From: Myroides phaeus | GTDB lineage: Bacteria > Bacteroidota > Bacteroidia > Flavobacteriales > Flavobacteriaceae | Assembly (NCBI RefSeq): GCF_900099675.1 | Contig: NZ_FNDQ01000002.1 | Location: 62,001 to 126,000, forward strand | DNA: 64,000 nucleotides | Direction: 5' to 3' | Shown here: positions 1 to 64,000 of the stretch, piece by piece | Numbering within the stretch: the stretch's first letter is position 1 | Layout of the letters: every line of letters starts with the position of its first letter | The notes under the pieces: model-generated | Told to the model about the DNA's origin: nothing | Seen by the model: the letters and a program-made list of their open reading frames with translations, nothing else | Database searches by the model: none | Position numbers and translations under genes: made by a program

Positions 1-1
1 A

Positions 2-241
2 GCAGAAACAGTGGGTGAGAATGATGAAATAATTGATATGACTGTTTATAATATGTTTACTATTGAACAAGTAATGGTTAAGGATGTTATTACGATACAA
101 GCTGATGAGAACGTCAGAGAAGCGGCAGAAATATTAGTTGATAAAGATTTTAGATCCTTACCTGTAATGGAGGGTGATATGTTAGTAGGAATTTTAACTA
201 CAACAGATTTAATTAAGTATTTGCTTAAGCAATATGTCTAA
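2..241 (+). CDS. CBS-domain protein, C-terminal part (5' end outside window)
   Basis: The reading frame is open from the first bases of the window, so this is the end of a longer gene and the GTG at 11 is probably not its start. The visible part contains one CBS module, with V-M-V-K-D-V at its beginning and the pattern S-L-P-V-M-E-G-D-M-L-V-G-I-L-T-T-T-D-L near its end. CBS modules pair to bind adenosyl ligands and act as energy or ligand sensors. Flavobacteria commonly have a stand-alone protein of about 140 residues made of two CBS modules, and the end 'TTDLIKYLLKQYV' resembles it. A stem-loop terminator at 317-352 follows. The family call is firm; the ligand and partner are unknown. Confidence 0.8.
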   Translation, partial: AETVGENDEIIDMTVYNMFTIEQVMVKDVITIQADENVREAAEILVDKDFRSLPVMEGDMLVGILTTTDLIKYLLKQYV

Positions 242-316
242 TAAAAAAAATTGCTATAAAAATAAATAGATTTTGTAGTTTGTGAGTTTGGCTACAAAAT
301 TGCATATTGTTGTTTG

Positions 317-352
317 AAAAAAGCACTAATGTATTGGCATTAGTGCTTTTTT
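317..352. terminator. Rho-independent terminator after the CBS gene
   Basis: GCACTAATG (323-331) pairs with CATTAGTGC (338-346) around a 6-nt loop. A-run and T-run flanks extend the stem and make it usable in both directions. Confidence 0.85.
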
Positions 353-518
353 GTTTTTAAGAGGCATACTAAGTTCTCTTTATAATACTGAATCAGGTAA
401 AAATCTTAAGGATTAAGTATATAACTCTCTTGTTTCTAAGAAGCAAAATAAGTAAAGATTTAAAATGTAATACATTGGATTGTTCTAGCAACAAAGAACA
501 TATGAAAGTGTAGTTTTA

Positions 519-631
519 AACGTACCATGTTCGAGACATCTCCCACTCAAGTACCACACACTTTCGAAAAAAAGCCTTTTTTCCGAAAGTGTGTGGTACA
601 AATGTGGTACTTGTGTGAAACAAGTTGCAAA
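519..631. repeat. Repeat element A: hairpin core with 11-bp-phased flanking units
   Basis: The core at 563-587 starts TTCGAAA, ends TTTCCGAA and folds on itself. To its left, 11-bp units begin at 519 (contains GTACCATG), 530 (TTCGAGA), 541 (TCCCACT) and 552 (TACCACA). To its right, read as reverse complements, units occupy 588-598 (TACCACA), 599-609 (TACCACA) and 610-620 (TTTCACA). The inner units are perfectly complementary, giving a 16-bp stem, GTACCACACACTTTCG at 551-566 with its complement at 584-599. The outer units are only partly complementary. Two related elements lie at 21598-21711 and 59110-59211. I do not recognise the family. Confidence 0.85.
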
Positions 632-904
632 GAAGCTTATAATAACAAGGCTTTAATACCGTTTTAAAGACTACCGAAATACATTTTTGTAAAGTACTAA
701 TTACTTTAGAACGGACTGAGATAAAGTGTTTTTTTTTAGATTAACTAAGATTTTGTTTAGTTCTCAACTTTTGTTGTTAATCCAGTAGGTGTCCTTTTTT
801 AGTGGGCATAAAACAGAATTAGATAAAAAATACTTTTGTTAAAAAAACTTTACTAATCTTGTTTTTCTATATTTTTAGAATTCATAAGTAATTTTAATTG
901 TAGT

Positions 905-1360
905 ATGGATTATAAAGTATTATTAGAACAAGCAAAAAGTATTTTAAAAGAAAGTGGGAAAGATAAGGAACAGAAGTTATTAGGAGTTTGTCAATTGTTA
1001 TTTGATTCTATACCTTATTACGATTGGGTGGGGTTTTATTTTGCCGATCATGATAGAAGAGTATTAGAGTTAGGTCCTTATGTAGGGGACGAAACAGATC
1101 ACGTTATAATACCTTTTGGAAAAGGAATTTGTGGACAAGTGGCTAATAGTAACGAAACTTTTTTAGTAGATGATGTTACAGCACAAGATAATTATATAGC
1201 TTGTAGTATAACTGTGAAATCAGAAATTGTTGTGCCTTTATTTGTAAAAGGGGTAAATATTGGTCAAATTGATATAGATTCTCATACTAAAGCAGCTTTT
1301 ACAGCTGAAGACCAAGAGTTTTTAGAAAACCTGAATTTAGAAGTGGCTAATATATTTTAA
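905..1360 (+). CDS. GAF-domain protein, free methionine-(R)-sulfoxide reductase (fRMsr) family
   Basis: The 151-residue length and one GAF domain match the fRMsr (MsrC/YebR) family, which reduces free methionine-(R)-sulfoxide in the cytoplasm with thioredoxin. Family motifs visible are W-V-G-F-Y near residue 41, G-P-Y near 57, G-K-G-I-C-G with Cys76, N-Y-I-A-C with Cys100, S-E-I-V-V-P, and I-G-Q-I-D-I-D-S near 119-126. Cys100 and Cys76 correspond to E. coli Cys118 and Cys94. The third E. coli cysteine, Cys84 in G-P-Y-Q-G-x-x-A-C, is absent: the segment reads GPYVGDETDH. It may therefore use a two-cysteine cycle. The gene stands alone between a long intergenic region and rpsO. Confidence 0.82.
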   Translation: MDYKVLLEQAKSILKESGKDKEQKLLGVCQLLFDSIPYYDWVGFYFADHDRRVLELGPYVGDETDHVIIPFGKGICGQVANSNETFLVDDVTAQDNYIACSITVKSEIVVPLFVKGVNIGQIDIDSHTKAAFTAEDQEFLENLNLEVANIF

Positions 1361-1446
1361 TTTGATTTATAAAATAGTACTTGTGGAGTAATAAAAAATC
1401 TTTTAAAAAAAATCTTTACATAGTGCTTTAAATTAAAAAATAAAAT

Positions 1447-1454
1447 TACCTTTG
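1447..1454 (+). promoter_or_regulatory. Promoter -7 box of rpsO
   Basis: TACCTTTG matches the Bacteroidetes -7 consensus TAnnTTTG. It lies 60 bp before the rpsO start. A clear -33 TTTG at the usual 19-21 bp spacing is not visible. Confidence 0.6.
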
Positions 1455-1514
1455 CAATCGAAATATAGATCGTCTATAGTTCATGCATAAAAATCATTTA
1501 AAAAGAATATTGGC

Positions 1515-1784
1515 ATGTATTTATCAAAAGAAAAAAAAGCTGAAATCTTCGCTAAACACGGAGGACAAGCTGCTAACACGGGATCAGCTGAAGGACAAAT
1601 CGCTTTGTTTACTTTCAGAATTTCTCACTTAACTGAACACTTAAAAAGAAATCGTAAAGATTATAATACTGAGCGTTCATTAGTTCTTTTAGTAGGTAAA
1701 AGAAGAAGACTTCTTGACTACTTAAAGAAAACTGAGATCAACAGATATCGTGAGATTATTAAAGAATTGAATATTAGAAAATAA
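1515..1784 (+). CDS. rpsO: 30S ribosomal protein S15
   Basis: The 89-residue product has the usual S15 length and motifs: H-G-G near the N-terminus, G-S-A-E-G-Q-I-A near 23-30, L-T-E-H-L-K near 39, and L-V-G-K-R-R-R-L-L-D-Y-L-K near 59-71. S15 binds the central domain of 16S rRNA early in 30S assembly. A hairpin terminator follows immediately, and pnp lies downstream, the classic rpsO-pnp order. The terminator and a separate pnp leader suggest that pnp also has its own control. Confidence 0.98.
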   Translation: MYLSKEKKAEIFAKHGGQAANTGSAEGQIALFTFRISHLTEHLKRNRKDYNTERSLVLLVGKRRRLLDYLKKTEINRYREIIKELNIRK

Positions 1785-1795
1785 TCAATAGTGAA

Positions 1796-1820
1796 GAGGT
1801 GCCCTTGTGCGCCTCTTTTT
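1796..1820 (+). terminator. Terminator after rpsO
   Basis: GAGGTGC (1796-1802) pairs with GCGCCTC (1809-1815) with one G-T wobble, and a T-rich tract follows. Confidence 0.8.
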
Positions 1821-1910
1821 CTTTTTAGCCTTTTGGCAAAAAAAGACTGGTTTTTCATTGGGTTTCATACAACTACACAACAACACACAACACAACACAC
1901 AATTATTAAT

Positions 1911-1928
1911 GTCTCTCTTCGGAGAGAC
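1911..1928 (+). promoter_or_regulatory. UUCG-capped hairpin in the pnp leader
   Basis: GTCTCTC (1911-1917) and GAGAGAC (1922-1928) form a perfect 7-bp stem closed by C(UUCG)G, an exceptionally stable tetraloop. It sits 25 nt before the pnp start. Just upstream (about 1872-1901) is an unstructured CA-rich tract. In E. coli, pnp is autoregulated through a 5' stem-loop cut by RNase III; a similar role here is inference. Confidence 0.7.
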
Positions 1929-1953
1929 AGAAACCCTAAAGTATTAAATTATT

Positions 1954-4116
1954 ATGATTCCTAAGGTAACCAAAGAAATTATCGATCTTGGAGATGGAAG
2001 AAGTATTTCTATCGAAACAGGAAAATTAGCGAAACAAGCGGATGGATCTGTAGTTGTTCGTATGGGAGACTGTATGCTTTTAGCTACAGCAGTTTCTGCA
2101 CGTACTTCTAATCCAGGAGTTGATTTTCTACCATTAACTGTAGATTACAGAGAAAAATTTGCTGCTGCTGGACGTTTTCCAGGAGGTTTTTTCAAACGTG
2201 AAGCTCGTCCAAGTGATCAAGAAATCTTAACTATGCGTCTTGTAGACCGTGTGTTAAGACCATTGTTCCCTGATGATTATCACGCTGAAACACAAGTTAT
2301 GATTCAGATGATGTCTCATGACGAAAATGTTATGCCTGATGCATTAGCTGGTTTAGCTGCTTCTGCTGCATTAGCTGTGTCAGACATTCCATTTTACAAT
2401 TACATTTCAGAAGTAAGAGTTGCGCGTATTGACGGACAATTTATTATCAACCCAAGTAGAACTCAATTAGAAGAGTCTGACATCGATATGATGATTGGTG
2501 CTTCTAAAGATTCTGTAGCTATGGTTGAAGGTGAGATGAAAGAAATTTCTGAAGCTGAAATGGTAGAGGCTATTAAATTTGCACATGAGGCTATCAAATT
2601 GCAAATTGAAGCTCAAGAAAAAATGCGTGCTGCATTAAATTTAGAGTATAGAGAATATGAAGGAGAAGAGGAAGATGAAAACATCCAGTCTGCTGTTCAT
2701 AATGCTGCTTACGATAAATTATATGAAATTGCATCTCATGCAAGTGCTAAACACGAAAGAAGTGAAAAATTTGCTGAAGTAAAAGAAGAGGTTTTAGCTT
2801 TATTTTCTGAAGAAGAAAGAGAAGAAAAAGCTGATTTAATTAGTAAATACTTCAACAAAACTCAAAAAGAGGCTGTTCGTAATTTAATTTTGGATCAAGG
2901 TATACGTTTAGATGGTCGTAAGACTACTGAAATTAGACCTATTTGGTGTGAAGTTGATTACTTACCATCAGCACATGGTTCTTCAATCTTTACTCGTGGT
3001 GAAACACAAGCTTTGGCAACTGTAACATTAGGTACTTCAAGAGAAGCTAACGTTATTGATTTGCCAAGTGAACAAGGAGAAGAGAAATTCTACTTACACT
3101 ATAACTTCCCTCCATTCTCAACAGGAGAAGCTAAACCTTTAAGAGGTGTTTCTCGTCGTGAAGTTGGACACGGAAATTTAGCACAACGTGCATTGAAAAC
3201 TATGATTCCTGCTGATTGTCCTTATACAATTCGTTTGGTTTCTGAAGTTTTAGAATCAAATGGTTCTTCTTCAATGGCAACTGTGTGTGCTGGTACATTA
3301 GCTTTAATGGATGCTGGTATTCAAATTGAAAAACCAGTTTCAGGTATTGCAATGGGATTAATTTCTGATAGCAAAACTGGACGTTGGGCTGTATTGTCTG
3401 ATATTTTAGGTGATGAGGATCACTTAGGAGATATGGACTTTAAAGTTACAGGTACTAAAGATGGTATCACTGCTTGTCAGATGGATATCAAAATCGAAGG
3501 ATTAGCTTATGATATTATGGTTCAAGCTTTAAAACAAGCTCGCGATGGTCGTATGCATATCCTTGGAAAATTAACTGATACAATTGCTACTCCAAATGAA
3601 ACAGTTAAACCTAAAGCTCCAAAAATTGTTACTGTTAGTATTCCTAAAGAATTTATTGGTGCAATGATCGGACCTGGAGGTAAAAACATTCAAGCTTTAC
3701 AAGCTGAAACTGGTACTACAATCGTTATTAATGAAGAAGGAGACTTCGGAATTATCGAAGTATTAGGAACAAGCCAAGAAGGTATGGATAAAGCATTGGC
3801 TTCTATTAGTAATACTACATTTGCTCCAGTTGAGAATGAAGTATATACTGTAAAAGTTGTGAAAATGTTAGACTTTGGTGCTGTTGTAGAATTTGTACCA
3901 GGTAAAGAAACTTTATTACACGTATCAGAATTAGATTGGAAGCGTGTTGAAAATGTTTCTGATGTATTGAAAATGGGTGATGAGTTAGAGGTTAAATATT
4001 TAGGTATTGATCCAAAAACTAAAAAAGCTAAAGTTTCAAGAAAAGCTTTAATGCCTCGTCCACCTCGTGCAGAGAAAAAAGACGAAACTCCAAATAAAGA
4101 TAATCAAGCGAAATAA
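1954..4116 (+). CDS. pnp: Polyribonucleotide nucleotidyltransferase (PNPase)
   Basis: PNPase degrades RNA from the 3' end by phosphorolysis and takes part in mRNA decay. The 720-residue product has the full architecture: a first RNase PH-like domain (about 10-145), a helical linker, a second RNase PH-like domain (about 325-550) with the catalytic segment [11 protein letters not shown] near 485-495, a KH domain with I-G-P-G-G-K-N-I near 570, and an S1 domain (about 625-695). The C-terminus is a short basic and acidic tail. It lies downstream of rpsO as in many bacteria. A UUCG hairpin precedes the start and a strong terminator follows the stop. Confidence 0.98.
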
Positions 4117-6014
<1,898 letters not shown>

Positions 6015-6049
6015 ACTTTTATACTGTAATATAGTATAGTTATTGTAAC

Positions 6050-6089
6050 AAAAAGCTCCAGTTTAGAGTATCTAAATTGGAGCTTTTTT
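6050..6089 (+). terminator. Terminator after tmm
   Basis: AAAAAGCTCCA followed by TTTAGA pairs with TCTAAA followed by TGGAGCTTTTTT. The stem is long with one mismatch and ends in a T-run. Confidence 0.85.
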
Positions 6090-6205
6090 CTTAATTGAGT
6101 GTTAAATGTAGGAAAAGAATAAAACTTTTGTAACCTTTTGTAATGTTTGTACGTATAACAAATGTGACACAAGGATATTAATCGGAAAATAAGGATAGAA
6201 ATAAT

Positions 6206-7069
6206 ATGAGACAACTTAAAATTACCAAGCAGGTAACAAATCGTGAGACGGCATCTCTTGATAAATACTTGCAAGAAATTGGTAAAGTGGATTTGATTAC
6301 TGCTGATGAGGAAGTAGAATTAGCACAGCGAATTAAAGCTGGTGACCAAAGAGCTCTTGAAAAATTAACGAAAGCGAATTTACGTTTCGTTGTATCTGTT
6401 GCAAAACAGTATCAAAATCAAGGATTAACACTTCCTGATTTGATTAATGAAGGAAACTTAGGATTAATCAAAGCTGCACAACGTTTCGATGAAACGAGAG
6501 GTTTTAAGTTCATTTCATATGCTGTATGGTGGATTCGTCAATCAATTTTATCAGCTCTTGCTGAACAATCAAGAATTGTACGTCTTCCATTGAACAAGAT
6601 TGGTTCTATTAATAAAATTAATAAGATGTACGCTTTATTAGAGCAATCTAACGAACGTCCACCTTCTGCAGAGGAAATTGCAGTAGAATTAGATATGACT
6701 GTAAATGACGTTAAAGAGAGTATGAAAAACTCGGGACGTCACTTGTCAATGGATGCACCATTAGTTGAAGGTGAAGATTCTAACTTATATGACGTATTGC
6801 GTTCAGGTGAATCTCCAAATCCGGATAGAGAGTTGATTCACGAATCTTTGAGAACAGAGATTGAAAGAGCATTAGATACATTGACTCCACGTGAGGCAGA
6901 TGTTGTTCGTTTATATTTTGGATTAGGAGATCAACATCCAATGACATTAGAAGAAATCGGAGAAACTTTTGATTTAACAAGAGAGCGTGTTCGTCAAATT
7001 AAAGAGAAAGCAATTCGCAGATTAAAACATACATCAAGAAGTAAAATCTTGAAAACATATTTAGGATAA
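6206..7069 (+). CDS. rpoD: RNA polymerase primary sigma factor, short RpoD/SigA type
   Basis: This is the housekeeping sigma factor in its flavobacterial short form of 287 residues, lacking most of region 1.1 and the non-conserved insert. Region 1.2 starts near residue 15 ([10 protein letters not shown]). Regions 2.1-2.4 include [20 protein letters not shown] and [10 protein letters not shown]. Region 3 and region 4 follow, with the helix-turn-helix [19 protein letters not shown] near 246-264. It would direct transcription from the TAnnTTTG promoters found across the window. It is flanked by terminators and so is transcribed alone. Confidence 0.97.
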
Positions 7070-7081
7070 GAAATTATTAAA

Positions 7082-7110
7082 AGCGTTACTAACAAGTAAC
7101 GCTTTTTTTT
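7082..7110 (+). terminator. Terminator after rpoD
   Basis: AGCGTTACT (7082-7090) pairs with AGTAACGCT (7095-7103) around AACA and is followed by eight T residues. Confidence 0.9.
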
Positions 7111-7114
7111 ATGC

Positions 7115-7145
7115 TTTGTTTCTATTCTTTAGGTATGTATATTTG
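7115..7145 (+). promoter_or_regulatory. Consensus promoter of the first CNGKC gene
   Basis: TTTG (7115-7118) and TATATTTG (7138-7145) are separated by 19 bp, a canonical Bacteroidetes -33/-7 promoter. The predicted transcript start, about five bases on, coincides with the GTG start codon at 7150. Confidence 0.8.
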
Positions 7146-7149
7146 TGAT

Positions 7150-7518
7150 GTGAAACAGTTTTTATTTATAATCATAACATTAGTTGTCTTTCGTCCAATA
7201 GTTCCTTTAATGAACTATTTAGTGGACTATGATTATATTGCTACTGTTTTGTGTATAAATAAAGATAAGCCTGAAATGCAGTGTAACGGAAAATGTTATT
7301 TAATGCAGGAAATGGCTAAGGTAGCAGAAGAGCAAAAAGAAAAAGACACAAAGAAGCTGTGTTCAATAGCTTTTTCTTTATTGTTTTTTGATACAAATGA
7401 AACTCAACAAGACTCTAAAGTTGATTTTACTTCAAATTGTTTAGCTATAGATGGATATAAGAATCTATATGCTGGACTTTTTTCTAATGGCGTACTTCGT
7501 CCTCCCCTCTACGTTTAA
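7150..7518 (+). CDS. Small CNGKC membrane protein, paralogue 1
   Basis: I choose GTG at 7150, giving 122 residues, because the paralogue at 8571 (120 residues) aligns from this point and the ATG at 7111 lies in the promoter. Residues 3-25 form one membrane segment. Then comes F-R-P-I-V-P, Y-D-Y-I-A-T-V-L-C (Cys35), D-K-P and CNGKC (Cys45, Cys49). The C-terminus Y-x-N-L-Y...V-L-R-P-P matches the paralogue. I recall unnamed Bacteroidetes proteins of this type, but no function. The C-x9-C-x3-C spacing suggests metal binding. With MbnP and MbnH nearby, copper is a reasonable guess but is not shown. Confidence 0.75.
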   Translation: MKQFLFIIITLVVFRPIVPLMNYLVDYDYIATVLCINKDKPEMQCNGKCYLMQEMAKVAEEQKEKDTKKLCSIAFSLLFFDTNETQQDSKVDFTSNCLAIDGYKNLYAGLFSNGVLRPPLYV

Positions 7519-7540
7519 TATTATTTTATCGGACTAATTT

Positions 7541-7562
7541 CATTGCTAAAACTTTAGCGATG
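7541..7562. promoter_or_regulatory. Hairpin or operator-like inverted repeat before the AraC gene
   Basis: CATTGCTA (7541-7548) and TAGCGATG (7555-7562) are inverted with one wobble. No T-run follows, so an operator or leader hairpin is more likely than a terminator. Confidence 0.4.
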
Positions 7563-7596
7563 ACTACTATTGTATAATATTAAACCAAAATTTCTT

Positions 7597-8469
7597 ATGT
7601 CAAGTAAGATAGTAAAGTCTTGTGCTTTAAATTATTTTACTCAAGATCAGTCTTCTTTTTATATGAAGAACATAAATGCATTGTTAGTAGATCACCCTAT
7701 TTTATGTGAGTACTTCAGGGCTAATAGTTATATGTTGTTAGTGTTGAAAGAAGGAGAGTATAGTTTAAGTGTAAATGACTTTTTGTTAACGGGTATTTCT
7801 TCAAAAGTAATTGTTATAAAACCAGGAGACATTGTAAAATTTAATATATTAAAAGAGTGTAAAGGAAGTTTTATTTGTTTTGAAGAGTCATTTTTTTCTT
7901 TGAGGTACCATGAGAATGTACTTCGCTTTTTTGATTTCTTTCAAGCAGATAGTTCGCCTTCACAACAAATAGAGCCAAGCGTTTTAGGAAAGTTATCTAT
8001 TTTGTTGGATTTGATGGATATTGAACATGCTTCTGAAAGACCAGATCGGGAGAAGGTTTTACGTTCTTACTTAAATATTCTTTTGTGTGAATTACAAACT
8101 ATAAACAAAGAATGTGTTGTAGATAATTATAAGCAGATAAAGACTGCAGTTAATAATCGTATACTAATGTTTCAAGATTTAGTTGAACAACACTTTAAAG
8201 AAGCGAAAACACCCGCTTTTTACGCAGAGAAACTTTGTGTAACCCCAAATTACCTAAATAAACTTTGTAAGCAGGAAAAGGGCGTTACTGCAGGTCAGAT
8301 AGTAAGACAACGTATTGTAGTAGAAGCAAAGCGATTATTACAGTTTAGTAGTTTTAATATTAATGAGATTGCAAGGGAGTTGTGTTTTGATAGTACATCT
8401 TATTTTGTAACTTTTTTTAAGAAGCAAGAGGGGATAACACCAGAAAACTATCGCAAGAGTTTTACTTAA
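7597..8469 (+). CDS. AraC-family transcriptional regulator
   Basis: The C-terminal 100 residues form the AraC double helix-turn-helix: A-F-Y-A-E-K-L-C-V-T-P-N-Y-L-N-K-L is the first helix-turn-helix and I-N-E-I-A-R-E-L-C-F-D-S-T-S-Y-F-V-T-F-F-K-K the second, ending in T-P-E-N-Y-R-K-S. The N-terminal part is a probable cupin-like sensing domain. I prefer ATG 7597 (290 residues); a TTG at 7570 would add nine. The gene lies between two paralogous CNGKC genes and upstream of mbnP and mbnH, so it is the likely local regulator. Its signal is unknown. Confidence 0.85.
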   Translation: MSSKIVKSCALNYFTQDQSSFYMKNINALLVDHPILCEYFRANSYMLLVLKEGEYSLSVNDFLLTGISSKVIVIKPGDIVKFNILKECKGSFICFEESFFSLRYHENVLRFFDFFQADSSPSQQIEPSVLGKLSILLDLMDIEHASERPDREKVLRSYLNILLCELQTINKECVVDNYKQIKTAVNNRILMFQDLVEQHFKEAKTPAFYAEKLCVTPNYLNKLCKQEKGVTAGQIVRQRIVVEAKRLLQFSSFNINEIARELCFDSTSYFVTFFKKQEGITPENYRKSFT

Positions 8470-8493
8470 AATTTCATTATTTATTCCTTTTGT

Positions 8494-8508
8494 TTCACTA
8501 TTAGTGAA
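8494..8508. promoter_or_regulatory. Perfect 15-bp palindrome, operator candidate
   Basis: TTCACTA and TAGTGAA flank a central T. It sits between the AraC gene and the promoter of CNGKC paralogue 2, about 50 bp upstream of the -7 box, a plausible regulator site. Confidence 0.45.
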
Positions 8509-8558
8509 TTTCAATAGATTTAAGAGGGATAACTTTAGTATAAGATTTTATACTTAAA

Positions 8559-8566
8559 TATTTTTG
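8559..8566 (+). promoter_or_regulatory. Promoter -7 box of the second CNGKC gene
   Basis: TATTTTTG matches TAnnTTTG and ends four bases before the GTG start at 8571, the same spacing as at paralogue 1. Its -33 box is weaker (TTTA at 8534-8537, 21-bp spacer), as expected for an activator-dependent promoter. Confidence 0.6.
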
Positions 8567-8570
8567 GCAC

Positions 8571-8933
8571 GTGAAAAAATTATATATCATCATAGTACTC
8601 GTATTTATATTCCGTCCGGTAATGCCGGTAGTGGAATATATGGTCAATTATGATTATATATCAACCGTTTTATGTGAGAATGTGGATAAACCACAATTAG
8701 AGTGTAACGGGAAGTGTCACTTAGCGAAGGAACTTGATAAAACATTAGAAACAAAAGCCCCAGTTCATTTAGAAAAGGCAACGGTACTTTTGGATTTTAT
8801 TCCTGTTTTTACTTACAAAACAGAGCTTGACTTCGTAGATTATTCATTTAAAAAAGATTTTGAACACAGTAGTTATTTAAACTTATATAACTACTTATAT
8901 AGTTCATTTGTATTACAACCTCCGATTGTATAA
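8571..8933 (+). CDS. Small CNGKC membrane protein, paralogue 2
   Basis: This 120-residue protein starts at GTG. One membrane segment spans residues 3-25, followed by F-R-P-V-M-P, Y-D-Y-I-S-T-V-L-C (Cys35), D-K-P, then CNGKC with Cys45 and Cys49 and H-L-A-K-E-L. All three cysteines are at exactly the same positions as in paralogue 1. The C-terminus Y-L-N-L-Y...V-L-Q-P-P-I-V again matches. It precedes mbnP by 84 bases with no terminator between, so co-transcription with mbnP and mbnH is likely. Function is unknown; a role in metal (copper) handling is inferred from context and cysteine spacing. Confidence 0.8.
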   Translation: MKKLYIIIVLVFIFRPVMPVVEYMVNYDYISTVLCENVDKPQLECNGKCHLAKELDKTLETKAPVHLEKATVLLDFIPVFTYKTELDFVDYSFKKDFEHSSYLNLYNYLYSSFVLQPPIV

Positions 8934-9017
8934 GTTTTAATATTAGCTTTTTAAGGTAGTTTGAGTATATCGAACAGATTACCTATTGACTTTTTTAAAC
9001 TTATAAATACAATTAAA

Positions 9018-9830
9018 ATGAACAAATTTTTATCATATATCACATTATTTTTATGCGCTTCAATTACTTTAACTTCTTGTACAAGTGATGATGCAACAGA
9101 AGAAGCATTAGACAAAAAACTTGAAGTATTAGAAGGAAAGAATACCGTTACTTTCAATTTTGATCACAAAATGTTTGGAGAGGATTTGAAGTACGATACT
9201 TTTTACAAATCAAATGGAAATAAAGAAGAGCTAAATATTACATTTTTAAAATACATCATTAGTAACTTTCAACTGACAGATGATAATGGAGAAGTGTTTA
9301 CATATCCTAAAAATGAGGGCTACTTCTTTGTAGATTCAGAATCTAATGATTTTAAAGTAGTTCTTAAAGATGTTCCTGCAGGACGTTATACAGGTATTAA
9401 GTTTGGATTGGGAGTTGACCAAGAAAAATATCTTAGAGGTGTAGAAGATCAACAAGAGTTCTGGGATTTATGTAGAGAACACAACCTTACTTGGGGATGG
9501 CTTACTGGGTATAAATTTATTAACTGTCAAGGTTTCTTTACAAGTGCTGGATCTGAAGCAGATGATTTTCAATTACACATTGGTAGCCACGGAAGTAAGT
9601 TAGATAATTATAGAGAAGTTGTTTTGACAACAAAGGACGTTGTTAAAGTAAGTGATAAGTATGCTGCAACGGTTGAGTTAGACGTAGAGGTATCTAAGTT
9701 ATTAGATGACAAGAACAAAATTTCTTTAGTGGAGAGACAATATATCATGGTGGACAAAGATCGCGCTCCAAAGATTATGGAGAATGCAGTGAATATGTTC
9801 AGTTTGAAAGAAGTGAAAATTACTGAATAG
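9018..9830 (+). CDS. mbnP: MbnP-like copper-binding lipoprotein
   Basis: The 270-residue product from ATG 9018 has a lipoprotein signal peptide ending T-L-T-S-C (Cys21) followed by T-S-D-D. A TTG at 8961 would push the signal peptide inward and is rejected. The body matches the MbnP family, with F-W-D near 148-150, L-T-W-G-W near 157-161, G-Y-K-F near 164 and F-Q-L-H-I-G near 184-189. In methanotrophs MbnP binds copper after a Trp is oxidised to kynurenine by MbnH. Trp149, Trp159 and Trp161 are candidates here. The mbnH homologue follows after 59 bases. The acidic residues after Cys21 suggest surface exposure. Confidence 0.82.
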   Translation: MNKFLSYITLFLCASITLTSCTSDDATEEALDKKLEVLEGKNTVTFNFDHKMFGEDLKYDTFYKSNGNKEELNITFLKYIISNFQLTDDNGEVFTYPKNEGYFFVDSESNDFKVVLKDVPAGRYTGIKFGLGVDQEKYLRGVEDQQEFWDLCREHNLTWGWLTGYKFINCQGFFTSAGSEADDFQLHIGSHGSKLDNYREVVLTTKDVVKVSDKYAATVELDVEVSKLLDDKNKISLVERQYIMVDKDRAPKIMENAVNMFSLKEVKITE

Positions 9831-9851
9831 TTTATTATTTGATTTTATCAA

Positions 9852-9879
9852 GAAGGGAAGATTAGTCAGTCTTCCCTTC
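9852..9879 (+). promoter_or_regulatory. Intercistronic hairpin between mbnP and mbnH
   Basis: GAAGGGAAGA (9852-9861) and TCTTCCCTTC (9870-9879) form a perfect 10-bp stem with an 8-nt loop, ending 10 nt before the mbnH ATG. No T-run follows, so it is not a typical terminator. It could protect the mbnP 3' end or lower mbnH translation. Confidence 0.6.
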
Positions 9880-9889
9880 ACTTATTTCT

Positions 9890-10933
9890 ATGAAAAAGTT
9901 TATTTTTAGTTTAGTAGGAGTTTTTTTGTTGATTGGTTGTTCATCAGATAATTATGAAGAACTTCCAGAAGTAGATAATGATGTTTTACATTGGGAAAAG
10001 CCAAGTAATTTTCCAGCGTTAAAATATACTTTTAAAAACAATGAATTGCGACATTCAAGATTTGAATTAGGTAAGAAGTTATTTTACGATGAACGGTTGT
10101 CAGAAGATAATACAATATCATGTGCTTCTTGCCATATTAGAGAACTTGCGTTTTCAGATGCTGGTAAAGCATTAAGTATTGGAATAGATGGATTGGTAGG
10201 AAAAAGAAATGCTCCAGCTATTCAGAATATGGCTTTTTTTGAAGAATACTTTTACGATGGCGCATCGAATAATTTAGAAATGGTTCCAATTGTTCCTATT
10301 CACAATGAGGTTGAAATGCGTGAAACATTACCGACTATCTTACAGAAATTGCGTTTAGATTCTGAATACATTGCAATGTTTGCTAAGGCATATAATGACA
10401 CTAAAATGACTTCTACAAGTATGATGAAAGCATTAGCACAGTATATGACGTTGTTAGTATCAAGTAATTCTAAGTACGATAAGTACGTTAGAAAAGAAGT
10501 AGGAGGTAGTTTAACAGCATTAGAAGAAAAGGGATTGTCATTATTTAGAGAGAATTGTGCTTCTTGTCATAGTACCGATTTATTCTCAGATAGTAGTTTT
10601 AGAAACAATGGACTGCCGTGGGATCCTATATTGCAAGATCAAGGAAGAATTGATGTGTCAGGAGAACCAGAAGATATAAGAAAGTTTAAAGTAAGTGCAC
10701 TTCGCAATGTTGTGCTTACAGCTCCTTATATGCATGATGGACGATTTAAAACACTTGAAGAGGTGCTTAACTTCTATGTGAATGGAGTAGAAGATAGTGA
10801 AACTTTAGATCCATTATTAAAAAGAAACGATGGGAAAGTGGGGGTAGTATTATCTAAAGAAGAACAAAAAGCAATTATAGCATTTTTACATACATTGACA
10901 GACTATGAGTTTATCAATAATTTGAAATTATAA
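9890..10933 (+). CDS. mbnH: MbnH-like di-heme enzyme (cytochrome c peroxidase superfamily)
   Basis: This 347-residue lipoprotein (L-L-I-G-C, Cys17, then S-S-D) carries two c-type heme sites, CASCH at 78-82 and CASCH at 223-227. Further family motifs are R-N-A-P-A near 106-110 and Y-M-H-D-G-R-F-K-T-L-E-E-V near the C-terminus. The superfamily includes bacterial CcpA-type peroxidases, MauG and MbnH. Its place directly after an mbnP homologue argues for MbnH, which forms a high-valent di-iron state and oxidises a Trp of MbnP. A plain peroxidase role cannot be excluded from sequence alone. A bidirectional terminator follows. Confidence 0.82.
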   Translation: MKKFIFSLVGVFLLIGCSSDNYEELPEVDNDVLHWEKPSNFPALKYTFKNNELRHSRFELGKKLFYDERLSEDNTISCASCHIRELAFSDAGKALSIGIDGLVGKRNAPAIQNMAFFEEYFYDGASNNLEMVPIVPIHNEVEMRETLPTILQKLRLDSEYIAMFAKAYNDTKMTSTSMMKALAQYMTLLVSSNSKYDKYVRKEVGGSLTALEEKGLSLFRENCASCHSTDLFSDSSFRNNGLPWDPILQDQGRIDVSGEPEDIRKFKVSALRNVVLTAPYMHDGRFKTLEEVLNFYVNGVEDSETLDPLLKRNDGKVGVVLSKEEQKAIIAFLHTLTDYEFINNLKL

Positions 10934-10949
10934 GAGTATTAAAAATAAC

Positions 10950-10971
10950 AAAGGGGCTTTAAAGCCCCTTT
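10950..10971. terminator. Bidirectional terminator between mbnH and lysS
   Basis: A perfect 22-bp palindrome, AAAGGGGCTTT with its complement, separates two convergent genes. Confidence 0.85.
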
Positions 10972-10983
10972 ATTTGTATTTGA

Positions 10984-12684
10984 TTAGTGTTGGTACACTA
11001 CGAATTTTTTGTCATCTTCCGTAACTACTTTTGTTAAGTTATGAGCAGCAAGACCTTTCATAGCCTTATCCCATTTCTTACCACTTAAAGCAGCTTGCTC
11101 TTTAAGAGAAGCAATTTCTACTTTGTTTTCATTATTCTCAAGAATTTGAACAATGATTTTTTCTTCATCCGTTAACTCTACAGTAGGAGCAGTTTTCTCT
11201 GGTCTCATTTGAGGGAAGAAAAGAACTTCTTGGATAGATGCATTATTAGTTAAGAACATAATTAATCTGTCCATACCAATACCTAAACCAGATGTAGGAG
11301 GCATACCATATTCTAATGCACGTAAGAAGTCTTGGTCAATAAACATAGCTTCATCATCTCCACGATCAGCTAAGTCCATTTGTGCTTCAAAACGCTCTCT
11401 TTGATCGATAGGATCATTTAACTCAGAGTAAGCATTAGCAATCTCTTTCCCACAAACCATTAATTCAAAACGCTCTGTAAGTTCAGGATTATCTCTATGA
11501 GCTTTAGTTAAAGGAGACATCTCTTTCGGATAGTCAGTAATGAAAGTAGGTTGAATGTAGTTACCCTCACATTTCTCACCGAAGATTTCATCAATAAGTT
11601 TACCTTTCCCCATAGTTTCATCAACAGGAATACCCATTCCTAAAGCAGCTTGACGAATTTCATCTTCTGATTTACCAGTAATATCAAAACCTGTAAACTC
11701 TTTAATAGAGTCTGCCATTGTGATACGTTTGTAAGGAGCTTTAAAGTTGATGGCATGTTCTCCGAAAGTAGCTTCTGTTGTACCATTAACAGCAATAGCA
11801 CAATGTTCTAATAAACGTTCAGTGAAGTCCATCATCCAGTTATAGTCTTTATAAGCAACGTAAATTTCCATTGCAGTAAACTCTGGGTTGTGCGTTCTGT
11901 CCATACCTTCATTACGGAAGTTTTTAGAGAATTCATAAACTCCGTCAAAACCACCAACGATTAAACGTTTTAAGTACAATTCATTAGCAATTCTCAAGTA
12001 TAGAGGAATATCTAAAGCATTGTGGTGTGTAATAAATGGACGAGCAGCTGCTCCACCAGGGATAGACTGTAATACAGGAGTTTCTACTTCCATATAACCT
12101 GCATCATTAAAGAAATTACGCATTGCACTAAATAACTTAGTACGTTTTACGAAAATATCTTTGTTTAATGGATTAACCACTAAATCAACATAACGCATTC
12201 TATAACGCAATTCTGGATCAGTAAAAGCATCGAAAGTATTTCCTTCAGCATCTGTTTTTGGAAGAGGAAGAGGGCGTAAAGATTTGCTTAATAAAGATAA
12301 GTTCTTAACACGTACTGTTTTTTCACCTACTTGAGTAGTGAATAACTCTCCTTCAATTCCTATAATATCACCTAAGTCAATTAACTTTTTATAAATCTCA
12401 TTATATAAAGTTTTATCTTCCCCAGGACAAAGTTCATCTCTGTTAATGTACAATTGGATTTTTCCTTCACTATCTTGAATAGTAGCAAAAGAAGCCTTTC
12501 CTTGAATTCTTGAAGACATAAGTCTTCCAGCCACAACTACCTTCTTACCTTCTTCAAAATCGTTCTTTATCTGCTTAGACGTATGATCCACAGGGAATAG
12601 GTTTGCAGGATAGGGATTAACACCAAGCTCTTGTAATTTACTCAGCTTTTCTCTTCTTATGATTTCTTGTTCTGAAAGTTGCAT
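10984..12684 (-). CDS. lysS: Lysyl-tRNA synthetase, class II
   Basis: LysS charges tRNA-Lys. The 566-residue product has an N-terminal OB-fold anticodon-binding domain (about 50-145), then the class II core with motif 2 F-R-N-E-G-M-D-x-T-H-N-P-E-F-T near 256-270 and motif 3 G-L-G-I-G-M-D-R-L near 468-476. It is about 65 residues longer than typical LysS because of a C-terminal extension starting V-E-L-T-D-E-E-K, which looks like a small winged-helix-type module. I recall this extension from other flavobacterial LysS, but its role is unknown. The promoter is at 12711-12741. Confidence 0.97.
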
Positions 12685-12710
12685 AATAATTGTGAATTAA
12701 TTTTAAAAGG

Positions 12711-12741
12711 CAAATATAGCCAATCTTTGAAAATGCGACAA
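12711..12741 (-). promoter_or_regulatory. lysS promoter
   Basis: On the minus strand TTG, a 20-bp spacer and TATATTTG match the Bacteroidetes consensus (plus-strand CAAATATA at 12711-12718 and CAA at 12739-12741). Confidence 0.7.
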
Positions 12742-12874
12742 TTACTACGAGTCTTAAAACGCATTATTTTACTTTTAAATGCTTGTTTTAAAGAAACAAG
12801 CAATCAAATTTAGGAGGAGATGGCTTTATGTGATAAAAAATCACGAAATTTGTATAACTTTTAATCAATTAGAA

Positions 12875-13039
12875 ATGAGTTTTTGGCGCGTACTATTATC
12901 GATTTTTTTACCACCTTTGGCTGTATTTGATAAAGGATGTGGGTCTATATTGATTGTTTTACTATTAACCCTGATGGGGTGGGTTCCTGGTGTAATCGGA
13001 GCTTTAGTAATATTAAACAATCCAAAATATAATAACTAA
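12875..13039 (+). CDS. Small Pmp3/YqaE-like membrane protein
   Basis: From ATG 12875 the product has 54 residues with two membrane helices: S-F-W-R-V-L-L-S-I-F-L-P-P-L-A-V-F, then G-C-G-S-I-L-I-V-L-L-L-T-L-M-G-W-V-P-G-V-I-G-A-L. This fits the Pmp3/YqaE (UPF0057) proteolipid family, which helps membrane potential or stress tolerance in yeast and plants. An upstream start at 12779 would add 32 residues that resemble non-coding sequence. lipB starts 12 bases after the stop, so the two may be co-transcribed. Confidence 0.8.
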   Translation: MSFWRVLLSIFLPPLAVFDKGCGSILIVLLLTLMGWVPGVIGALVILNNPKYNN

Positions 13040-13051
13040 GAATTTAGTGAA

Positions 13052-13759
13052 ATGAACAAAACAGTTAAGCTTATTGATTTAGGCGAAAAGGATTATAAAG
13101 ATACTTGGGATTATCAAGAAGAGATTTTTCAATCTATATTAGCTACAAAAGTTAAGAATAGAAGAGAAGAAACTACAGAACCTACTGAGAACTACTTTAT
13201 TTTTGTAGAGCACCCTCACGTTTATACGCTTGGAAAGAGTGGAGATGTTCACAATATGCTTTTAAATGATGAGCAATTAAAAGCAAAAGGAGCTACTTTT
13301 TACAAAATTAATAGAGGAGGTGATATTACTTACCACGGACCAGGTCAGATAGTTGGATATCCAATTCTTGATTTAGAAAACTTCTTTACAGATATTCATA
13401 AATACCTTCGTTTATTAGAGGAGACTATTATTTTAGTTTTAAAGGATTACGGAATTGAAGCAGGTAGGAGTGAAGGAGAAACAGGAGTATGGCTTGGAGT
13501 AGGAACACCATTTCCACGTAAAATATGTGCAATGGGAGTTAGAGCATCACGTTGGGTAACAATGCACGGGTTTGCTTTAAATGTAAATTCGGATCTTGGT
13601 TATTTTGACAATATCATTCCTTGTGGAATCAAAGGAAAAGGAGTTACTTCTTTGAATGTTGAGCTTGGAGTTGATTACGTAGATGAAGATGAAATAAGAA
13701 ATAAGATTATTAAATATTTTTCTGAATTATTTGAAGCAACAGTTGTTGCCGTTGAGTAA
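13052..13759 (+). CDS. lipB: Octanoyl-[acyl carrier protein]:protein N-octanoyltransferase LipB
   Basis: LipB transfers octanoate from acyl carrier protein to lipoyl domains, the first step of lipoate synthesis. The 235-residue product shows the signature R-G-G-D-I-T-Y-H-G-P-G-Q-I-V-G-Y-P near 90-106, G-V-W-L-G near 146, the catalytic Lys in R-K-I-C-A-M-G-V-R, H-G-F-A-L-N-V-N, and the catalytic Cys in I-I-P-C-G-I. It follows a small membrane protein gene closely and ends in a terminator. LipA is not in this window. Confidence 0.96.
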   Translation: MNKTVKLIDLGEKDYKDTWDYQEEIFQSILATKVKNRREETTEPTENYFIFVEHPHVYTLGKSGDVHNMLLNDEQLKAKGATFYKINRGGDITYHGPGQIVGYPILDLENFFTDIHKYLRLLEETIILVLKDYGIEAGRSEGETGVWLGVGTPFPRKICAMGVRASRWVTMHGFALNVNSDLGYFDNIIPCGIKGKGVTSLNVELGVDYVDEDEIRNKIIKYFSELFEATVVAVE

Positions 13760-13775
13760 TTGAAAACAACATAAG

Positions 13776-13810
13776 AAAACCTAATGGCGTGTGCTGTTAG
13801 GTTTTTTTTT
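13776..13810 (+). terminator. Terminator after lipB
   Basis: AAAACCTAA (13776-13784) pairs with TTAGGTTTT (13797-13805), followed by T residues. The T-run touches the -7 box of rpe. Confidence 0.75.
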
Positions 13811-13817
13811 ATCTTTG
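13810..13817 (+). promoter_or_regulatory. rpe promoter -7 box
   Basis: TATCTTTG matches TAnnTTTG and ends 18 bp before the rpe ATG. It is packed against the lipB terminator. Confidence 0.6.
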
Positions 13818-13835
13818 TACAAACAACACAATATA

Positions 13836-14495
13836 ATGAAAAACACAATTATTGCGCCGTCTGTATTAGCGGCTGATTTTGGAAATTTACAACGCGACGT
13901 TGAGATGATTAATAATAGTGAGGCAGATTGGTTTCATATTGATATTATGGATGGGGTATTTGTTCCTAATATTTCTTATGGGATGCCTGTTTTAGATGCT
14001 ATTAATAAACACGCTAAAAAAATATTAGACGTACACTTAATGATTGTTGATCCTGATCGTTATATCAAAACATTTAAAGATTTAGGAACTGATATTTTGA
14101 CAGTGCACTATGAAGCGTGTACACATTTACACAGAACAATTCAAGCTATAAAAGCTGAAGGAATGAAGGCAGGAGTGGCATTAAATCCACATACGAATGT
14201 AAATGTATTAGAAGACATAATACAAGATTTAGATTTAGTGTTGATCATGAGTGTTAATCCTGGTTTTGGAGGACAAAGTTTTATTGAAAACACTTATGAT
14301 AAGGTACGCAAGGTAAAAGCAATGATTGAGGCAAAAGGAGCTTCTACAATCATTGAAATTGACGGAGGAGTAACAAGTAAAAATGCAAAAGCTTTAGTAG
14401 ATGCTGGAGCAGATGCATTAGTAGCAGGAAGTTTTGTATTTAAGTCTGAGAATCCTACAGCAACAATAGCAGAGTTAAAAGAGATTACTAAGTAG
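13836..14495 (+). CDS. rpe: Ribulose-phosphate 3-epimerase
   Basis: Rpe interconverts ribulose 5-phosphate and xylulose 5-phosphate in the pentose phosphate pathway. From ATG 13836 the product has 219 residues in a TIM-barrel. Motifs are A-P-S-V-L-A-A-D-F near the start, H-I-D-I-M-D-G-V-F-V-P-N with metal-binding His and Asp, L-D-V-H-L-M-I, M-S-V-N-P-G-F-G-G-Q-S-F, and E-I-D-G-G-V near the end. An upstream TTG at 13791 lies inside the lipB terminator and is rejected. Confidence 0.97.
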   Translation: MKNTIIAPSVLAADFGNLQRDVEMINNSEADWFHIDIMDGVFVPNISYGMPVLDAINKHAKKILDVHLMIVDPDRYIKTFKDLGTDILTVHYEACTHLHRTIQAIKAEGMKAGVALNPHTNVNVLEDIIQDLDLVLIMSVNPGFGGQSFIENTYDKVRKVKAMIEAKGASTIIEIDGGVTSKNAKALVDAGADALVAGSFVFKSENPTATIAELKEITK

Positions 14496-14516
14496 TATTC
14501 CTTTTATAAATATAAT

Positions 14517-14553
14517 AAAGGCTGTTCTATAACGATAGAGCAGCCTTTCTTTT
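14517..14553 (+). terminator. Terminator after rpe
   Basis: AAAGGCTGTTCTAT (14517-14530) pairs with ATAGAGCAGCCTTT (14535-14548), with one mismatch and a T-rich tail. Confidence 0.85.
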
Positions 14554-14580
14554 TGTATAAAGTTTTTTATACAGATAAAA

Positions 14581-14618
14581 AAACAAGGGGCTGTCTAATA
14601 AGACAACCCCCTTTGTTT
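14581..14618 (-). terminator. Terminator of the groESL operon
   Basis: AAACAAGGGG plus TGTCT pairs with AGACA plus CCCC and CTTTGTTT. On the minus strand it ends in a T-rich tract just after groEL. Confidence 0.75.
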
Positions 14619-14635
14619 TTCAGACGAGATGTTTA

Positions 14636-16279
<1,644 letters not shown>

Positions 16280-16302
16280 TTAGTTATTAATGATTCAATT
16301 TT

Positions 16303-16578
16303 TTAAACAATTGCAAGAATGTCGTCTTCACGCATGATAAGGTAATCTTTACCTTCAAACTTTAATTCCGTTCCAGCATATTTCCCATAAAGAACAGTAT
16401 CGCCTACTTTTACAGTCATCTCGTGATCTTTAGTTCCGTTTCCTGCTGCAACTACGATACCTCTTTGAGGTTTTTCTTTTGCTGTGTCTGGAATGAATAT
16501 ACCTGAAGCAGTTTTAGTCTCTGCTGGTAGAGGTTCAATAAGAACTCTGTCTGCAAGTGGTTTAATGTTTAATGCCAT
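16303..16578 (-). CDS. groS: Co-chaperonin GroES (Hsp10)
   Basis: GroES caps the GroEL ring. The 91-residue product has the mobile loop near [10 protein letters not shown] and the core P-L-A-D-R-V-L-I-E near the N-terminus, with [10 protein letters not shown] and [11 protein letters not shown] at the C-terminal end. It is the first gene of groESL. No CIRCE inverted repeat and no TAnnTTTG box are visible upstream. A partial sigma-54-like site is present at 16637-16651. Confidence 0.98.
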
Positions 16579-16636
16579 AGTCTTATAGTTTATAAATTGA
16601 ATTTAATTATTTTTAATTAATACAGATAACGAGTAG

Positions 16637-16651
16637 TCATAAAGTATGCCA
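16637..16651 (-). promoter_or_regulatory. Possible sigma-54-like promoter of groESL
   Basis: On the minus strand TGGCATACTTTATGA keeps the TGGCA of the -24 element and a TG at the -12 position with correct spacing, but the final C of TTGC is missing. This is a weak match, listed because no housekeeping box is visible. Confidence 0.25.
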
Positions 16652-16679
16652 AAGCAAAAAAGTGACAGTCTTATCAAAA

Positions 16680-16709
16680 AAAAATGCCAGCTTGACAGCT
16701 GGCATTTTT
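16680..16709 (-). terminator. Terminator of the miaB-secG operon
   Basis: AAAAATGCCAGCT pairs with AGCTGGCATTTTT around TGAC. It lies just after the secG stop on the minus strand. Confidence 0.9.
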
Positions 16710-16732
16710 AATATATAAATAATATGCAATTA

Positions 16733-17092
16733 TTATTCTTGAGTTTCAGTCTCTTGAGTAGGTGTCACAGGTTGTTCAGCCGGTGTTTGAGTCTCTTGAG
16801 AGATTGGTGCTAATGGTGCAGTAACTGCATTTGGATCTAATAATTTAGAATCTCCTGTAGCACCTCCACTAAAACTTGTAGTAGATAATAAAATTAAGAT
16901 AATTAATACTGCACCTAAAGTCCAAGTACTTTTATCTAAGAAATCGTTTGTATTTTTAACACCACCAACTACTGTAGATCCTCCGAAAGATGAATCTAAA
17001 CCTCCTCCTTTAGGATTCTGTACCATAATTACTACGATAAGTAAAAAACATACAATGGCGATTAATACTAAAAATATTGTAAATGTGTTCAT
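16733..17092 (-). CDS. secG: Protein translocase subunit SecG
   Basis: SecG is the small accessory subunit of the SecYEG channel in the inner membrane. The 119-residue product has two membrane helices (about 4-24 and 58-76) joined by the signature V-V-I-M-V-Q-N-P-K-G-G-G-L near 20-32 and F-G-G near 36. The C-terminal tail is rich in T, Q, P and E. It starts 5 bases after the TPR gene and is the last gene of the operon. The -7 box nearest upstream in this strand is the one before miaB. Confidence 0.93.
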   Translation of the reverse strand: MNTFTIFLVLIAIVCFLLIVVIMVQNPKGGGLDSSFGGSTVVGGVKNTNDFLDKSTWTLGAVLIILILLSTTSFSGGATGDSKLLDPNAVTAPLAPISQETQTPAEQPVTPTQETETQE

Positions 17093-17097
17093 GGTGA

Positions 17098-18078
17098 TTA
17101 ACTATTATGTTGTTGTAACGCTTTTATATCTAATATTTGGTCTGCAAAGAAACTACTTTTTTCTGGATATTTCAAAATTAATATCTCATAAGCTTGTATT
17201 GCTTTTTGATATTTTTTTTGCTCTAAGTAAATCTTTGCTAATGTCTCAGTCATCAAACTATTGTTCTCTTGTACTGAATTCTCAATGTTTACAGGTGCTG
17301 AGGTTGTTTTTTTTGTTGGCAAAATTTTAGGATTTGTTTCGATAAATTTATCTATTAAATCTAATTTTTTTTGTTTATCGGTGTCGATTATAACCTCAGT
17401 ATCTGTTAAAATATCCTCTTTTTCTCTTTCAATAGGCTTTGCTTTTGCCAATTGCAGCCATTCTTGGAATGAGAATTTCTCATTTTCAGAGAAGGTAAGA
17501 GGTTTACCTATTTCTAATTTTTCCTCTAATTTTTGATGATTATCTTTTTCATCAATGTTTTCTTGTATTTCTATCACTTCTAAATGCTCTGGTGCTTCTA
17601 TACAAGTTGCCTCGTCTATAATATTTTCCTCTACCAACTGTTGTTTTTCTACTTGCACACTCTCTTGTTCTTCCTCCTTTTCGTTTTCAAGAAGTGTTAT
17701 TGATTGAAGTAAGCTTTTAATAGCTGTAGAAGTTTCTTTAGGGGTATTTAGCAATACTTCCTCTTCAATACTTTTATCTTCTGTTTCTTCTTGTGGTATA
17801 TCGGCTATATCACTTGGTAGTTCAATTGGTTTATAACTGACAAAATCTGGTGAAATGATAAACTCAAAAAGTATATCCCGGTCTAAGGTATATGCAGCTG
17901 TTTTTTTAAGCTCTTGATTATAATGACTGCTTTTTTGCAAAAAGAGACTTTTAAGATATAAACTTCTTATTGACTGAAAATATGGGTAGTCGTGAAGTAT
18001 ATCCTTTAGTTCACTGGCATCATTAGCAGCAATGCTTTCAGGCTTGTGTAACAATATATCTAAGTTATCTAAATTCAA
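17098..18078 (-). CDS. Tetratricopeptide-like protein of unknown function
   Basis: The 326-residue protein has no signal peptide. The N-terminal part (1-75) is helical, with Y-F-Q-S-I-R-S-L-Y-L-K-S-L. The middle (about 85-250) is acidic and of low complexity. The C-terminal part has one clear tetratricopeptide-like helix pair, T-L-A-K-I-Y-L-E-Q-K-K-Y-Q-K-A-I-Q-A-Y-E near 280-299 followed by Y-P-E-K-S-S-F-F-A. Proteins like this sit between lptE and secG in other flavobacteria as I recall. The context suggests a link to envelope assembly, but the function is unknown. Confidence 0.75.
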   Translation of the reverse strand: MNLDNLDILLHKPESIAANDASELKDILHDYPYFQSIRSLYLKSLFLQKSSHYNQELKKTAAYTLDRDILFEFIISPDFVSYKPIELPSDIADIPQEETEDKSIEEEVLLNTPKETSTAIKSLLQSITLLENEKEEEQESVQVEKQQLVEENIIDEATCIEAPEHLEVIEIQENIDEKDNHQKLEEKLEIGKPLTFSENEKFSFQEWLQLAKAKPIEREKEDILTDTEVIIDTDKQKKLDLIDKFIETNPKILPTKKTTSAPVNIENSVQENNSLMTETLAKIYLEQKKYQKAIQAYEILILKYPEKSSFFADQILDIKALQQHNS

Positions 18079-18096
18079 GAGTTCTAAAATTTTTAA

Positions 18097-18600
18097 TTAC
18101 CACTTAGCTAAAGATTCATTGAATACGTCTTGTGTTATTCTTTCATAAATAGCATCAAGAGCAGTGCTTAAACTTGCGCCCATTAATTGAACGTTAGCAT
18201 CATAGTCATAGTAGAAAGAAAATCTTTTTTCAAAGTCATCTTCCGGTTTATTCTTGTTAAAGAAACGGACATTGATTGCAATATACAAACGGTTTTGTGC
18301 AGCTCTTTGATCCGCCGTTGCAGTCATTGGGCTAATTCTGTAATCTACAATTTCTCCTTCATAGATTAGATCACCATCATTATTAGTTAAGCTCAAGCTT
18401 GTTTGATTTTGAATTAAATCTTGCAACGCCATTGTAAATGTTCTGTCAATTCCTGGTTCTACTAAACTTGCATTATTCTGAAACGTATTAACCTGAAACG
18501 TATTAGCATCTATCTTACCAGTACCAGTAAAGTTATAATATTTACAACTATGAAGTACTATTGAGCATAGTAAAATAGAAAATAAGTATTTGATTTTCAT
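18097..18600 (-). CDS. lptE: LPS assembly lipoprotein LptE
   Basis: LptE plugs the LptD barrel during lipopolysaccharide insertion into the outer membrane. The 167-residue product starts with a lipoprotein signal peptide ending V-L-H-S-C (Cys19), followed by K-Y-Y-N-F-T-G, then I-D-A-N-T-F-Q-V-N-T-F-Q-N-N-A. The order of short strands and a C-terminal helix (A-L-D-A-I-Y-E-R-I-T-Q-D-V-F) fits the Bacteroidetes LptE family. It begins 2 bases after the sigma-54 activator gene in the operon miaB, activator, lptE, TPR, secG. LptD is not in the window. Confidence 0.85.
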   Translation of the reverse strand: MKIKYLFSILLCSIVLHSCKYYNFTGTGKIDANTFQVNTFQNNASLVEPGIDRTFTMALQDLIQNQTSLSLTNNDGDLIYEGEIVDYRISPMTATADQRAAQNRLYIAINVRFFNKNKPEDDFEKRFSFYYDYDANVQLMGASLSTALDAIYERITQDVFNESLAKW

Positions 18601-18602
18601 AA

Positions 18603-19886
18603 TTATAGGTTGTATTGCTTGATTTTTCTATATAATGTTCTTTCAGAGATTCCAAGTTCTTCTGCTGCAGCTTTTCTTTTACCTTTATTTCTTTCCAATG
18701 CTTTTTTAATTAACTCTAATTCTTGGTCAACTAAATTTAAAGGAATGTCCTCTACTGTCTCCGCTAAAAGGTAATTGTTGTCGTCTTCATCATCATCAAC
18801 ATGCTCGTGAAATGAGTTGTTTTGAGTTTGATGATTTTCCATTGGTAAGATATTAAAACTGCTCGTAGGAGTCGATTGTATATCTTGAATCTCATTACTT
18901 TTTTGTCCGTAGATACGTTGAATTAAATTCTTATTAGATTCTTGAACTTGTCCTTTGTCGTTTTGTAATAACTCTAAAGTTAGTTTTTTAAGATCCGTAA
19001 GATCTCCTTTCATATCAAAAAGGACCTTATATAAAATTTCTCTTTCACTACTAAAATCAGAATCTGCTTTTTTAGTATTCACCAAAGACGGCAATTGTCT
19101 GTCGTGATTTGGTAAATAAGTTTGAAGAACAGGTAATGTAATAACTCTATTTGTCTCCAATACAGATATTTGTTCAGCTACATTTCGCAATTGACGAATA
19201 TTTCCGTCCCAGCGGTATCTCATTAAATAATTAGCAGCTTCCGGTTCAAGTTTGATAGGAGGCATTTTATATTTATGTGAGAAATCAGAAGCAAATTTTC
19301 TAAAGATTAAATGAATATCTTCACCTCTTTCACGAAGAGGAGGAAGGTTTATTTCTACCGTACTTAAACGGTAATACAAATCTTCTCTAAATTTTCCCTT
19401 GTCAATAGCTTCCATCATGTTAACATTCGTAGCAGCGATAATACGGATGTCAGATTTTTGAACTTTAGAAGAACCAACTTTAATAAATTCACCATTTTCA
19501 AGCACACGTAATAATCGTACCTGTGTTGTTAGAGGTAACTCTCCAACTTCATCTAAGAAAATAGTTCCTCCATCAGCTTCTTCAAAGTAACCTTCACGAG
19601 AGCCAATAGCTCCCGTAAAAGCACCTTTTTCATGTCCGAATAATTCACTGTCAATTGTACCTTCTGGAATAGCTCCACAGTTTACAGCAATATATTTACC
19701 GTGTTTTCTGTGCGATAATGAATGTATGATTTTAGGGATACTCTCTTTACCAACTCCGCTTTCTCCTGTTACTAAAACCGAAATATCAGTAGGAGCTACT
19801 TGAATAGCTTTTTCTAACGCACGGTTTAGCTTAATATCGTTTCCGATAATTTCGAAGCGTTGTTTTATAACTTGAAGGTTTTCCAT
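18603..19886 (-). CDS. Sigma-54-dependent transcriptional activator without a sensor domain
   Basis: The 427-residue product consists of an AAA+ domain (about 10-245) and a C-terminal Fis-type helix-turn-helix (about 385-427). Visible are Walker A G-E-S-G-V-G-K-E near 40-47, the sigma-54 contact loop G-A-F-T-G-A near 90-95, Walker B G-G-T-I-F-L-D-E-V-G-E near 106-116, and E-E-L-G-I-S-E-R-T-L-Y-R-K-I-K at the end. There is no receiver, PAS or GAF domain, and a non-conserved acidic linker joins the two domains. Activity must be set by protein contacts or expression. It lies between miaB and lptE. Confidence 0.93.
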   Translation of the reverse strand: MENLQVIKQRFEIIGNDIKLNRALEKAIQVAPTDISVLVTGESGVGKESIPKIIHSLSHRKHGKYIAVNCGAIPEGTIDSELFGHEKGAFTGAIGSREGYFEEADGGTIFLDEVGELPLTTQVRLLRVLENGEFIKVGSSKVQKSDIRIIAATNVNMMEAIDKGKFREDLYYRLSTVEINLPPLRERGEDIHLIFRKFASDFSHKYKMPPIKLEPEAANYLMRYRWDGNIRQLRNVAEQISVLETNRVITLPVLQTYLPNHDRQLPSLVNTKKADSDFSSEREILYKVLFDMKGDLTDLKKLTLELLQNDKGQVQESNKNLIQRIYGQKSNEIQDIQSTPTSSFNILPMENHQTQNNSFHEHVDDDEDDNNYLLAETVEDIPLNLVDQELELIKKALERNKGKRKAAAEELGISERTLYRKIKQYNL

Positions 19887-19911
19887 CGTTTGACGTGATA
19901 ATTATAATAAA

Positions 19912-21360
19912 CTATTCTTGCATAGGAGAATATCCTACAGCTTTTCCAATTAATGTAGCAGAAGTACAATCAGTAATTTCCACCATTACAAAATCTCCTA
20001 CTTTATAGTTTTCTTTAGGGAAAACAGTAGTAGTGTTTTGAGAGTTTCTTCCAGACCATTCTTGTTCAGAACGCTTAGATGTTTTTTCAATCAATACCTC
20101 TACCGTTTGACCAACAAAACGTTGTGTTCTTTCCAAACTGATTTTATTTTGAACAGCTATAATCTCTGAAAGGCGACGTTTTTTAATCTCTTCAGGCACA
20201 TCATCTTCTAATTTTCTTGCTGCAAGTGTACCTGGTCTTTCAGAATAAGCAAACATAAAACCGAAGTCATATCTTACGTGTTCCATTAATGACAAAGTAT
20301 CTTTATGATCCTCTTCTGTCTCAGTAGGGAAACCTGTAATCATATCTTGAGAAAGAGAAATACCTGGGATAATTTCATAAATCTTATCTACCAAGGCAAT
20401 ATATTCTTCTCTTGTATGTTGACGGTTCATTTCTTTTAAAATACGAGTACTTCCTGATTGCACAGGTAAGTGAATGTATTTACAAACATTGTGGTATTTA
20501 GCAATTACGTGAAGAACCTCTTCGTGCATATCTTGTGGATTAGACGTTGAAAATCTAAAACGCATCTTAGGGAAAGAAATAGCACACTGCTCTAATAATT
20601 GAGCAAAGTCCATTGCTGTTGCCTTTTGCATTTCAGTAGCTTTGTCAAAGTCTTTTTTAAGACCACCACCGTACCATAAATAACTATCAACGTTTTGACC
20701 TAAAAGAGTAATTTCCTTAAAACCTCTTTCTTGTAAGTCTTTAATTTCAGTTAAGATACTTTGAGGGTCACGGCTTCTTTCTCTACCTCTTGTAAAAGGA
20801 ACAACACAGAATGTACACATATTGTCACACCCTCTTGTAATTGATACAAAAGCGGTAACACCATTACTCTGTAAACGAACAGGAGAAATATCACCATACG
20901 TTTCTTCTTTAGAAAGAATAACGTTAATAGCATCTCTGCCTTCTTCTACATCTTTTAGTAAGTTTGGAATGTCTTTGTAAGCATCAGGTCCAACAACCAT
21001 ATCTACAATTTTTTCCTCTTCTAAAAATTTACTTTTTAAACGTTCAGCCATACAACCAAGAACCCCAACTTTCATTCCTGGGTTTTTCTTTTTAATTCGG
21101 TTGTATTGATCAAGACGTTTACGAACGGTTTGTTCTGCCTTATCTCTAATTGAGCAAGTGTTTACTAACACTAAATCTGCTTCTTCTAAATTATCTGTTG
21201 TATTATATCCTTCTTCAGAAAGGATTGAAGCTACAATTTCACTATCTGAAAAGTTCATTTGACAACCGTAGCTTTCAATGAATAGCTTCTTACCGTTGTT
21301 CTCCTTTTTCTCTAATTGTAGGCTTGTACCTTGTTTATTTTCGTCAATTACCTTTTCCAT
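19912..21360 (-). CDS. miaB: tRNA-2-methylthio-N6-dimethylallyladenosine synthase MiaB
   Basis: MiaB is a radical SAM methylthiotransferase that adds a methylthio group to i6A37 of tRNAs. The 482-residue product has the N-terminal UPF0004 domain with cluster cysteines in [16 protein letters not shown] and G-C-M-A-E-R, the radical SAM motif [10 protein letters not shown] near 177-186, and a C-terminal TRAM domain (about 415-475). It is the first gene of a five-gene minus-strand operon with a promoter at 21395-21425. Confidence 0.97.
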
Positions 21361-21394
21361 AAGATTGCTCTAAGGGTGTTTTACTTATATGGGG

Positions 21395-21425
21395 CAAAGA
21401 TACTTTTTTTTAGATAACTGACAAG
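21395..21425 (-). promoter_or_regulatory. Promoter of the miaB operon
   Basis: On the minus strand CTTG, a 19-bp spacer and TATCTTTG match the consensus (plus-strand CAAAGATA at 21395-21402, CAAG at 21422-21425). Confidence 0.75.
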
Positions 21426-21597
21426 ATGACAGCTATATATTTGACACTATTTTAAAGGAGTGATAGTTGACATATAAATATGATGTTTTTGATGCGAGAC
21501 TTCATCAAGTATAACTATTCTACGAGGTTTTGAGTTTTTTTTCGTAAGTAATGTTTTCGTTATAGAAGTGTTTACAACGTGAATTATAGGAGTTTCT

Positions 21598-21711
21598 ATT
21601 GTACCATGTTCGAGAGAACTTCGAGACAAGTACCAGATTCCTTCGAAAAACAGGGGCTTTTTCCGAAGAAGAGTCGACGTAGAGTCGAATTTGAGTGAAA
21701 CGAGGTCTGAA
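21598..21711. repeat. Repeat element B: 11-bp-phased units around a hairpin core
   Basis: The core at 21642-21667 starts TTCGAAA and ends TTTCCGAA. Left units of 11 bp start at 21598 (ends GTACCATG), 21609 (TTCGAGA), 21620 (TTCGAGA) and 21631 (TACCAGA). Right units, read as reverse complements, occupy 21668-21678 (GTCGACT), 21679-21689 (TTCGACT), 21690-21700 (TTTCACT) and 21701-21711. It shares GTACCATGTTCGAGA with element A at the same slot. Unlike A and C, its arms are not complementary outside the core, yet the 11-bp phase is intact. Confidence 0.8.
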
Positions 21712-22036
21712 TAAAACTGTTCTAAATGGTTATCTGTGGTAAAGGAATTCTCTCTTCTTGGGAAGACTAAAAGAAGTTTTGAATGATTGAAAACTACGTT
21801 TTAAGAGATTGTATTTTAAGGCAAAGTATTAATGGATATATAATACAGAAAGTAAAATTAAGGATGATATTTAGAACAAAAGAGAACTATGTTAATATAC
21901 AAGAATATTGTACCTTTATATAAAGGGGGTAAATAAATACAGTTTTAAGGATGCTTGTGTAATTTAAGATTGAAAAAGACAGATAAAGATTGAAATTTAG
22001 AACTTTTTAGGATATAGTTGAAATTTATAAGATTTA

Positions 22037-22057
22037 GTTTGTTTGTTTGTTTGTTTG
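22037..22057. repeat. Tetranucleotide repeat (GTTT)5 overlapping a -33 region
   Basis: Five tandem TTTG copies lie at 22038-22057. A -7-like TAAATTTG follows at 22067-22074. Two of the TTTG copies (22042-22045 and 22046-22049) fall at 21- and 17-bp spacing, near the optimum for a -33 box. Confidence 0.7.
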
Positions 22058-22203
22058 GAAAAATATTAAATTTGTTTATATCTCAGTGTAAAGTTGGGGT
22101 ATTTATAGCAAAATGATTAAGTTATACCGAAATTAGTATGCGAGCATATTACTTAAAAGGACTATTAATAAAGGAGAGAGCAGATATATTCAAAAAAATC
22201 ATA

Positions 22204-22211
22204 TATTTTTG
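22204..22211 (+). promoter_or_regulatory. topA proximal promoter -7 box
   Basis: TATTTTTG matches TAnnTTTG and ends 19 bp before the topA ATG. Confidence 0.6.
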
Positions 22212-22230
22212 CTCTACAAAATAATGAAGT

Positions 22231-24780
22231 ATGGCAAAGAATTTAGTGATTGTTGAGTCACCTGCAAAGGCAAAAACCATTGAAAAATTTTTAGGACAAG
22301 ATTACCAAGTTGAGTCAAGTTATGGACACATAGCTGATTTACCGTCAAAAGAGATAGGAGTAGATGTAGATAATAACTTTAAACCAAAGTATGAGGTTTC
22401 AAGTGATAAGAAGGCGGTGGTCAAAAAACTAAAAGATCTTGCAAAGAAAGCAGAGATGGTTTGGTTAGCATCCGATGAGGACCGTGAGGGAGAAGCTATT
22501 GCATGGCACTTAGCAGAGGAGCTAAATTTGAAGAATGAGAATACAAAACGTATTGTTTTTCATGAGATTACCAAGACTGCTATTTTAAAAGCAATTGATA
22601 ATCCAAGACAAATTGATTATAATTTAGTAAATGCACAACAAGCAAGACGCGTACTTGATAGACTTGTTGGGTATGAATTATCTCCTGTTTTATGGAAAAA
22701 AGTAAAAGGAGGTTTATCTGCAGGTAGAGTTCAGTCTGTAGCTGTAAGATTGATAGTAGAACGCGAACGAGATATTAATGAATTCAAAGTAAATTCATCT
22801 TACCACATTTCTGCCGAGTTTAAAACAGCAGAAGGAAAGGTGTTAAAAGCAAAGTTACCTAAGAACTTTGCAACGGAAAAAGAAGCACACGACTTTTTAG
22901 CTCTAAATATTGGAGCTGAATATAGAGTAGGGGATTTAGAGACTAAACCAGCTAAAAAATCTCCAGCAGCTCCCTTTACAACATCTACATTACAACAAGA
23001 GGCTGCAAGAAAACTGCATTATTCAGTAGGACAAACAATGATGTTAGCACAGCGCTTATATGAAAGTGGATTAATCACTTATATGAGAACGGATAGTGTA
23101 AACTTGTCAAAAGATGCAATGAGTGCTGCTGCTGCTGAGATTACAAAATCATATGGAGCAGAGTATTCAAAACCTCGTACCTATACTACAAAAAGTAAAG
23201 GAGCACAAGAAGCCCACGAAGCAATTCGTCCTACTAATATGGCTTTGCATGCAGCACCAGTAGACAGAGATCAAGCGAGATTATACGATTTGATTTGGAA
23301 GCGTACTTTAGCTTCTCAAATGAGTGATGCGAAATTAGAACGTACAAACGTGAAAATTGAAGCAAATAAATTTAAAGATTACTTTGCTGCTTCAGGAGAG
23401 GTATTGCTTTTTGAAGGATTCTTAAAAGTATATTTAGAAGGACACGATGATGAGGATGAAGAAGTAGAAGGTATTTTACCAGCATTACGCGTAGGTGAGT
23501 ATTTACAGCAAAATGCTTTGGTTGCTACACAACGTTTTACAAAGCCAGCTGCTCGTTATACAGAAGCTTCTTTGGTTAAGAAGTTAGAAGAGCTTGGTAT
23601 TGGTCGTCCATCTACTTATGCGCCGACTATTTCTACGATTATGGCACGTAATTATGTGGAAAAAGGAGAGACAGAAGGAAAAGAGCGTCCTTATAAAATG
23701 ATGGTATTAAGAGGTGGAGAAATTAAGCAAAAAGAATTGGTTGAAAAAACAGGTTCTGATAAAGGGAAGTTAGTTCCTACTGATATTGGAATCATTGTTA
23801 ACGACTTTTTAGTAAAGAATTTCAAAACTATTTTAGATTATAACTTTACAGCAAAAGTAGAGCAAGACTTTGATGAGATTGCTGCTGGGAATGAAGATTG
23901 GGCTAAAATGATGAAAGAATTTTATGACCATTTCCACCCAACTGTAAAGGATGTAGAAGAAAATGCAGAACGCGAATCAGGAGAGCGTATTTTAGGAATA
24001 CATCCTGTGAGTGGTAAAACAGTATTAGTTCGTTTAGCTAAGTTTGGACCAGTTGCACAAATTGGAGATCCTGAAGATGAGGAAAAACAGTTTGCAAGTT
24101 TAGCACCTGACCAGAATATAGGTACAATTACTTTAGAAGAGGCATTAACTCTTTTCTTGTTGCCTAAAGTTTTAGGGCAGTATAAAGAAGAAGAAGTCGA
24201 GGTGAATAATGGGCGTTTTGGTCCGTATGTTCGTTTTGGTAAAGTGTTTATTTCATTGCCAAAAGGAGAAGAACCTTTGGATGTTACTTACGAAAGAGCA
24301 GTTGAATTAATCAAAGAGAAAGAACAAGCAGATGCTCCAATTGCAAGCTACCAAGGATTGCCAGTTCAAAAAGGTGTTGGTCGTTTTGGTCCTTACTTAA
24401 AGTGGAATGGTATTTTTATTAATGTTAATAAGAAGTATAATTTTGACAATCTTTCAAATGACGATATCAACGAATTAATCGAGGATAAAATCAAAAAAGA
24501 GAAGGAAAAAGTTTTACATGATTGGGCAGAAGAAGGAATTCGCGTTGAAAAAGCACGTTGGGGACGTTCGGTGATTCTAAAAGGAAAAGTAAAAATAGAA
24601 TTAGGCAAGGAAGTTGATGCTGCAGCTTTGACGTTAGACGAAGTAAAAGCAATGATTGAGGCTAAAACACCAGCTAAGAAAACGGCTGCTAAAAAAACGA
24701 CTGTTGCTAAGAAAACAACAGCTACGAAAAAAGCAACGACAAAAAAGGCAACGACAACAAAAACTACCAAAACCAAGTAG
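22231..24780 (+). CDS. topA: DNA topoisomerase I (type IA)
   Basis: TopA relaxes negative supercoils by cutting one strand. The 849-residue product has the Toprim domain (E-S-P-A-K-A-K-T-I near 8, D-E-D-R-E-G-E-A-I-A-W-H near 90), the catalytic Tyr284 in L-I-T-Y-M-R-T-D-S, and I-G-R-P-S-T-Y-A-P-T-I near 460. The C-terminal region has repeats containing G-R-F-G-P-Y in place of the zinc fingers of E. coli. The last 40 residues form a basic Lys-, Thr- and Ala-rich tail, probably for DNA binding. The next gene starts 4 bases downstream. Confidence 0.98.
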   Translation: MAKNLVIVESPAKAKTIEKFLGQDYQVESSYGHIADLPSKEIGVDVDNNFKPKYEVSSDKKAVVKKLKDLAKKAEMVWLASDEDREGEAIAWHLAEELNLKNENTKRIVFHEITKTAILKAIDNPRQIDYNLVNAQQARRVLDRLVGYELSPVLWKKVKGGLSAGRVQSVAVRLIVERERDINEFKVNSSYHISAEFKTAEGKVLKAKLPKNFATEKEAHDFLALNIGAEYRVGDLETKPAKKSPAAPFTTSTLQQEAARKLHYSVGQTMMLAQRLYESGLITYMRTDSVNLSKDAMSAAAAEITKSYGAEYSKPRTYTTKSKGAQEAHEAIRPTNMALHAAPVDRDQARLYDLIWKRTLASQMSDAKLERTNVKIEANKFKDYFAASGEVLLFEGFLKVYLEGHDDEDEEVEGILPALRVGEYLQQNALVATQRFTKPAARYTEASLVKKLEELGIGRPSTYAPTISTIMARNYVEKGETEGKERPYKMMVLRGGEIKQKELVEKTGSDKGKLVPTDIGIIVNDFLVKNFKTILDYNFTAKVEQDFDEIAAGNEDWAKMMKEFYDHFHPTVKDVEENAERESGERILGIHPVSGKTVLVRLAKFGPVAQIGDPEDEEKQFASLAPDQNIGTITLEEALTLFLLPKVLGQYKEEEVEVNNGRFGPYVRFGKVFISLPKGEEPLDVTYERAVELIKEKEQADAPIASYQGLPVQKGVGRFGPYLKWNGIFINVNKKYNFDNLSNDDINELIEDKIKKEKEKVLHDWAEEGIRVEKARWGRSVILKGKVKIELGKEVDAAALTLDEVKAMIEAKTPAKKTAAKKTTVAKKTTATKKATTKKATTTKTTKTK

Positions 24781-24783
24781 AAT

Positions 24784-25926
24784 ATGTTATATGAGTTATT
24801 AAGACCTATCGGAGATGAGTTAATAAACTTTATTGACGGATTGCCAAGTCAATCTTTAGGGAAGAAAATTACTTTTTTTTCTGGTGGTAATTTTGAAAAC
24901 TATAGTAGATATCGAATTGCGATTATAGGAGTAATTGATAATCGTGGTTTTAATAACGATGATGATATTGTTGATTTATCTAAAATAAGAAAAGCTTTTT
25001 ATGCTTTGTTTCCGGGAAACTGGAGTACAAATATGATTGATTTAGGTGATATTTTACCTGGAGAGCAATTGCAAGACACTTATTTTTTATTAAAAACCTT
25101 AGTTGGTGACTTAGTTAAAAATGGTGTTATTCCAATTGTGATCGGAGGCTCACAAGATATGACCTATGCTATTTATAGAGGATATGACAAATTAGAACAA
25201 ATGGTTAACTTAGTGTCTATTGATGCCAAGTTAGATTTAGCTAAAGAAGGAAGCTTTCCAGCAGAGAGTTTTCTGTCTCGCATTATTATGGAAGAACCTG
25301 TTAATTTGTTTAATTTTTCTAATATAGGATATCAAACTTATTTTAATGCTCAAGAGGAGATCGACTTGATTGAGAGCCTATATTTTGAGGCATATAGAGT
25401 AGGAGAGATTACAAAGAATATAAAATTAGCAGAACCTGTTTTGCGAGATGCGGATATCATTAGCATTGATATGGGAGTTGTAAAATCAGGGGATTCAGGT
25501 AATTTTGATTTTTTCAATCCTAATGGATTTGATGGGAAAGAGATTTGTTCCTTAGCTCGTTATTCAGGATTAAGTGATAGAGTTTCATCTTTTGGTATTT
25601 TTAATTATAATAATAACAAAAATGAGACGTTACTAATAGCACAGATCTTATGGTATTTTGTAGAAGGTGTAAATTTTAGATCTAACGAATATCCATTTGT
25701 GAGTAAAGAAAGTTACTTAAAATATATTGTTCCAGTTGAGGGATATGATGATTTAATTTTCTTTAAAAGTGATGTATCAGAACGATGGTGGGTAGAAGCG
25801 CCTGTGTTCTTTAATAATACAGAGAAAAAGGTATTGTTGCCTTGTAGTTATGATGATTATGAATTGGCTATAAGTCAAAATGTACCCGAAAGATGGTGGC
25901 GTACATTGAAAAAAAGTTTGCTATAA
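24784..25926 (+). CDS. Ureohydrolase (arginase/formimidoylglutamase)-fold protein with degraded metal site
   Basis: The 380-residue protein follows the arginase fold order and resembles genes annotated as formimidoylglutamase beside gldK in other flavobacteria. The manganese ligands are largely lost. The G-G-D/G-H motif reads GGSQD (121-125), D-A-H-x-D reads DAKLD (147-151), and S-x-D-x-D reads SIDMG (227-231). Two of three His/Asp-rich motifs therefore lack the His, and the last lacks the second Asp. It is probably a non-catalytic member. It lies 4 bases after topA and 122 bases before gldK; a structural or regulatory role linked to topA or to secretion is possible but unproven. Confidence 0.75.
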   Translation: MLYELLRPIGDELINFIDGLPSQSLGKKITFFSGGNFENYSRYRIAIIGVIDNRGFNNDDDIVDLSKIRKAFYALFPGNWSTNMIDLGDILPGEQLQDTYFLLKTLVGDLVKNGVIPIVIGGSQDMTYAIYRGYDKLEQMVNLVSIDAKLDLAKEGSFPAESFLSRIIMEEPVNLFNFSNIGYQTYFNAQEEIDLIESLYFEAYRVGEITKNIKLAEPVLRDADIISIDMGVVKSGDSGNFDFFNPNGFDGKEICSLARYSGLSDRVSSFGIFNYNNNKNETLLIAQILWYFVEGVNFRSNEYPFVSKESYLKYIVPVEGYDDLIFFKSDVSERWWVEAPVFFNNTEKKVLLPCSYDDYELAISQNVPERWWRTLKKSLL

Positions 25927-25969
25927 TTAAAATTTTAACTTTTTTAAGTAATTTAGTTAAATTAATTTT

Positions 25970-25977
25970 TAGCTTTG
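25970..25977 (+). promoter_or_regulatory. Putative -7 box of the gldKLMN operon
   Basis: TAGCTTTG matches TAnnTTTG. It would give a leader of about 65 nt containing a weak TACTC/GAGTA hairpin. The -33 box is not clear. Confidence 0.5.
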
Positions 25978-26048
25978 TTTTGTGAAAAAATAATAAAAGA
26001 AATACTCATTAGTTTTTTAAGAGTAGTATATAAAAAACCTAAAATTAT

Positions 26049-27449
26049 ATGAAGAAGATCATTACATTAGGAGCTATGTTAACCTTGTTAGCCAGTTGTG
26101 GAACTGGAGATCGTGGTGAATTGTTAGGCGGAGATCCTGGAAAGAGATGGGATGTTCAAAAACCACAAGGGATGTCAAAAATTCCTGGGGGAACATTTAC
26201 AATGGGACAAGCAAATGAAGATATCTTGGGTGTTCAAGATGCTCCTATAAAAACAGTAACTGTTGGTTCATTCTATATGGATGAGACAGAAGTGTCTAAT
26301 AATCAATATAGAAAGTTTGTTAACTGGGTAAAAGATTCTATCATTCGTACAAAATTAGCAATTGCTGCAGATGAAATGGGAATGACAAAAGAATCTGGAG
26401 GAATCGGTGCTTATGCATTCGTTGATGCGGAAGAAAATTTAGATAAAATGTCAGCCTACCAAAGATATATGTATGAAAATTACTATAGCTTACAAGCATC
26501 TGATGATATTTATGCAGGACGTTTATTGAATAAGAAAGTTAATTTAATAAATGATGTTAACAGATACCCAGATGAGCATTATGTTGAAGTAATGGATTCA
26601 TTATATATTTCTGCAAGAGATACTTATAATGGTTTAACTACATTCGACGTGTCTAAATTGAAGTTTAAATATACTTATATTGATGTTGATGCAGCGATTA
26701 GTGATCGTTCTGCAGATACAAGAGGAAAAAGACAAAGACACCTTAAGACAGAAAACTTATTGATTTATCCAGATACAACACGTTGGATTAAAGAATTTAA
26801 GTACTCTTATAATGAGCCAATGCACAACGATTATTTCTGGCATGAAGCTTTTGGAGAATATCCAGTTGTAGGTGTTAACTGGCACCAAGCTAAAGCATTT
26901 GCTGCTTGGAGAACAATGTATAAAAACACTCATTTAAAACAAAATAAACAAGCAGTTGATATTCAAGAATACCGTTTACCAATGGAAAGCGAGTGGGAAT
27001 ATGCTGCAAGAGGAGGTCTTGAAGGAGCTATGTATCCTTGGGGAGGTCCTTACACAGTAGATGAAAAAGGATGTTTTATGGCAAACTTTAAACCTACAAG
27101 AAATGATTATGCAGCTGATGGTGCTTTATATACAGCAGATGTTCGTGCATATCCTCCAAACGGATATAATTTATATAATATGGCTGGTAATGTATCTGAG
27201 TGGACAAGCTCTACATATGATGTTTCAAGCTACGATTATATGTCAACATTAAAACCAAGAAATAGAAGAAGTGATAGTCCTTTAAAAGTTGTTAGAGGTG
27301 GTTCATGGAGAGATCCGGCTTATTTCTTACAAGTTGCTAAGCGTGATAAGGAATATGCTGATTCAGCAAGAAGTTATGTTGGATTTAGAACAGTTCAATC
27401 AGTATCTGGTTCTTTATCAAAAGTGAATGCAGCAAGAATGGCTCGTTAA
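26049..27449 (+). CDS. gldK: Gliding motility/T9SS lipoprotein GldK
   Basis: GldK (PorK) forms a periplasmic ring with GldN under the outer membrane in the type IX secretion system. The 466-residue product is a lipoprotein (L-L-A-S-C, Cys17) with a formylglycine-generating-enzyme-like (SUMF1) fold: G-G-T-F-T-M-G near 49-55, E-V-S-N-N-Q-Y near 80, N-W-H-Q-A-K-A-F near 277, R-L-P-M-E-S-E-W-E-Y-A-A-R-G-G near 315-329, N-M-A-G-N-V-S-E-W-T near 377, and V-V-R-G-G-S-W near 415. It is the first gene of gldKLMN. Confidence 0.97.
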   Translation: MKKIITLGAMLTLLASCGTGDRGELLGGDPGKRWDVQKPQGMSKIPGGTFTMGQANEDILGVQDAPIKTVTVGSFYMDETEVSNNQYRKFVNWVKDSIIRTKLAIAADEMGMTKESGGIGAYAFVDAEENLDKMSAYQRYMYENYYSLQASDDIYAGRLLNKKVNLINDVNRYPDEHYVEVMDSLYISARDTYNGLTTFDVSKLKFKYTYIDVDAAISDRSADTRGKRQRHLKTENLLIYPDTTRWIKEFKYSYNEPMHNDYFWHEAFGEYPVVGVNWHQAKAFAAWRTMYKNTHLKQNKQAVDIQEYRLPMESEWEYAARGGLEGAMYPWGGPYTVDEKGCFMANFKPTRNDYAADGALYTADVRAYPPNGYNLYNMAGNVSEWTSSTYDVSSYDYMSTLKPRNRRSDSPLKVVRGGSWRDPAYFLQVAKRDKEYADSARSYVGFRTVQSVSGSLSKVNAARMAR

Positions 27450-27483
27450 TTAAAAGGAAAAAAATAAAAAAGAAAAAAAAGCT

Positions 27484-28155
27484 ATGGCAATACCTAAAAA
27501 AGTGATGAACTTCTGTTATGGAATGGGGGCGTCAGTTGTAATCATTGGTGCATTATTTAAAATTACGCATATGGAGTTTGGTCCATTGAACGGTAATAAT
27601 ATGTTAACTGTTGGTTTATTAGTAGAGGCATTTATTTTTGCGATCTCTGCATTTGAACCAGTAGATGACGATTTAGATTGGGCAAAAGTTTTCCCAGAGT
27701 TAAATGATGGGGAGTCAAAAGAAATAAGAAAATTTAAAAATGAACAAACTCAAGCAGTAAATCCTGAAGCTACTGAAGTATCACTTTCTAAGAAATTAGA
27801 TGATATGTTGAAAGAAGCTAAGATTGATGGTGAGTTAATGAAAAGTTTAGGTACAAGTATTCGTAATTTTGAAGCTGCTTCAAGAGAAATGGGACCTGCT
27901 GTAGATTCTGTTGCTTCTACTAAGAAATATGCTGAAGAAATGAATTTAGCTGCTAAACAGTTAGAGTCATTAAATGCGATGTATAAAGTACAATTAGATA
28001 GTGCAAGTAAAAATGCAGAGATCAATCAAGCAGTTGCAGAAAATAACGTTAAGTTAAAAGAGCAAATGCAAGCATTAACTAATAACTTATCATCTCTTAA
28101 TACTGTTTATGGTGGAATGCTTTCTGCTATGGGTGGAAATAGAAATGCTAATTAG
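27484..28155 (+). CDS. gldL: T9SS motor protein GldL
   Basis: GldL (PorL) is the inner-membrane stator subunit that, with GldM, uses proton motive force to drive type IX secretion and gliding. The 223-residue product has two N-terminal membrane helices (about 11-26 and 40-57) with G-A-L-F-K-I-T-H-M between them and a conserved Glu within the second, followed by a cytoplasmic coiled-coil-rich region to the end. It lies 34 bases after gldK and 29 before gldM. Confidence 0.97.
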   Translation: MAIPKKVMNFCYGMGASVVIIGALFKITHMEFGPLNGNNMLTVGLLVEAFIFAISAFEPVDDDLDWAKVFPELNDGESKEIRKFKNEQTQAVNPEATEVSLSKKLDDMLKEAKIDGELMKSLGTSIRNFEAASREMGPAVDSVASTKKYAEEMNLAAKQLESLNAMYKVQLDSASKNAEINQAVAENNVKLKEQMQALTNNLSSLNTVYGGMLSAMGGNRNAN

Positions 28156-28184
28156 TTTATAATTCGTAAAAATATTATAAGGTA

Positions 28185-29747
28185 ATGGCAAAACAAAAAT
28201 TGACTCCAAGGCAGAAGATGATTAACTTGATGTATCTGGTGTTTATCGCAATGATGGCACTTCAGATGTCGAAGGAGGTTCTTTCTGCTTTTGGTATGGT
28301 TAACGAGAAGTTTGAGTCTGCTAATAGCGCTGCTATTCTAAGCAATGATGAATTGTTGAATGGCTTGGGTGAAAAAGCAACAGATGATCCAACTCGTTTT
28401 AAGGGGCCTTATGAAATTGCCAAGAAAGTTTCTGGTATTACTAAGGAGTTTTATGCATACGTTGATCAGTTGAAATCTGGAATAACTGAAAGTTTTGAAG
28501 GAGAAAGAACTGCTGATGGTAAGTTACCAGCTGAGCGTATGGATAAAGGAGATTTGATTGATGCTGCTTGGTTTGCAGGGGATAATTACTCTGAAGAAGG
28601 ACAAGCTTTTATCAATGCAATAGAAAAGTATAAAACTGATATTAAAACTGTTTTAGCTGATACTAAGTTTCAACCAATCGTTATTGATCTTGATAATAGA
28701 TTTGATATTAACGATGTGAAAGATAGTCAGGGTATCACTAAACCATATTTGAATTATAATTTCCAAGGTTTCCCTGCAATTGCGACATTGACAAAATTGT
28801 CAACAATGCAAAATGATGCAAAGGTAATTGAGCATGAAATTTATAATAGTTTGTTAGGAAATACACTTACACAAGCTGCGTCAATGCGTAACTATGAAGC
28901 ATTTGTTATTTCTGACAAGTCTACATACTTTGCAGGTGAAGCATTCAAAGGTAAAGTAGTATTAGGTAGATACGATAAATCAACAGTACCTACTAAAGTT
29001 ACAGTAAACGGACAGACAATTGACTTGAATAAGTCTTTAAGTGAAGGTCAAGTTAACTTAAACTTTAATACAGGAAATGTAGGAGAACACGACATCAAAG
29101 GATTGTTTACTTTTATGGAAGAAGGTAGTCCGGTTGAGATTCCAATTAAAGGAAATTACGTTGTTGTACCAAAACCAAACTCTGCTAATATTTCTGCAGA
29201 TAAAATGAACGTAGTGTATCGTGGTGTTGCTAACCCATTGACTATTTCATTTGCTGGAATTAGTGATGATAAGGTTGTAGCGTCAGCTCCTGGTTTATCT
29301 AAAGCTGGAAGAGTTGGAGCGTACATCTTAAATCCTCAAGCAGGACGTGAAGTATCTATTAATGTTTCTGGAACTTTACCTGATGGACAAAGAGTTTCTG
29401 ATAGCAAAGTTTTCCGTATTAAAGATATTCCTTCTCCAAGAGGAACTGTACGTGGAGAGTATGCTGCTAAGGGACCTAAGTCAAACTTAGAGATAGTTAC
29501 TGTTGGAGCTAAACTTGATGATTTTGATTTTGATGTAAACTTAACTGTTACAAGTTTTGTGCTTCAAGTACCAGGAGAGCCAAGTGTTGTAGTTGCTGGT
29601 AATAGAATGAATGACAGAGCTAAAGCAGCGATTAGAAGAGCAAGAATAGGAGATATTGTTGTGATATCTGATATTAAGGTACGTTTAGAAGGAGCAGGTA
29701 ATTATGCTTTGAAAAAAACAGCTCCTTGTACTTTCGAAATCAATTAA
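28185..29747 (+). CDS. gldM: T9SS motor protein GldM
   Basis: GldM (PorM) spans the periplasm and couples the GldL motor to the GldK-GldN ring. The 520-residue product starts K-L-T-P-R-Q-K-M-I-N-L-M-Y-L-V-F-I-A-M-M-A-L with one membrane helix near 12-32. The rest is the periplasmic shaft of several domains, seen as an N-terminal helical bundle to about 220 and then beta-rich domains. The start and all family hallmarks are in place. Confidence 0.97.
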   Translation: MAKQKLTPRQKMINLMYLVFIAMMALQMSKEVLSAFGMVNEKFESANSAAILSNDELLNGLGEKATDDPTRFKGPYEIAKKVSGITKEFYAYVDQLKSGITESFEGERTADGKLPAERMDKGDLIDAAWFAGDNYSEEGQAFINAIEKYKTDIKTVLADTKFQPIVIDLDNRFDINDVKDSQGITKPYLNYNFQGFPAIATLTKLSTMQNDAKVIEHEIYNSLLGNTLTQAASMRNYEAFVISDKSTYFAGEAFKGKVVLGRYDKSTVPTKVTVNGQTIDLNKSLSEGQVNLNFNTGNVGEHDIKGLFTFMEEGSPVEIPIKGNYVVVPKPNSANISADKMNVVYRGVANPLTISFAGISDDKVVASAPGLSKAGRVGAYILNPQAGREVSINVSGTLPDGQRVSDSKVFRIKDIPSPRGTVRGEYAAKGPKSNLEIVTVGAKLDDFDFDVNLTVTSFVLQVPGEPSVVVAGNRMNDRAKAAIRRARIGDIVVISDIKVRLEGAGNYALKKTAPCTFEIN

Positions 29748-29782
29748 TTTAGCCGAATTTTATACGAATAAATATTAAGAAT

Positions 29783-30667
29783 ATGAATTTGAAAAACTTT
29801 TCACTATATGCAGTCCTTTCATTGTTTTCAATTGGAAGTTTTGCGCAGACAAATATTTTGAACGCAAAATCTGCAAGTGAGATTGGTATCAAACCAATTG
29901 AAGAGATTTTAATCACAGCTGAAGGACCAATTCCTTACGGACATGTTAAGGAGAGTGATATCTTATTTGGTATTAAGGTTTGGGAAAATATTTCTTTAGC
30001 TGAAAAATCAAACGAAGCTTACTTATACCCTATTGACGAGTATGATAGTGATGGTAGAAAACCATTATTTCAAGTTTTACTTGATGGTATTAAATCAGGG
30101 ACTATTACAGAAGTTTATGACGATAGTGAATTTAAAGTACACAGAGCTTTAAAAGATATTGAATCATCATTTGTAAAGATTGATACTACAGATGTTGGTA
30201 TTGAGTATTACAACGCAGGAGAAGCTATTCCTGAGGAGTACATTCAAAAGGTTGAATTACGTGCTTCAGATGTAAAAGAATATCACATTATGGGTATGTG
30301 GTATTTCGATAGAAATGAAGGACAATTAAAATATAGATTATTGGGTATCGCTCCTGTAGTTGCGGATTTATATACTAAAGGGTCTGCAAATGAGAATTAT
30401 GTAGAGTTATTCTGGATTCTTTTTGCTGATGCTCGTGAAGTATTATTCCAGAATTATGCATTTAATCCTAAGAATCCAATGAATCCGATTAACTTCGACC
30501 ATTTATTGAATTCAAGAAGATTTAGTTCTACTATTTATAAGTCTGATAATGTATATGGAAACCGTCGTGTAGATGAATACATTAAAAACAACGAGTTAAA
30601 ATCACTTATGGAAGGTGAAAGAATCAAAGAATTGATTCGAAACCTTGAAGATGATATGTGGAATTAG
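29783..30667 (+). CDS. gldN: T9SS protein GldN
   Basis: GldN (PorN) is the soluble periplasmic partner of GldK. The 294-residue product has a signal peptide ending S-F-A-Q (about residue 22). Its body includes K-E-Y-H-I-M-G-M-W-Y-F-D-R near 172-184 and R-L-L-G-I-A-P-V near 193, typical of the family. It ends the gldKLMN operon and a terminator follows. Accessory genes such as sprA, sprE and porV are not in this window. Confidence 0.96.
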   Translation: MNLKNFSLYAVLSLFSIGSFAQTNILNAKSASEIGIKPIEEILITAEGPIPYGHVKESDILFGIKVWENISLAEKSNEAYLYPIDEYDSDGRKPLFQVLLDGIKSGTITEVYDDSEFKVHRALKDIESSFVKIDTTDVGIEYYNAGEAIPEEYIQKVELRASDVKEYHIMGMWYFDRNEGQLKYRLLGIAPVVADLYTKGSANENYVELFWILFADAREVLFQNYAFNPKNPMNPINFDHLLNSRRFSSTIYKSDNVYGNRRVDEYIKNNELKSLMEGERIKELIRNLEDDMWN

Positions 30668-30690
30668 TAATTTTGTAATTCTAATTTAGA

Positions 30691-30726
30691 AAGCTCTTAT
30701 CTATTAAATTAGATAAGAGCTTTTTT
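30691..30726 (+). terminator. Terminator after gldN
   Basis: AAGCTCTTATCTA (30691-30703) pairs with TAGATAAGAGCTT (30710-30722), followed by T residues. Confidence 0.9.
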
Positions 30727-30739
30727 AATGCTTTATGTT

Positions 30740-31792
30740 ATGGTAGATTATATTGTAGTAGGAACTGGTTTAGCAGGTATCTGTTTTACAGAGAAGTTAG
30801 CAAGTGAGGGAAAGAGTTTTATTGTTATAGATAATGAAAAACGTTCTTCGTCATTGCAAGCAGGAGGGATGTACAATCCTGTAGTGCTAAAACGCTTTAC
30901 AGAAGTTTGGAAAGTAGGTGAGCAATTAGCTATAGCAAAGCCTTTCTATGCTAAATTAGAGGAGAAATTGGGTGCTAAATTTATGCACGAAATACCACTG
31001 TATCGCAGACTTGTTTCTATTGAGGAACAAAATAATTGGTTTCAAGCAGCAGATCGACCTAATTTAGAGAGTTATTTGTCTTCTAATTTAGATCGTCAAG
31101 AAATCAAAGGAGTACTTTCTCCTTATGGTTTTGGTGTCGTAAATGAAACTGGTTATGTTGATACAAAAGTATTAATAAGTAAGTATAGGGCTTTATTGCA
31201 TCAAGAAGGAGTCTATCGTGTAGAAGCTTTTGATTTTGATCAACTAAGTTTTGATAATGAAAAGGTAGTTTACAAAGACATAGAAGCAAAACATATTGTG
31301 TTTGCAGAAGGATTTGGAATGTTGAATAACCCATTCTTTAAAGAGTTGCCTTTAGATGGAACTAAGGGTGAGGTTATGGTAGTAAAGATTCCGGATTTGA
31401 ATATCGATTTTATCTTAAAAGCAAATGTCTTTTTAATTCCATTGGGAGATAATCACTATAAAGTTGGTGCTACTTATAATTGGGAAGATAAAACTGATGA
31501 CGTAAGTAAAGAAGGTTTAGAAGAACTTATTGCTGGGTTAAAAGAAGTCGTTGATTTAGATTTTGAAGTTGTACAGCATAGTGCGGGTGTTAGGCCAACG
31601 GTTAAAGATAGACGACCACTTTTAGGAAGAAGTTTGCAGTCAGATAGAATTCATGTGATGAATGGTCTGGGTACAAGAGGTGTACTTTTAGGGCCGTTTT
31701 TAGCAGATAAATTATATAATAATATTGAAAATAAAATGCCTTTAGAAGAGAATTTGTCAATTCATAGGTATAAAAAATTTAAACTTAAGTAG
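30740..31792 (+). CDS. FAD-dependent oxidoreductase (DAO family)
   Basis: The 350-residue product from ATG 30740 begins with the dinucleotide-binding segment Y-I-V-V-G-T-G-L-A-G. An ATG at 30728 adds four residues and is also possible. The C-terminal G-L-G-T-R-G-V-L-L-G-P and V-R-P-T-V-K-D-R-R-P-L-L-G match amino-acid-oxidase-type flavoproteins. The substrate is unknown. The gene follows gldN and precedes an ABC-F gene by 9 bases, so the last two are probably co-transcribed. Confidence 0.82.
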   Translation: MVDYIVVGTGLAGICFTEKLASEGKSFIVIDNEKRSSSLQAGGMYNPVVLKRFTEVWKVGEQLAIAKPFYAKLEEKLGAKFMHEIPLYRRLVSIEEQNNWFQAADRPNLESYLSSNLDRQEIKGVLSPYGFGVVNETGYVDTKVLISKYRALLHQEGVYRVEAFDFDQLSFDNEKVVYKDIEAKHIVFAEGFGMLNNPFFKELPLDGTKGEVMVVKIPDLNIDFILKANVFLIPLGDNHYKVGATYNWEDKTDDVSKEGLEELIAGLKEVVDLDFEVVQHSAGVRPTVKDRRPLLGRSLQSDRIHVMNGLGTRGVLLGPFLADKLYNNIENKMPLEENLSIHRYKKFKLK

Positions 31793-31801
31793 AATCATAG
31801 T

Positions 31802-33715
31802 ATGTTAAATATACATAATCTTTCAGTTTCTTTTTCTGGAGAATTTTTATTCGAGAATGTAACATTCCGTATTGGAGCTGGTGACCGTGTTGGTCTTGTA
31901 GGTAAAAACGGAGCTGGAAAATCAACAATGATGAAGTTGTTATCAGGGGATATGGAACCTGATACTGGAAGTTTAGCGATGGAAAAGGATCTTCGCATTG
32001 GATTTCTAAGACAGGATATTGAATTTACGCCAGGTCGTACTGTATTAGACGAAGCATATCAGGCATTCGTTGAAATTAAAAAAGTTGAGGCGGAATTAGA
32101 GAAAGTGAACAAAGCTTTAGTTGAGCGTACGGATTATGAGTCTGATTCTTATTCTGAATTAATAGAAAAGTTAAGTGACTTAACGCATCGTTTTGAATTA
32201 ATCGGAGGATATAATTATGTTGGAAATACGGAGCGTATTCTTCAAGGACTTGGATTTAAAAGAGAAGAGTTTAATAATCTAACAGATACTTTTTCTGGAG
32301 GTTGGCGTATGCGTATTGAGTTAGCTAAGTTATTACTTCAAAATAATGATGTATTATTACTGGATGAGCCTACTAACCACTTGGATATTGAAAGTATTAT
32401 TTGGTTAGAGCAATTCCTTAGAACTTACCCTGGTGCAGTAGTTATTATTTCTCACGATAAGATGTTCTTAGACAATGTAACGAATCGTACGATTGAGATT
32501 TCATTAGGGAAGATATATGATTTTAATAAGCCTTATTCAGAGTATTTAGTATTAAGAGAAGAGCTTAGAGAGATGCAATTGGCAGCTCAGAAGAATCAAG
32601 CTAAGAAGATCGAGGAAACAGAGAAGTTAATTGAGAAGTTTCGCTATAAAGCGACTAAAGCATCAATGGCACAATCTTTAATTAAGAAATTAGATAAGGT
32701 AGAGCGTATTGAAGTAGATGAAGATGATAATGCTGTAATGAATATTTCTTTCCCTGTAAGTATTGACCCAGGAAGAGTAGTTCTTGAGATAGATAAGGTT
32801 ACTAAGAAGTATGGAGATAAAGTAATCTTTAAAGATATTTCATTGCTTGTTGAGCGTGGTTCTAAGATTGCTTTTGTAGGACAAAATGGACAAGGTAAGT
32901 CAACGTTGATAAAAGCTATTATTAACGAGTTTGAGTATGATGGAAGTATTAAGTTAGGTCACAACGTTCAAATAGGATATTTTGCACAAAATCAAGCTGA
33001 TTACCTTGATGGAGAAAAGACTATTTTGGATACAATGTTAGATGCTGCAACGGATAGTAACCGTGTTAAGGTACGCGATATGCTTGGTTCTTTCTTGTTT
33101 AGGGGAGATGACGTTGAGAAAAAAGTAAAAGTATTGTCTGGAGGTGAAAGAAACCGTCTTGCACTATGTAAAATGTTGTTGTCGCCAATTAACGTACTTT
33201 TAATGGATGAGCCGACCAACCACTTGGATATTAAATCTAAGAATGTGTTGAAGAATGCTCTTTTAAACTTTAAAGGAACACTAGTGCTTGTATCTCACGA
33301 CCGTGATTTCTTACAAGGTTTAACTGAATTTGTTTATGAGTTCAAAGACCAACGTATTAGAGAGTATTTAGGAGATATTAATTATTTCTTAGAAGAGAGA
33401 AATGCTCAAGATATGCGTGAAATTGAGAAGCGATCAGATGCTCCAGTTAAAGAAAGTAAAAGAGAAGTCAAAAAGGAGAAGACACTAAGCTATGAAGAGC
33501 AAAAGAAACAAAAGTCTTTGCAAAATAGAATTAGCAAAATAGAGAGTGAGATTAATGAACTTGAAAAGAAAGTTGCTAAAGATGACGAGCGTTTGGCTGT
33601 TGACTATGAAAAGTTAATACAGGACACTGCTTTCTTCAGTGATTATGAGAAAAAGAAAAAAAGAATTAACGACTTAATGGAAGAGTGGGAACAAATCCAA
33701 GAAGAGTTAATGTAA
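31802..33715 (+). CDS. ABC-F family ATPase
   Basis: ABC-F proteins lack membrane domains and act on ribosomes. The 637-residue product has two ATP-binding cassettes: Walker A G-K-N-G-A-G-K-S-T near 37 and G-Q-N-G-Q-G-K-S-T near 361, signatures F-S-G-G-W-R-M-R and L-S-G-G-E-R-N-R, and Walker B L-L-L-D-E-P-T-N-H-L-D and V-L-L-M-D-E-P-T-N-H-L-D. The linker is charged and helical. A C-terminal coiled coil (about 560-637) resembles the Uup type. The gene belongs to a common housekeeping group; drug resistance is not implied by sequence. Confidence 0.93.
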   Translation: MLNIHNLSVSFSGEFLFENVTFRIGAGDRVGLVGKNGAGKSTMMKLLSGDMEPDTGSLAMEKDLRIGFLRQDIEFTPGRTVLDEAYQAFVEIKKVEAELEKVNKALVERTDYESDSYSELIEKLSDLTHRFELIGGYNYVGNTERILQGLGFKREEFNNLTDTFSGGWRMRIELAKLLLQNNDVLLLDEPTNHLDIESIIWLEQFLRTYPGAVVIISHDKMFLDNVTNRTIEISLGKIYDFNKPYSEYLVLREELREMQLAAQKNQAKKIEETEKLIEKFRYKATKASMAQSLIKKLDKVERIEVDEDDNAVMNISFPVSIDPGRVVLEIDKVTKKYGDKVIFKDISLLVERGSKIAFVGQNGQGKSTLIKAIINEFEYDGSIKLGHNVQIGYFAQNQADYLDGEKTILDTMLDAATDSNRVKVRDMLGSFLFRGDDVEKKVKVLSGGERNRLALCKMLLSPINVLLMDEPTNHLDIKSKNVLKNALLNFKGTLVLVSHDRDFLQGLTEFVYEFKDQRIREYLGDINYFLEERNAQDMREIEKRSDAPVKESKREVKKEKTLSYEEQKKQKSLQNRISKIESEINELEKKVAKDDERLAVDYEKLIQDTAFFSDYEKKKKRINDLMEEWEQIQEELM

Positions 33716-33732
33716 TAGCATAATAGTAAAAT

Positions 33733-33767
33733 AACAAAGGGAGTACTTATAAAGTACTCCCTTTGTT
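33733..33767. terminator. Terminator after the ABC-F gene
   Basis: AACAAAGGGAGTACTT (33733-33748) pairs with AAGTACTCCCTTTGTT (33752-33767). Confidence 0.85.
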
Positions 33768-33807
33768 GTTAGTAGGCGTTATAAAGCTATTTATTAAAAA
33801 TAAAAAA

Positions 33808-33830
33808 GACCACTTCTTTTGAAAGTGGTC
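33808..33830 (-). terminator. Terminator of tRNA-fMet copy 1
   Basis: GACCACTT and AAGTGGTC form the stem; on the minus strand it ends in a T-run. Its sequence differs from those of the other three copies. Confidence 0.85.
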
Positions 33831-33838
33831 TCACTTAG

Positions 33839-33911
33839 TAGCGGGAACAGGACTCGAACCTGTGACCTTCGGGTTATGAGCCCGACGAGCTGCCTACTGC
33901 TCTATCCCGCG
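33839..33911 (-). tRNA. Initiator tRNA-fMet (CAT), copy 1
   Basis: The 73-nt sequence folds into a full cloverleaf. The anticodon is CAT in the loop CTCATAA, with the anticodon stem TCGGG/CCCGA giving the three G-C pairs of initiators. Base 1 is C and base 72 is T, unpaired, also an initiator trait. The T-loop reads TTCGAGT, and CCA is not encoded. A consensus promoter lies upstream on the minus strand: TTTG (plus CAAA 33950-33953), a 19-bp spacer and TATATTTG (plus 33923-33930). Confidence 0.97.
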
Positions 33912-34234
33912 ATATAGTGGTGCAAATATAGAATAATTATTTGGATTGACAAAATAAGTCTATGTCTGAGATGGTGCGTTGTTCTTGTTAAGTAACACCT
34001 TTAAGAAATTGAGAGGTGTGTAAATTGAAGTAAAGTGTATTGAATCAGATAGATACTTTTGTGCTTGAGCTTTTGAGTTTTAAAAAATAAAATATAGAAT
34101 TAGTGTATTTATTTTTAAAAAGGATGAGTATTTATGAGAGCAGTCCAGTTTATTTTGACCTTGAAGCAAGAAGAAAGTAGTTGATATTGTATCAATCTTT
34201 ACAATGCACACAAAAAAATATAAGCATAAAAAAA

Positions 34235-34254
34235 GCCACTTCGAATGAAGTGGC
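34235..34254 (-). terminator. Terminator of tRNA-fMet copy 2
   Basis: GCCACTTC, loop GAAT, GAAGTGGC, with a T-run on the minus strand. Confidence 0.9.
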
Positions 34255-34262
34255 TTACTTAG

Positions 34263-34335
34263 TAGCGGGAACAGGACTCGAACCTGTGACCTTCGGGTTA
34301 TGAGCCCGACGAGCTGCCTACTGCTCTATCCCGCG
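34263..34335 (-). tRNA. Initiator tRNA-fMet (CAT), copy 2
   Basis: It is identical in its 73 bases to copy 1. Its own promoter is CTTG, 19 bp, TATATTTG on the minus strand (plus 34347-34354 and 34374-34377), and its terminator is at 34235-34254. Confidence 0.97.
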
Positions 34336-34605
34336 ATATATTGGTGCAAATATAGTATGAATAATTGAATTGGCAAGAATTGATAGGAAATATTTTACTT
34401 TTTTTTGAGTCGTGTTGTTTTTGAATCAGAGAAAGCTCTTGTTTAAAAAAGAGTAATTTGTCTTATTTTTAAAATGGATAGAATTATGTGTTGTTGATTT
34501 ATAATTAGTTAAGGTTTGTGAATTTCAAGTTTTGTATTAGAATAGAAAAGATTAGTACTATTTAGTAAGTAGGTTTGCATTGTAACTTGCGCCAAAATAA
34601 TTTGA

Positions 34606-35448
34606 ATGAGATATTATAGTAAGAAGTTACAAGTAGTACTATCAGTACTTTTTTTATTAATAGGGTATGTCTGTATTGCTCAAGAAGCTAAAGATAGTCT
34701 TAGAGAAGAGAAAAAGTTACTACCTAAAGTTGAGCACGCAGAGCCTTTGTTTAATGATTTGATGAGAGATTTAGGTGCCCGCAAAGGGGAGGCAGAGTTC
34801 AATATGGGGTTTGGTGTTGCAGATCACAAACATTATAACGAGTATTTTGGATTTATTGAATACGAATGGGCTGTTGCTAATAGGTTAGGAGTAGAAGTAG
34901 AGATTCCCTTTTCTTTTAATAGTAAAGAAAAGGGGATAGGAAATCAAATGATTCCTAATAATAGAATAGAAGGAATAAAATTAGCTACTCAATATACTTT
35001 CTTGGTAAATGAAAAAGCTCAGACTTCGATGGCAGTAGCTTATATTCACGAATTTGAAATGAACTATTTGAAGAAGTTAGATGGTGATGGGAAGTTTTTT
35101 ACAGGAATGCGAATGAATCCTATTTTAGTTGTTGCTAAGAAGTTTAATAATTTCAATGCAATGGTATTTGGTGGACCAGTATTTGAGAATACATTTGATA
35201 CAGGAGAGACGCATGTGTTAGGTACAATTAATGCGAGTTTACTTTATGTTTTACCTAATTCTAAGAACTTTATTGGTATTGAGAATAATATTGATTTCAA
35301 ACAAGATAGATTTCAATATGTATTACACCCACAGATAAAAGTTGCTTTATTGCATAATCTTGCAGTAGGTTTTGTTACAGGGATACCATTGTCAAGTTAT
35401 AAAGAGATGAAGATGGATTTCTTAACTCGTATTATTTGGGAACCGTAG
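34606..35448 (+). CDS. Predicted outer-membrane beta-barrel protein of unknown function
   Basis: The 280-residue product has a signal peptide ending C-I-A-Q (about residue 26). Then comes H-A-E-P-L-F-N-D-L-M-R-D-L-G-A-R-K-G-E, followed by alternating short strands with turns such as F-G-F-I-E-Y-E-W-A-V and a C-terminal aromatic-rich strand ending I-I-W-E-P. I recall an unnamed Bacteroidetes family beginning with this H-A-E-P-L motif. The gene lies between tRNA-fMet copies 2 and 3 on the opposite strand. No substrate can be inferred. Confidence 0.6.
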   Translation: MRYYSKKLQVVLSVLFLLIGYVCIAQEAKDSLREEKKLLPKVEHAEPLFNDLMRDLGARKGEAEFNMGFGVADHKHYNEYFGFIEYEWAVANRLGVEVEIPFSFNSKEKGIGNQMIPNNRIEGIKLATQYTFLVNEKAQTSMAVAYIHEFEMNYLKKLDGDGKFFTGMRMNPILVVAKKFNNFNAMVFGGPVFENTFDTGETHVLGTINASLLYVLPNSKNFIGIENNIDFKQDRFQYVLHPQIKVALLHNLAVGFVTGIPLSSYKEMKMDFLTRIIWEP

Positions 35449-35493
35449 AAAGAAGATAAAGGATATATCCTTTTTGTGTATATAGTTTTAAGT

Positions 35494-35526
35494 AAAAGCT
35501 GTTGTATTTTATATAACAGCTTTTTT
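35494..35526 (+). terminator. Terminator after the beta-barrel gene
   Basis: AAAAGCTGTT (35494-35503) pairs with AACAGCTTTT (35515-35524), followed by T residues. Confidence 0.8.
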
Positions 35527-35550
35527 ATGGTATATGGTAAAATAAAAAAA

Positions 35551-35570
35551 GCCACTTCGAATGAAGTGGC
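35551..35570 (-). terminator. Terminator of tRNA-fMet copy 3
   Basis: GCCACTTC, loop GAAT, GAAGTGGC, the same as at copies 2 and 4. Confidence 0.9.
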
Positions 35571-35578
35571 TTACTTGG

Positions 35579-35651
35579 TAGCGGGAACAGGACTCGAACC
35601 TGTGACCTTCGGGTTATGAGCCCGACGAGCTGCCTACTGCTCTATCCCGCG
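35579..35651 (-). tRNA. Initiator tRNA-fMet (CAT), copy 3
   Basis: The 73 bases are identical to copy 1. TATATTTG is at plus 35663-35670. The -33 box is weaker here: TTG, 22-bp spacer. Confidence 0.97.
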
Positions 35652-35670
35652 ATATAGTGGTGCAAATATA

Positions 35671-36010
35671 GTATGAATAATTCTAAAAAGAACAACCTAA
35701 TGGGACTAATATTCTTTAAGAGTTAAAGTTTAACATTTATTGTTTTATAAGTGGTTGTATTGGAGTTTGTAAGGTTGATTTTGTTTTTAAATGTTAAAGC
35801 GAGTTTTATAAGATATAGTTCAATCTAAATAGATTTTAGCTTTAATATTGAATTAAAAGTGATGTAAAATAAAGACAAATAAATTGAATGGAAATCTAAA
35901 ACTTGTAGAGTGTACACTTGTAGATATTAGTAAGCAATGTGAAGTTTATGCTATTTTTGAAAAAGATCGAATCAAGAAAGATGATTATATTAAGTATAAG
36001 CATAAAAAAA
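35671..36010. other. Spacer between tRNA-fMet copies 3 and 4
   Basis: About 340 AT-rich bases with no coding frame, hairpin or promoter that I can support, apart from the -33 region of copy 3. Confidence 0.6.
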
Positions 36011-36030
36011 GCCACTTCGAATGAAGTGGC
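36011..36030 (-). terminator. Terminator of tRNA-fMet copy 4
   Basis: GCCACTTC, loop GAAT, GAAGTGGC with a T-run on the minus strand. Confidence 0.9.
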
Positions 36031-36038
36031 TTACTTAG

Positions 36039-36111
36039 TAGCGGGAACAGGACTCGAACCTGTGACCTTCGGGTTATGAGCCCGACGAGCTGCCTACTGC
36101 TCTATCCCGCG
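36039..36111 (-). tRNA. Initiator tRNA-fMet (CAT), copy 4
   Basis: The 73 bases are identical to copy 1. Its promoter is TTTG, 19 bp, TATATTTG on the minus strand (plus 36123-36130 and 36150-36153). Confidence 0.97.
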
Positions 36112-36201
36112 ATATAGTGGTGCAAATATAAGATGATTATTTAGAATGACAAATTTATTCTGCTTTTATATTTTTATTTTTCCTATGTCGTTGATATAAA
36201 C

Positions 36202-36209
36202 TACCTTTG
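36202..36209 (+). promoter_or_regulatory. era promoter -7 box
   Basis: TACCTTTG matches TAnnTTTG and ends 20 bp before the era ATG. Confidence 0.6.
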
Positions 36210-36229
36210 CGCCAGAAAATAAATTAAAT

Positions 36230-37117
36230 ATGACGCATAAAGCAGGTTTTGTAAACATTATAGGCAATCCTAATGTAGGAAAATCAACGTTAATGAACGC
36301 ATTAGTAGGCGAAAGACTTTCAATTATCACCTCTAAGGCACAGACAACTAGACACAGAATTTTAGGAATTGTAAATGGAGATGATCATCAAATTGTGTTT
36401 TCTGATACACCTGGTATAATTAAACCTGCATACGAATTGCAACAGTCTATGATGGACTTTGTGAAGTCTGCATTTGAAGATGCCGATCTATTAATTTATA
36501 TGGTAGAGATAGGTGAGAAGGAATTGAAAGATGAGGAGTTCTTTAATCGTATCACTAAAACAAGTACGCCAATTCTGTTGTTATTAAACAAAATTGATAG
36601 ATCTAATCAAGAACAGTTAGAAGAACAAATGCAAATGTGGCAAACTAAGGTTCCTAACGCTGAGATTATTCCAATTTCTGCTTTAGAGAAATTCAATACA
36701 CAAACTGTGTTTGATCGTATTGTAGAATTATTGCCAGTTTCACCTCCTTATTATCCTAAAGATTCATTAACAGATAAATCTGAGCGTTTCTTTGTAAGTG
36801 AGATTATCAGAGAGAAAATACTTTTAAACTATGACAAAGAGGTTCCTTATGCTGTAGAAGTGGAAGTGGAAGAGTTTAAAGAAGAGGAAAATATTATCCG
36901 CATTAAGTCTGTTATTATGGTTGAACGTGATAGTCAGAAAGGGATTATCATTGGACATAAAGGATCTGCACTTAAAAAAGTAGGTATTGCCGCAAGAGAA
37001 GAAATGGAAAAATTCTTTTTGAAAAAGGTACACTTAGAGTTGTTTGTGAAAGTGAATAAAGATTGGAGAACAAACGATTTTCAGTTGCGTCGTTTCGGAT
37101 ACAATCAAAAGAAATAA
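36230..37117 (+). CDS. era: GTPase Era
   Basis: Era is an essential GTPase that binds the 3' end of 16S rRNA and helps mature the 30S subunit. The 295-residue product has the GTPase domain with G1 G-N-P-N-V-G-K-S-T near 11-19, G3 D-T-P-G near 60, G4 N-K-I-D near 125, and a C-terminal KH domain with I-I-I-G-H-K-G-S-A-L-K-K-V-G near 238-252. A second GTPase gene, der, follows after 66 bases with its own -7 box. Confidence 0.98.
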   Translation: MTHKAGFVNIIGNPNVGKSTLMNALVGERLSIITSKAQTTRHRILGIVNGDDHQIVFSDTPGIIKPAYELQQSMMDFVKSAFEDADLLIYMVEIGEKELKDEEFFNRITKTSTPILLLLNKIDRSNQEQLEEQMQMWQTKVPNAEIIPISALEKFNTQTVFDRIVELLPVSPPYYPKDSLTDKSERFFVSEIIREKILLNYDKEVPYAVEVEVEEFKEEENIIRIKSVIMVERDSQKGIIIGHKGSALKKVGIAAREEMEKFFLKKVHLELFVKVNKDWRTNDFQLRRFGYNQKK

Positions 37118-37157
37118 GGAATAGTAAAATTATAATTAAAATATCGCATTGAAATAC

Positions 37158-37165
37158 TAACTTTG
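37158..37165 (+). promoter_or_regulatory. der promoter -7 box
   Basis: TAACTTTG matches TAnnTTTG and ends 18 bp before the der ATG. Confidence 0.6.
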
Positions 37166-37183
37166 CGACATATTTAGATATTT

Positions 37184-38494
37184 ATGAGTAGTATAGTAGC
37201 CATAGTTGGTAGACCAAACGTAGGGAAGTCAACTTTTTTTAATCGTTTGATTCAAAGAAGAGATGCTATCGTAGATTCGGTTAGTGGTGTAACACGTGAT
37301 AGAAACTACGGCAAGTCAGAATGGAATGGACGTGAGTTTTCTGTTATTGATACAGGAGGATACGTAAAAGGTTCTGAGGATATTTTCGAAGGAGAAATTA
37401 GACGTCAGGTAAGTCTTGCAATTGACGAGGCAGACGTAATTATATTTGTAGTAGATGTGGAGCAAGGAATTACTCCAATGGATGAAGAAGTTGCACGTCT
37501 ATTACGTAAAGAAACAAAGCCTATTCTTGTTGCTGTAAACAAAGTTGATAGTGCTAAGCGTATGGATGATACTTTCGAATTCTACAATTTAGGATTAGGA
37601 GAAATTTATCCATTTGCAAGTATTAGTGGTAGTGGAACAGGAGATCTATTAGATGCTGTTGTAGAGGCATTACCAGTAGAAGAGGAAGTTGAAGTAGAAG
37701 AAGATGAGTTACCAAGATTTGCTGTGGTTGGAAGACCTAATGCTGGTAAGTCAAGTTTTATTAATGCTTTAATCGGGGAGGATAGATATATCGTTACAGA
37801 TATTGCTGGTACTACTCGTGATTCAATTGATACTCGTTTTACACAATTTGGTTTTGATTTTAATATTGTAGATACTGCAGGTATTAGAAGAAAAGCAAAA
37901 GTAAAAGAAGATTTAGAGTTTTATTCTGTTATGAGATCTGTACGTGCTATTGAGCATAGTGACGTTTGTATCTTAATGATTGATGCTACTCGTGGATTTG
38001 AAGGACAAGATCAAAGTATTTTTTGGTTAGCTGAGAAGAATAGAAAAGGAGTTGTTATTTTAGTGAATAAGTGGGATCTTATTGACAAGGATACAATGAC
38101 TGCCAAACAGTTTGAAGAGAAAATTCGCGAAGAGATTGCCCCATTTACAGATGTGCCAATTATTTTTACTTCTACAATTACAAAACAACGTTTATTAAAA
38201 GCGTTGGAAGCAGCTGTTGAGGTTTTTGAAAATAGAAAACAACGTATTTCTACTTCGAAATTTAACGAAGCGATGTTGCCAATTATTGAGCATACTCCAC
38301 CTCCAGCAATTAAAGGAAAGTATATCAAGATTAAATACTGTATGCAATTGCCTACAGATACGCCTCAGTTCGTATTTTTTGCTAACTTGCCTCAATATAT
38401 CAAAGATCCTTATAAGAGATATATTGAAAACAAGTTAAGAGAAATGTACAACTTTAGTGGTGTGCCAATCGATATTTATTTCCGTCAGAAATAA
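37184..38494 (+). CDS. der: GTPase Der (EngA)
   Basis: Der is an essential GTPase for 50S ribosome assembly. The 436-residue product has two GTPase domains in tandem, with G1 motifs G-R-P-N-V-G-K-S-T near 8 and G-R-P-N-A-G-K-S-S near 182, G3 D-T-G-G and D-T-A-G, and G4 N-K-V-D and N-K-W-D. A C-terminal KH-like domain ends with [11 protein letters not shown] terminator follows directly. Confidence 0.98.
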
Positions 38495-38520
38495 TAAGTT
38501 TCAACTTGAACAATATTCTA

Positions 38521-38556
38521 AGCGGTCTTTGTGTTAATACAAAGACCGCTTTTTTT
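38521..38556 (+). terminator. Terminator after der
   Basis: AGCGGTCTTTGT (38521-38532) pairs with ACAAAGACCGCT (38539-38550), followed by a T-run. The next ATG is at 38560, so the run almost touches it. Confidence 0.9.
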
Positions 38557-38559
38557 ATT

Positions 38560-41277
38560 ATGAAAAATATATTTTGTTTCCTGTTTATGCTTACATCTGT
38601 AAGTTTATTAGCTCAGAATACTACGTCTATTAAAGGGAGAGTAGTTGATTCGTTAAATAATCCTATTGAAGCCGTTACAATTTTCCTATCTAAGGAGAAG
38701 GATTCTACTTTGGTTGAATATACTGTAAGTGATTTAAAAGGCTATTTTGATTTGAAGTTTAATAAGGTGAATACGCCTGTTGTATTTAAAGCCTCAATGA
38801 TTGGCTTTTACGAGTTTTCTAGAACGTTTAAAGAAGGAATAGAGCAAGATATTGATCTGAAAAATATTATCTTAAAAGAGTATGGACAAAGTTTAGATGA
38901 GCTTGTAATTGTTGCTGAAGTACCACCAATTCGGATTAAGAAAGACACCTTAGAGTTTAATGCTTCTTCATTTAAGGTAAGACCAGATGCTAATTTAGAG
39001 GAACTATTAAAACAGTTACCTGGAGTTCAGATAGATGAGAATAAAAAAATTACAGTAAATGGAAAGGCTGTCAACGAAATACTAGTGAATGGGAAACCTT
39101 TTTTTAATGAAGATGGGCAGATTGCTCTTGAAAACTTACCATCTGAAATCATTAAAAAAGTACAAGTAACAGATAAAAAGTCTAAAAAAGAGCGTTTCAC
39201 AAAAGAAAGAAGCAAGACAAATGATGCGAGTATTAATATCACAATTGACGAGGATAAAAATAAAGGGTATTTTGGGCGAGTATCTGCAGGATATGGGTCA
39301 AATGATCGTTATGAAAGTGCTTTGTTCTTAAATAGCTTTAATAAGCGCCGACAAGTAAGCGTAGTAGGGTCTGCAAATAACATAAACGCAAGTGGTTTCT
39401 CTATGAATGAAGTCTTTGACAATATGCGCACTGGTAGGTCTTCAGGAGGTATTACAGAGTCAAGGATGCTTGGTATTAATTTTGTTGAGAATGTTTCGGA
39501 TAAGTTAAATGTAAACGGTAGTTATAATTATAATTTTGCTGAAGTAGAGAATTGGAATAAGTCTATAATTACGAAGTTTCTTCCTTCTGGAGAGTTTACG
39601 AATAATTCAAATTCATCAAGCAATAGTGGGACTGAAGGTCATAGAGGGAATGTGTCTGTAGATTATACAGGAGATAAAGATGCCTTTTATTTTAGTCCTA
39701 CTTTTAATAAAAGTCATAATTATTCAAATAGTATAAGCGATCAAGTATCTTTTGATGAAAAAGGAGAATTGTTGAATGAAAGCAATTCACGTTCTTATAC
39801 CGTAGGAGACTCTTATAATTTTGGAAGTTCTGCACGTTATATTAGAAACTTTAAAAAAACAGGGCAGTTTTTGAGTATTGAATTAACTAATTCTAATAGC
39901 AATAGCAACAATGATATTTTGTCTGAATCTGATACGAAGTTTTATCAATCAGAGAAAGAAGATGATGAGCGTAAACAATATCAAAAAAGCATTAATTCCT
40001 CAGATAATTATGGAATATCTGTAGAGTATAGTCAACCGATTACAGATTCATTGGTTGTGTCATTCGGTTCTAATTGGAATCGAAATCAATCTATTTCAGA
40101 TTTAAAGGTTTATGATTTTAGTGAACTTACTGGTGGGTATAGCGAATTAAATACATTACAGACAAATCATTATAATACAGTGCAAAATGAGGTCGTACCT
40201 TTTGTAAATTTAACTCTTGTTAAGAGTAAGTTTAATGCAAATTTAATGACGCGAACAAAGATTGTGAAGAATTCTGCAAATGCTTTATATAATGCTAAGA
40301 CGTATAGTTTAGATAAGTATTATATTGATCCTAATATTAATGCATTGTTTAATTATCAACTTAGTAAAAAGAACAATGTTTTTGGATTTTATAATTACAA
40401 TGTAACATATCAAAGTGCAGCTCAACTGTTAGATATTACAGATATTTCGAATCCCCTTAATACGTCCATAGGTAATCCTGATTTAAAACCAACGGGTACT
40501 CATAATATTAATATGAGTTATCGTTCGTATGATTTTCAAACTCGAGCAGGTTATACAATTTCGGCAAGTACAACAATTTATAATAATAGTATTGTAAGTG
40601 CTGTCGAGTATGACGAAGATAGAAAGGGTATATCTACTTTTAAAAATATATCAGGTAATTATCAATGGTCTGTTTCAGGTGATTGGTATCGAAGTAATAA
40701 GTGGGAAGAGCATAGTTTACGATATGGAGTAGGATTGCGTTTTAATCAATCAATAAGTAAAGGATATATAGATGGCGAAACTTACGATGCAACTTCAAAT
40801 GCTATTTCGCCAAGAGTCTATTTGACTTATGATTATGGTGATTTTCTTACTTTAAGACCTTCTTATACTTACAATCATTATTCGAGTAGTTATACTAACT
40901 TCTCTGTAGATAAAGCAAGTAATTTTACGCACAGGTTTAATTTGCAGACGACTTCTTATTGGCCAAAGAGTATTATTTTTGGAAATGATTTTGCATACAC
41001 TTATAATTCACAGATAGCTAAAGGGTTTAAACGAGATTTCTATATGTGGAATGTAAGTTTGGCTTATGAGTTTTTTAAAAAGAAATTTAGAGCAAAAGTA
41101 AAGGTGTATGATTTATTAAATCAAAATACTAGTTCAAGAAGAACAATTGATCCAATGCAAATCGTAGATTCAGAGAGTTTAGTATTAAAGAGATATGTAA
41201 TGTTTTCTTTGACTTATAAATTAAATGAATTTGCAGGAAAAGGAGGGATGCGTTCGATGCGCTCAATGAGAATGTAG
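38560..41277 (+). CDS. Outer-membrane beta-barrel protein, TonB-receptor-like
   Basis: The 905-residue product from ATG 38560 has a signal peptide (F-L-F-M-L-T-S-V-S-L-L-A-Q). A carboxypeptidase-regulatory-like domain follows (I-K-G-R-V-V-D-S-L-N-N-P-I-E-A-V). The plug-like region has L-L-K-Q-L-P-G-V-Q-I-D and A-V-N-E-I-L-V-N-G-K-P-F-F. A large beta-barrel follows. This fits the Bacteroidetes outer-membrane beta-barrel family related to TonB-dependent receptors. The C-terminus is G-G-M-R-S-M-R-S-M-R-M. A frame extended back to 38506 crosses the der terminator and is rejected. Its substrate is unknown. Confidence 0.85.
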   Translation: MKNIFCFLFMLTSVSLLAQNTTSIKGRVVDSLNNPIEAVTIFLSKEKDSTLVEYTVSDLKGYFDLKFNKVNTPVVFKASMIGFYEFSRTFKEGIEQDIDLKNIILKEYGQSLDELVIVAEVPPIRIKKDTLEFNASSFKVRPDANLEELLKQLPGVQIDENKKITVNGKAVNEILVNGKPFFNEDGQIALENLPSEIIKKVQVTDKKSKKERFTKERSKTNDASINITIDEDKNKGYFGRVSAGYGSNDRYESALFLNSFNKRRQVSVVGSANNINASGFSMNEVFDNMRTGRSSGGITESRMLGINFVENVSDKLNVNGSYNYNFAEVENWNKSIITKFLPSGEFTNNSNSSSNSGTEGHRGNVSVDYTGDKDAFYFSPTFNKSHNYSNSISDQVSFDEKGELLNESNSRSYTVGDSYNFGSSARYIRNFKKTGQFLSIELTNSNSNSNNDILSESDTKFYQSEKEDDERKQYQKSINSSDNYGISVEYSQPITDSLVVSFGSNWNRNQSISDLKVYDFSELTGGYSELNTLQTNHYNTVQNEVVPFVNLTLVKSKFNANLMTRTKIVKNSANALYNAKTYSLDKYYIDPNINALFNYQLSKKNNVFGFYNYNVTYQSAAQLLDITDISNPLNTSIGNPDLKPTGTHNINMSYRSYDFQTRAGYTISASTTIYNNSIVSAVEYDEDRKGISTFKNISGNYQWSVSGDWYRSNKWEEHSLRYGVGLRFNQSISKGYIDGETYDATSNAISPRVYLTYDYGDFLTLRPSYTYNHYSSSYTNFSVDKASNFTHRFNLQTTSYWPKSIIFGNDFAYTYNSQIAKGFKRDFYMWNVSLAYEFFKKKFRAKVKVYDLLNQNTSSRRTIDPMQIVDSESLVLKRYVMFSLTYKLNEFAGKGGMRSMRSMRM

Positions 41278-41294
41278 TGAAATGACAGATATAC

Positions 41295-41348
41295 AATATA
41301 TAAAACAACAAAGGGCAGATAATTCTGCCCTTTGTTGTTTTATATATT
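41295..41348. terminator. Long bidirectional terminator, perfect 25-bp inverted repeat
   Basis: The arms at 41295-41319 and 41324-41348 are exact complements around TAAT. It separates the convergent beta-barrel and TPM genes. Confidence 0.9.
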
Positions 41349-41360
41349 GTTTGTGTTAGG

Positions 41361-42200
41361 TTACCAGCTTCCGCTTGATCCTCCACCAGAGAATCCTCCT
41401 CCGCCAAAACCCCCGAAGCCACCGCCGCCTCCACCGCCGAAGCTACCTCCGCCACCGAAGCCACCGCCCCAGTTACTTCCGCCACTACGTCGGCCCATAT
41501 TACTTAATATGATAATATCAGCTAAGTCACTTCCAAAGCTTCTTTTCCCACGACCGCCACCGCCATTTCCTCCCCCATTATTTTTACTGAATATAATGGT
41601 TAAGAATATGATAATGATGATTAAAAATAAACAGCCCAATCCTCCAACTTCGTTATCACCTTCTAACCGAGTAGGATTGTCATTAGTATATGTTCCTAAT
41701 AGCATCTCACTTACTCCATCAACGGCTTCATTGATACCTCCGTAGTAATCTCCAGCTTTAAAATTGGGAATTACTCTACTTCTAATAAGGTCTCCTCCTT
41801 GACCTGCAGTAATTTTCTCTTCTGCTCCATAACCGGGGTAAATACCTATTTGGCGATCTTTTACTGCCATTAGAATAACTACCCCATTATCTTTTCCTTT
41901 TTGACCAACTCCCCATTCATGTCCCCAACGAGGACCAAGTAAACCTATGTTTTCTCCTTGTAGAGATGGGATGACAATAACAAGAATCTGTGTTGAGGTT
42001 TCATTGCTATAATCAATTAGTTTTCGCTCAAGTTGCTTTCTTTGTCCTCCATCTAATAAATTAGCATAGTCATAGACTAAAGTTTGTTCAGAGCGAGAAG
42101 GCTTAGCAGGGATATCAAATTGAGCATAGTTTACTTGCGATAGTAATAGGAATACTGCCGTAAAAAAGAAATGATATACTTTTTTTGTTAGTTGCATCAT
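41361..42200 (-). CDS. TPM-domain (YgcG-like) protein with Gly-rich tail
   Basis: The 279-residue product has a signal peptide (Y-A-Q near 26), a TPM domain (about 37-165, with V-Y-D-Y-A-N-L-L and G-I-Y-P-G-Y-G-A-E-E), and one membrane helix near 188-204 (L-G-C-L-F-L-I-I-I-I-I-F-L-T-I-I-F). A Gly- and Ser-rich tail ends G-S-S-G-S-W. TPM proteins occur with LemA across bacteria; a few act as phosphatases or in photosystem repair, but most are uncharacterised. It is the last gene of the minus-strand operon. Confidence 0.88.
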   Translation of the reverse strand: MMQLTKKVYHFFFTAVFLLLSQVNYAQFDIPAKPSRSEQTLVYDYANLLDGGQRKQLERKLIDYSNETSTQILVIVIPSLQGENIGLLGPRWGHEWGVGQKGKDNGVVILMAVKDRQIGIYPGYGAEEKITAGQGGDLIRSRVIPNFKAGDYYGGINEAVDGVSEMLLGTYTNDNPTRLEGDNEVGGLGCLFLIIIIIFLTIIFSKNNGGGNGGGGRGKRSFGSDLADIIILSNMGRRSGGSNWGGGFGGGGSFGGGGGGGFGGFGGGGFSGGGSSGSW

Positions 42201-42205
42201 AAGTG

Positions 42206-42646
42206 CTATGCTTTTGAAATTTCGTTTGGTAATTCGTTTTTGTTATCTCCTTGTGAAGGGAAATACACTTTTAATTTACTACCTGCTTTAAGGATGCCGT
42301 ATATAAGTCCTTGTTTATACAATCCCTGTTTAAAGTGATTAATAACAAGTTCTTTAGTTCCTTCCCAAAAGTTTTCGTTTTTGACTTTCTCGTCTATTGC
42401 TTTATCCCCTAAGATTACGAAAGCTTTTGAGTTGATACAGATATAAAACAAAACAGCATTTTGTTGTGATGTTTTATTCATGTCTAATTCAAAAAATACT
42501 TCCTGCGCTCTTTGCATAGCTTCTTTTGTAGTAGAAGTTTCTATGTGAACTCTTATTTCGCCTGAAGTATTTTTCTCTGCTTGTTCGATAGCTTTTATGA
42601 TTTCATTTTCATCATCAGTAGATAAAAAATCAGAGATCGTAGCCAT
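42206..42646 (-). CDS. TPM-domain protein, short form
   Basis: The 146-residue product lacks a signal peptide and contains one TPM domain, seen from E-N-T-S-G-E-I-R-V-H-I-E near 26-37 and A-V-L-F-Y-I-C-I-N-S-K-A-F near 65. It lies between lemA (2 bases upstream) and the larger TPM gene (5 bases downstream), so the three are translationally packed and probably work together at the inner membrane. Function unknown. Confidence 0.85.
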   Translation of the reverse strand: MATISDFLSTDDENEIIKAIEQAEKNTSGEIRVHIETSTTKEAMQRAQEVFFELDMNKTSQQNAVLFYICINSKAFVILGDKAIDEKVKNENFWEGTKELVINHFKQGLYKQGLIYGILKAGSKLKVYFPSQGDNKNELPNEISKA

Positions 42647-42648
42647 AA

Positions 42649-43245
42649 TTAAAATTCAAAGTTAACTTCTACTGGTTTTTCAGCACCTTCAACAGCATTA
42701 AAGAAAGATTTTTCTTTATAGCCAAACATACCTGCAAAAACAGAATTAGGGAATCTTAATACGTAATTATTGTAATTCATTACTGCATCGTTAAAACGTA
42801 TTCTTTGTGTTTGAATAGTGTTTTCTGTACTTGCAATTTCATCTTGTAATTTCAAAAAGTTAGTATTTGATTTTAATTCAGGATAGTTTTCAGAAACAAC
42901 TAATAACTTTGAAAGACTTGAAGATAACTGACTTTGTGCTTTATTAAATTGCTCAAAGTTTTCAGGAGTCATATTTGTTGGGTCAATAGTTACTTTAGTA
43001 GCATTTGCACGAGCATTGATAACGCTTTCTAAAGTGCTTTTTTCAAAATTAGCTGCCCCTTGTACAGTTTTTACAAGGTTCCCGATAAGGTCGTTTCTTC
43101 TTTGGTAAGCTGTTTGAACATCAGCCCATTGTTTTTGTTCTGTTTGTGTTAATTCTAAAGCGTTGTTTTTGATACCAACTCCATAACTAAATAGACCGAT
43201 AAAGATTACAACTAATACGACGATAGGTACTAAAGCTTTTTTCAT
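42649..43245 (-). CDS. LemA family protein
   Basis: The 198-residue product starts with an inner-membrane helix (L-V-P-I-V-V-L-V-V-I-F-I-G-L-F). The LemA helical domain follows, with V-Q-T-A-Y-Q-R-R-N-D-L-I-G-N-L-V near 47-62, R-A-N-A-T-K, Y-P-E-L-K-S-N near 119, and R-F-N-D-A-V-M-N-Y-N near 145. LemA is a widespread envelope protein of unsettled role, usually beside TPM genes as here. Confidence 0.93.
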   Translation of the reverse strand: MKKALVPIVVLVVIFIGLFSYGVGIKNNALELTQTEQKQWADVQTAYQRRNDLIGNLVKTVQGAANFEKSTLESVINARANATKVTIDPTNMTPENFEQFNKAQSQLSSSLSKLLVVSENYPELKSNTNFLKLQDEIASTENTIQTQRIRFNDAVMNYNNYVLRFPNSVFAGMFGYKEKSFFNAVEGAEKPVEVNFEF

Positions 43246-43258
43246 TTGTTTTTACTGT

Positions 43259-43588
43259 TTAAAGTTCATTTTTAATATTAATAAGGGCATTCTTAATTCC
43301 CTCTAGCTTTTTTATAATTTCGAAATTGTCTGCAATTTCTTTTGGTTTGCTTTTAAGGTAATCTTTTGCACCATCAAGAGTAAATCCTCTTTCTTTCACA
43401 AGGTGATAGATTAATTGTAAGTTCTCAACATCTTGAGGAGTGAACATACGGTTTCCCTTAGCATTTTTCTTTGGCTTGATTATATCAAATTCTTTTTCCC
43501 AAAAGCGCAATAAGGAAGCATTTACATTAAAAGCTTTTGCAAGCTCTCCAATGCTGTAATAACGTTTGTCAGGTAAATTTAATTCCAT
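43259..43588 (-). CDS. MerR-family transcriptional regulator
   Basis: The 109-residue product has a MerR-type winged helix: Y-Y-S-I-G-E-L-A-K-A-F-N-V-N-A-S-L-L-R-F-W-E-K-E-F near 10-35. It lacks a long effector domain and ends in a short helix, so it may act as a small dimer or sense something through partners. It overlaps the stop of the M23 peptidase gene by one base and lies upstream of lemA, so it may regulate the operon. Confidence 0.9.
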   Translation of the reverse strand: MELNLPDKRYYSIGELAKAFNVNASLLRFWEKEFDIIKPKKNAKGNRMFTPQDVENLQLIYHLVKERGFTLDGAKDYLKSKPKEIADNFEIIKKLEGIKNALINIKNEL

Positions 43589-44565
43589 TAGTCAAGTGAT
43601 TGATTTTCTTGGTTAGCCTCTTGTGCCATAAGCTCAAATTCTTTAGCCGAAATTTCGCCATAATAGTAATTAAGAGGGTTTACTACATTTCCTAAATAAT
43701 GTACTTCATAGTGTAAGTGTGGTCCTGAACTACGACCACTACTACCTACATATCCGATTATGTCTCCACGTTTCACGGTTTGTCCTGCTCTTGCATTGTA
43801 TTTGCTTAAGTGGGCATATCTTGTCAAGTATCCATAACCGTGGTCTATTTCAATAAGATTACCATATCCTGATAATTCATTATTTGCTCTAATTATTTTT
43901 CCATTTCCTGTTGCGAAAATAGGAGTGCCTATTTCTGCAGAAAAATCCATACCAGCGTGGAATTTTTTAATCTTTGTAAAAGGGTCACTTCGGTATCCAT
44001 AACCTGAAGCCATTCTTTTCAAATCTTCATTTTTTACAGGTTGAATTGCAGGAATTGAAGCGAGAAATTCTTCTTTCTTTTTAGCTAACTCAATGATGTC
44101 ATCTAACGATTCAGATTGAATTGCAACTTGTTTTGTTAGTTGATCAATCTTCATATTTGTTTCTGTTAAGAGTTTTTCATTATTTAAGCCAACAAAAGAA
44201 CGATATCTGTTTATTCCTCCTAAGCCCGATTTTCGTTGTTCTTCAGGAATTGGTGAAGTATTAAAATAAGCCCGATAAATATCGTTGTCTCTAACTTCTA
44301 ATTCATCAAGAACTTCAGCTACAAGGTCTAATTTTTTATTTAGTAAAACATAATTTGTTTTAAACTCAGCAAGTTCTCTTTCTTGTTTTTTTTCTTTAGG
44401 CGTTTGTAATATGTTTGTGTTGATCATGACAAAAAGGCCTAAAACACCAAAAATAGCTGCAGACAAGATAAATAAGAAAATATTACTTATTTGTTTAAAC
44501 TTTTTTGGGCGTATTTTTAGGAACGCTAATTTTTCGGGGTCGTAATAATATTTTACCTTAGCCAT
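43588..44565 (-). CDS. M23-family zinc metallopeptidase with membrane anchor
   Basis: The 325-residue product has a cytoplasmic N-terminus, one membrane helix (about 27-49), a coiled-coil periplasmic stretch (about 55-165), then an M23 (LytM-like) domain (about 185-300) with F-H-A-G-M-D-F near 202-208, Y-G-N-L-I-E-I-D-H-G-Y-G near 233, and H-L-H-Y-E-V-H near 282-288. The zinc ligands His and Asp are present, so it could cleave peptidoglycan cross-links. It is the first gene of the five-gene minus-strand operon. Confidence 0.92.
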   Translation of the reverse strand: MAKVKYYYDPEKLAFLKIRPKKFKQISNIFLFILSAAIFGVLGLFVMINTNILQTPKEKKQERELAEFKTNYVLLNKKLDLVAEVLDELEVRDNDIYRAYFNTSPIPEEQRKSGLGGINRYRSFVGLNNEKLLTETNMKIDQLTKQVAIQSESLDDIIELAKKKEEFLASIPAIQPVKNEDLKRMASGYGYRSDPFTKIKKFHAGMDFSAEIGTPIFATGNGKIIRANNELSGYGNLIEIDHGYGYLTRYAHLSKYNARAGQTVKRGDIIGYVGSSGRSSGPHLHYEVHYLGNVVNPLNYYYGEISAKEFELMAQEANQENQSLD

Positions 44566-44580
44566 ATTTTAAAAAAACAC

Positions 44581-44588
44581 TATTTTTG
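44581..44588 (+). promoter_or_regulatory. Possible alaS promoter -7 box
   Basis: TATTTTTG matches TAnnTTTG, with a weak TTAG at 19-bp spacing. It would leave an untranslated leader of about 190 nt before alaS, within which I see only a GTTAGCTAAC palindrome near 44624. Confidence 0.45.
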
Positions 44589-44785
44589 CACTAAAATTTT
44601 TTAATCCTTTAGTTTTTAAAAGTCGTTAGCTAACAAATTTAAAAAATGTTTTTGGTTTATTGATGTTTTAAGGCAACAAGGATAGATAAAAGAAAAAGGT
44701 TATTCACTAATTTACAAAATGTTTAACAAGTATAAGAATAGCTTTATATTAACAATAGAATAGATAAATTTAGTTTCCATAGGAT

Positions 44786-47413
44786 ATGAAATCACAAGAA
44801 ATTCGTCAGAAGTTTTTAAGCTTTTTTGAAGAAAGAGAACATTTAATTGTTCCTTCTGCTCCGATCGTTTTGAAAGACGATCCAACTTTAATGTTTAATA
44901 ACTCTGGGATGGCCCAGTTTAAAGAATATTTCTTAGGGAACGCCAAGCCAAAAAGTAATCGTATTGCTGATACTCAAAAGTGTTTACGTGTATCAGGAAA
45001 ACACAATGACTTAGAAGAGGTAGGTATTGATACTTATCACCATACAATGTTTGAGATGTTAGGGAATTGGAGTTTTGGTGATTATTTCAAGAAAGAAGCT
45101 ATTAATTGGGCTTGGGAATTGCTGACAGAGGTTTATAAGATACCCAAAGATATTCTTTATGTTACGGTGTTTGAAGGTAGCAAAGAAGAGAATGTTCCAT
45201 TTGATCAAGAAGCTTATGATATTTGGAAAGGATTAATTTCTGAAGATAGAATTCTTTTGGGTAACAAGAAAGATAATTTCTGGGAAATGGGAGATCAAGG
45301 GCCATGTGGACCATGTTCTGAAATTCATGTAGATATTCGTTCAGCTGAAGAGAAAGCAAAAATAGCAGGTAAAGATTTAGTAAATGCAGACCATCCTCAA
45401 GTAGTTGAGATTTGGAATAATGTATTTATGGAGTTTAATCGTAAAGCAGATGGTTCTTTAGAGAAATTACCAGCACAACATGTGGATACAGGTATGGGGT
45501 TTGAACGTCTTTGTATGGTTTTACAAGGAGTTCAATCAAATTATGACACAGATGTGTTTACGCCACTAATTGCTAAGGTTTCTGAATTAACTGGAGCTAA
45601 ATACACTATAAAGGCTGCTAATGAGGAAGAAGATAAGGTAAATATTGCGATTCGTGTTATTGTTGACCACGTAAGAGCAGTTGCTTTTGCTATTGCAGAT
45701 GGGCAGTTGCCGTCAAACAATGGTGCAGGATATGTAATTCGTCGTATTTTACGTCGTGCTATTCGTTATGCATTTACTTTCTTAAATAAGAAAGAACCAT
45801 TTATTTACCAATTAGTTGATGTGTTGAGTACTCAAATGGGAGATTTCTTCCCTGAGATTACAAGCCAAAGAGACTTAGTTAAGAATGTGATTAAAGAAGA
45901 AGAAGCTTCTTTCTTAAGAACATTAGAACAAGGATTACATTTATTAGATAATGTAATTGCACAAACTGAGGGTAAAGTTGTTTCTGGAGCTAAAGCTTTT
46001 GAGTTATATGATACTTTTGGTTTTCCAATTGACTTAACAGCGTTAATTTTACGTGAAAAAGGTTTAGAACTAGATGAAGCTGGTTTTGATGCTGCAATGG
46101 CAGAACAAAAGAATCGTTCTCGTGCTGCTTCAGAAGTATCTACAGATGACTGGACAATGTTAGTGTCTGGAAATGTTGAGCAATTCGTTGGATATGATCA
46201 ATTAGAGAATGATGTTAAGATTACTCGTTATAGAAAAATTGATAGTAAAAAAGATGGTAAGTTATTCCAAATCATATTAGATGCTACTCCATTCTATCCA
46301 GAAGGAGGAGGACAGGTAGGTGACTGTGGAGTTTTAGTTTCAGCTAATGAAACTATTAAAGTGATTGACACGAAAAAAGAGAATAACTTAATTCTACATA
46401 TAGTAAAAGAATTACCAAGTAATGTAAATGCAAGTTTAGTAGCAAAAGTTGATGTAGAGGCAAGAAAGCTTTCAATGGCAAATCACTCTGCAACGCACTT
46501 GTTACACCAGGCATTGCGTACAATATTAGGTACTCACGTTGAGCAAAAAGGTTCGTTAGTATCTCCTTCTCATTTGCGTTTTGACTTTTCACACTTCGCT
46601 AAAGTTACAGATGAAGAGTTACAACAAATTGAAGATTTTGTAAATGATCGCATTCATGAGCAGTTGCCTTTAGTTGAACGTAGAAGTATTCCTATGGCTC
46701 AAGCTATTGCAGAAGGAGCTATGGCATTATTTGGAGAGAAATATGGAGATGAGGTTCGTGCCATTCGTTTTGGAGATAGTATGGAATTATGTGGAGGAAC
46801 ACACGTAAATAATACAGCAGATATTTGGCAGTTTAAAATTGTTAGTGAAGGAGCTGTTGCAGCGGGTATTCGTCGTATTGAAGCTATAACTAATAAGGCA
46901 GCACGTAATTTCTATACAGAACAAGAAGATACGTTAAAAGAGCTTAAAATAGTTTTAAAGAATCCACAAGATACTTTGAAAGCAGTAGTTTCTTTGCAAG
47001 ATGAAAATGCTAAGTTGAAAAAGCAAGTAGAGCAATTGCTGAGAGAGAAAGCTAAAAACCTTAAAGGAGAATTGAAAGGGCAAATTGAAGAAGTAGATGG
47101 AGTTTCTTTCTTAGCTGTTGAGGTAGATTTAGATGCATCTGGAGCAAAAGATTTAGCTTATGAGCTAGGTAATGAATTCACTAATCTGTTTGTGTTATTT
47201 GGAAGTGTTAGCAATGATAAACCAATGTTGACTTGCTACGTTTCAAAAGAGATTGTAGAAACAAAAGGATTAAATGCTGGTCAAATAGTACGCGAACTTG
47301 GTAAGTATATCCAAGGTGGTGGTGGTGGTCAAGCCTTCTTTGCTACTGCGGGTGGTAAGAATCCAGCAGGAATAGCTGAAGCTGTTTTACATGCTAAAGA
47401 TTATTTAAAATAA
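44786..47413 (+). CDS. alaS: Alanyl-tRNA synthetase
   Basis: AlaS charges tRNA-Ala and removes mischarged Ser and Gly. The 875-residue product has the class II core (F-F-E-E-R-E-H near 12-18, [13 protein letters not shown] near 34-46), the editing-site motif H-S-A-T-H-L-L-H near 569-576 and C-G-G-T-H near 670-674 with zinc-binding residues. The C-terminal DHHA1-like domain ends with [14 protein letters not shown] near 849-862. A terminator follows at 47421-47451. Confidence 0.98.
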
Positions 47414-47420
47414 AAACTAA

Positions 47421-47451
47421 AAAAAAAGATTCTCACTGAGAATCTTTTTTT
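47421..47451 (+). terminator. Terminator after alaS
   Basis: GATTCTC (47428-47434) pairs with GAGAATC (47438-47444), with A-run and T-run flanks. Confidence 0.85.
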
Positions 47452-47471
47452 ATACTTAATTATTTCGATTT

Positions 47472-48428
47472 ATGAAGTTTAGTACTGTAGTCCCTGTAAA
47501 AGCGATTAATAAGCAAATAACATATGATGATAAAATTGTGTCATTAGGTTCTTGTTTTGCTGTGAATATGAGCGAGAAGTTTAAATCATTTCAATTTCAA
47601 AGTATAGTAAATCCTTTTGGAATCTTATTCCATCCTATTGCCATTGAGCGTATTTTAGAATATGCAAGCAATGGATACGAGTTTACTGAAAATGATGTGT
47701 TTTGTTATAATGAAGTTTGGAGTTCTTTTATTGCTCATTCAGATATGAATGAATTAGAACAAGAAGATATTGTTACTAAGTTAAATGTCAAATTATTTGA
47801 TTTACAAGTAGCCTTAAAAGAATCGTCTGTTATAGCAATTACGTTTGGAACCGCTTGGGTTTATGAACATAACGAAACAGGTGTTGTAGTTGCTAATTGT
47901 CATAAAGTACCACAATCTAATTTTACTAAAAGGCTGTTGACTTACCAAGAGTTATTAAATAGTTACTTAAAAATCATTAAATTAGTAAAAGAAATTAATC
48001 CAGGGATAGAAATAATCTTTACTATTTCTCCAGTACGTCATTTTAAAGATGGTATTGTTGAAAATCAAAGAAGTAAATCTTTATTGTTTACAGCATTGCA
48101 CGATGCTATAGAACAAGTAGGAGTTAGTAGTATTAACTATTTTCCATCTTATGAAATTATGATGGATGAGTTGAGAGATTATCGTTTTTATAAAGCTGAT
48201 ATGTTGCATCCAAATGAGCAAGCTGTTGATTACATTTGGGAGCGCTTTGTTAGTGCATATATACATCCTGATATGGTTGCTGTTATGCAAAAGGTTCAAG
48301 AGGTTCAAAAAGGACTTAATCATAGACCTTTTAACCCTACTGCTGAACAACATTTAGTTTTTTTAGACACGTTGATTGCTAAGATTGATTATTTGTTAGA
48401 AAAGTATCCTTTTATGAGTTTTAGATAG
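47472..48428 (+). CDS. GSCFA-domain protein
   Basis: The 318-residue product contains the diagnostic motif L-G-S-C-F-A near 25-30, followed by N-P-F-G-I-L-F-H-P near 46-54. I-T-F-G-T-A-W-V-Y near 122 and D-M-L-H-P-N-E-Q-A near 244 resemble the block order of SGNH-type hydrolases, in which G-S and D-x-x-H-P carry catalytic residues. The GSCFA family is common in Bacteroidetes; its substrate is unknown. It follows alaS, and the DUF4230 gene begins 3 bases after its stop. Confidence 0.87.
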   Translation: MKFSTVVPVKAINKQITYDDKIVSLGSCFAVNMSEKFKSFQFQSIVNPFGILFHPIAIERILEYASNGYEFTENDVFCYNEVWSSFIAHSDMNELEQEDIVTKLNVKLFDLQVALKESSVIAITFGTAWVYEHNETGVVVANCHKVPQSNFTKRLLTYQELLNSYLKIIKLVKEINPGIEIIFTISPVRHFKDGIVENQRSKSLLFTALHDAIEQVGVSSINYFPSYEIMMDELRDYRFYKADMLHPNEQAVDYIWERFVSAYIHPDMVAVMQKVQEVQKGLNHRPFNPTAEQHLVFLDTLIAKIDYLLEKYPFMSFR

Positions 48429-48430
48429 TT

Positions 48431-49063
48431 ATGAGAAAATTATTAAGAGTTATTTATGCACTATTTATAGTATTATTTTTTATGTTTTCTGGTGCAATAT
48501 TATACAATTCTTTTTTTAAAAAGGACAGTGATAATATGCAGTATAATTCTATGTTGATTCAAGAACAATTGAAGAACGTAAGTAAATTAGTTGTTACAGA
48601 AGCCCATTACTCTCAAGTAATGACGTACAAAGATCAGCAGAAATATTTTTTAAACTTAATCTCTTTTGATAAGAAAGCTGTAGTCATTGTGAATGCAAAA
48701 GCAACTGTAGCATACGATTTAAGTCAATTGAAATATCAAATAGACGAGAAAAGAAAAGTAGTTCAATTGCTATATATTCCAGAAGCAGAAGTCCAGATTT
48801 ATCCGGATTATAAGATTTATGATGTAGAACAAAGTACATTCAATCCTTTTATAGGAGATGATTATAACAAAATAAACCAAAAGATAAAAAAGGATATTGC
48901 TACTAAAATAGAAAAGTCCACTTTAAAAACGAATGCAGAAAATCGTTTAATAAGTGAACTTTCCAAGATATTAATTTTGACTAATACATTAGGTTGGACT
49001 TTAGAGTATCAAGGTAATGTAATAAGTACAGATAATGATTTAATGATGGATTTAGCTTTATAA
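48431..49063 (+). CDS. DUF4230-domain membrane protein
   Basis: The 210-residue product has one N-terminal membrane helix (about 5-26) and an extracytoplasmic domain matching DUF4230. The pattern is V-V-T-E-A-H-Y-S-Q-V near 53-62, then A-T-V-A-Y-D-L-S near 93-100, and V-Q-I-Y-P-D-Y-K-I-Y-D near 121. Many genomes carry this family without a known function. It begins 3 bases after the GSCFA gene, and its end overlaps the opposite-strand hydroxylase gene by six bases. Confidence 0.8.
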   Translation: MRKLLRVIYALFIVLFFMFSGAILYNSFFKKDSDNMQYNSMLIQEQLKNVSKLVVTEAHYSQVMTYKDQQKYFLNLISFDKKAVVIVNAKATVAYDLSQLKYQIDEKRKVVQLLYIPEAEVQIYPDYKIYDVEQSTFNPFIGDDYNKINQKIKKDIATKIEKSTLKTNAENRLISELSKILILTNTLGWTLEYQGNVISTDNDLMMDLAL

Positions 49064-50809
49064 ATTATTTAAAATAATATCCATACCATCTTTTATTAAG
49101 TGAGCTACCTCAGGTCTTTTTAACTGTAAAGACTTCAGGTGGCTCATTGTTTTTTCCGTTAATTCTTTATTGTTGTTAGCATAAGCAAGCTCTAATATCT
49201 CTATTGACAATAACCAATCATTAGCATATTCGTTGATAACTGTGTCTAAAACATTGTTTAAATCACAAGAGATTTGTTTTTCTCTATATTCTCTAATTGA
49301 GAAATATAGGTTTTCTAATTTTATTCTTTGTTCACCTCGCTTAGCTTTAATAGTATGAGATGATGGTACGTGGTTTATTAAATCAAAGCTGTGATAGTCA
49401 GCAGGACCTGAAAAAGCTGAAATAATATCTGCCCCTACTGCCATATCATAAGTTCCCCATTCAGGTTGGAATAATACTTCATCATAATGTTTAACAGTAC
49501 AGTCTTTAAAACTAATTAAGATGATTTTACCATGAATATTTCTAATACCTGTAATATTTGTTCCAGAAACAGTAATTCCTCCTTCAAATTCTAAGGTTAC
49601 AGGTTTGTTTTCATATAGGTTATAAGCTTTTAAGTCACGAGGACTCATATCTTCAATAGCAAGGTTGATTCCTTTTAGTCTACCTAAAGCCGTTCCAAAG
49701 CCGTGAGGATGTGTTTCTGTACCGTGGCCCACTAATTCTTTTTCTCTATATGCTAATGCCGTTTTACCTGTTGTTTGTACGTATGCAGGTTTTCCTTCAT
49801 GCTCAATAACTCTTGTGAAAACTCCAGAAATTTGGATACCAGTATTTAATTCGATTGTCCCTAGAGCTTTAGAATCAATTAGCTTTTTAATTCCCATTAA
49901 ACCGCCTTTTCTCAAAGCCATTTTATTAGCAAACTCTTCCAAAACTTCACTTAAATAAGCAAAATCAGGTGTAACATATAATTGAGGTTGAGGTTTTGTA
50001 ATATCAAACCCTTGTTGAGCAGCTTCAATTGAATAAGGGAGTTTTTTTACATTATCTGTCATACACCAAGCACTCTCTCCAATAGAAGAAAGTAATCCAG
50101 CACCATATATTTTAGGGTTGTTTACTTCACCAATTAGGCCATATTCAACAGTCCACCAATGAAGATTTCGCACTAAAGACATTTCTGAAGGTTCTCCTGC
50201 ATTATTTTGTAAATACTCAACTCTTTCTTCTGCATCATCAATTTCTTTCTGATCAACACCTTCTGCTTCTTTTAAAATAGATAATAGACGTATTGCTTCG
50301 TAGATTTCGTAATCGCGACCAGAAGAGATGGCTTTACAGCCTATTTCTCCGAAACGTCTTAAATATTCAGCATACTCTGGATTTGCAATAATAGGAGCGT
50401 GTCCAGCACCTTCATGAATAATATCAGGAGCAGGAGTATATTCTATATTTTCAAGTTGTCTAATGTCTGATGCAATTACAAGAACTTTATATGCTTGAAA
50501 CTCCATAAAAGCATTGGGTGGAATAAAACCGTCAACCGCTACAGCAGCCCATCCTATTTCTTTTAGGATACGATTCATGCCATACATACTTGGAATACTT
50601 TCAACAGAAATACCTGTTTTTTCTAAACCTTCAAGATATGATTCGTGAGCAACTTTAGAAAGATAATCAACATTTTTACGCATTACATATCGCCACACAG
50701 CCTGATTAATTGGATTGTAATCCTCATAATTCTGTGGTTTGATAAATTGTTTTAAATGATTAGGTAATCTTTCAATTAATTCATTGCTTTCATATTCTTG
50801 TGATTTCAT
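49058..50809 (-). CDS. phhA: Aromatic amino acid hydroxylase (phenylalanine 4-monooxygenase type), long form
   Basis: This family hydroxylates Phe to Tyr with tetrahydrobiopterin, O2 and ferrous iron. The iron ligands are visible: H132 and H137 in H-E-G-A-G-H, and E222 in W-T-V-E-Y-G. G-L-L-S-S-I-G-E-S-A-W follows near 238-248. The 583-residue length is unusual: typical bacterial enzymes have about 300 residues and animal enzymes about 450. There is an insertion of about 40 residues between H137 and E222, rich in Glu, Asp and Asn, and about 250 extra C-terminal residues after the catalytic core. I have seen such long forms in Bacteroidetes, but the extension has no known function. No pterin-recycling gene is adjacent. 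Confidence 0.85.
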   Translation of the reverse strand: MKSQEYESNELIERLPNHLKQFIKPQNYEDYNPINQAVWRYVMRKNVDYLSKVAHESYLEGLEKTGISVESIPSMYGMNRILKEIGWAAVAVDGFIPPNAFMEFQAYKVLVIASDIRQLENIEYTPAPDIIHEGAGHAPIIANPEYAEYLRRFGEIGCKAISSGRDYEIYEAIRLLSILKEAEGVDQKEIDDAEERVEYLQNNAGEPSEMSLVRNLHWWTVEYGLIGEVNNPKIYGAGLLSSIGESAWCMTDNVKKLPYSIEAAQQGFDITKPQPQLYVTPDFAYLSEVLEEFANKMALRKGGLMGIKKLIDSKALGTIELNTGIQISGVFTRVIEHEGKPAYVQTTGKTALAYREKELVGHGTETHPHGFGTALGRLKGINLAIEDMSPRDLKAYNLYENKPVTLEFEGGITVSGTNITGIRNIHGKIILISFKDCTVKHYDEVLFQPEWGTYDMAVGADIISAFSGPADYHSFDLINHVPSSHTIKAKRGEQRIKLENLYFSIREYREKQISCDLNNVLDTVINEYANDWLLSIEILELAYANNNKELTEKTMSHLKSLQLKRPEVAHLIKDGMDIILNNL

Positions 50810-51166
50810 ATGTGATATTTGTTAATATTCATTGTAAATATAGTAAAAAACAATAGGTAGTAGTTTTATTGGTTATTTTTTTTGAGCAATAGGAAAAATC
50901 GAGATGTTTTTATTTATAATATTAAGTGATTAGATTATTTAATATTTTTTCCAATTAAATCTTAATCTGTTTTTTAAAATGTGTTTTGTGTATTTAATAA
51001 GTTAATTAAATTGCAATATTGTAATTTAATTTGTATTAATGCAGTAATACTGTTTCTTTTATATTTTGATTGATCTTTTGTTAAGATAATTTTTAACTTA
51101 ATATTTTGTAAAAGAAAAATAATTTATATCTTGTGATCGAATTAATTAACTAATAAACCAATACTT
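50810..51166. other. AT-rich 357-bp spacer between divergent genes
   Basis: It separates the minus-strand hydroxylase gene from the plus-strand lipoprotein gene. It has short palindromes (CAGTAATACTG at 51042-51052, CAATATTG nearby) but no clear TAnnTTTG box and no terminator. A near match TATATTTA lies on the minus strand at 50835-50842. Promoters for both genes must lie here. Confidence 0.5.
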
Positions 51167-52528
51167 ATGAAGAAATTATTTATGTTTTTAGCTGTAGCTG
51201 GGTTAGCTACATTTGGAGCATCTTGTAGTAGTGATGATAACTCGGATGAACCAGTTAAAGTAGAAGCAGGTCAATTAGCTGTTAAAGCTGATAAGACTGA
51301 AATTAACGCTGGAGATTCTGTTAAGTTCTCTGTTACTTTAGATGGTAAGGAAGAAAAAGGATCAGAACTTTTTATAGGAGATGAGCAAATTTACACACCT
51401 CATAAATTTGAGAAAGCTGGTGAATTTGAAGTTGTAGCTAAGAAAAAGGGTGCTAAAGACAGTGCTGCTGTAAAAATTACTGTTAAAGGAGAAGGAGAAG
51501 AAGTTCCTGGAGATAAAAAAACGTTGGTATTGACACCAGATAAATTAGAAGTTTTTGTTGGAGGGGAAGTTAAATTTACTGTAACTGATGGTGAGGCTGC
51601 TGTTTCTGGAGTAAAAATTACTCAAGTAGGTGGTGCTGCATTAACATCTGATGTATGGAAAGCTGACAAAGTTGGTACAGCTAAATTCGTTGCAGAGAAG
51701 GAAGGTTATGGTAAAAGTAATGAAGTTAGTGTTGTAGTTGCTGAGGATAAAGCGCCAAATAAATTAGTTTTGACAATTGTAAATCTTAATGATTTGAACG
51801 AAGGAACTCCTATATCTGTTGAGGTGAAAGATCAAAATGGAAATTTAGTAGAGAATTCGGTATTCCATATCTTGAAACAAGAGTTCGTTATGAAATCAGG
51901 TAGACTTAATCTTACAGGAGCTCCAGCAGGATCTTATGAAGTATATGCTACTTTTGAGGAATTAAAATCTGATGTACAGACTATTGTTGTTAAATCTGGA
52001 GGTAAGCCTGTAGGTAGTGGTAAATTTACGTATGGAGATGTTTCTGAATCTGTTGTTTCTGAGGTGTATGGATTAGATGAAATTAAAAATATAAATGGAC
52101 AAAATTTTGCAATTTGGATTTCTCAAACTAAGACTGCTACTTATGTTATTCAACAAAGTTTTGCATCTATGGTAACATTAGACGCGAATGGAAATATCAT
52201 AAATGACGGATTACAAGATGAAGTTATCAAGTTTGAAATAGGATATTTCTTAGGTGCGGGTGGTGCATTTGATAAATTAGAGAGAGATGAGAAAGGTGTT
52301 GTTGACAGTGCTCAGCTGAAAATAAGCTATAAAGTGTTAGGTGCAGGTACATCTAAAGCATATAAAAAAGTTGCTATAAATAGCTCTGCAATCACTGCAA
52401 AAGGCAAGGCGACTAGCTTAGTTTTTAACGGAGATGCTAAAGAAGTTAACTGGGATAAAGGTAGTTCTAAAGGAAATACATTAAGATCTATGAAATCTGC
52501 AGTTGTTAAGTTGACTGTAGTAGAATAA
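51167..52528 (+). CDS. Surface-type lipoprotein with Ig-like modules
   Basis: The 453-residue protein has a lipoprotein signal peptide (T-F-G-A-S-C, Cys20) followed by S-S-D-D-N-S-D-E, resembling lipoprotein export signals used for surface display in Bacteroidetes. Two bacterial-Ig-like modules follow: one near 34-108 (V-K-A-D-K-T-E-I-N-A-G-D-S-V-K-F-S-V) and one near 118-192 (L-T-P-D-K-L-E-V-F-V-G-G-E-V-K-F-T-V). A third module is near 200-275, then an unmatched C-terminal domain (280-453). I do not recognise the C-terminal domain. It stands alone and is followed by a terminator. Confidence 0.75.
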   Translation: MKKLFMFLAVAGLATFGASCSSDDNSDEPVKVEAGQLAVKADKTEINAGDSVKFSVTLDGKEEKGSELFIGDEQIYTPHKFEKAGEFEVVAKKKGAKDSAAVKITVKGEGEEVPGDKKTLVLTPDKLEVFVGGEVKFTVTDGEAAVSGVKITQVGGAALTSDVWKADKVGTAKFVAEKEGYGKSNEVSVVVAEDKAPNKLVLTIVNLNDLNEGTPISVEVKDQNGNLVENSVFHILKQEFVMKSGRLNLTGAPAGSYEVYATFEELKSDVQTIVVKSGGKPVGSGKFTYGDVSESVVSEVYGLDEIKNINGQNFAIWISQTKTATYVIQQSFASMVTLDANGNIINDGLQDEVIKFEIGYFLGAGGAFDKLERDEKGVVDSAQLKISYKVLGAGTSKAYKKVAINSSAITAKGKATSLVFNGDAKEVNWDKGSSKGNTLRSMKSAVVKLTVVE

Positions 52529-52553
52529 TTTTTAGGCTTACTATATAAACAAA

Positions 52554-52593
52554 AAAAACAGTAATGAGCTTTAATGGTTCATTACTGTTTTTT
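52554..52593 (+). terminator. Terminator after the Ig-like lipoprotein gene
   Basis: An AAAACAGTAATGA-type arm pairs with TCATTACTGTTTT, followed by a T-run. Confidence 0.85.
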
Positions 52594-52641
52594 AAGATTT
52601 ATTTCATTATGTTTTTATAGATGTAATTGAGTATATTATAT

Positions 52642-52680
52642 AAAGAGGGCAATGTAAAAGCTTACATTGCCCTCTTTTGT
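52642..52680. terminator. Second, unassigned hairpin
   Basis: AAAGAGGGCAATGTAA (52642-52657) pairs perfectly with TTACATTGCCCTCTTT (52662-52677). No gene ends next to it: the previous terminator is only 49 bases upstream. It may be a backup terminator or the end of a small RNA. Confidence 0.65.
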
Positions 52681-52831
52681 TGTTTTATTTGGTGACTTTT
52701 GTTTTTTATGAGATGAATTTTTTTACAGATTAAATATTTTGGCTGTTGAGAAAGAATAACGCTTTAATTTTAAGTTGTTTTATTGTATAATTAGTTGTGT
52801 TTGTTTTAAAATATAATTAACCTTATAAAGC

Positions 52832-52867
52832 AAAAAGGTCGGTGTAATTATTACACCGACCTTTTTT
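52832..52867. terminator. Terminator of the DUF4136 gene
   Basis: AAAAAGGTCGGTGTAA (52832-52847) pairs with TTACACCGACCTTTTT (52851-52866). On the minus strand it ends in a T-run. Confidence 0.85.
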
Positions 52868-52877
52868 ATTTTAAAGA

Positions 52878-53426
52878 TTACTTCCCTTTAGTTGGAGGGA
52901 AATTTTCTAAGATTTTTTGAGCAAACTCTTTAACCTTAGCCTCTTTTTTTTCAGTATTATAATTTTTACCTAATACACCAGTACCTATTCCTTGCCACAC
53001 AAGGGACTTTTTCTTTGTATCTAAAACATCGATATAAAGTATTCCTTGCGTTGATGTACTTACTGTTGTATTGTTAGGCCCCCAATAAGGTCCCCATCCA
53101 TAGTAACCCCATGGCGAATAAAAATTGTTATTATTTGTAATATCAACTCGTTTTTGAGCCTTAGTGAAAATATTGATTAAGAAGTCAGGATTTGAATCTG
53201 ATTTTTGTAACCCTTTTTCAGTTAAAGCTTGATCTATAGCATTTAGAATACGTTTCTTATCAATGTCGTTTAATTCAACATGATCAATTCCTTCTTTAAA
53301 AAAAGCGTAAGTCTTCAAATTATTAAAGTTTACGTCTTTGTCATAATCAGAAGTAACTTGCATACTACTACAAGCGGTTACAAACAAGATTATGAAAGCA
53401 ACGGGTAATAATTTCAATGTTTTCAT
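52878..53426 (-). CDS. DUF4136 lipoprotein
   Basis: The 182-residue product has a lipoprotein signal peptide (F-V-T-A-C, Cys19) followed by S-S-M-Q-V. The family motif V-N-F-N-N-L-K-T-Y-A-F near 32-42 and D-F-L-I-N-I-F near 81-87 match DUF4136. The middle is rich in Tyr, Trp, Gly and Asn (Y-G-W-G-P-Y-W-G-P), and the end has V-W-Q-G-I-G-T-G-V. DUF4136 members are periplasmic or outer-membrane lipoproteins of unknown function. It follows hutU by 19 bases on the same strand. Confidence 0.85.
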   Translation of the reverse strand: MKTLKLLPVAFIILFVTACSSMQVTSDYDKDVNFNNLKTYAFFKEGIDHVELNDIDKKRILNAIDQALTEKGLQKSDSNPDFLINIFTKAQKRVDITNNNNFYSPWGYYGWGPYWGPNNTTVSTSTQGILYIDVLDTKKKSLVWQGIGTGVLGKNYNTEKKEAKVKEFAQKILENFPPTKGK

Positions 53427-53445
53427 AAGATTTAAATTTTTGATA

Positions 53446-55431
53446 TTATAAAAGTTTTTCGTCTACTATATTTGGTAAAGTAACTTTTAATAATGGTTCA
53501 GCTTCCATTGCTCTTTTAATAGCAAATATAGCCTCGTCATTTCGTGCCCAACTTCTACGTGCTATACCATTATTAACATCCCAAAACAGCATTGATTTTA
53601 ATCTGTTCTCAGCATCTTTAGTACCGTCAAGTACCATACCAAAACCTCCGTTAATAACTTCTCCCCAGCCTACACCACCACCATTGTGGATAGAAACCCA
53701 GGTAGCACCTCTAAAGCTATCTCCAATTACATTATGGATTGCCATATCAGCAGTAAATTTAGAACCATCATAGATATTTGATGTTTCTCTGTAAGGAGAA
53801 TCTGTTCCTGATACATCATGGTGGTCACGTCCTAAAACAACTGGTCCGATTTTACCTGCCTCAATAGCATCATTAAAAGCCTTTGCAATTTTAATTCTAC
53901 CTTCAGCATCGGCGTATAATATTCTTGCTTGAGAACCTACAACTAATTTATTCTCTTGAGCTCCTTTTATCCATCGAATATTGTCTGCCATTTGTTGTTG
54001 AATCTCTAAAGGAGAGTTAGCCATCATTTCTTCTAAAACTTGACAAGCAATTTCATCTGTTTTAGCTAAATCTTCCGGATTTCCAGATGCACATACCCAA
54101 CGGAAAGGACCAAAACCATAATCAAAACACATTGGTCCCATAATATCCTGTACATAACTTGGATATTTAAAGTCAATTCCATTTTCTGCCATTATATCTG
54201 CCCCAGCTCTTGAAGCTTCTAATAAAAAGGCATTTCCGTAATCAAAGAAGTACGTTCCTTTAGCTGTATGTTTATTAATTGCTGTAGCTTGTCTTCTAAG
54301 AGATTCTTGTACGTGTTCTTTAAACTCAACAGGATTGTTAGCCATCATATCATTAGCTTCTTCAAATGATAATCCAACAGGATAATAACCACCTGCCCAA
54401 GGGTTGTGTAAAGAAGTTTGATCAGAACCTAAATCTACATATAAACCAACTTCATCAAATTTCTCCCATACTTCTACAATATTTCCTTGGTAAGCAATAG
54501 AAACAATTTCTTTTGCATCTTGTGCTTTCTTAACTCTTATTACTAATTCATCAAGATCTGTAATCACTTCATCAACCCATCCTTGAGAATGTCTTGTATG
54601 AACTGCTTTAGGATTTACTTCAGCACAAACAGTAATACAGCCAGCAATATTTCCTGCTTTAGGTTGAGCTCCACTCATTCCTCCTAAACCAGAAGTAATA
54701 AATAATTTACCAGCTAAGCTTTCGCCATTTTTCGCTATTTTTCTACCTCCGTTTAACACTGTAATGGTTGTTCCGTGTACGATACCTTGAGGTCCAATAT
54801 ACATATAACTACCAGCAGTCATTTGTCCATATTGTGTAACTCCTAATGCATTAAATTTTTCCCAGTCATCTGGTTTCGAATAATTAGGAATCATCATACC
54901 ATTTGTAACCACAACACGTGGTGCATTTTTATGAGAAGGGAATAATCCCATTGGGTGACCAGAATACATTACTAATGTTTGTTCATCTGTCATTTCAGAT
55001 AAATATTTCATTGTTAGTAAATATTGAGCCCAGTTTGAGAATACACCTCCATTACCACCATAAGTGATTAATTCGTGTGGATGTTGTGCTACAGCATAGT
55101 CCAAATTATTTTGGATCATTAGCATAATAGCTTTTGCTTGCAATGACTTTCCTGGATATTCATCAATAGGTCTTGCATATATTTTATAGTCAGGACGAAA
55201 TCTATACATATAAATACGTCCATACTTTTCTAATTCTTCTTTGAACTCTGGCAATAAAGTTGCGTGATGTTCAGGTTCAAAATAACGCAATGCATTTTTT
55301 AATGCTAATTTTTTCTCTTCATCAGAAAGAATTTCCTTGCGTTTAGGAGCATGGTTTATTGTGGTGTCATAATCTTTCTTCGCAGGAAGTACCGTTGGAA
55401 TCCCCTGCTGAATAAGCTCTTTAAATGTCAT
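53446..55431 (-). CDS. hutU: Urocanate hydratase
   Basis: HutU adds water to urocanate in histidine degradation and uses NAD+ as a bound cofactor. The 661-residue product has the family core: Y-G-G-N-G-G-V-F-S-N-W near 123-133, Q-T-L-V-M-Y-S-G-H-P-M-G-L-F-P near 150-164, Y-I-G-P-Q-G-I-V-H-G near 211-220, and H-N-G-G-G-V-G-W-G near 581-589. It is about 100 residues longer than Pseudomonas-type HutU, as is usual in Bacteroidetes. The other hut genes (hutH, hutI) are not in the window, so the pathway is split or located elsewhere. Confidence 0.95.
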   Translation of the reverse strand: MTFKELIQQGIPTVLPAKKDYDTTINHAPKRKEILSDEEKKLALKNALRYFEPEHHATLLPEFKEELEKYGRIYMYRFRPDYKIYARPIDEYPGKSLQAKAIMLMIQNNLDYAVAQHPHELITYGGNGGVFSNWAQYLLTMKYLSEMTDEQTLVMYSGHPMGLFPSHKNAPRVVVTNGMMIPNYSKPDDWEKFNALGVTQYGQMTAGSYMYIGPQGIVHGTTITVLNGGRKIAKNGESLAGKLFITSGLGGMSGAQPKAGNIAGCITVCAEVNPKAVHTRHSQGWVDEVITDLDELVIRVKKAQDAKEIVSIAYQGNIVEVWEKFDEVGLYVDLGSDQTSLHNPWAGGYYPVGLSFEEANDMMANNPVEFKEHVQESLRRQATAINKHTAKGTYFFDYGNAFLLEASRAGADIMAENGIDFKYPSYVQDIMGPMCFDYGFGPFRWVCASGNPEDLAKTDEIACQVLEEMMANSPLEIQQQMADNIRWIKGAQENKLVVGSQARILYADAEGRIKIAKAFNDAIEAGKIGPVVLGRDHHDVSGTDSPYRETSNIYDGSKFTADMAIHNVIGDSFRGATWVSIHNGGGVGWGEVINGGFGMVLDGTKDAENRLKSMLFWDVNNGIARRSWARNDEAIFAIKRAMEAEPLLKVTLPNIVDEKLL

Positions 55432-55611
55432 TATTATATGTTTTTTGTTCGTTTATGTATTTTATTTGGTAAGTACACCTATTACAGCAAATCATTAAGT
55501 ATTTTTGTGTACAAATTTACTGATGTGATTTACTTCATATTTTGTGATGGTAATATAGTAATAAAGTTAGAAAAAAAAGCAAGGAGAATTCTTAAATCTA
55601 AATTAAAGAGG

Positions 55612-55947
55612 ATGGTTGTTGTATGTCGATTTATGGTGCCTAAGAATTATGATGGAATAACGCTTTTTCCATTTATATTTTTGCGTTCTCAAGAGATGAA
55701 GCAAGATGCGGTGTTGTTAAATCACGAGAGAATTCATTTAAAACAACAAATGGAGCTTTTAGTTGTGTTTTTTTACATTTGGTATATCTTATCTTTTTTT
55801 TGGAATTTAATTAATAAAAAAGATGTCATAGAAGCTTATAAATCTATTTGTTTTGAAAAAGAGGCTTATAGTTTTGAAAGTGATTTTACATATCTACAAA
55901 GCAGAAAATCATTTGCTTTTTTAAATAAAAATAGAAACAATGTTTGA
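55612..55947 (+). CDS. Small membrane protein with HExxH motif
   Basis: From ATG 55612 the product has 111 residues; ATG 55633 is also plausible and gives 104. It contains M-V-P-K-N-Y-D-G-I-T-L-F-P-F near 8-21, N-H-E-R-I-H near 37-42 (an HExxH motif with His38, Glu39 and His42), one membrane segment near 49-66, and F-E-K-E-A-Y near 81-86 with a possible third ligand. I have seen small Bacteroidetes proteins like this beside PLP-lyase genes, but no function. Frames extended back to 55351 overlap hutU and are rejected. The stop overlaps the next gene by 8 bases. Confidence 0.65.
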   Translation: MVVVCRFMVPKNYDGITLFPFIFLRSQEMKQDAVLLNHERIHLKQQMELLVVFFYIWYILSFFWNLINKKDVIEAYKSICFEKEAYSFESDFTYLQSRKSFAFLNKNRNNV

Positions 55948-56818
55948 AAATGAAAATGTGTATAACCAACATATCGCAATAGAATTGCCATATAATATAG
56001 AGTTATACATTAAGAGAGAAGACTTATTGCATGAAGAGGTTTCTGGAAATAAATTTAGAAAGTTAAAATACAATATTGCTAAAGCGAAAGAGTTAGGATA
56101 TAATAAACTATTGACATTTGGAGGTGCTTACTCAAATCATATTGCCGCGACAGCAGCAGCAGGTAGAATTTGTGGCATTGATACAATAGGAATTATTAGA
56201 GGAGAAGAGCTGGCAACGAAGTACAAGGATAACCATACTTTAAGTAAAGCAGTAAATGATGGAATGGAGCTTGGCTTTTTATCGCGTTCAGATTACCGAT
56301 TAAAGAACGAAGAAGAAGTAATTAATCGTTTGCATACTCAATATGGAGACTTTTATTTAGTGCCTGAAGGAGGTACAAATATGGAGGCTATAAGAGGTAC
56401 CGAAGAAATTTTAAAACCAACAGATTGTGATTTTGATTATGTTTGTACTGCCGTAGGAACAGGGGGTACTATTGCAGGAATTATTAATAGTTCACAAGCA
56501 CATCAAACTGTATTAGGGTTTCCTGCTTTGAAAGGAGAATTCTTATATAACGATATAAAACTGTATACTGATAGAACAAATTGGGACTTAATAATAGACT
56601 ATCACTTTGGAGGCTATGCTAAATATACAGATGAGTTAATCACTTTTATAAAGGGTTTTCAAGAAGAAACTGGAGTGCTTTTAGATCCTATTTATACAGG
56701 GAAAATGATGTTTGGAGTAATTCAGAAAATTAAAGAAGGTTACTTTAAAGAAGGAAGTAAAATACTTGCAATTCACACAGGTGGATTACAAGGGTGGAGT
56801 AGTAAAATTAAAAATTAG
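55940..56818 (+). CDS. PLP-dependent deaminase/desulfhydrase (ACC deaminase / D-cysteine desulfhydrase family)
   Basis: The family opens small amino acids such as 1-aminocyclopropane-1-carboxylate or D-cysteine. The 292-residue product is shorter than typical members (about 330). Visible are I-K-R-E-D-L near 24-29, S-G-N-K-F-R-K near 35-41 with Lys38 as PLP anchor, F-G-G-A-Y-S-N-H near 60-67, and G-T-G-G-T-I-A-G near 173-180. The substrate cannot be told from sequence. It overlaps the small HExxH gene and precedes the LysM lipoprotein gene by 12 bases, forming an operon. Confidence 0.85.
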   Translation: MFENENVYNQHIAIELPYNIELYIKREDLLHEEVSGNKFRKLKYNIAKAKELGYNKLLTFGGAYSNHIAATAAAGRICGIDTIGIIRGEELATKYKDNHTLSKAVNDGMELGFLSRSDYRLKNEEEVINRLHTQYGDFYLVPEGGTNMEAIRGTEEILKPTDCDFDYVCTAVGTGGTIAGIINSSQAHQTVLGFPALKGEFLYNDIKLYTDRTNWDLIIDYHFGGYAKYTDELITFIKGFQEETGVLLDPIYTGKMMFGVIQKIKEGYFKEGSKILAIHTGGLQGWSSKIKN

Positions 56819-56830
56819 CAACATTTATTT

Positions 56831-57706
56831 ATGTTAAGAAAAATCGGCTTTTTATTTTGTATTGTTTTATTTGTTAACTGTGGAAGCAAAAAGAGCACAT
56901 TAACAGGGAAAAAAATAAAAGAGAAGGAATTAGTGTCTAAGACACAGTATAGAACACAACTGAAGAAAGTTGAGGTAGAGCGAAAAAAAGAGGAACGAGA
57001 GATTTTAGAAGCTACTTCGAGATTAAGTGTAACAACTGACATGATTAGAGATTATATCATTAAATATAAAGATGTAGCAAAATCAAATATGACTGAACAT
57101 GGAATACCTGCGAGTATTACTTTAGCTCAAGGGGTGTTAGAATCAGGATCAGGACAAGGAACATTAAGTAGAAATGCAAATAACCACTTTGGAATTAAAT
57201 GCCATCAAGGTTGGGAAGGGGAGTCAGTACGTCATACAGATGATGCTCCTGACGAATGTTTTAGAAAATATGCTAATCCAGAAGAGTCATATCGCGATCA
57301 TTCACTTTTCTTAGTTGGTCGTTCACGTTATAACGATTTATTCAGATTAGAGAAGGATGATTATAAAGGTTGGGCACATGGGCTTAAAAAGGCAGGCTAT
57401 GCTACAGATCCACGCTATGCAGATAAGTTAATTAGTATAATAGAACGTTATTCTTTATATGATTATGATATTGAGGTAGTTGGTAAAAGATCAACAGCCG
57501 CTGTTGTAGTTTCAGAACCAACTACTCCAGTAAAAGAAACAAATAAACCTACGGTTGCGTCTAAGAAAAATCAACACGTAGTACAAAAAGGAGAGACGTT
57601 ATATTCTATTTCTAAAAAATATAATATGACAGTAGCTCAAGTACAAAAGATAAATAAGCTATCAAGTACATCACTTTCAATCGGACAAATTTTAAAATTA
57701 AAATAA
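56831..57706 (+). CDS. Glucosaminidase-LysM lipoprotein (peptidoglycan hydrolase)
   Basis: The 291-residue product has a lipoprotein signal peptide (F-V-N-C, Cys17) then K-K-S-T, which argues for a periplasmic location. A glucosaminidase domain (about 70-215) shows [18 protein letters not shown] near 93-110 with the catalytic Glu, and N-H-F-G-I-K-C near 120. One LysM domain at the C-terminus (about 248-291) begins [13 protein letters not shown]. It cuts glycan strands during cell-wall remodelling. Its stop is one base before the hemL start. Confidence 0.92.
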
Positions 57707-57707
57707 T

Positions 57708-58988
57708 ATGTTATACCAAAGAAGTAGTAAGCTTTTTGCAGAGGCTGAAAAAGTAATTCCAGGAGGGGTGAATTCACCTGTAAGAGCTTTTAAATCTGTA
57801 GGAGGAACTCCAATTTTTGTAAAAGAAGCTAAAGGTGCTTATTTATACGATGAAGATGGTAACAGGTTAATTGATTATATAAATTCTTGGGGACCTATGA
57901 TTTTAGGTCATGCTTATGCTCCTGTAGTAGAGGCAGTAATAGAAAAAGCTAAATTGGGTACTTCATTTGGAATGCCAACAGAAATCGAAACAAAGATTGC
58001 TGAGTTAGCTGTTTCTATGGTTCCTAATATAGATAAAATTAGATTTGTAAACTCTGGTACAGAGGCTTGTATGAGTGCTATTCGTTTAGCAAGAGGATAC
58101 ACAGATCGCGAGAAGATTATTAAGTTTAAAGGATGCTATCACGGACACTCTGATTCTTTTTTGATTTCAGCAGGTAGTGGTGCGGTTACTTTTGGCTCTC
58201 CTAATAGTCCTGGTGTAACAGCTGGAACGGCTAAAGATACATTATTAGCTAATTATAACGATTTAGCAAATGTAGAGTCAATCTTAAAAGCTAATGAAGG
58301 AGAAGTAGCTGCAATCATAGTAGAACCAGTTGCTGGTAATATGGGATGTGTGCCTCCTCAAAAAGGATTTTTAGAAGGACTAAGAGCATTATGTAATACA
58401 TATGGCGCTCTTTTAATTTTTGATGAGGTAATGACAGGATTCCGTTTATCTAAAGGAGGAGCTCAAGAGTTATTTGGTGTAAATGCAGATATAGTTACTT
58501 TCGGAAAAGTTATTGGAGGGGGACTTCCAGTAGGTGCTTTTGCAGCAAGAAAAGAAATTATGGATTACTTAGCGCCAGTAGGACCAGTTTATCAAGCAGG
58601 AACATTGTCAGGAAATCCATTAGCTATGGCTGCAGGATTAACAATGTTACAAGAGATAAATAAAGATGCGGAGTTGTTTAATCGTTTGGAAGAAAAGACA
58701 GCTTACCTTGAAAAGGGAATGCGTAAAGTACTTACTGATAATAATGTACCATTTACAATTAACAGAGTAGGATCAATGATTTCTGTATTCTTTGATGAAA
58801 GAGAAGTTGTGGATTTCGAAACAGCTGGTTTTGGAAATAATGATACATTTAAAAAGTTCTTCCATGGCTTATTAGCAGAAGGGGTTTATATTGCTCCATC
58901 ATCATACGAAACGTGGTTTATCACTGATGCATTAACGTATGAAGATTTAGATTATACAATTAATGCTGTAAACAAGATTTTCTCTTAA
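57708..58988 (+). CDS. hemL: Glutamate-1-semialdehyde 2,1-aminomutase
   Basis: HemL converts glutamate-1-semialdehyde to 5-aminolevulinate for heme synthesis. The 426-residue product is a class III PLP aminotransferase-type enzyme. Visible are P-G-G-V-N-S-P-V-R near 18-26, G-H-A-Y near 68, S-G-T-E-A near 119, Y-H-G-H near 144, I-F-D-E-V-M-T-G-F near 238 and the PLP Lys267 in [12 protein letters not shown]. Heme is needed for the di-heme enzyme at 9890 and other cytochromes. A terminator follows. Confidence 0.97.
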
Positions 58989-59008
58989 TCCTTACAGTTA
59001 TAAAATAC

Positions 59009-59043
59009 AAAAGCTCCTCTTTTAATTAAGAGGAGCTTTTTTT
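59009..59043. terminator. Terminator after hemL
   Basis: AAAAGCTCCTCTT (59009-59021) pairs with AAGAGGAGCTTTT (59028-59040), followed by a T-run. Confidence 0.85.
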
Positions 59044-59109
59044 GTGATATATGTATTAAATAAAAAGCTACATATGGTTGATATTGCTTTATGTGTTATA
59101 GGTATTAAG

Positions 59110-59211
59110 TTCGACACAAGTTCGACATTTCTCCCACATTCCTTCGAAAAAAAGGCTTATTTCCGAAGGAATGTGGGAGAAATGTCGAAGGAATGTCGAA
59201 TTTGGTCTTAA
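59110..59211. repeat. Repeat element C: long hairpin with 11-bp-phased units
   Basis: The core at 59143-59167 starts TTCGAAA and ends TTTCCGAA. Left 11-bp units are at 59110 (TTCGACA), 59121 (TTCGACA) and 59132 (TCCCACA). Right units, as reverse complements, are at 59168-59178 (TCCCACA), 59179-59189 (TTCGACA) and 59190-59200 (TTCGACA). The two inner units pair perfectly, so with the core the stem runs 26 bp (59121-59146 with 59164-59189). The element lies 3' of both convergent genes hemL and rnhB, ending about 9 bases from the rnhB stop. Confidence 0.9.
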
Positions 59212-59219
59212 CGAAGCTT

Positions 59220-59819
59220 TTATAAATCTAATTTTAATTGTTCAGGTAGAAGTTTAAAAGACATTCTATGATACTTACAAGGACCATATTTTCTAATAGC
59301 GTCTCTGTGTTCTTTTGTAGGGTATCCTTTATTCTTTTTCCAATTGTACATTGGAAATTCTTCGTGTATTTTATCCATATAATCGTCTCTATATGTTTTA
59401 GCAAGAATAGAGGCAGCAGCCAAACTTAGATACTTCATATCTCCTTTAACAATTGTTTCGTGAGGAATATTTGGAATAGCCGTAAACTTATTTCCATCTA
59501 CAATTAAGAACTCGGGTTGTGGATCTAATGCCAATACAGAATCTTGCATTCCTTTAATTGAAGCGTGTAAAATATTTAGATCTTCAATAATCGCTTCAGA
59601 AATATGTGTTACTTTATAAGTAAGTGCTTTTTCTTCAATCAGCTCTCTAAGAGAATAGCGAAGTTTAGCTGTGATTTTTTTAGAGTCATTTACAAATTCA
59701 TTCTCAAAATCCTTTGGTAATATAACAGCAGCAGCTGTAACGGGACCTGCAATACATCCACGGCCAGCTTCGTCAGTTCCGGCTTCAAGTATAAGTCCAG
59801 AAAAATTCTTTAATAACAT
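59220..59819 (-). CDS. rnhB: Ribonuclease HII
   Basis: RNase HII removes single ribonucleotides from DNA and RNA-DNA hybrids. From ATG 59819 the product has 199 residues, with the catalytic motif [13 protein letters not shown] near 14-26, D-S-K-K-I near 46 and A-A-S-I-L-A-K near 135. An upstream ATG at 59840 lies inside the -7 box TATCTTTG and is rejected. Its stop is about 20 bases from the outermost paired unit of repeat element C. Confidence 0.95.
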
Positions 59820-59837
59820 ATTTATGATTTGGAGTAG

Positions 59838-59845
59838 CAAAGATA
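59838..59845 (-). promoter_or_regulatory. rnhB promoter -7 box
   Basis: On the minus strand TATCTTTG matches TAnnTTTG and lies 18 bp before the chosen rnhB start. It overlaps the alternative start at 59840, which decides the start choice. Confidence 0.65.
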
Positions 59846-60163
59846 AAAGTCTTTATGAAATGTTATGTAAGCGTATTAGAAGCTTTTGTTGTTAAAGTTA
59901 AAGGTTGTTTTAGTTTTTTTTATCTTAATGTTAAAAATTACAACATGAGATTTTTTTTGTTTAGAAAAAATTAATCTTCTCAATTAACGAATTCTTTTCT
60001 TTATAATGAGAATAATGAGTAAAGTGTATTTATTTGTCATTATTTGTGTTTTAGTTGGTATTTAGTTATGCTTTGAAAAGCTCCTTAAAGTTAATAAACA
60101 TAAGGGTTTGTTAGTTTTTAGATTACTTTTTTAAGTTTGTGTACTAACTAATTCAATTTAATA
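59846..60163. other. Upstream region of the SusCD pair
   Basis: AT-rich with long T runs. It contains the susC promoter at 60107-60139, a transcript leader of about 20 nt and no other gene. Confidence 0.6.
60107..60139 (+). promoter_or_regulatory. susC promoter
   Basis: TTTG (60107-60110), a 21-bp spacer and TAAGTTTG (60132-60139) match the consensus. Confidence 0.7.
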
Positions 60164-63100
60164 ATGATATCAAAGTTTAAGTGGACTTTAGCACTAATCT
60201 TAGTGCTATTTGTGCAGATTTCTTTTGCACAAACGAAAACACTATCTGGTGTTGTTACTGACGGTGATTTTCCTTTACCAGGGGTTACTGTTGTAATTAA
60301 AGGAACACAAGATGGGTTACAAACAGATTTCGATGGAAAATATTCCATTGTTGTAAAACAAGGACAAATTGTAACATTCTCATTTATTGGAATGGCAGAT
60401 GTTGAGTATAAGGTAGGAGCTTCTACTACTCATAATGTTGTTATGAAATCAGATGAAGAAATGTTAGAAGAGGTTGTAGTATTGGCTTACGGTCAAACTA
60501 AAACTAAAAATGAAGTTACAGGAAACGTTGTTGCTGTTAAAGGAGATGTAGTAGCTCAAACTCCAGTAGCATCTGTTGACCAAGCTTTACAAGGGCGTGT
60601 AGCAGGACTTCAAATTGCTACAACTTCTGGTTCACCAGGAGCGCAACAAAATATTAGAATTCGTGGTCGTAACTCTATGTCTGCGACGAACGAACCATTA
60701 TATGTGATTGATGGAATGCCTATTATCACTGATAACTTATCAGGAGATTCTAAAGGAACAAGTTTATCTGCATTATCTGGAATTAACAGTGATGATATTG
60801 AATCAATGACTGTATTAAAAGATGCTGCTGCTACTGCTGCTTATGGTGCACGTGGTGGTAATGGAGTAATCTTAATTACTACGAAAAAAGGTAAAAGAGG
60901 AGAACCTTCTTATACTTTTAAATCATCTATAGGTATTCAAAATTTTGCTCGTAAAGGACCTAAATTTTTAACTGGTGAACAGAAAAAAGAATTATGGTTA
61001 GAGGCTAATTATAATACTTATGGAGCAAAAGAAGGATTTACTAAGGAAGAAGCTTTTGATTGGTATATTAGTGAAGATGGTTACGGGCCAAAGAATGCAT
61101 TATCTCAATGGGTTGCTAATGGATCTCAAAATTATGACTGGAGAGATGCAGTACAAAATAAAAATGCAATTATGTCTTCAATTAGCTTAGGTGTTAATGG
61201 AGGAGATGATAGAGGTTCTTATTACGCAAGTTTAGGACACGATAAATATGAAGGTGTTGTTATCGGTACTGACTTTAGAAAAGTAACAGGATCATTTACT
61301 ATGAATCGTAAATTAAATGAAAAACTTGATTTAACGGTTGGTGCAAATGTTTCTAATATTAAACAAAATGGTATTCCAGAAGGAGGGGCTTATTTTTCTA
61401 ACCCTAACTTAACTGGTATGTTTATGAGTCCATGGACAGCAATTTATAATGCAGATGGAACACCAAATTTAAATACATCAGCAGGTCTTCATAACTCAAT
61501 TTACACTATGGCAAATAATGTAAATGAGAATGATGTTACACGTGTTATTTCAAACAATAGTTTAGGGTATAAAATTTTAGATAACTTAAAATTTGAGTCT
61601 AAAATTGGTTTAGATTATACTTTAGCTAATTACAAAATGTTTGCAAATCCAGTACATGGAGATGGGTTAGCTTATAAAGGTTCTTCAAGTCAAAATGAAA
61701 GAAGAATTTTCAACTACGTTTGGCAAAACTCTTTAGACTATAGATTTTATTTAGGAGATTCTCACCGTTTTAATGTAAAAGCGTTAGTAGAGTATCAAAA
61801 AAATAAACTGAACGAATTAGAAGGCCGTGGTGAGGTTCTTCCTCCGGGAATGAACAGTTTAGGTACTGCTGCTGCTAATTACAGTGCATATGGTAACTTT
61901 TATGACTGGTCACAGTTTAGTTATTTAGGTATGTTAAACTATGATTACCAAAACCGTTATTTATTAGATGTTACTTTCCGTAGAGAAGGTTCTTCAAGAT
62001 TTTCTGAAGATGACAGATGGGGTAATTTCTATGCAGTAGGTGGGGCTTGGAACATTAGTTCAGAAACATTTATGCAGAATGCTTTTGCTGTAAGTTTATT
62101 GCGTTTAAGAGCATCTTACGGGACAACAGGTAACTCTTCTATTAGCCCTAACTTGTTTATGCAACAAATGGAAGCAGGTACTTATAATAATGAATCAGCT
62201 TTATTGTCTTCTCGTTACGGAGGACCATTAGGATGGGAGAAACAAGAGAAATTTGACGCAGGTGTTGAATTCGGTTTCTTTAATAATAGATTATCTGGTA
62301 GTTTAACTTACTACAAAAGTAAGAGTAAAGACTTATTATATGCAGTGCCATTATCTCTAACTTCTGGTTATGATTCACAATGGACTAATATTGGAGATTT
62401 AACAAACACTGGTTTTGAGGCTGAATTAAATGTTGATATTTTCAGAGGAGATGATTTTAATTGGTCTGTTGGTGCAAACGTTGGTACAGTTAAGAATGAA
62501 GTAACGCGTATGCCTATTGTTAAAGGAGAGCGTTTAGAAGTATTATCAAGTTTCACAGGTACAGTAGAAGGAAAGCCTTATGCTACTTGGTATTTACCTG
62601 AATATGCTGGAGTAGATCCTCAAACAGGAAGTGCTTTATGGTATGCTGCAGATGGTAACACAACAGCTGTTTATTCTAATGCTGAAAAACGTTTCCAAAA
62701 TACAAGTGCTTTACCTAAAGTTACTGGAGGTTTCAATACTCACGTTGATTTTAAAGGATTCTATTTAGATGCTTTATTCTCATTTGCTACAGGATATTCT
62801 GTATATGATTCATGGTCAGGTTTTACTAATTCTAATGCAAAAACATCTATTTATACTTACAATGGTACAACTGAGTTAATGGATAGATGGCAAAAGCCTG
62901 GAGACATTACAGATGTTCCTAAATTAAGTACAGCAAGTTCTTCTAAATATACTTCACCAAGTACAAGATGGTTGTATAAAGGAGATCATATTAGATTGAG
63001 ACAAGTAACATTTGGTTATAATTTAAGCAAACAAGCTGTTAAGTCTATCGGAGTTGATGCTATTAATATTTCTATGGCAGCGATGAATCCATTTGTATGG

Positions 63101-63211
63101 GTAAAAGACAGTAGATTGAAATGGGATCCAGAGGTTGATTCTTCTGGTTATATTGAGTTAGCTACTCCTCCATTAAAATCAGTAGTGTTTACTTTAAACG
63201 TTAAATTTTAA
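60164..63211 (+). CDS. SusC/RagA-family TonB-linked outer-membrane protein
   Basis: SusC proteins form TonB-driven channels that work with a SusD lid for nutrient uptake. The 1015-residue product has a signal peptide ending S-F-A-Q (about 22). A carboxypeptidase-regulatory-like domain follows (L-S-G-V-V-T-D-G near 28), then the plug with V-A-G-L-Q-I near 145 and R-I-R-G-R-N-S-M near 165. The SusC signature E-P-L-Y-V-I-D-G-M-P-I is near 178-188, and D-A-A-A-T-A-A-Y-G-A-R-G-G-N-G-V-I near 217-233. The barrel fills the rest and ends L-N-V-K-F. A susD gene follows at once. No glycoside hydrolase is visible, so the substrate is unknown. Confidence 0.95.
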   Translation: MISKFKWTLALILVLFVQISFAQTKTLSGVVTDGDFPLPGVTVVIKGTQDGLQTDFDGKYSIVVKQGQIVTFSFIGMADVEYKVGASTTHNVVMKSDEEMLEEVVVLAYGQTKTKNEVTGNVVAVKGDVVAQTPVASVDQALQGRVAGLQIATTSGSPGAQQNIRIRGRNSMSATNEPLYVIDGMPIITDNLSGDSKGTSLSALSGINSDDIESMTVLKDAAATAAYGARGGNGVILITTKKGKRGEPSYTFKSSIGIQNFARKGPKFLTGEQKKELWLEANYNTYGAKEGFTKEEAFDWYISEDGYGPKNALSQWVANGSQNYDWRDAVQNKNAIMSSISLGVNGGDDRGSYYASLGHDKYEGVVIGTDFRKVTGSFTMNRKLNEKLDLTVGANVSNIKQNGIPEGGAYFSNPNLTGMFMSPWTAIYNADGTPNLNTSAGLHNSIYTMANNVNENDVTRVISNNSLGYKILDNLKFESKIGLDYTLANYKMFANPVHGDGLAYKGSSSQNERRIFNYVWQNSLDYRFYLGDSHRFNVKALVEYQKNKLNELEGRGEVLPPGMNSLGTAAANYSAYGNFYDWSQFSYLGMLNYDYQNRYLLDVTFRREGSSRFSEDDRWGNFYAVGGAWNISSETFMQNAFAVSLLRLRASYGTTGNSSISPNLFMQQMEAGTYNNESALLSSRYGGPLGWEKQEKFDAGVEFGFFNNRLSGSLTYYKSKSKDLLYAVPLSLTSGYDSQWTNIGDLTNTGFEAELNVDIFRGDDFNWSVGANVGTVKNEVTRMPIVKGERLEVLSSFTGTVEGKPYATWYLPEYAGVDPQTGSALWYAADGNTTAVYSNAEKRFQNTSALPKVTGGFNTHVDFKGFYLDALFSFATGYSVYDSWSGFTNSNAKTSIYTYNGTTELMDRWQKPGDITDVPKLSTASSSKYTSPSTRWLYKGDHIRLRQVTFGYNLSKQAVKSIGVDAINISMAAMNPFVWVKDSRLKWDPEVDSSGYIELATPPLKSVVFTLNVKF

Positions 63212-63214
63212 GAA

Positions 63215-64000
63215 ATGAAAAGATTATTTAGAATATTATATATTGCTGGTTTTCTTACGCTTGGAGTAACATCTTTTACTTCTTGTTCGTTAGATCCAAA
63301 GCAGTCTAATTACCAAGATGGTGAGGAACCAATTACTTCTTCAGAACAGTTATTAGCGACGTTGAACGGTGCGTATGCACGTATGACTAATTCAGCTTAT
63401 TATGGAAGAGACATTATTGCTTTTTCTGAAGCAAGATCTGAATATATGTACTCTACAAATGCAACAGGGCGTTTTGGTTCAATTTCTGAAGGTACTGTTC
63501 AGCCGACACATAATTATTCTGTAGATACTTGGAAACAGATTTACAAAACAATTACAAACGCAAATAGAGTAATTGAAGCTAATCAAGTTGATGGTAATAA
63601 AGTTAACTATTATAAAGGTCAAGCTTATATTCTTAGAGCTTTAGGACATTTTGATTTAGTTAGAATTTACGGTCAACAATATGTTGATGGTAAGGGGTTA
63701 GTTGGAATGGGTGTTCCATATAAGACGACTACTAGAGATGCTAACGAAGCAATTGCACGTTTGACAGTTAAAGAGAATTTAGATTTGATCTTTGCTGATT
63801 TAGAAAAAGGAATTGCTTTATTAGAGGAAAGTGCTCCTAAAGTAGGAGAAGCTACATCTTCTGTTCGTGCACGTATTAATTTAGCATCAGCTTACGGTTT
63901 TAAATCACGTATTGCCTTATTTGCTTCTCAGTTTGATAAAAGTTATTACGATGTTGTAATTACAGCTTCTGAAAAAGCAATTGATAGTTCAAAAAGACAA
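63215..64000 (+). CDS. SusD/RagB-family nutrient-binding lipoprotein (3' end outside window)
   Basis: The frame is open to the end of the window and gives 262 residues. A lipoprotein signal peptide ends S-F-T-S-C (Cys24). Family features are the helical N-terminal half with Y-K-T-I-T-N-A-N-R-V-I near 111-121, A-Y-I-L-R-A-L-G-H-F-D-L-V-R-I-Y-G near 138-154 and G-V-P near 168. It starts 3 bases after susC. Its stop is beyond position 64000. Confidence 0.93.
   Translation, partial: MKRLFRILYIAGFLTLGVTSFTSCSLDPKQSNYQDGEEPITSSEQLLATLNGAYARMTNSAYYGRDIIAFSEARSEYMYSTNATGRFGSISEGTVQPTHNYSVDTWKQIYKTITNANRVIEANQVDGNKVNYYKGQAYILRALGHFDLVRIYGQQYVDGKGLVGMGVPYKTTTRDANEAIARLTVKENLDLIFADLEKGIALLEESAPKVGEATSSVRARINLASAYGFKSRIALFASQFDKSYYDVVITASEKAIDSSKRQ

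Follow-up and report, generated by a model that had tools for sequence, protein, structure and literature searches.

The strong sites of DNA gyrase in Escherichia coli contain a motif in which a dyad is accompanied by helically phased wings. REP elements are described as dispersed extragenic palindromes that are grouped near specific genes of one protein family (PMC3116915). They are reported to measure 20–40 bp and to carry a GTAG/CGTC tag (PMC3733652), whereas the arrays described here, from Myroides phaeus and its relatives, are ~110 bp long and have arms of ~3–4 exactly phased 11-bp words. The partner of a RAYT system is a Y1 transposase, whereas the partner gene of the arrays encodes a DUF6266 protein. 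The partition protein ParR is described as requiring 11-bp repeats in the case of R1 and 10-bp repeats in the case of pB171, in arrays located upstream of parM (PMC9426499). In the same way as in that description of parC/ParR, phased repeats of 10 or 11 bp are found here upstream of a gene and differ between families; however, the present arrays are inverted about a core, occur in dozens of chromosomal copies and go with a protein of PF19781, and no recurrent second gene was found. The comparisons presented below suggest that these arrays are probably double-stranded, helically phased binding arrays, most likely for DUF6266 (PF19781) proteins.

The window, which is the whole stretch of 64,000 nt that was analysed, corresponds to positions 62,001–126,000 (forward strand) of contig NZ_FNDQ01000002.1 from M. 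phaeus GCF_900099675.1. The initial annotation had described three intergenic elements in it, with a common core TTCGAAA...TTTCCGAA and flanking units of 11 bp. The three cores were found exactly as claimed (Table 1), and the pattern T-N-Y-S-A-S-W fitted the 18 flanking 11-mers as stated, with A at position 5 in 18/18 and T at position 1 in 17/18. Element 2 is flanked by a minus-strand radical-SAM (UPF0004/TRAM) gene and a plus-strand gene for a DNA topoisomerase (topA-type), and an array adjoins this topoisomerase gene in genome G104 too (genomes, contigs and loci are cited by handles starting with G, C and L, respectively). The neighbours of element 3 are convergent, an aminotransferase-III gene and an RNase HII gene. 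Rfam covariance models matched the window at five places (four tRNAs and an S15 leader), none of them at the three elements. The leader is an S15-Flavobacteria ribosomal protein leader (RF03161) at 1447–1517, and the tRNAs are four tRNA-Met (CAT) genes, arranged in two pairs at 33838–36111 on the minus strand; between and beside these pairs, the plus strand carries a 280-aa ORF without a Pfam match and a gene for an Era-like (MMR_HSR1 + KH_2) GTPase.

Table 1. Parts of the three elements in the window. R1 is the profile built from six M. phaeus copies and R2 the broader profile derived from 21 copies in seven genomes; the units of right arms are read toward the core.
Feature	Position	Strand	Units or size	Basis
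Element 1, whole (both arms and the core, with outer motifs, e.g. TAAACGTACCATG)	517..633	+		R1 matches 517-629 (+), E 3.4e-30, and 521-633 (-); R2 match 530-620
Element 1, left arm	530..562	+	TTCGAGACATC TCCCACTCAAG TACCACACACT	Read directly
Element 1, core	563..587	+	TTCGAAAAAAAGCCTTTTTTCCGAA, 25 bp	Core pattern search
Element 1, right arm	588..620	-	TTTCACACAAG TACCACATTTG TACCACACACT	Read directly
Element 2, whole	21596..21713	+		R1 match 21596-21709, E 3e-20
Element 2, left arm	21609..21641	+	TTCGAGAGAAC TTCGAGACAAG TACCAGATTCC	Read directly
Element 2, core	21642..21667	+	26 bp	Core pattern search
Element 2, right arm	21668..21700	-	TTTCACTCAAA TTCGACTCTAC GTCGACTCTTC	Read directly
Element 3, whole	59097..59213	+		R1 match 59097-59209, E 3.2e-29
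Element 3, left arm	59110..59142	+	TTCGACACAAG TTCGACATTTC TCCCACATTCC	Read directly
Element 3, core	59143..59167	+	25 bp	Core pattern search
Element 3, right arm	59168..59200	-	TTCGACATTCC TTCGACATTTC TCCCACATTCC	Read directly

The observation is larger than the three window elements first noted. A search with the core only, which holds no word information, gave five matches in the 2.97-Mb M. phaeus assembly, two of them outside the window, and in-phase words were present on both arms of all five; the elements are therefore not due to chance, and both the dispersed family and the 11-bp phase proposed from the window are supported. A sixth M. phaeus copy has a slightly different core, and it was combined with the five core-only matches to build R1. 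With this profile, at least 52 sites were found in M. phaeus at E values up to 0.02, on at least 25 contigs and with the six training copies included; 42 of the 52 listed sites had E < 1e-6, the training copies being among these. The recurrence of a small word vocabulary was supported in the dispersed copies as well. Within the arms of 47 M. phaeus copies (94 arms), identity was 0.57 at lag 11 and 0.48 at lag 22, compared with 0.21–0.29 at the remaining lags from 6 to 23, lag 18 excepted (0.34), and control flanks gave 0.29–0.32 at every lag. Similarly, 128 arms from other genomes displayed identities of 0.59 at lag 11, 0.53 at lag 22 and 0.23–0.34 elsewhere. Since most copies were found by models trained on the words, the unbiased evidence for the phase consists of the five core-only matches and the model-free lag test given below. 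In several length variants the difference amounts to whole units (103 vs 114, 124 vs 113 and 81 vs 114), and the lengths 134, 104 and 101 have no exact fit to whole units. The likeliest reason for the phase is the one already put forward for the window, a repeated contact on one helix face, presumably made by a protein. No published description of such arrays was found in open-licence PMC full text.

When R1 was applied to 150 relatives, matches were obtained in ten of them at E ≤ 0.1. The copies in G115, G020, G064 and G148 follow the same plan with different words, hereafter called dialects: G115 uses TTGGAGATTCC and TTCGACATTCC, G020 has words of the kind of TTGGGGTTTTC, and both G064 and G148 have TTCGGGTGTTG. 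The general profile R2 detected arrays at E ≤ 0.001 in 34/296 relatives, often several per genome, in a survey that scored at most 14 candidates in each genome. In the Flavobacterium copies a motif like TTTTTAGGGGTTTTG recurs, by eye, just outside the units, and in some copies (G192, G121, G013, G154 and G107, also by eye) a second array with a 10-bp period is found beyond the outer motif. In three rrn operons of G058, an array (L302–L304, all with equal scores) precedes the 16S rRNA by ~830 bp.

The link with DUF6266 surfaced when the proteins flanking arrays in different genomes were clustered, and the family clustered beside the arrays, at a distance of 117–266 bp in seven genomes, proved to be DUF6266 (PF19781 in Pfam). 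The window-only view had captured the family of elements and its phase but missed this link, which lies outside the window. Among the 296 relatives, arrays (R2, E ≤ 0.001) were present in 34, DUF6266 in 32 and both in 22 (Fisher p 2.5e-17), with the reservation that co-occurrence p-values overstate independence because the genomes are related; 12 of the 34 array genomes were without a detected DUF6266, and 10 of the 32 DUF6266 genomes were without an R2 match at threshold. Because these relatives are not independent, a class-wide draw of 395 genomes was made and the genomes known from the earlier set were put aside (390 is an approximate denominator, the overlap being inexact). DUF6266 was found in three of the four new array genomes against 15/386 of the others (p 3.2e-4). 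The M. phaeus genome itself has three DUF6266 genes.

The arrays lie upstream of the DUF6266 genes. At DUF6266 loci that had been found through the protein, R2 matched 16/30 in a first set at E ≤ 1, with 14 at E ≤ 0.024, and 3/26 in a second set at E ≤ 0.04, the latter comprising 26 of the 28 loci of L374–L401 after L391 (below the family cut-off) and L396 (M. phaeus) had been left out. All 19 matches were upstream of the gene and none downstream, 37 of the 56 loci being without a match; five of the 19 belonged to the loci that had led to the DUF6266 link, and 14 were found elsewhere. The position was also evaluated without any array model, by taking the strongest local repeat at lags 7–20 in ~460 bp upstream, with ties shared. 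Lag 11 was the top lag in 32 of 70 regions upstream of DUF6266 genes, followed by lag 10 (12.2) and lag 20 (7.2), in a sample that had been inspected by eye beforehand and includes some close relatives, e.g. L328/L329. In the controls, lag 11 was the top lag in 7.4/69 regions downstream of DUF6266 and in 4.4/78 regions upstream of pfkB. The phage-type DUF6266 subfamily showed a weak lag-11 signal (3.5/14), subfamily labels having been given by eye or, for L374–L379, by HMM score only. In distant families some of the upstream units appear by eye as plain direct repeats, for example TATATGCTAAC in G437 and TTTGACTCTTC in G559, and 11-bp and 10-bp arrays can stand upstream of one DUF6266 gene.

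The words of the upstream arrays tend to be those of the dispersed arrays in the same genome. The comparison covered 23 DUF6266 genes from genomes for which further arrays had been retrieved. The upstream array matched best within its own genome in 13 cases (expected 1.97, p 2e-13), and without M. phaeus and G115 in 8/18 (expected 0.30), although base composition could by itself tip the comparison toward the same genome. The other 10 upstream arrays matched best elsewhere, most such genomes having one or two dispersed arrays fetched. In this respect the arrays are like REP/REPIN-RAYT systems, in which dispersed populations are cognate to a gene copy. The three M. phaeus DUF6266 genes had their best matches in three different dispersed subsets: C20:156422 in the main TTCGA/TACCA/TCCCA set, window elements included (score 80.4), C20:92375 in a TTCGG set (score 26.4) and C43:41611 in the TCCGACAATTG array at C53:200887 (score 20.4, little above the 16.2 obtained in the next genome). 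One of the 52 listed sites is the array that precedes the DUF6266 match at C20:156422 by 428 bp. In G614 the word TTCGCCTATGC stands before DUF6266 and recurs in a dispersed array, and the array at L358 in G182 matched the array near M. odoratimimus pfkB with a score of 59.6, the next best being 20.2. The TCGTAA dialect of M. phaeus had no matching DUF6266 among the three found there. Judged from these sequence matches, the dialects appear to follow genomes and, where visible, paralogs.

No mention of DUF6266 was found in the open-licence PMC full text of 5.39 million papers. An alignment of 18 members displayed invariant glycines together with W24, R31, P34 and R169. The AlphaFold prediction for the L372 protein, alone and from a single sequence, was a model with strands in the second half but too poor (mean pLDDT 50) to assign a DNA-binding fold, and the DUF6266 profile found nothing better than E 0.25 among solved structures. 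The two proteins tried against Pfam matched PF19781 alone and no transposase family, none of 18 matched NCBIfam, and one of 18 matched an unnamed PHROGs family (E 0.002). DUF6266 was not found on plasmids, and in phages there was one weak partial match (25% of the query, E 8e-3), in a record with four hypothetical proteins and a PAPS reductase. Four scans of viral contigs gave one DUF6266 locus, L372 (IMGVR_UViG_3300006045_000545), in which a holin-family gene and a gene for a tyrosine integrase come after the DUF6266 gene; by eye, two small genes in between have a lysis-related look. A prophage-like element may thus be the home of the phage-type subfamily, and a phage origin of DUF6266 is possible.

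Other genes were seen beside DUF6266 at some loci. In G107 (L321/L333), DUF6266 and its array adjoin a Cas9 gene, with RuvC_III and HNH_4, and in G294 (L341) the neighbour of DUF6266 starts like Cas9 by eye, with a Pfam match below the cut-off (E 0.0059). A small protein of ~65–70 aa that looks helix-turn-helix-like by eye (..YPKDIQxITGRSxR..) is encoded within ~1.5 kb of DUF6266 in 10/56 loci (L347, L346, L351, L390, L399, L381, L378, L326, L329 and L336), four of which supplied seeds.

The imperfect palindrome formed by the two arms could reflect either a hairpin or a duplex site, and the initial annotation had allowed for a folded transcript with the geometry of A-form RNA. In the 38 M. phaeus copies of the main dialect, the arms matched their own partner no better than those of other copies (words 0.782 vs 0.780, spacers 0.582 vs 0.564), the observed match being reached by 395/1000 shuffles for words and 111/1000 for spacers. 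With all 47 copies pooled, arms matched their own partner above the shuffles (0/1000 reached the observed value), an excess that is attributed to the mixing of dialects. In the first six copies the pair measures were within the shuffling range (percentage paired 74/500, covariation score 43/500). Covariation of the arms across dialects was far above shuffling (0/500) and is read as the dyad symmetry of differing dialects, although a former function as a hairpin would leave the same signal. As for folding, window elements 1 and 3 were far better than shuffled sequence (z −6.4 and −10.8), whereas element 2 was not (z +0.84). An Rfam scan of the elements of 13 loci gave no match. The palindrome thus seems to follow from the use of one vocabulary in both arms and not from a need to pair. 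Since there is no excess of own-arm pairing within the main dialect, a hairpin of RNA or of single-stranded DNA is not the preferred reading, and a palindrome arising from a shared vocabulary favours a protein that reads duplex DNA.

Some array sites are kept between species, with the words changed between more distant ones. An array lies between the RNase H gene and the pfkB-type gene in M. phaeus, G115 and G058 (gene families checked in M. phaeus), and M. odoratimimus has an array upstream of pfkB (compared on the pfkB side); the pfkB-type protein beside one M. phaeus copy is 92% identical to its M. odoratimimus counterpart. The M. phaeus copy at the pfkB site scored 70 against the nearest copy of its own genome and 14 against the counterpart in G115. 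Several other distant pairs were alike (10.8 for the counterpart vs 67.2 within the genome, and 13.0 vs 79.2), not all strictly from the same gap: the other cross-genome pairs come from the same or neighbouring gaps, and C47/L144/L312, C27/L290 and C21:18871/L305 are probably not the same gap. G064, G148 and G290 likewise all have an array in the gap next to a SpoU-methylase gene; this gap, the pfkB site and the site of G020/G217 are the strictest cases of retention. A comparison of G115 with G064 that took their SpoU-methylase genes for one gene (rlmB) was dropped, as the domains differ. For close relatives, the counterpart could equal or exceed the same-genome copy in score (88.6 vs 28.6 for G148/G290 and 39.2 vs 34.2 for G020/G217); close counterparts stay similar, so that the replacement of words is seen only at larger distance. 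Among 80 pfkB loci an array was present at E ≤ 0.01 in L193 only, with M. albus among those without. Independent insertion at favoured sites is a possible source of the shared positions.

Copies can also move with other DNA, as is evident from the flanks copied in some units. At least 70 bp of left flank are common to 14 of the 52 listed M. phaeus copies, one of which has up to 359 bp of right flank in common as well. Four more copies share 530–667 bp, a second, TCGTAA-type array included, at 82–89% identity. In travelling within larger repeated units, these copies are like MITEs or IS-borne repeats, but 29 of the 52 listed copies have less than 30 bp of common flank on both sides. The 530–667-bp unit (L111 2500–3020, with copies on C37, C29 and C19 of M. 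phaeus) contains two arrays of different dialects with TGATGTCATTTGATAGCAAATGATGTCA between them, and TGATGTCATTTGATAGCAAATGATGTCA resembles by eye a stretch before DUF6266 in G018. A flanking remnant looked by eye like a possible end of an ISL3-type transposase, but its 52-aa piece gave no Pfam match.

This mobility, together with the dispersed intergenic imperfect palindromes and words tending to match the gene-linked copy of the same genome, is what would be expected of a REPIN/RAYT-like mobile element, in which a transposase reads the hairpin as single-stranded DNA and the dispersed copies are its non-autonomous progeny. Such an origin is unlikely here. The link with a RAYT-type transposase, which the initial annotation had proposed to look for, did not emerge from a PF01797 search of 150 relatives: the family was present in 74 of them without association with the arrays, and none was found at threshold in the array-bearing G020. 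M. phaeus has one weak PF01797 match (E 7.5e-6), and no transposase belonging to the arrays was found in that search. The DUF6266 proteins tried (two against Pfam, 18 against NCBIfam) match no transposase family, there is no selection on pairing inside the main-dialect copies, more than half of the listed copies are without appreciable common flanks, and some array sites persist between species; the lack of copy-by-copy conservation of pairing in the main dialect and the retention of some sites set the arrays apart from REPIN-RAYT.

A segregation or anchoring site of the parC/ParR type on the chromosome, with an adaptor that binds repeats phased at 10–11 bp and wraps them into a ring, is distinctly unlikely. 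The occurrence of both 11-bp and 10-bp arrays upstream of one gene, as reflected in the top lags of the 70 upstream regions, does recall this arrangement; however, no neighbour family was found in more than five loci (50 loci with 22 DUF6266 genes parsed, by family recurrence alone), in Pfam the DUF6266 proteins tried gave no match beyond PF19781, and the copies are scattered over at least 25 contigs instead of being single. The arrays are accordingly filed under neither of these systems, because the transposase and the pairing fail for REPIN/RAYT, and for parC there are many copies and no recurrent second gene was found.

It is very doubtful that the arrays are strong sites for DNA gyrase or a nucleoid protein, in which helix-phased anisotropic bending would operate without a dedicated partner protein. 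In having a dyad and helically phased wings they are similar to the gyrase motif of E. coli, three copies of G058 lie in rrn operons and window element 2 adjoins a topoisomerase gene, but discrete words that differ between related genomes and a tight link to a particular gene, DUF6266, are not expected for a conserved enzyme. A structured RNA, either a folded transcript or a terminator with one helical turn per unit, is scarcely credible, since the good folding of two window elements and the covariation across dialects are countered by element 2, by main-dialect arms no better matched than shuffled ones, by the lack of an Rfam family at the window elements and at the 13 loci scanned, and by several arrays upstream of distant DUF6266 genes that are, by eye, direct repeats with no clear palindrome.

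If the arrays are instead duplex binding sites for DUF6266 proteins, dyad-symmetric words occurring once per helical turn (11 bp) would line up adjacent copies of the protein along one face of the DNA. The array upstream of the gene, often within ~600 bp of DUF6266 and in some cases with a nearer 10-bp-phased array, suggests autoregulation, and the words shared with dispersed arrays of the same genome would provide each paralog with its own population of chromosomal sites. At these dispersed arrays, the bound DUF6266 protein would wrap or stiffen the DNA in a local nucleoprotein complex. DUF6266 binding, autoregulation, wrapping and any chromosomal role are what we infer from comparisons of genomes. 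A broader proposal is more tentative and rather less than probable: DUF6266 may comprise DNA-wrapping chromosomal proteins, possibly phage-derived, with a fast-changing specificity, and each paralog might rewrite its arrays in concert, so that fixed positions are kept while the words change between more distant species.

These results tie the previously unstudied DUF6266 family to a specific candidate DNA target and suggest a partnership that was undescribed. If the proposed binding is true, Bacteroidota would possess a new kind of pairing between a protein and its arrays, and the dialects would represent naturally orthogonal specificities. It would also make it possible to follow the joint change of a DNA-binding protein and its dozens of sites, and the system might serve to organise the chromosome.
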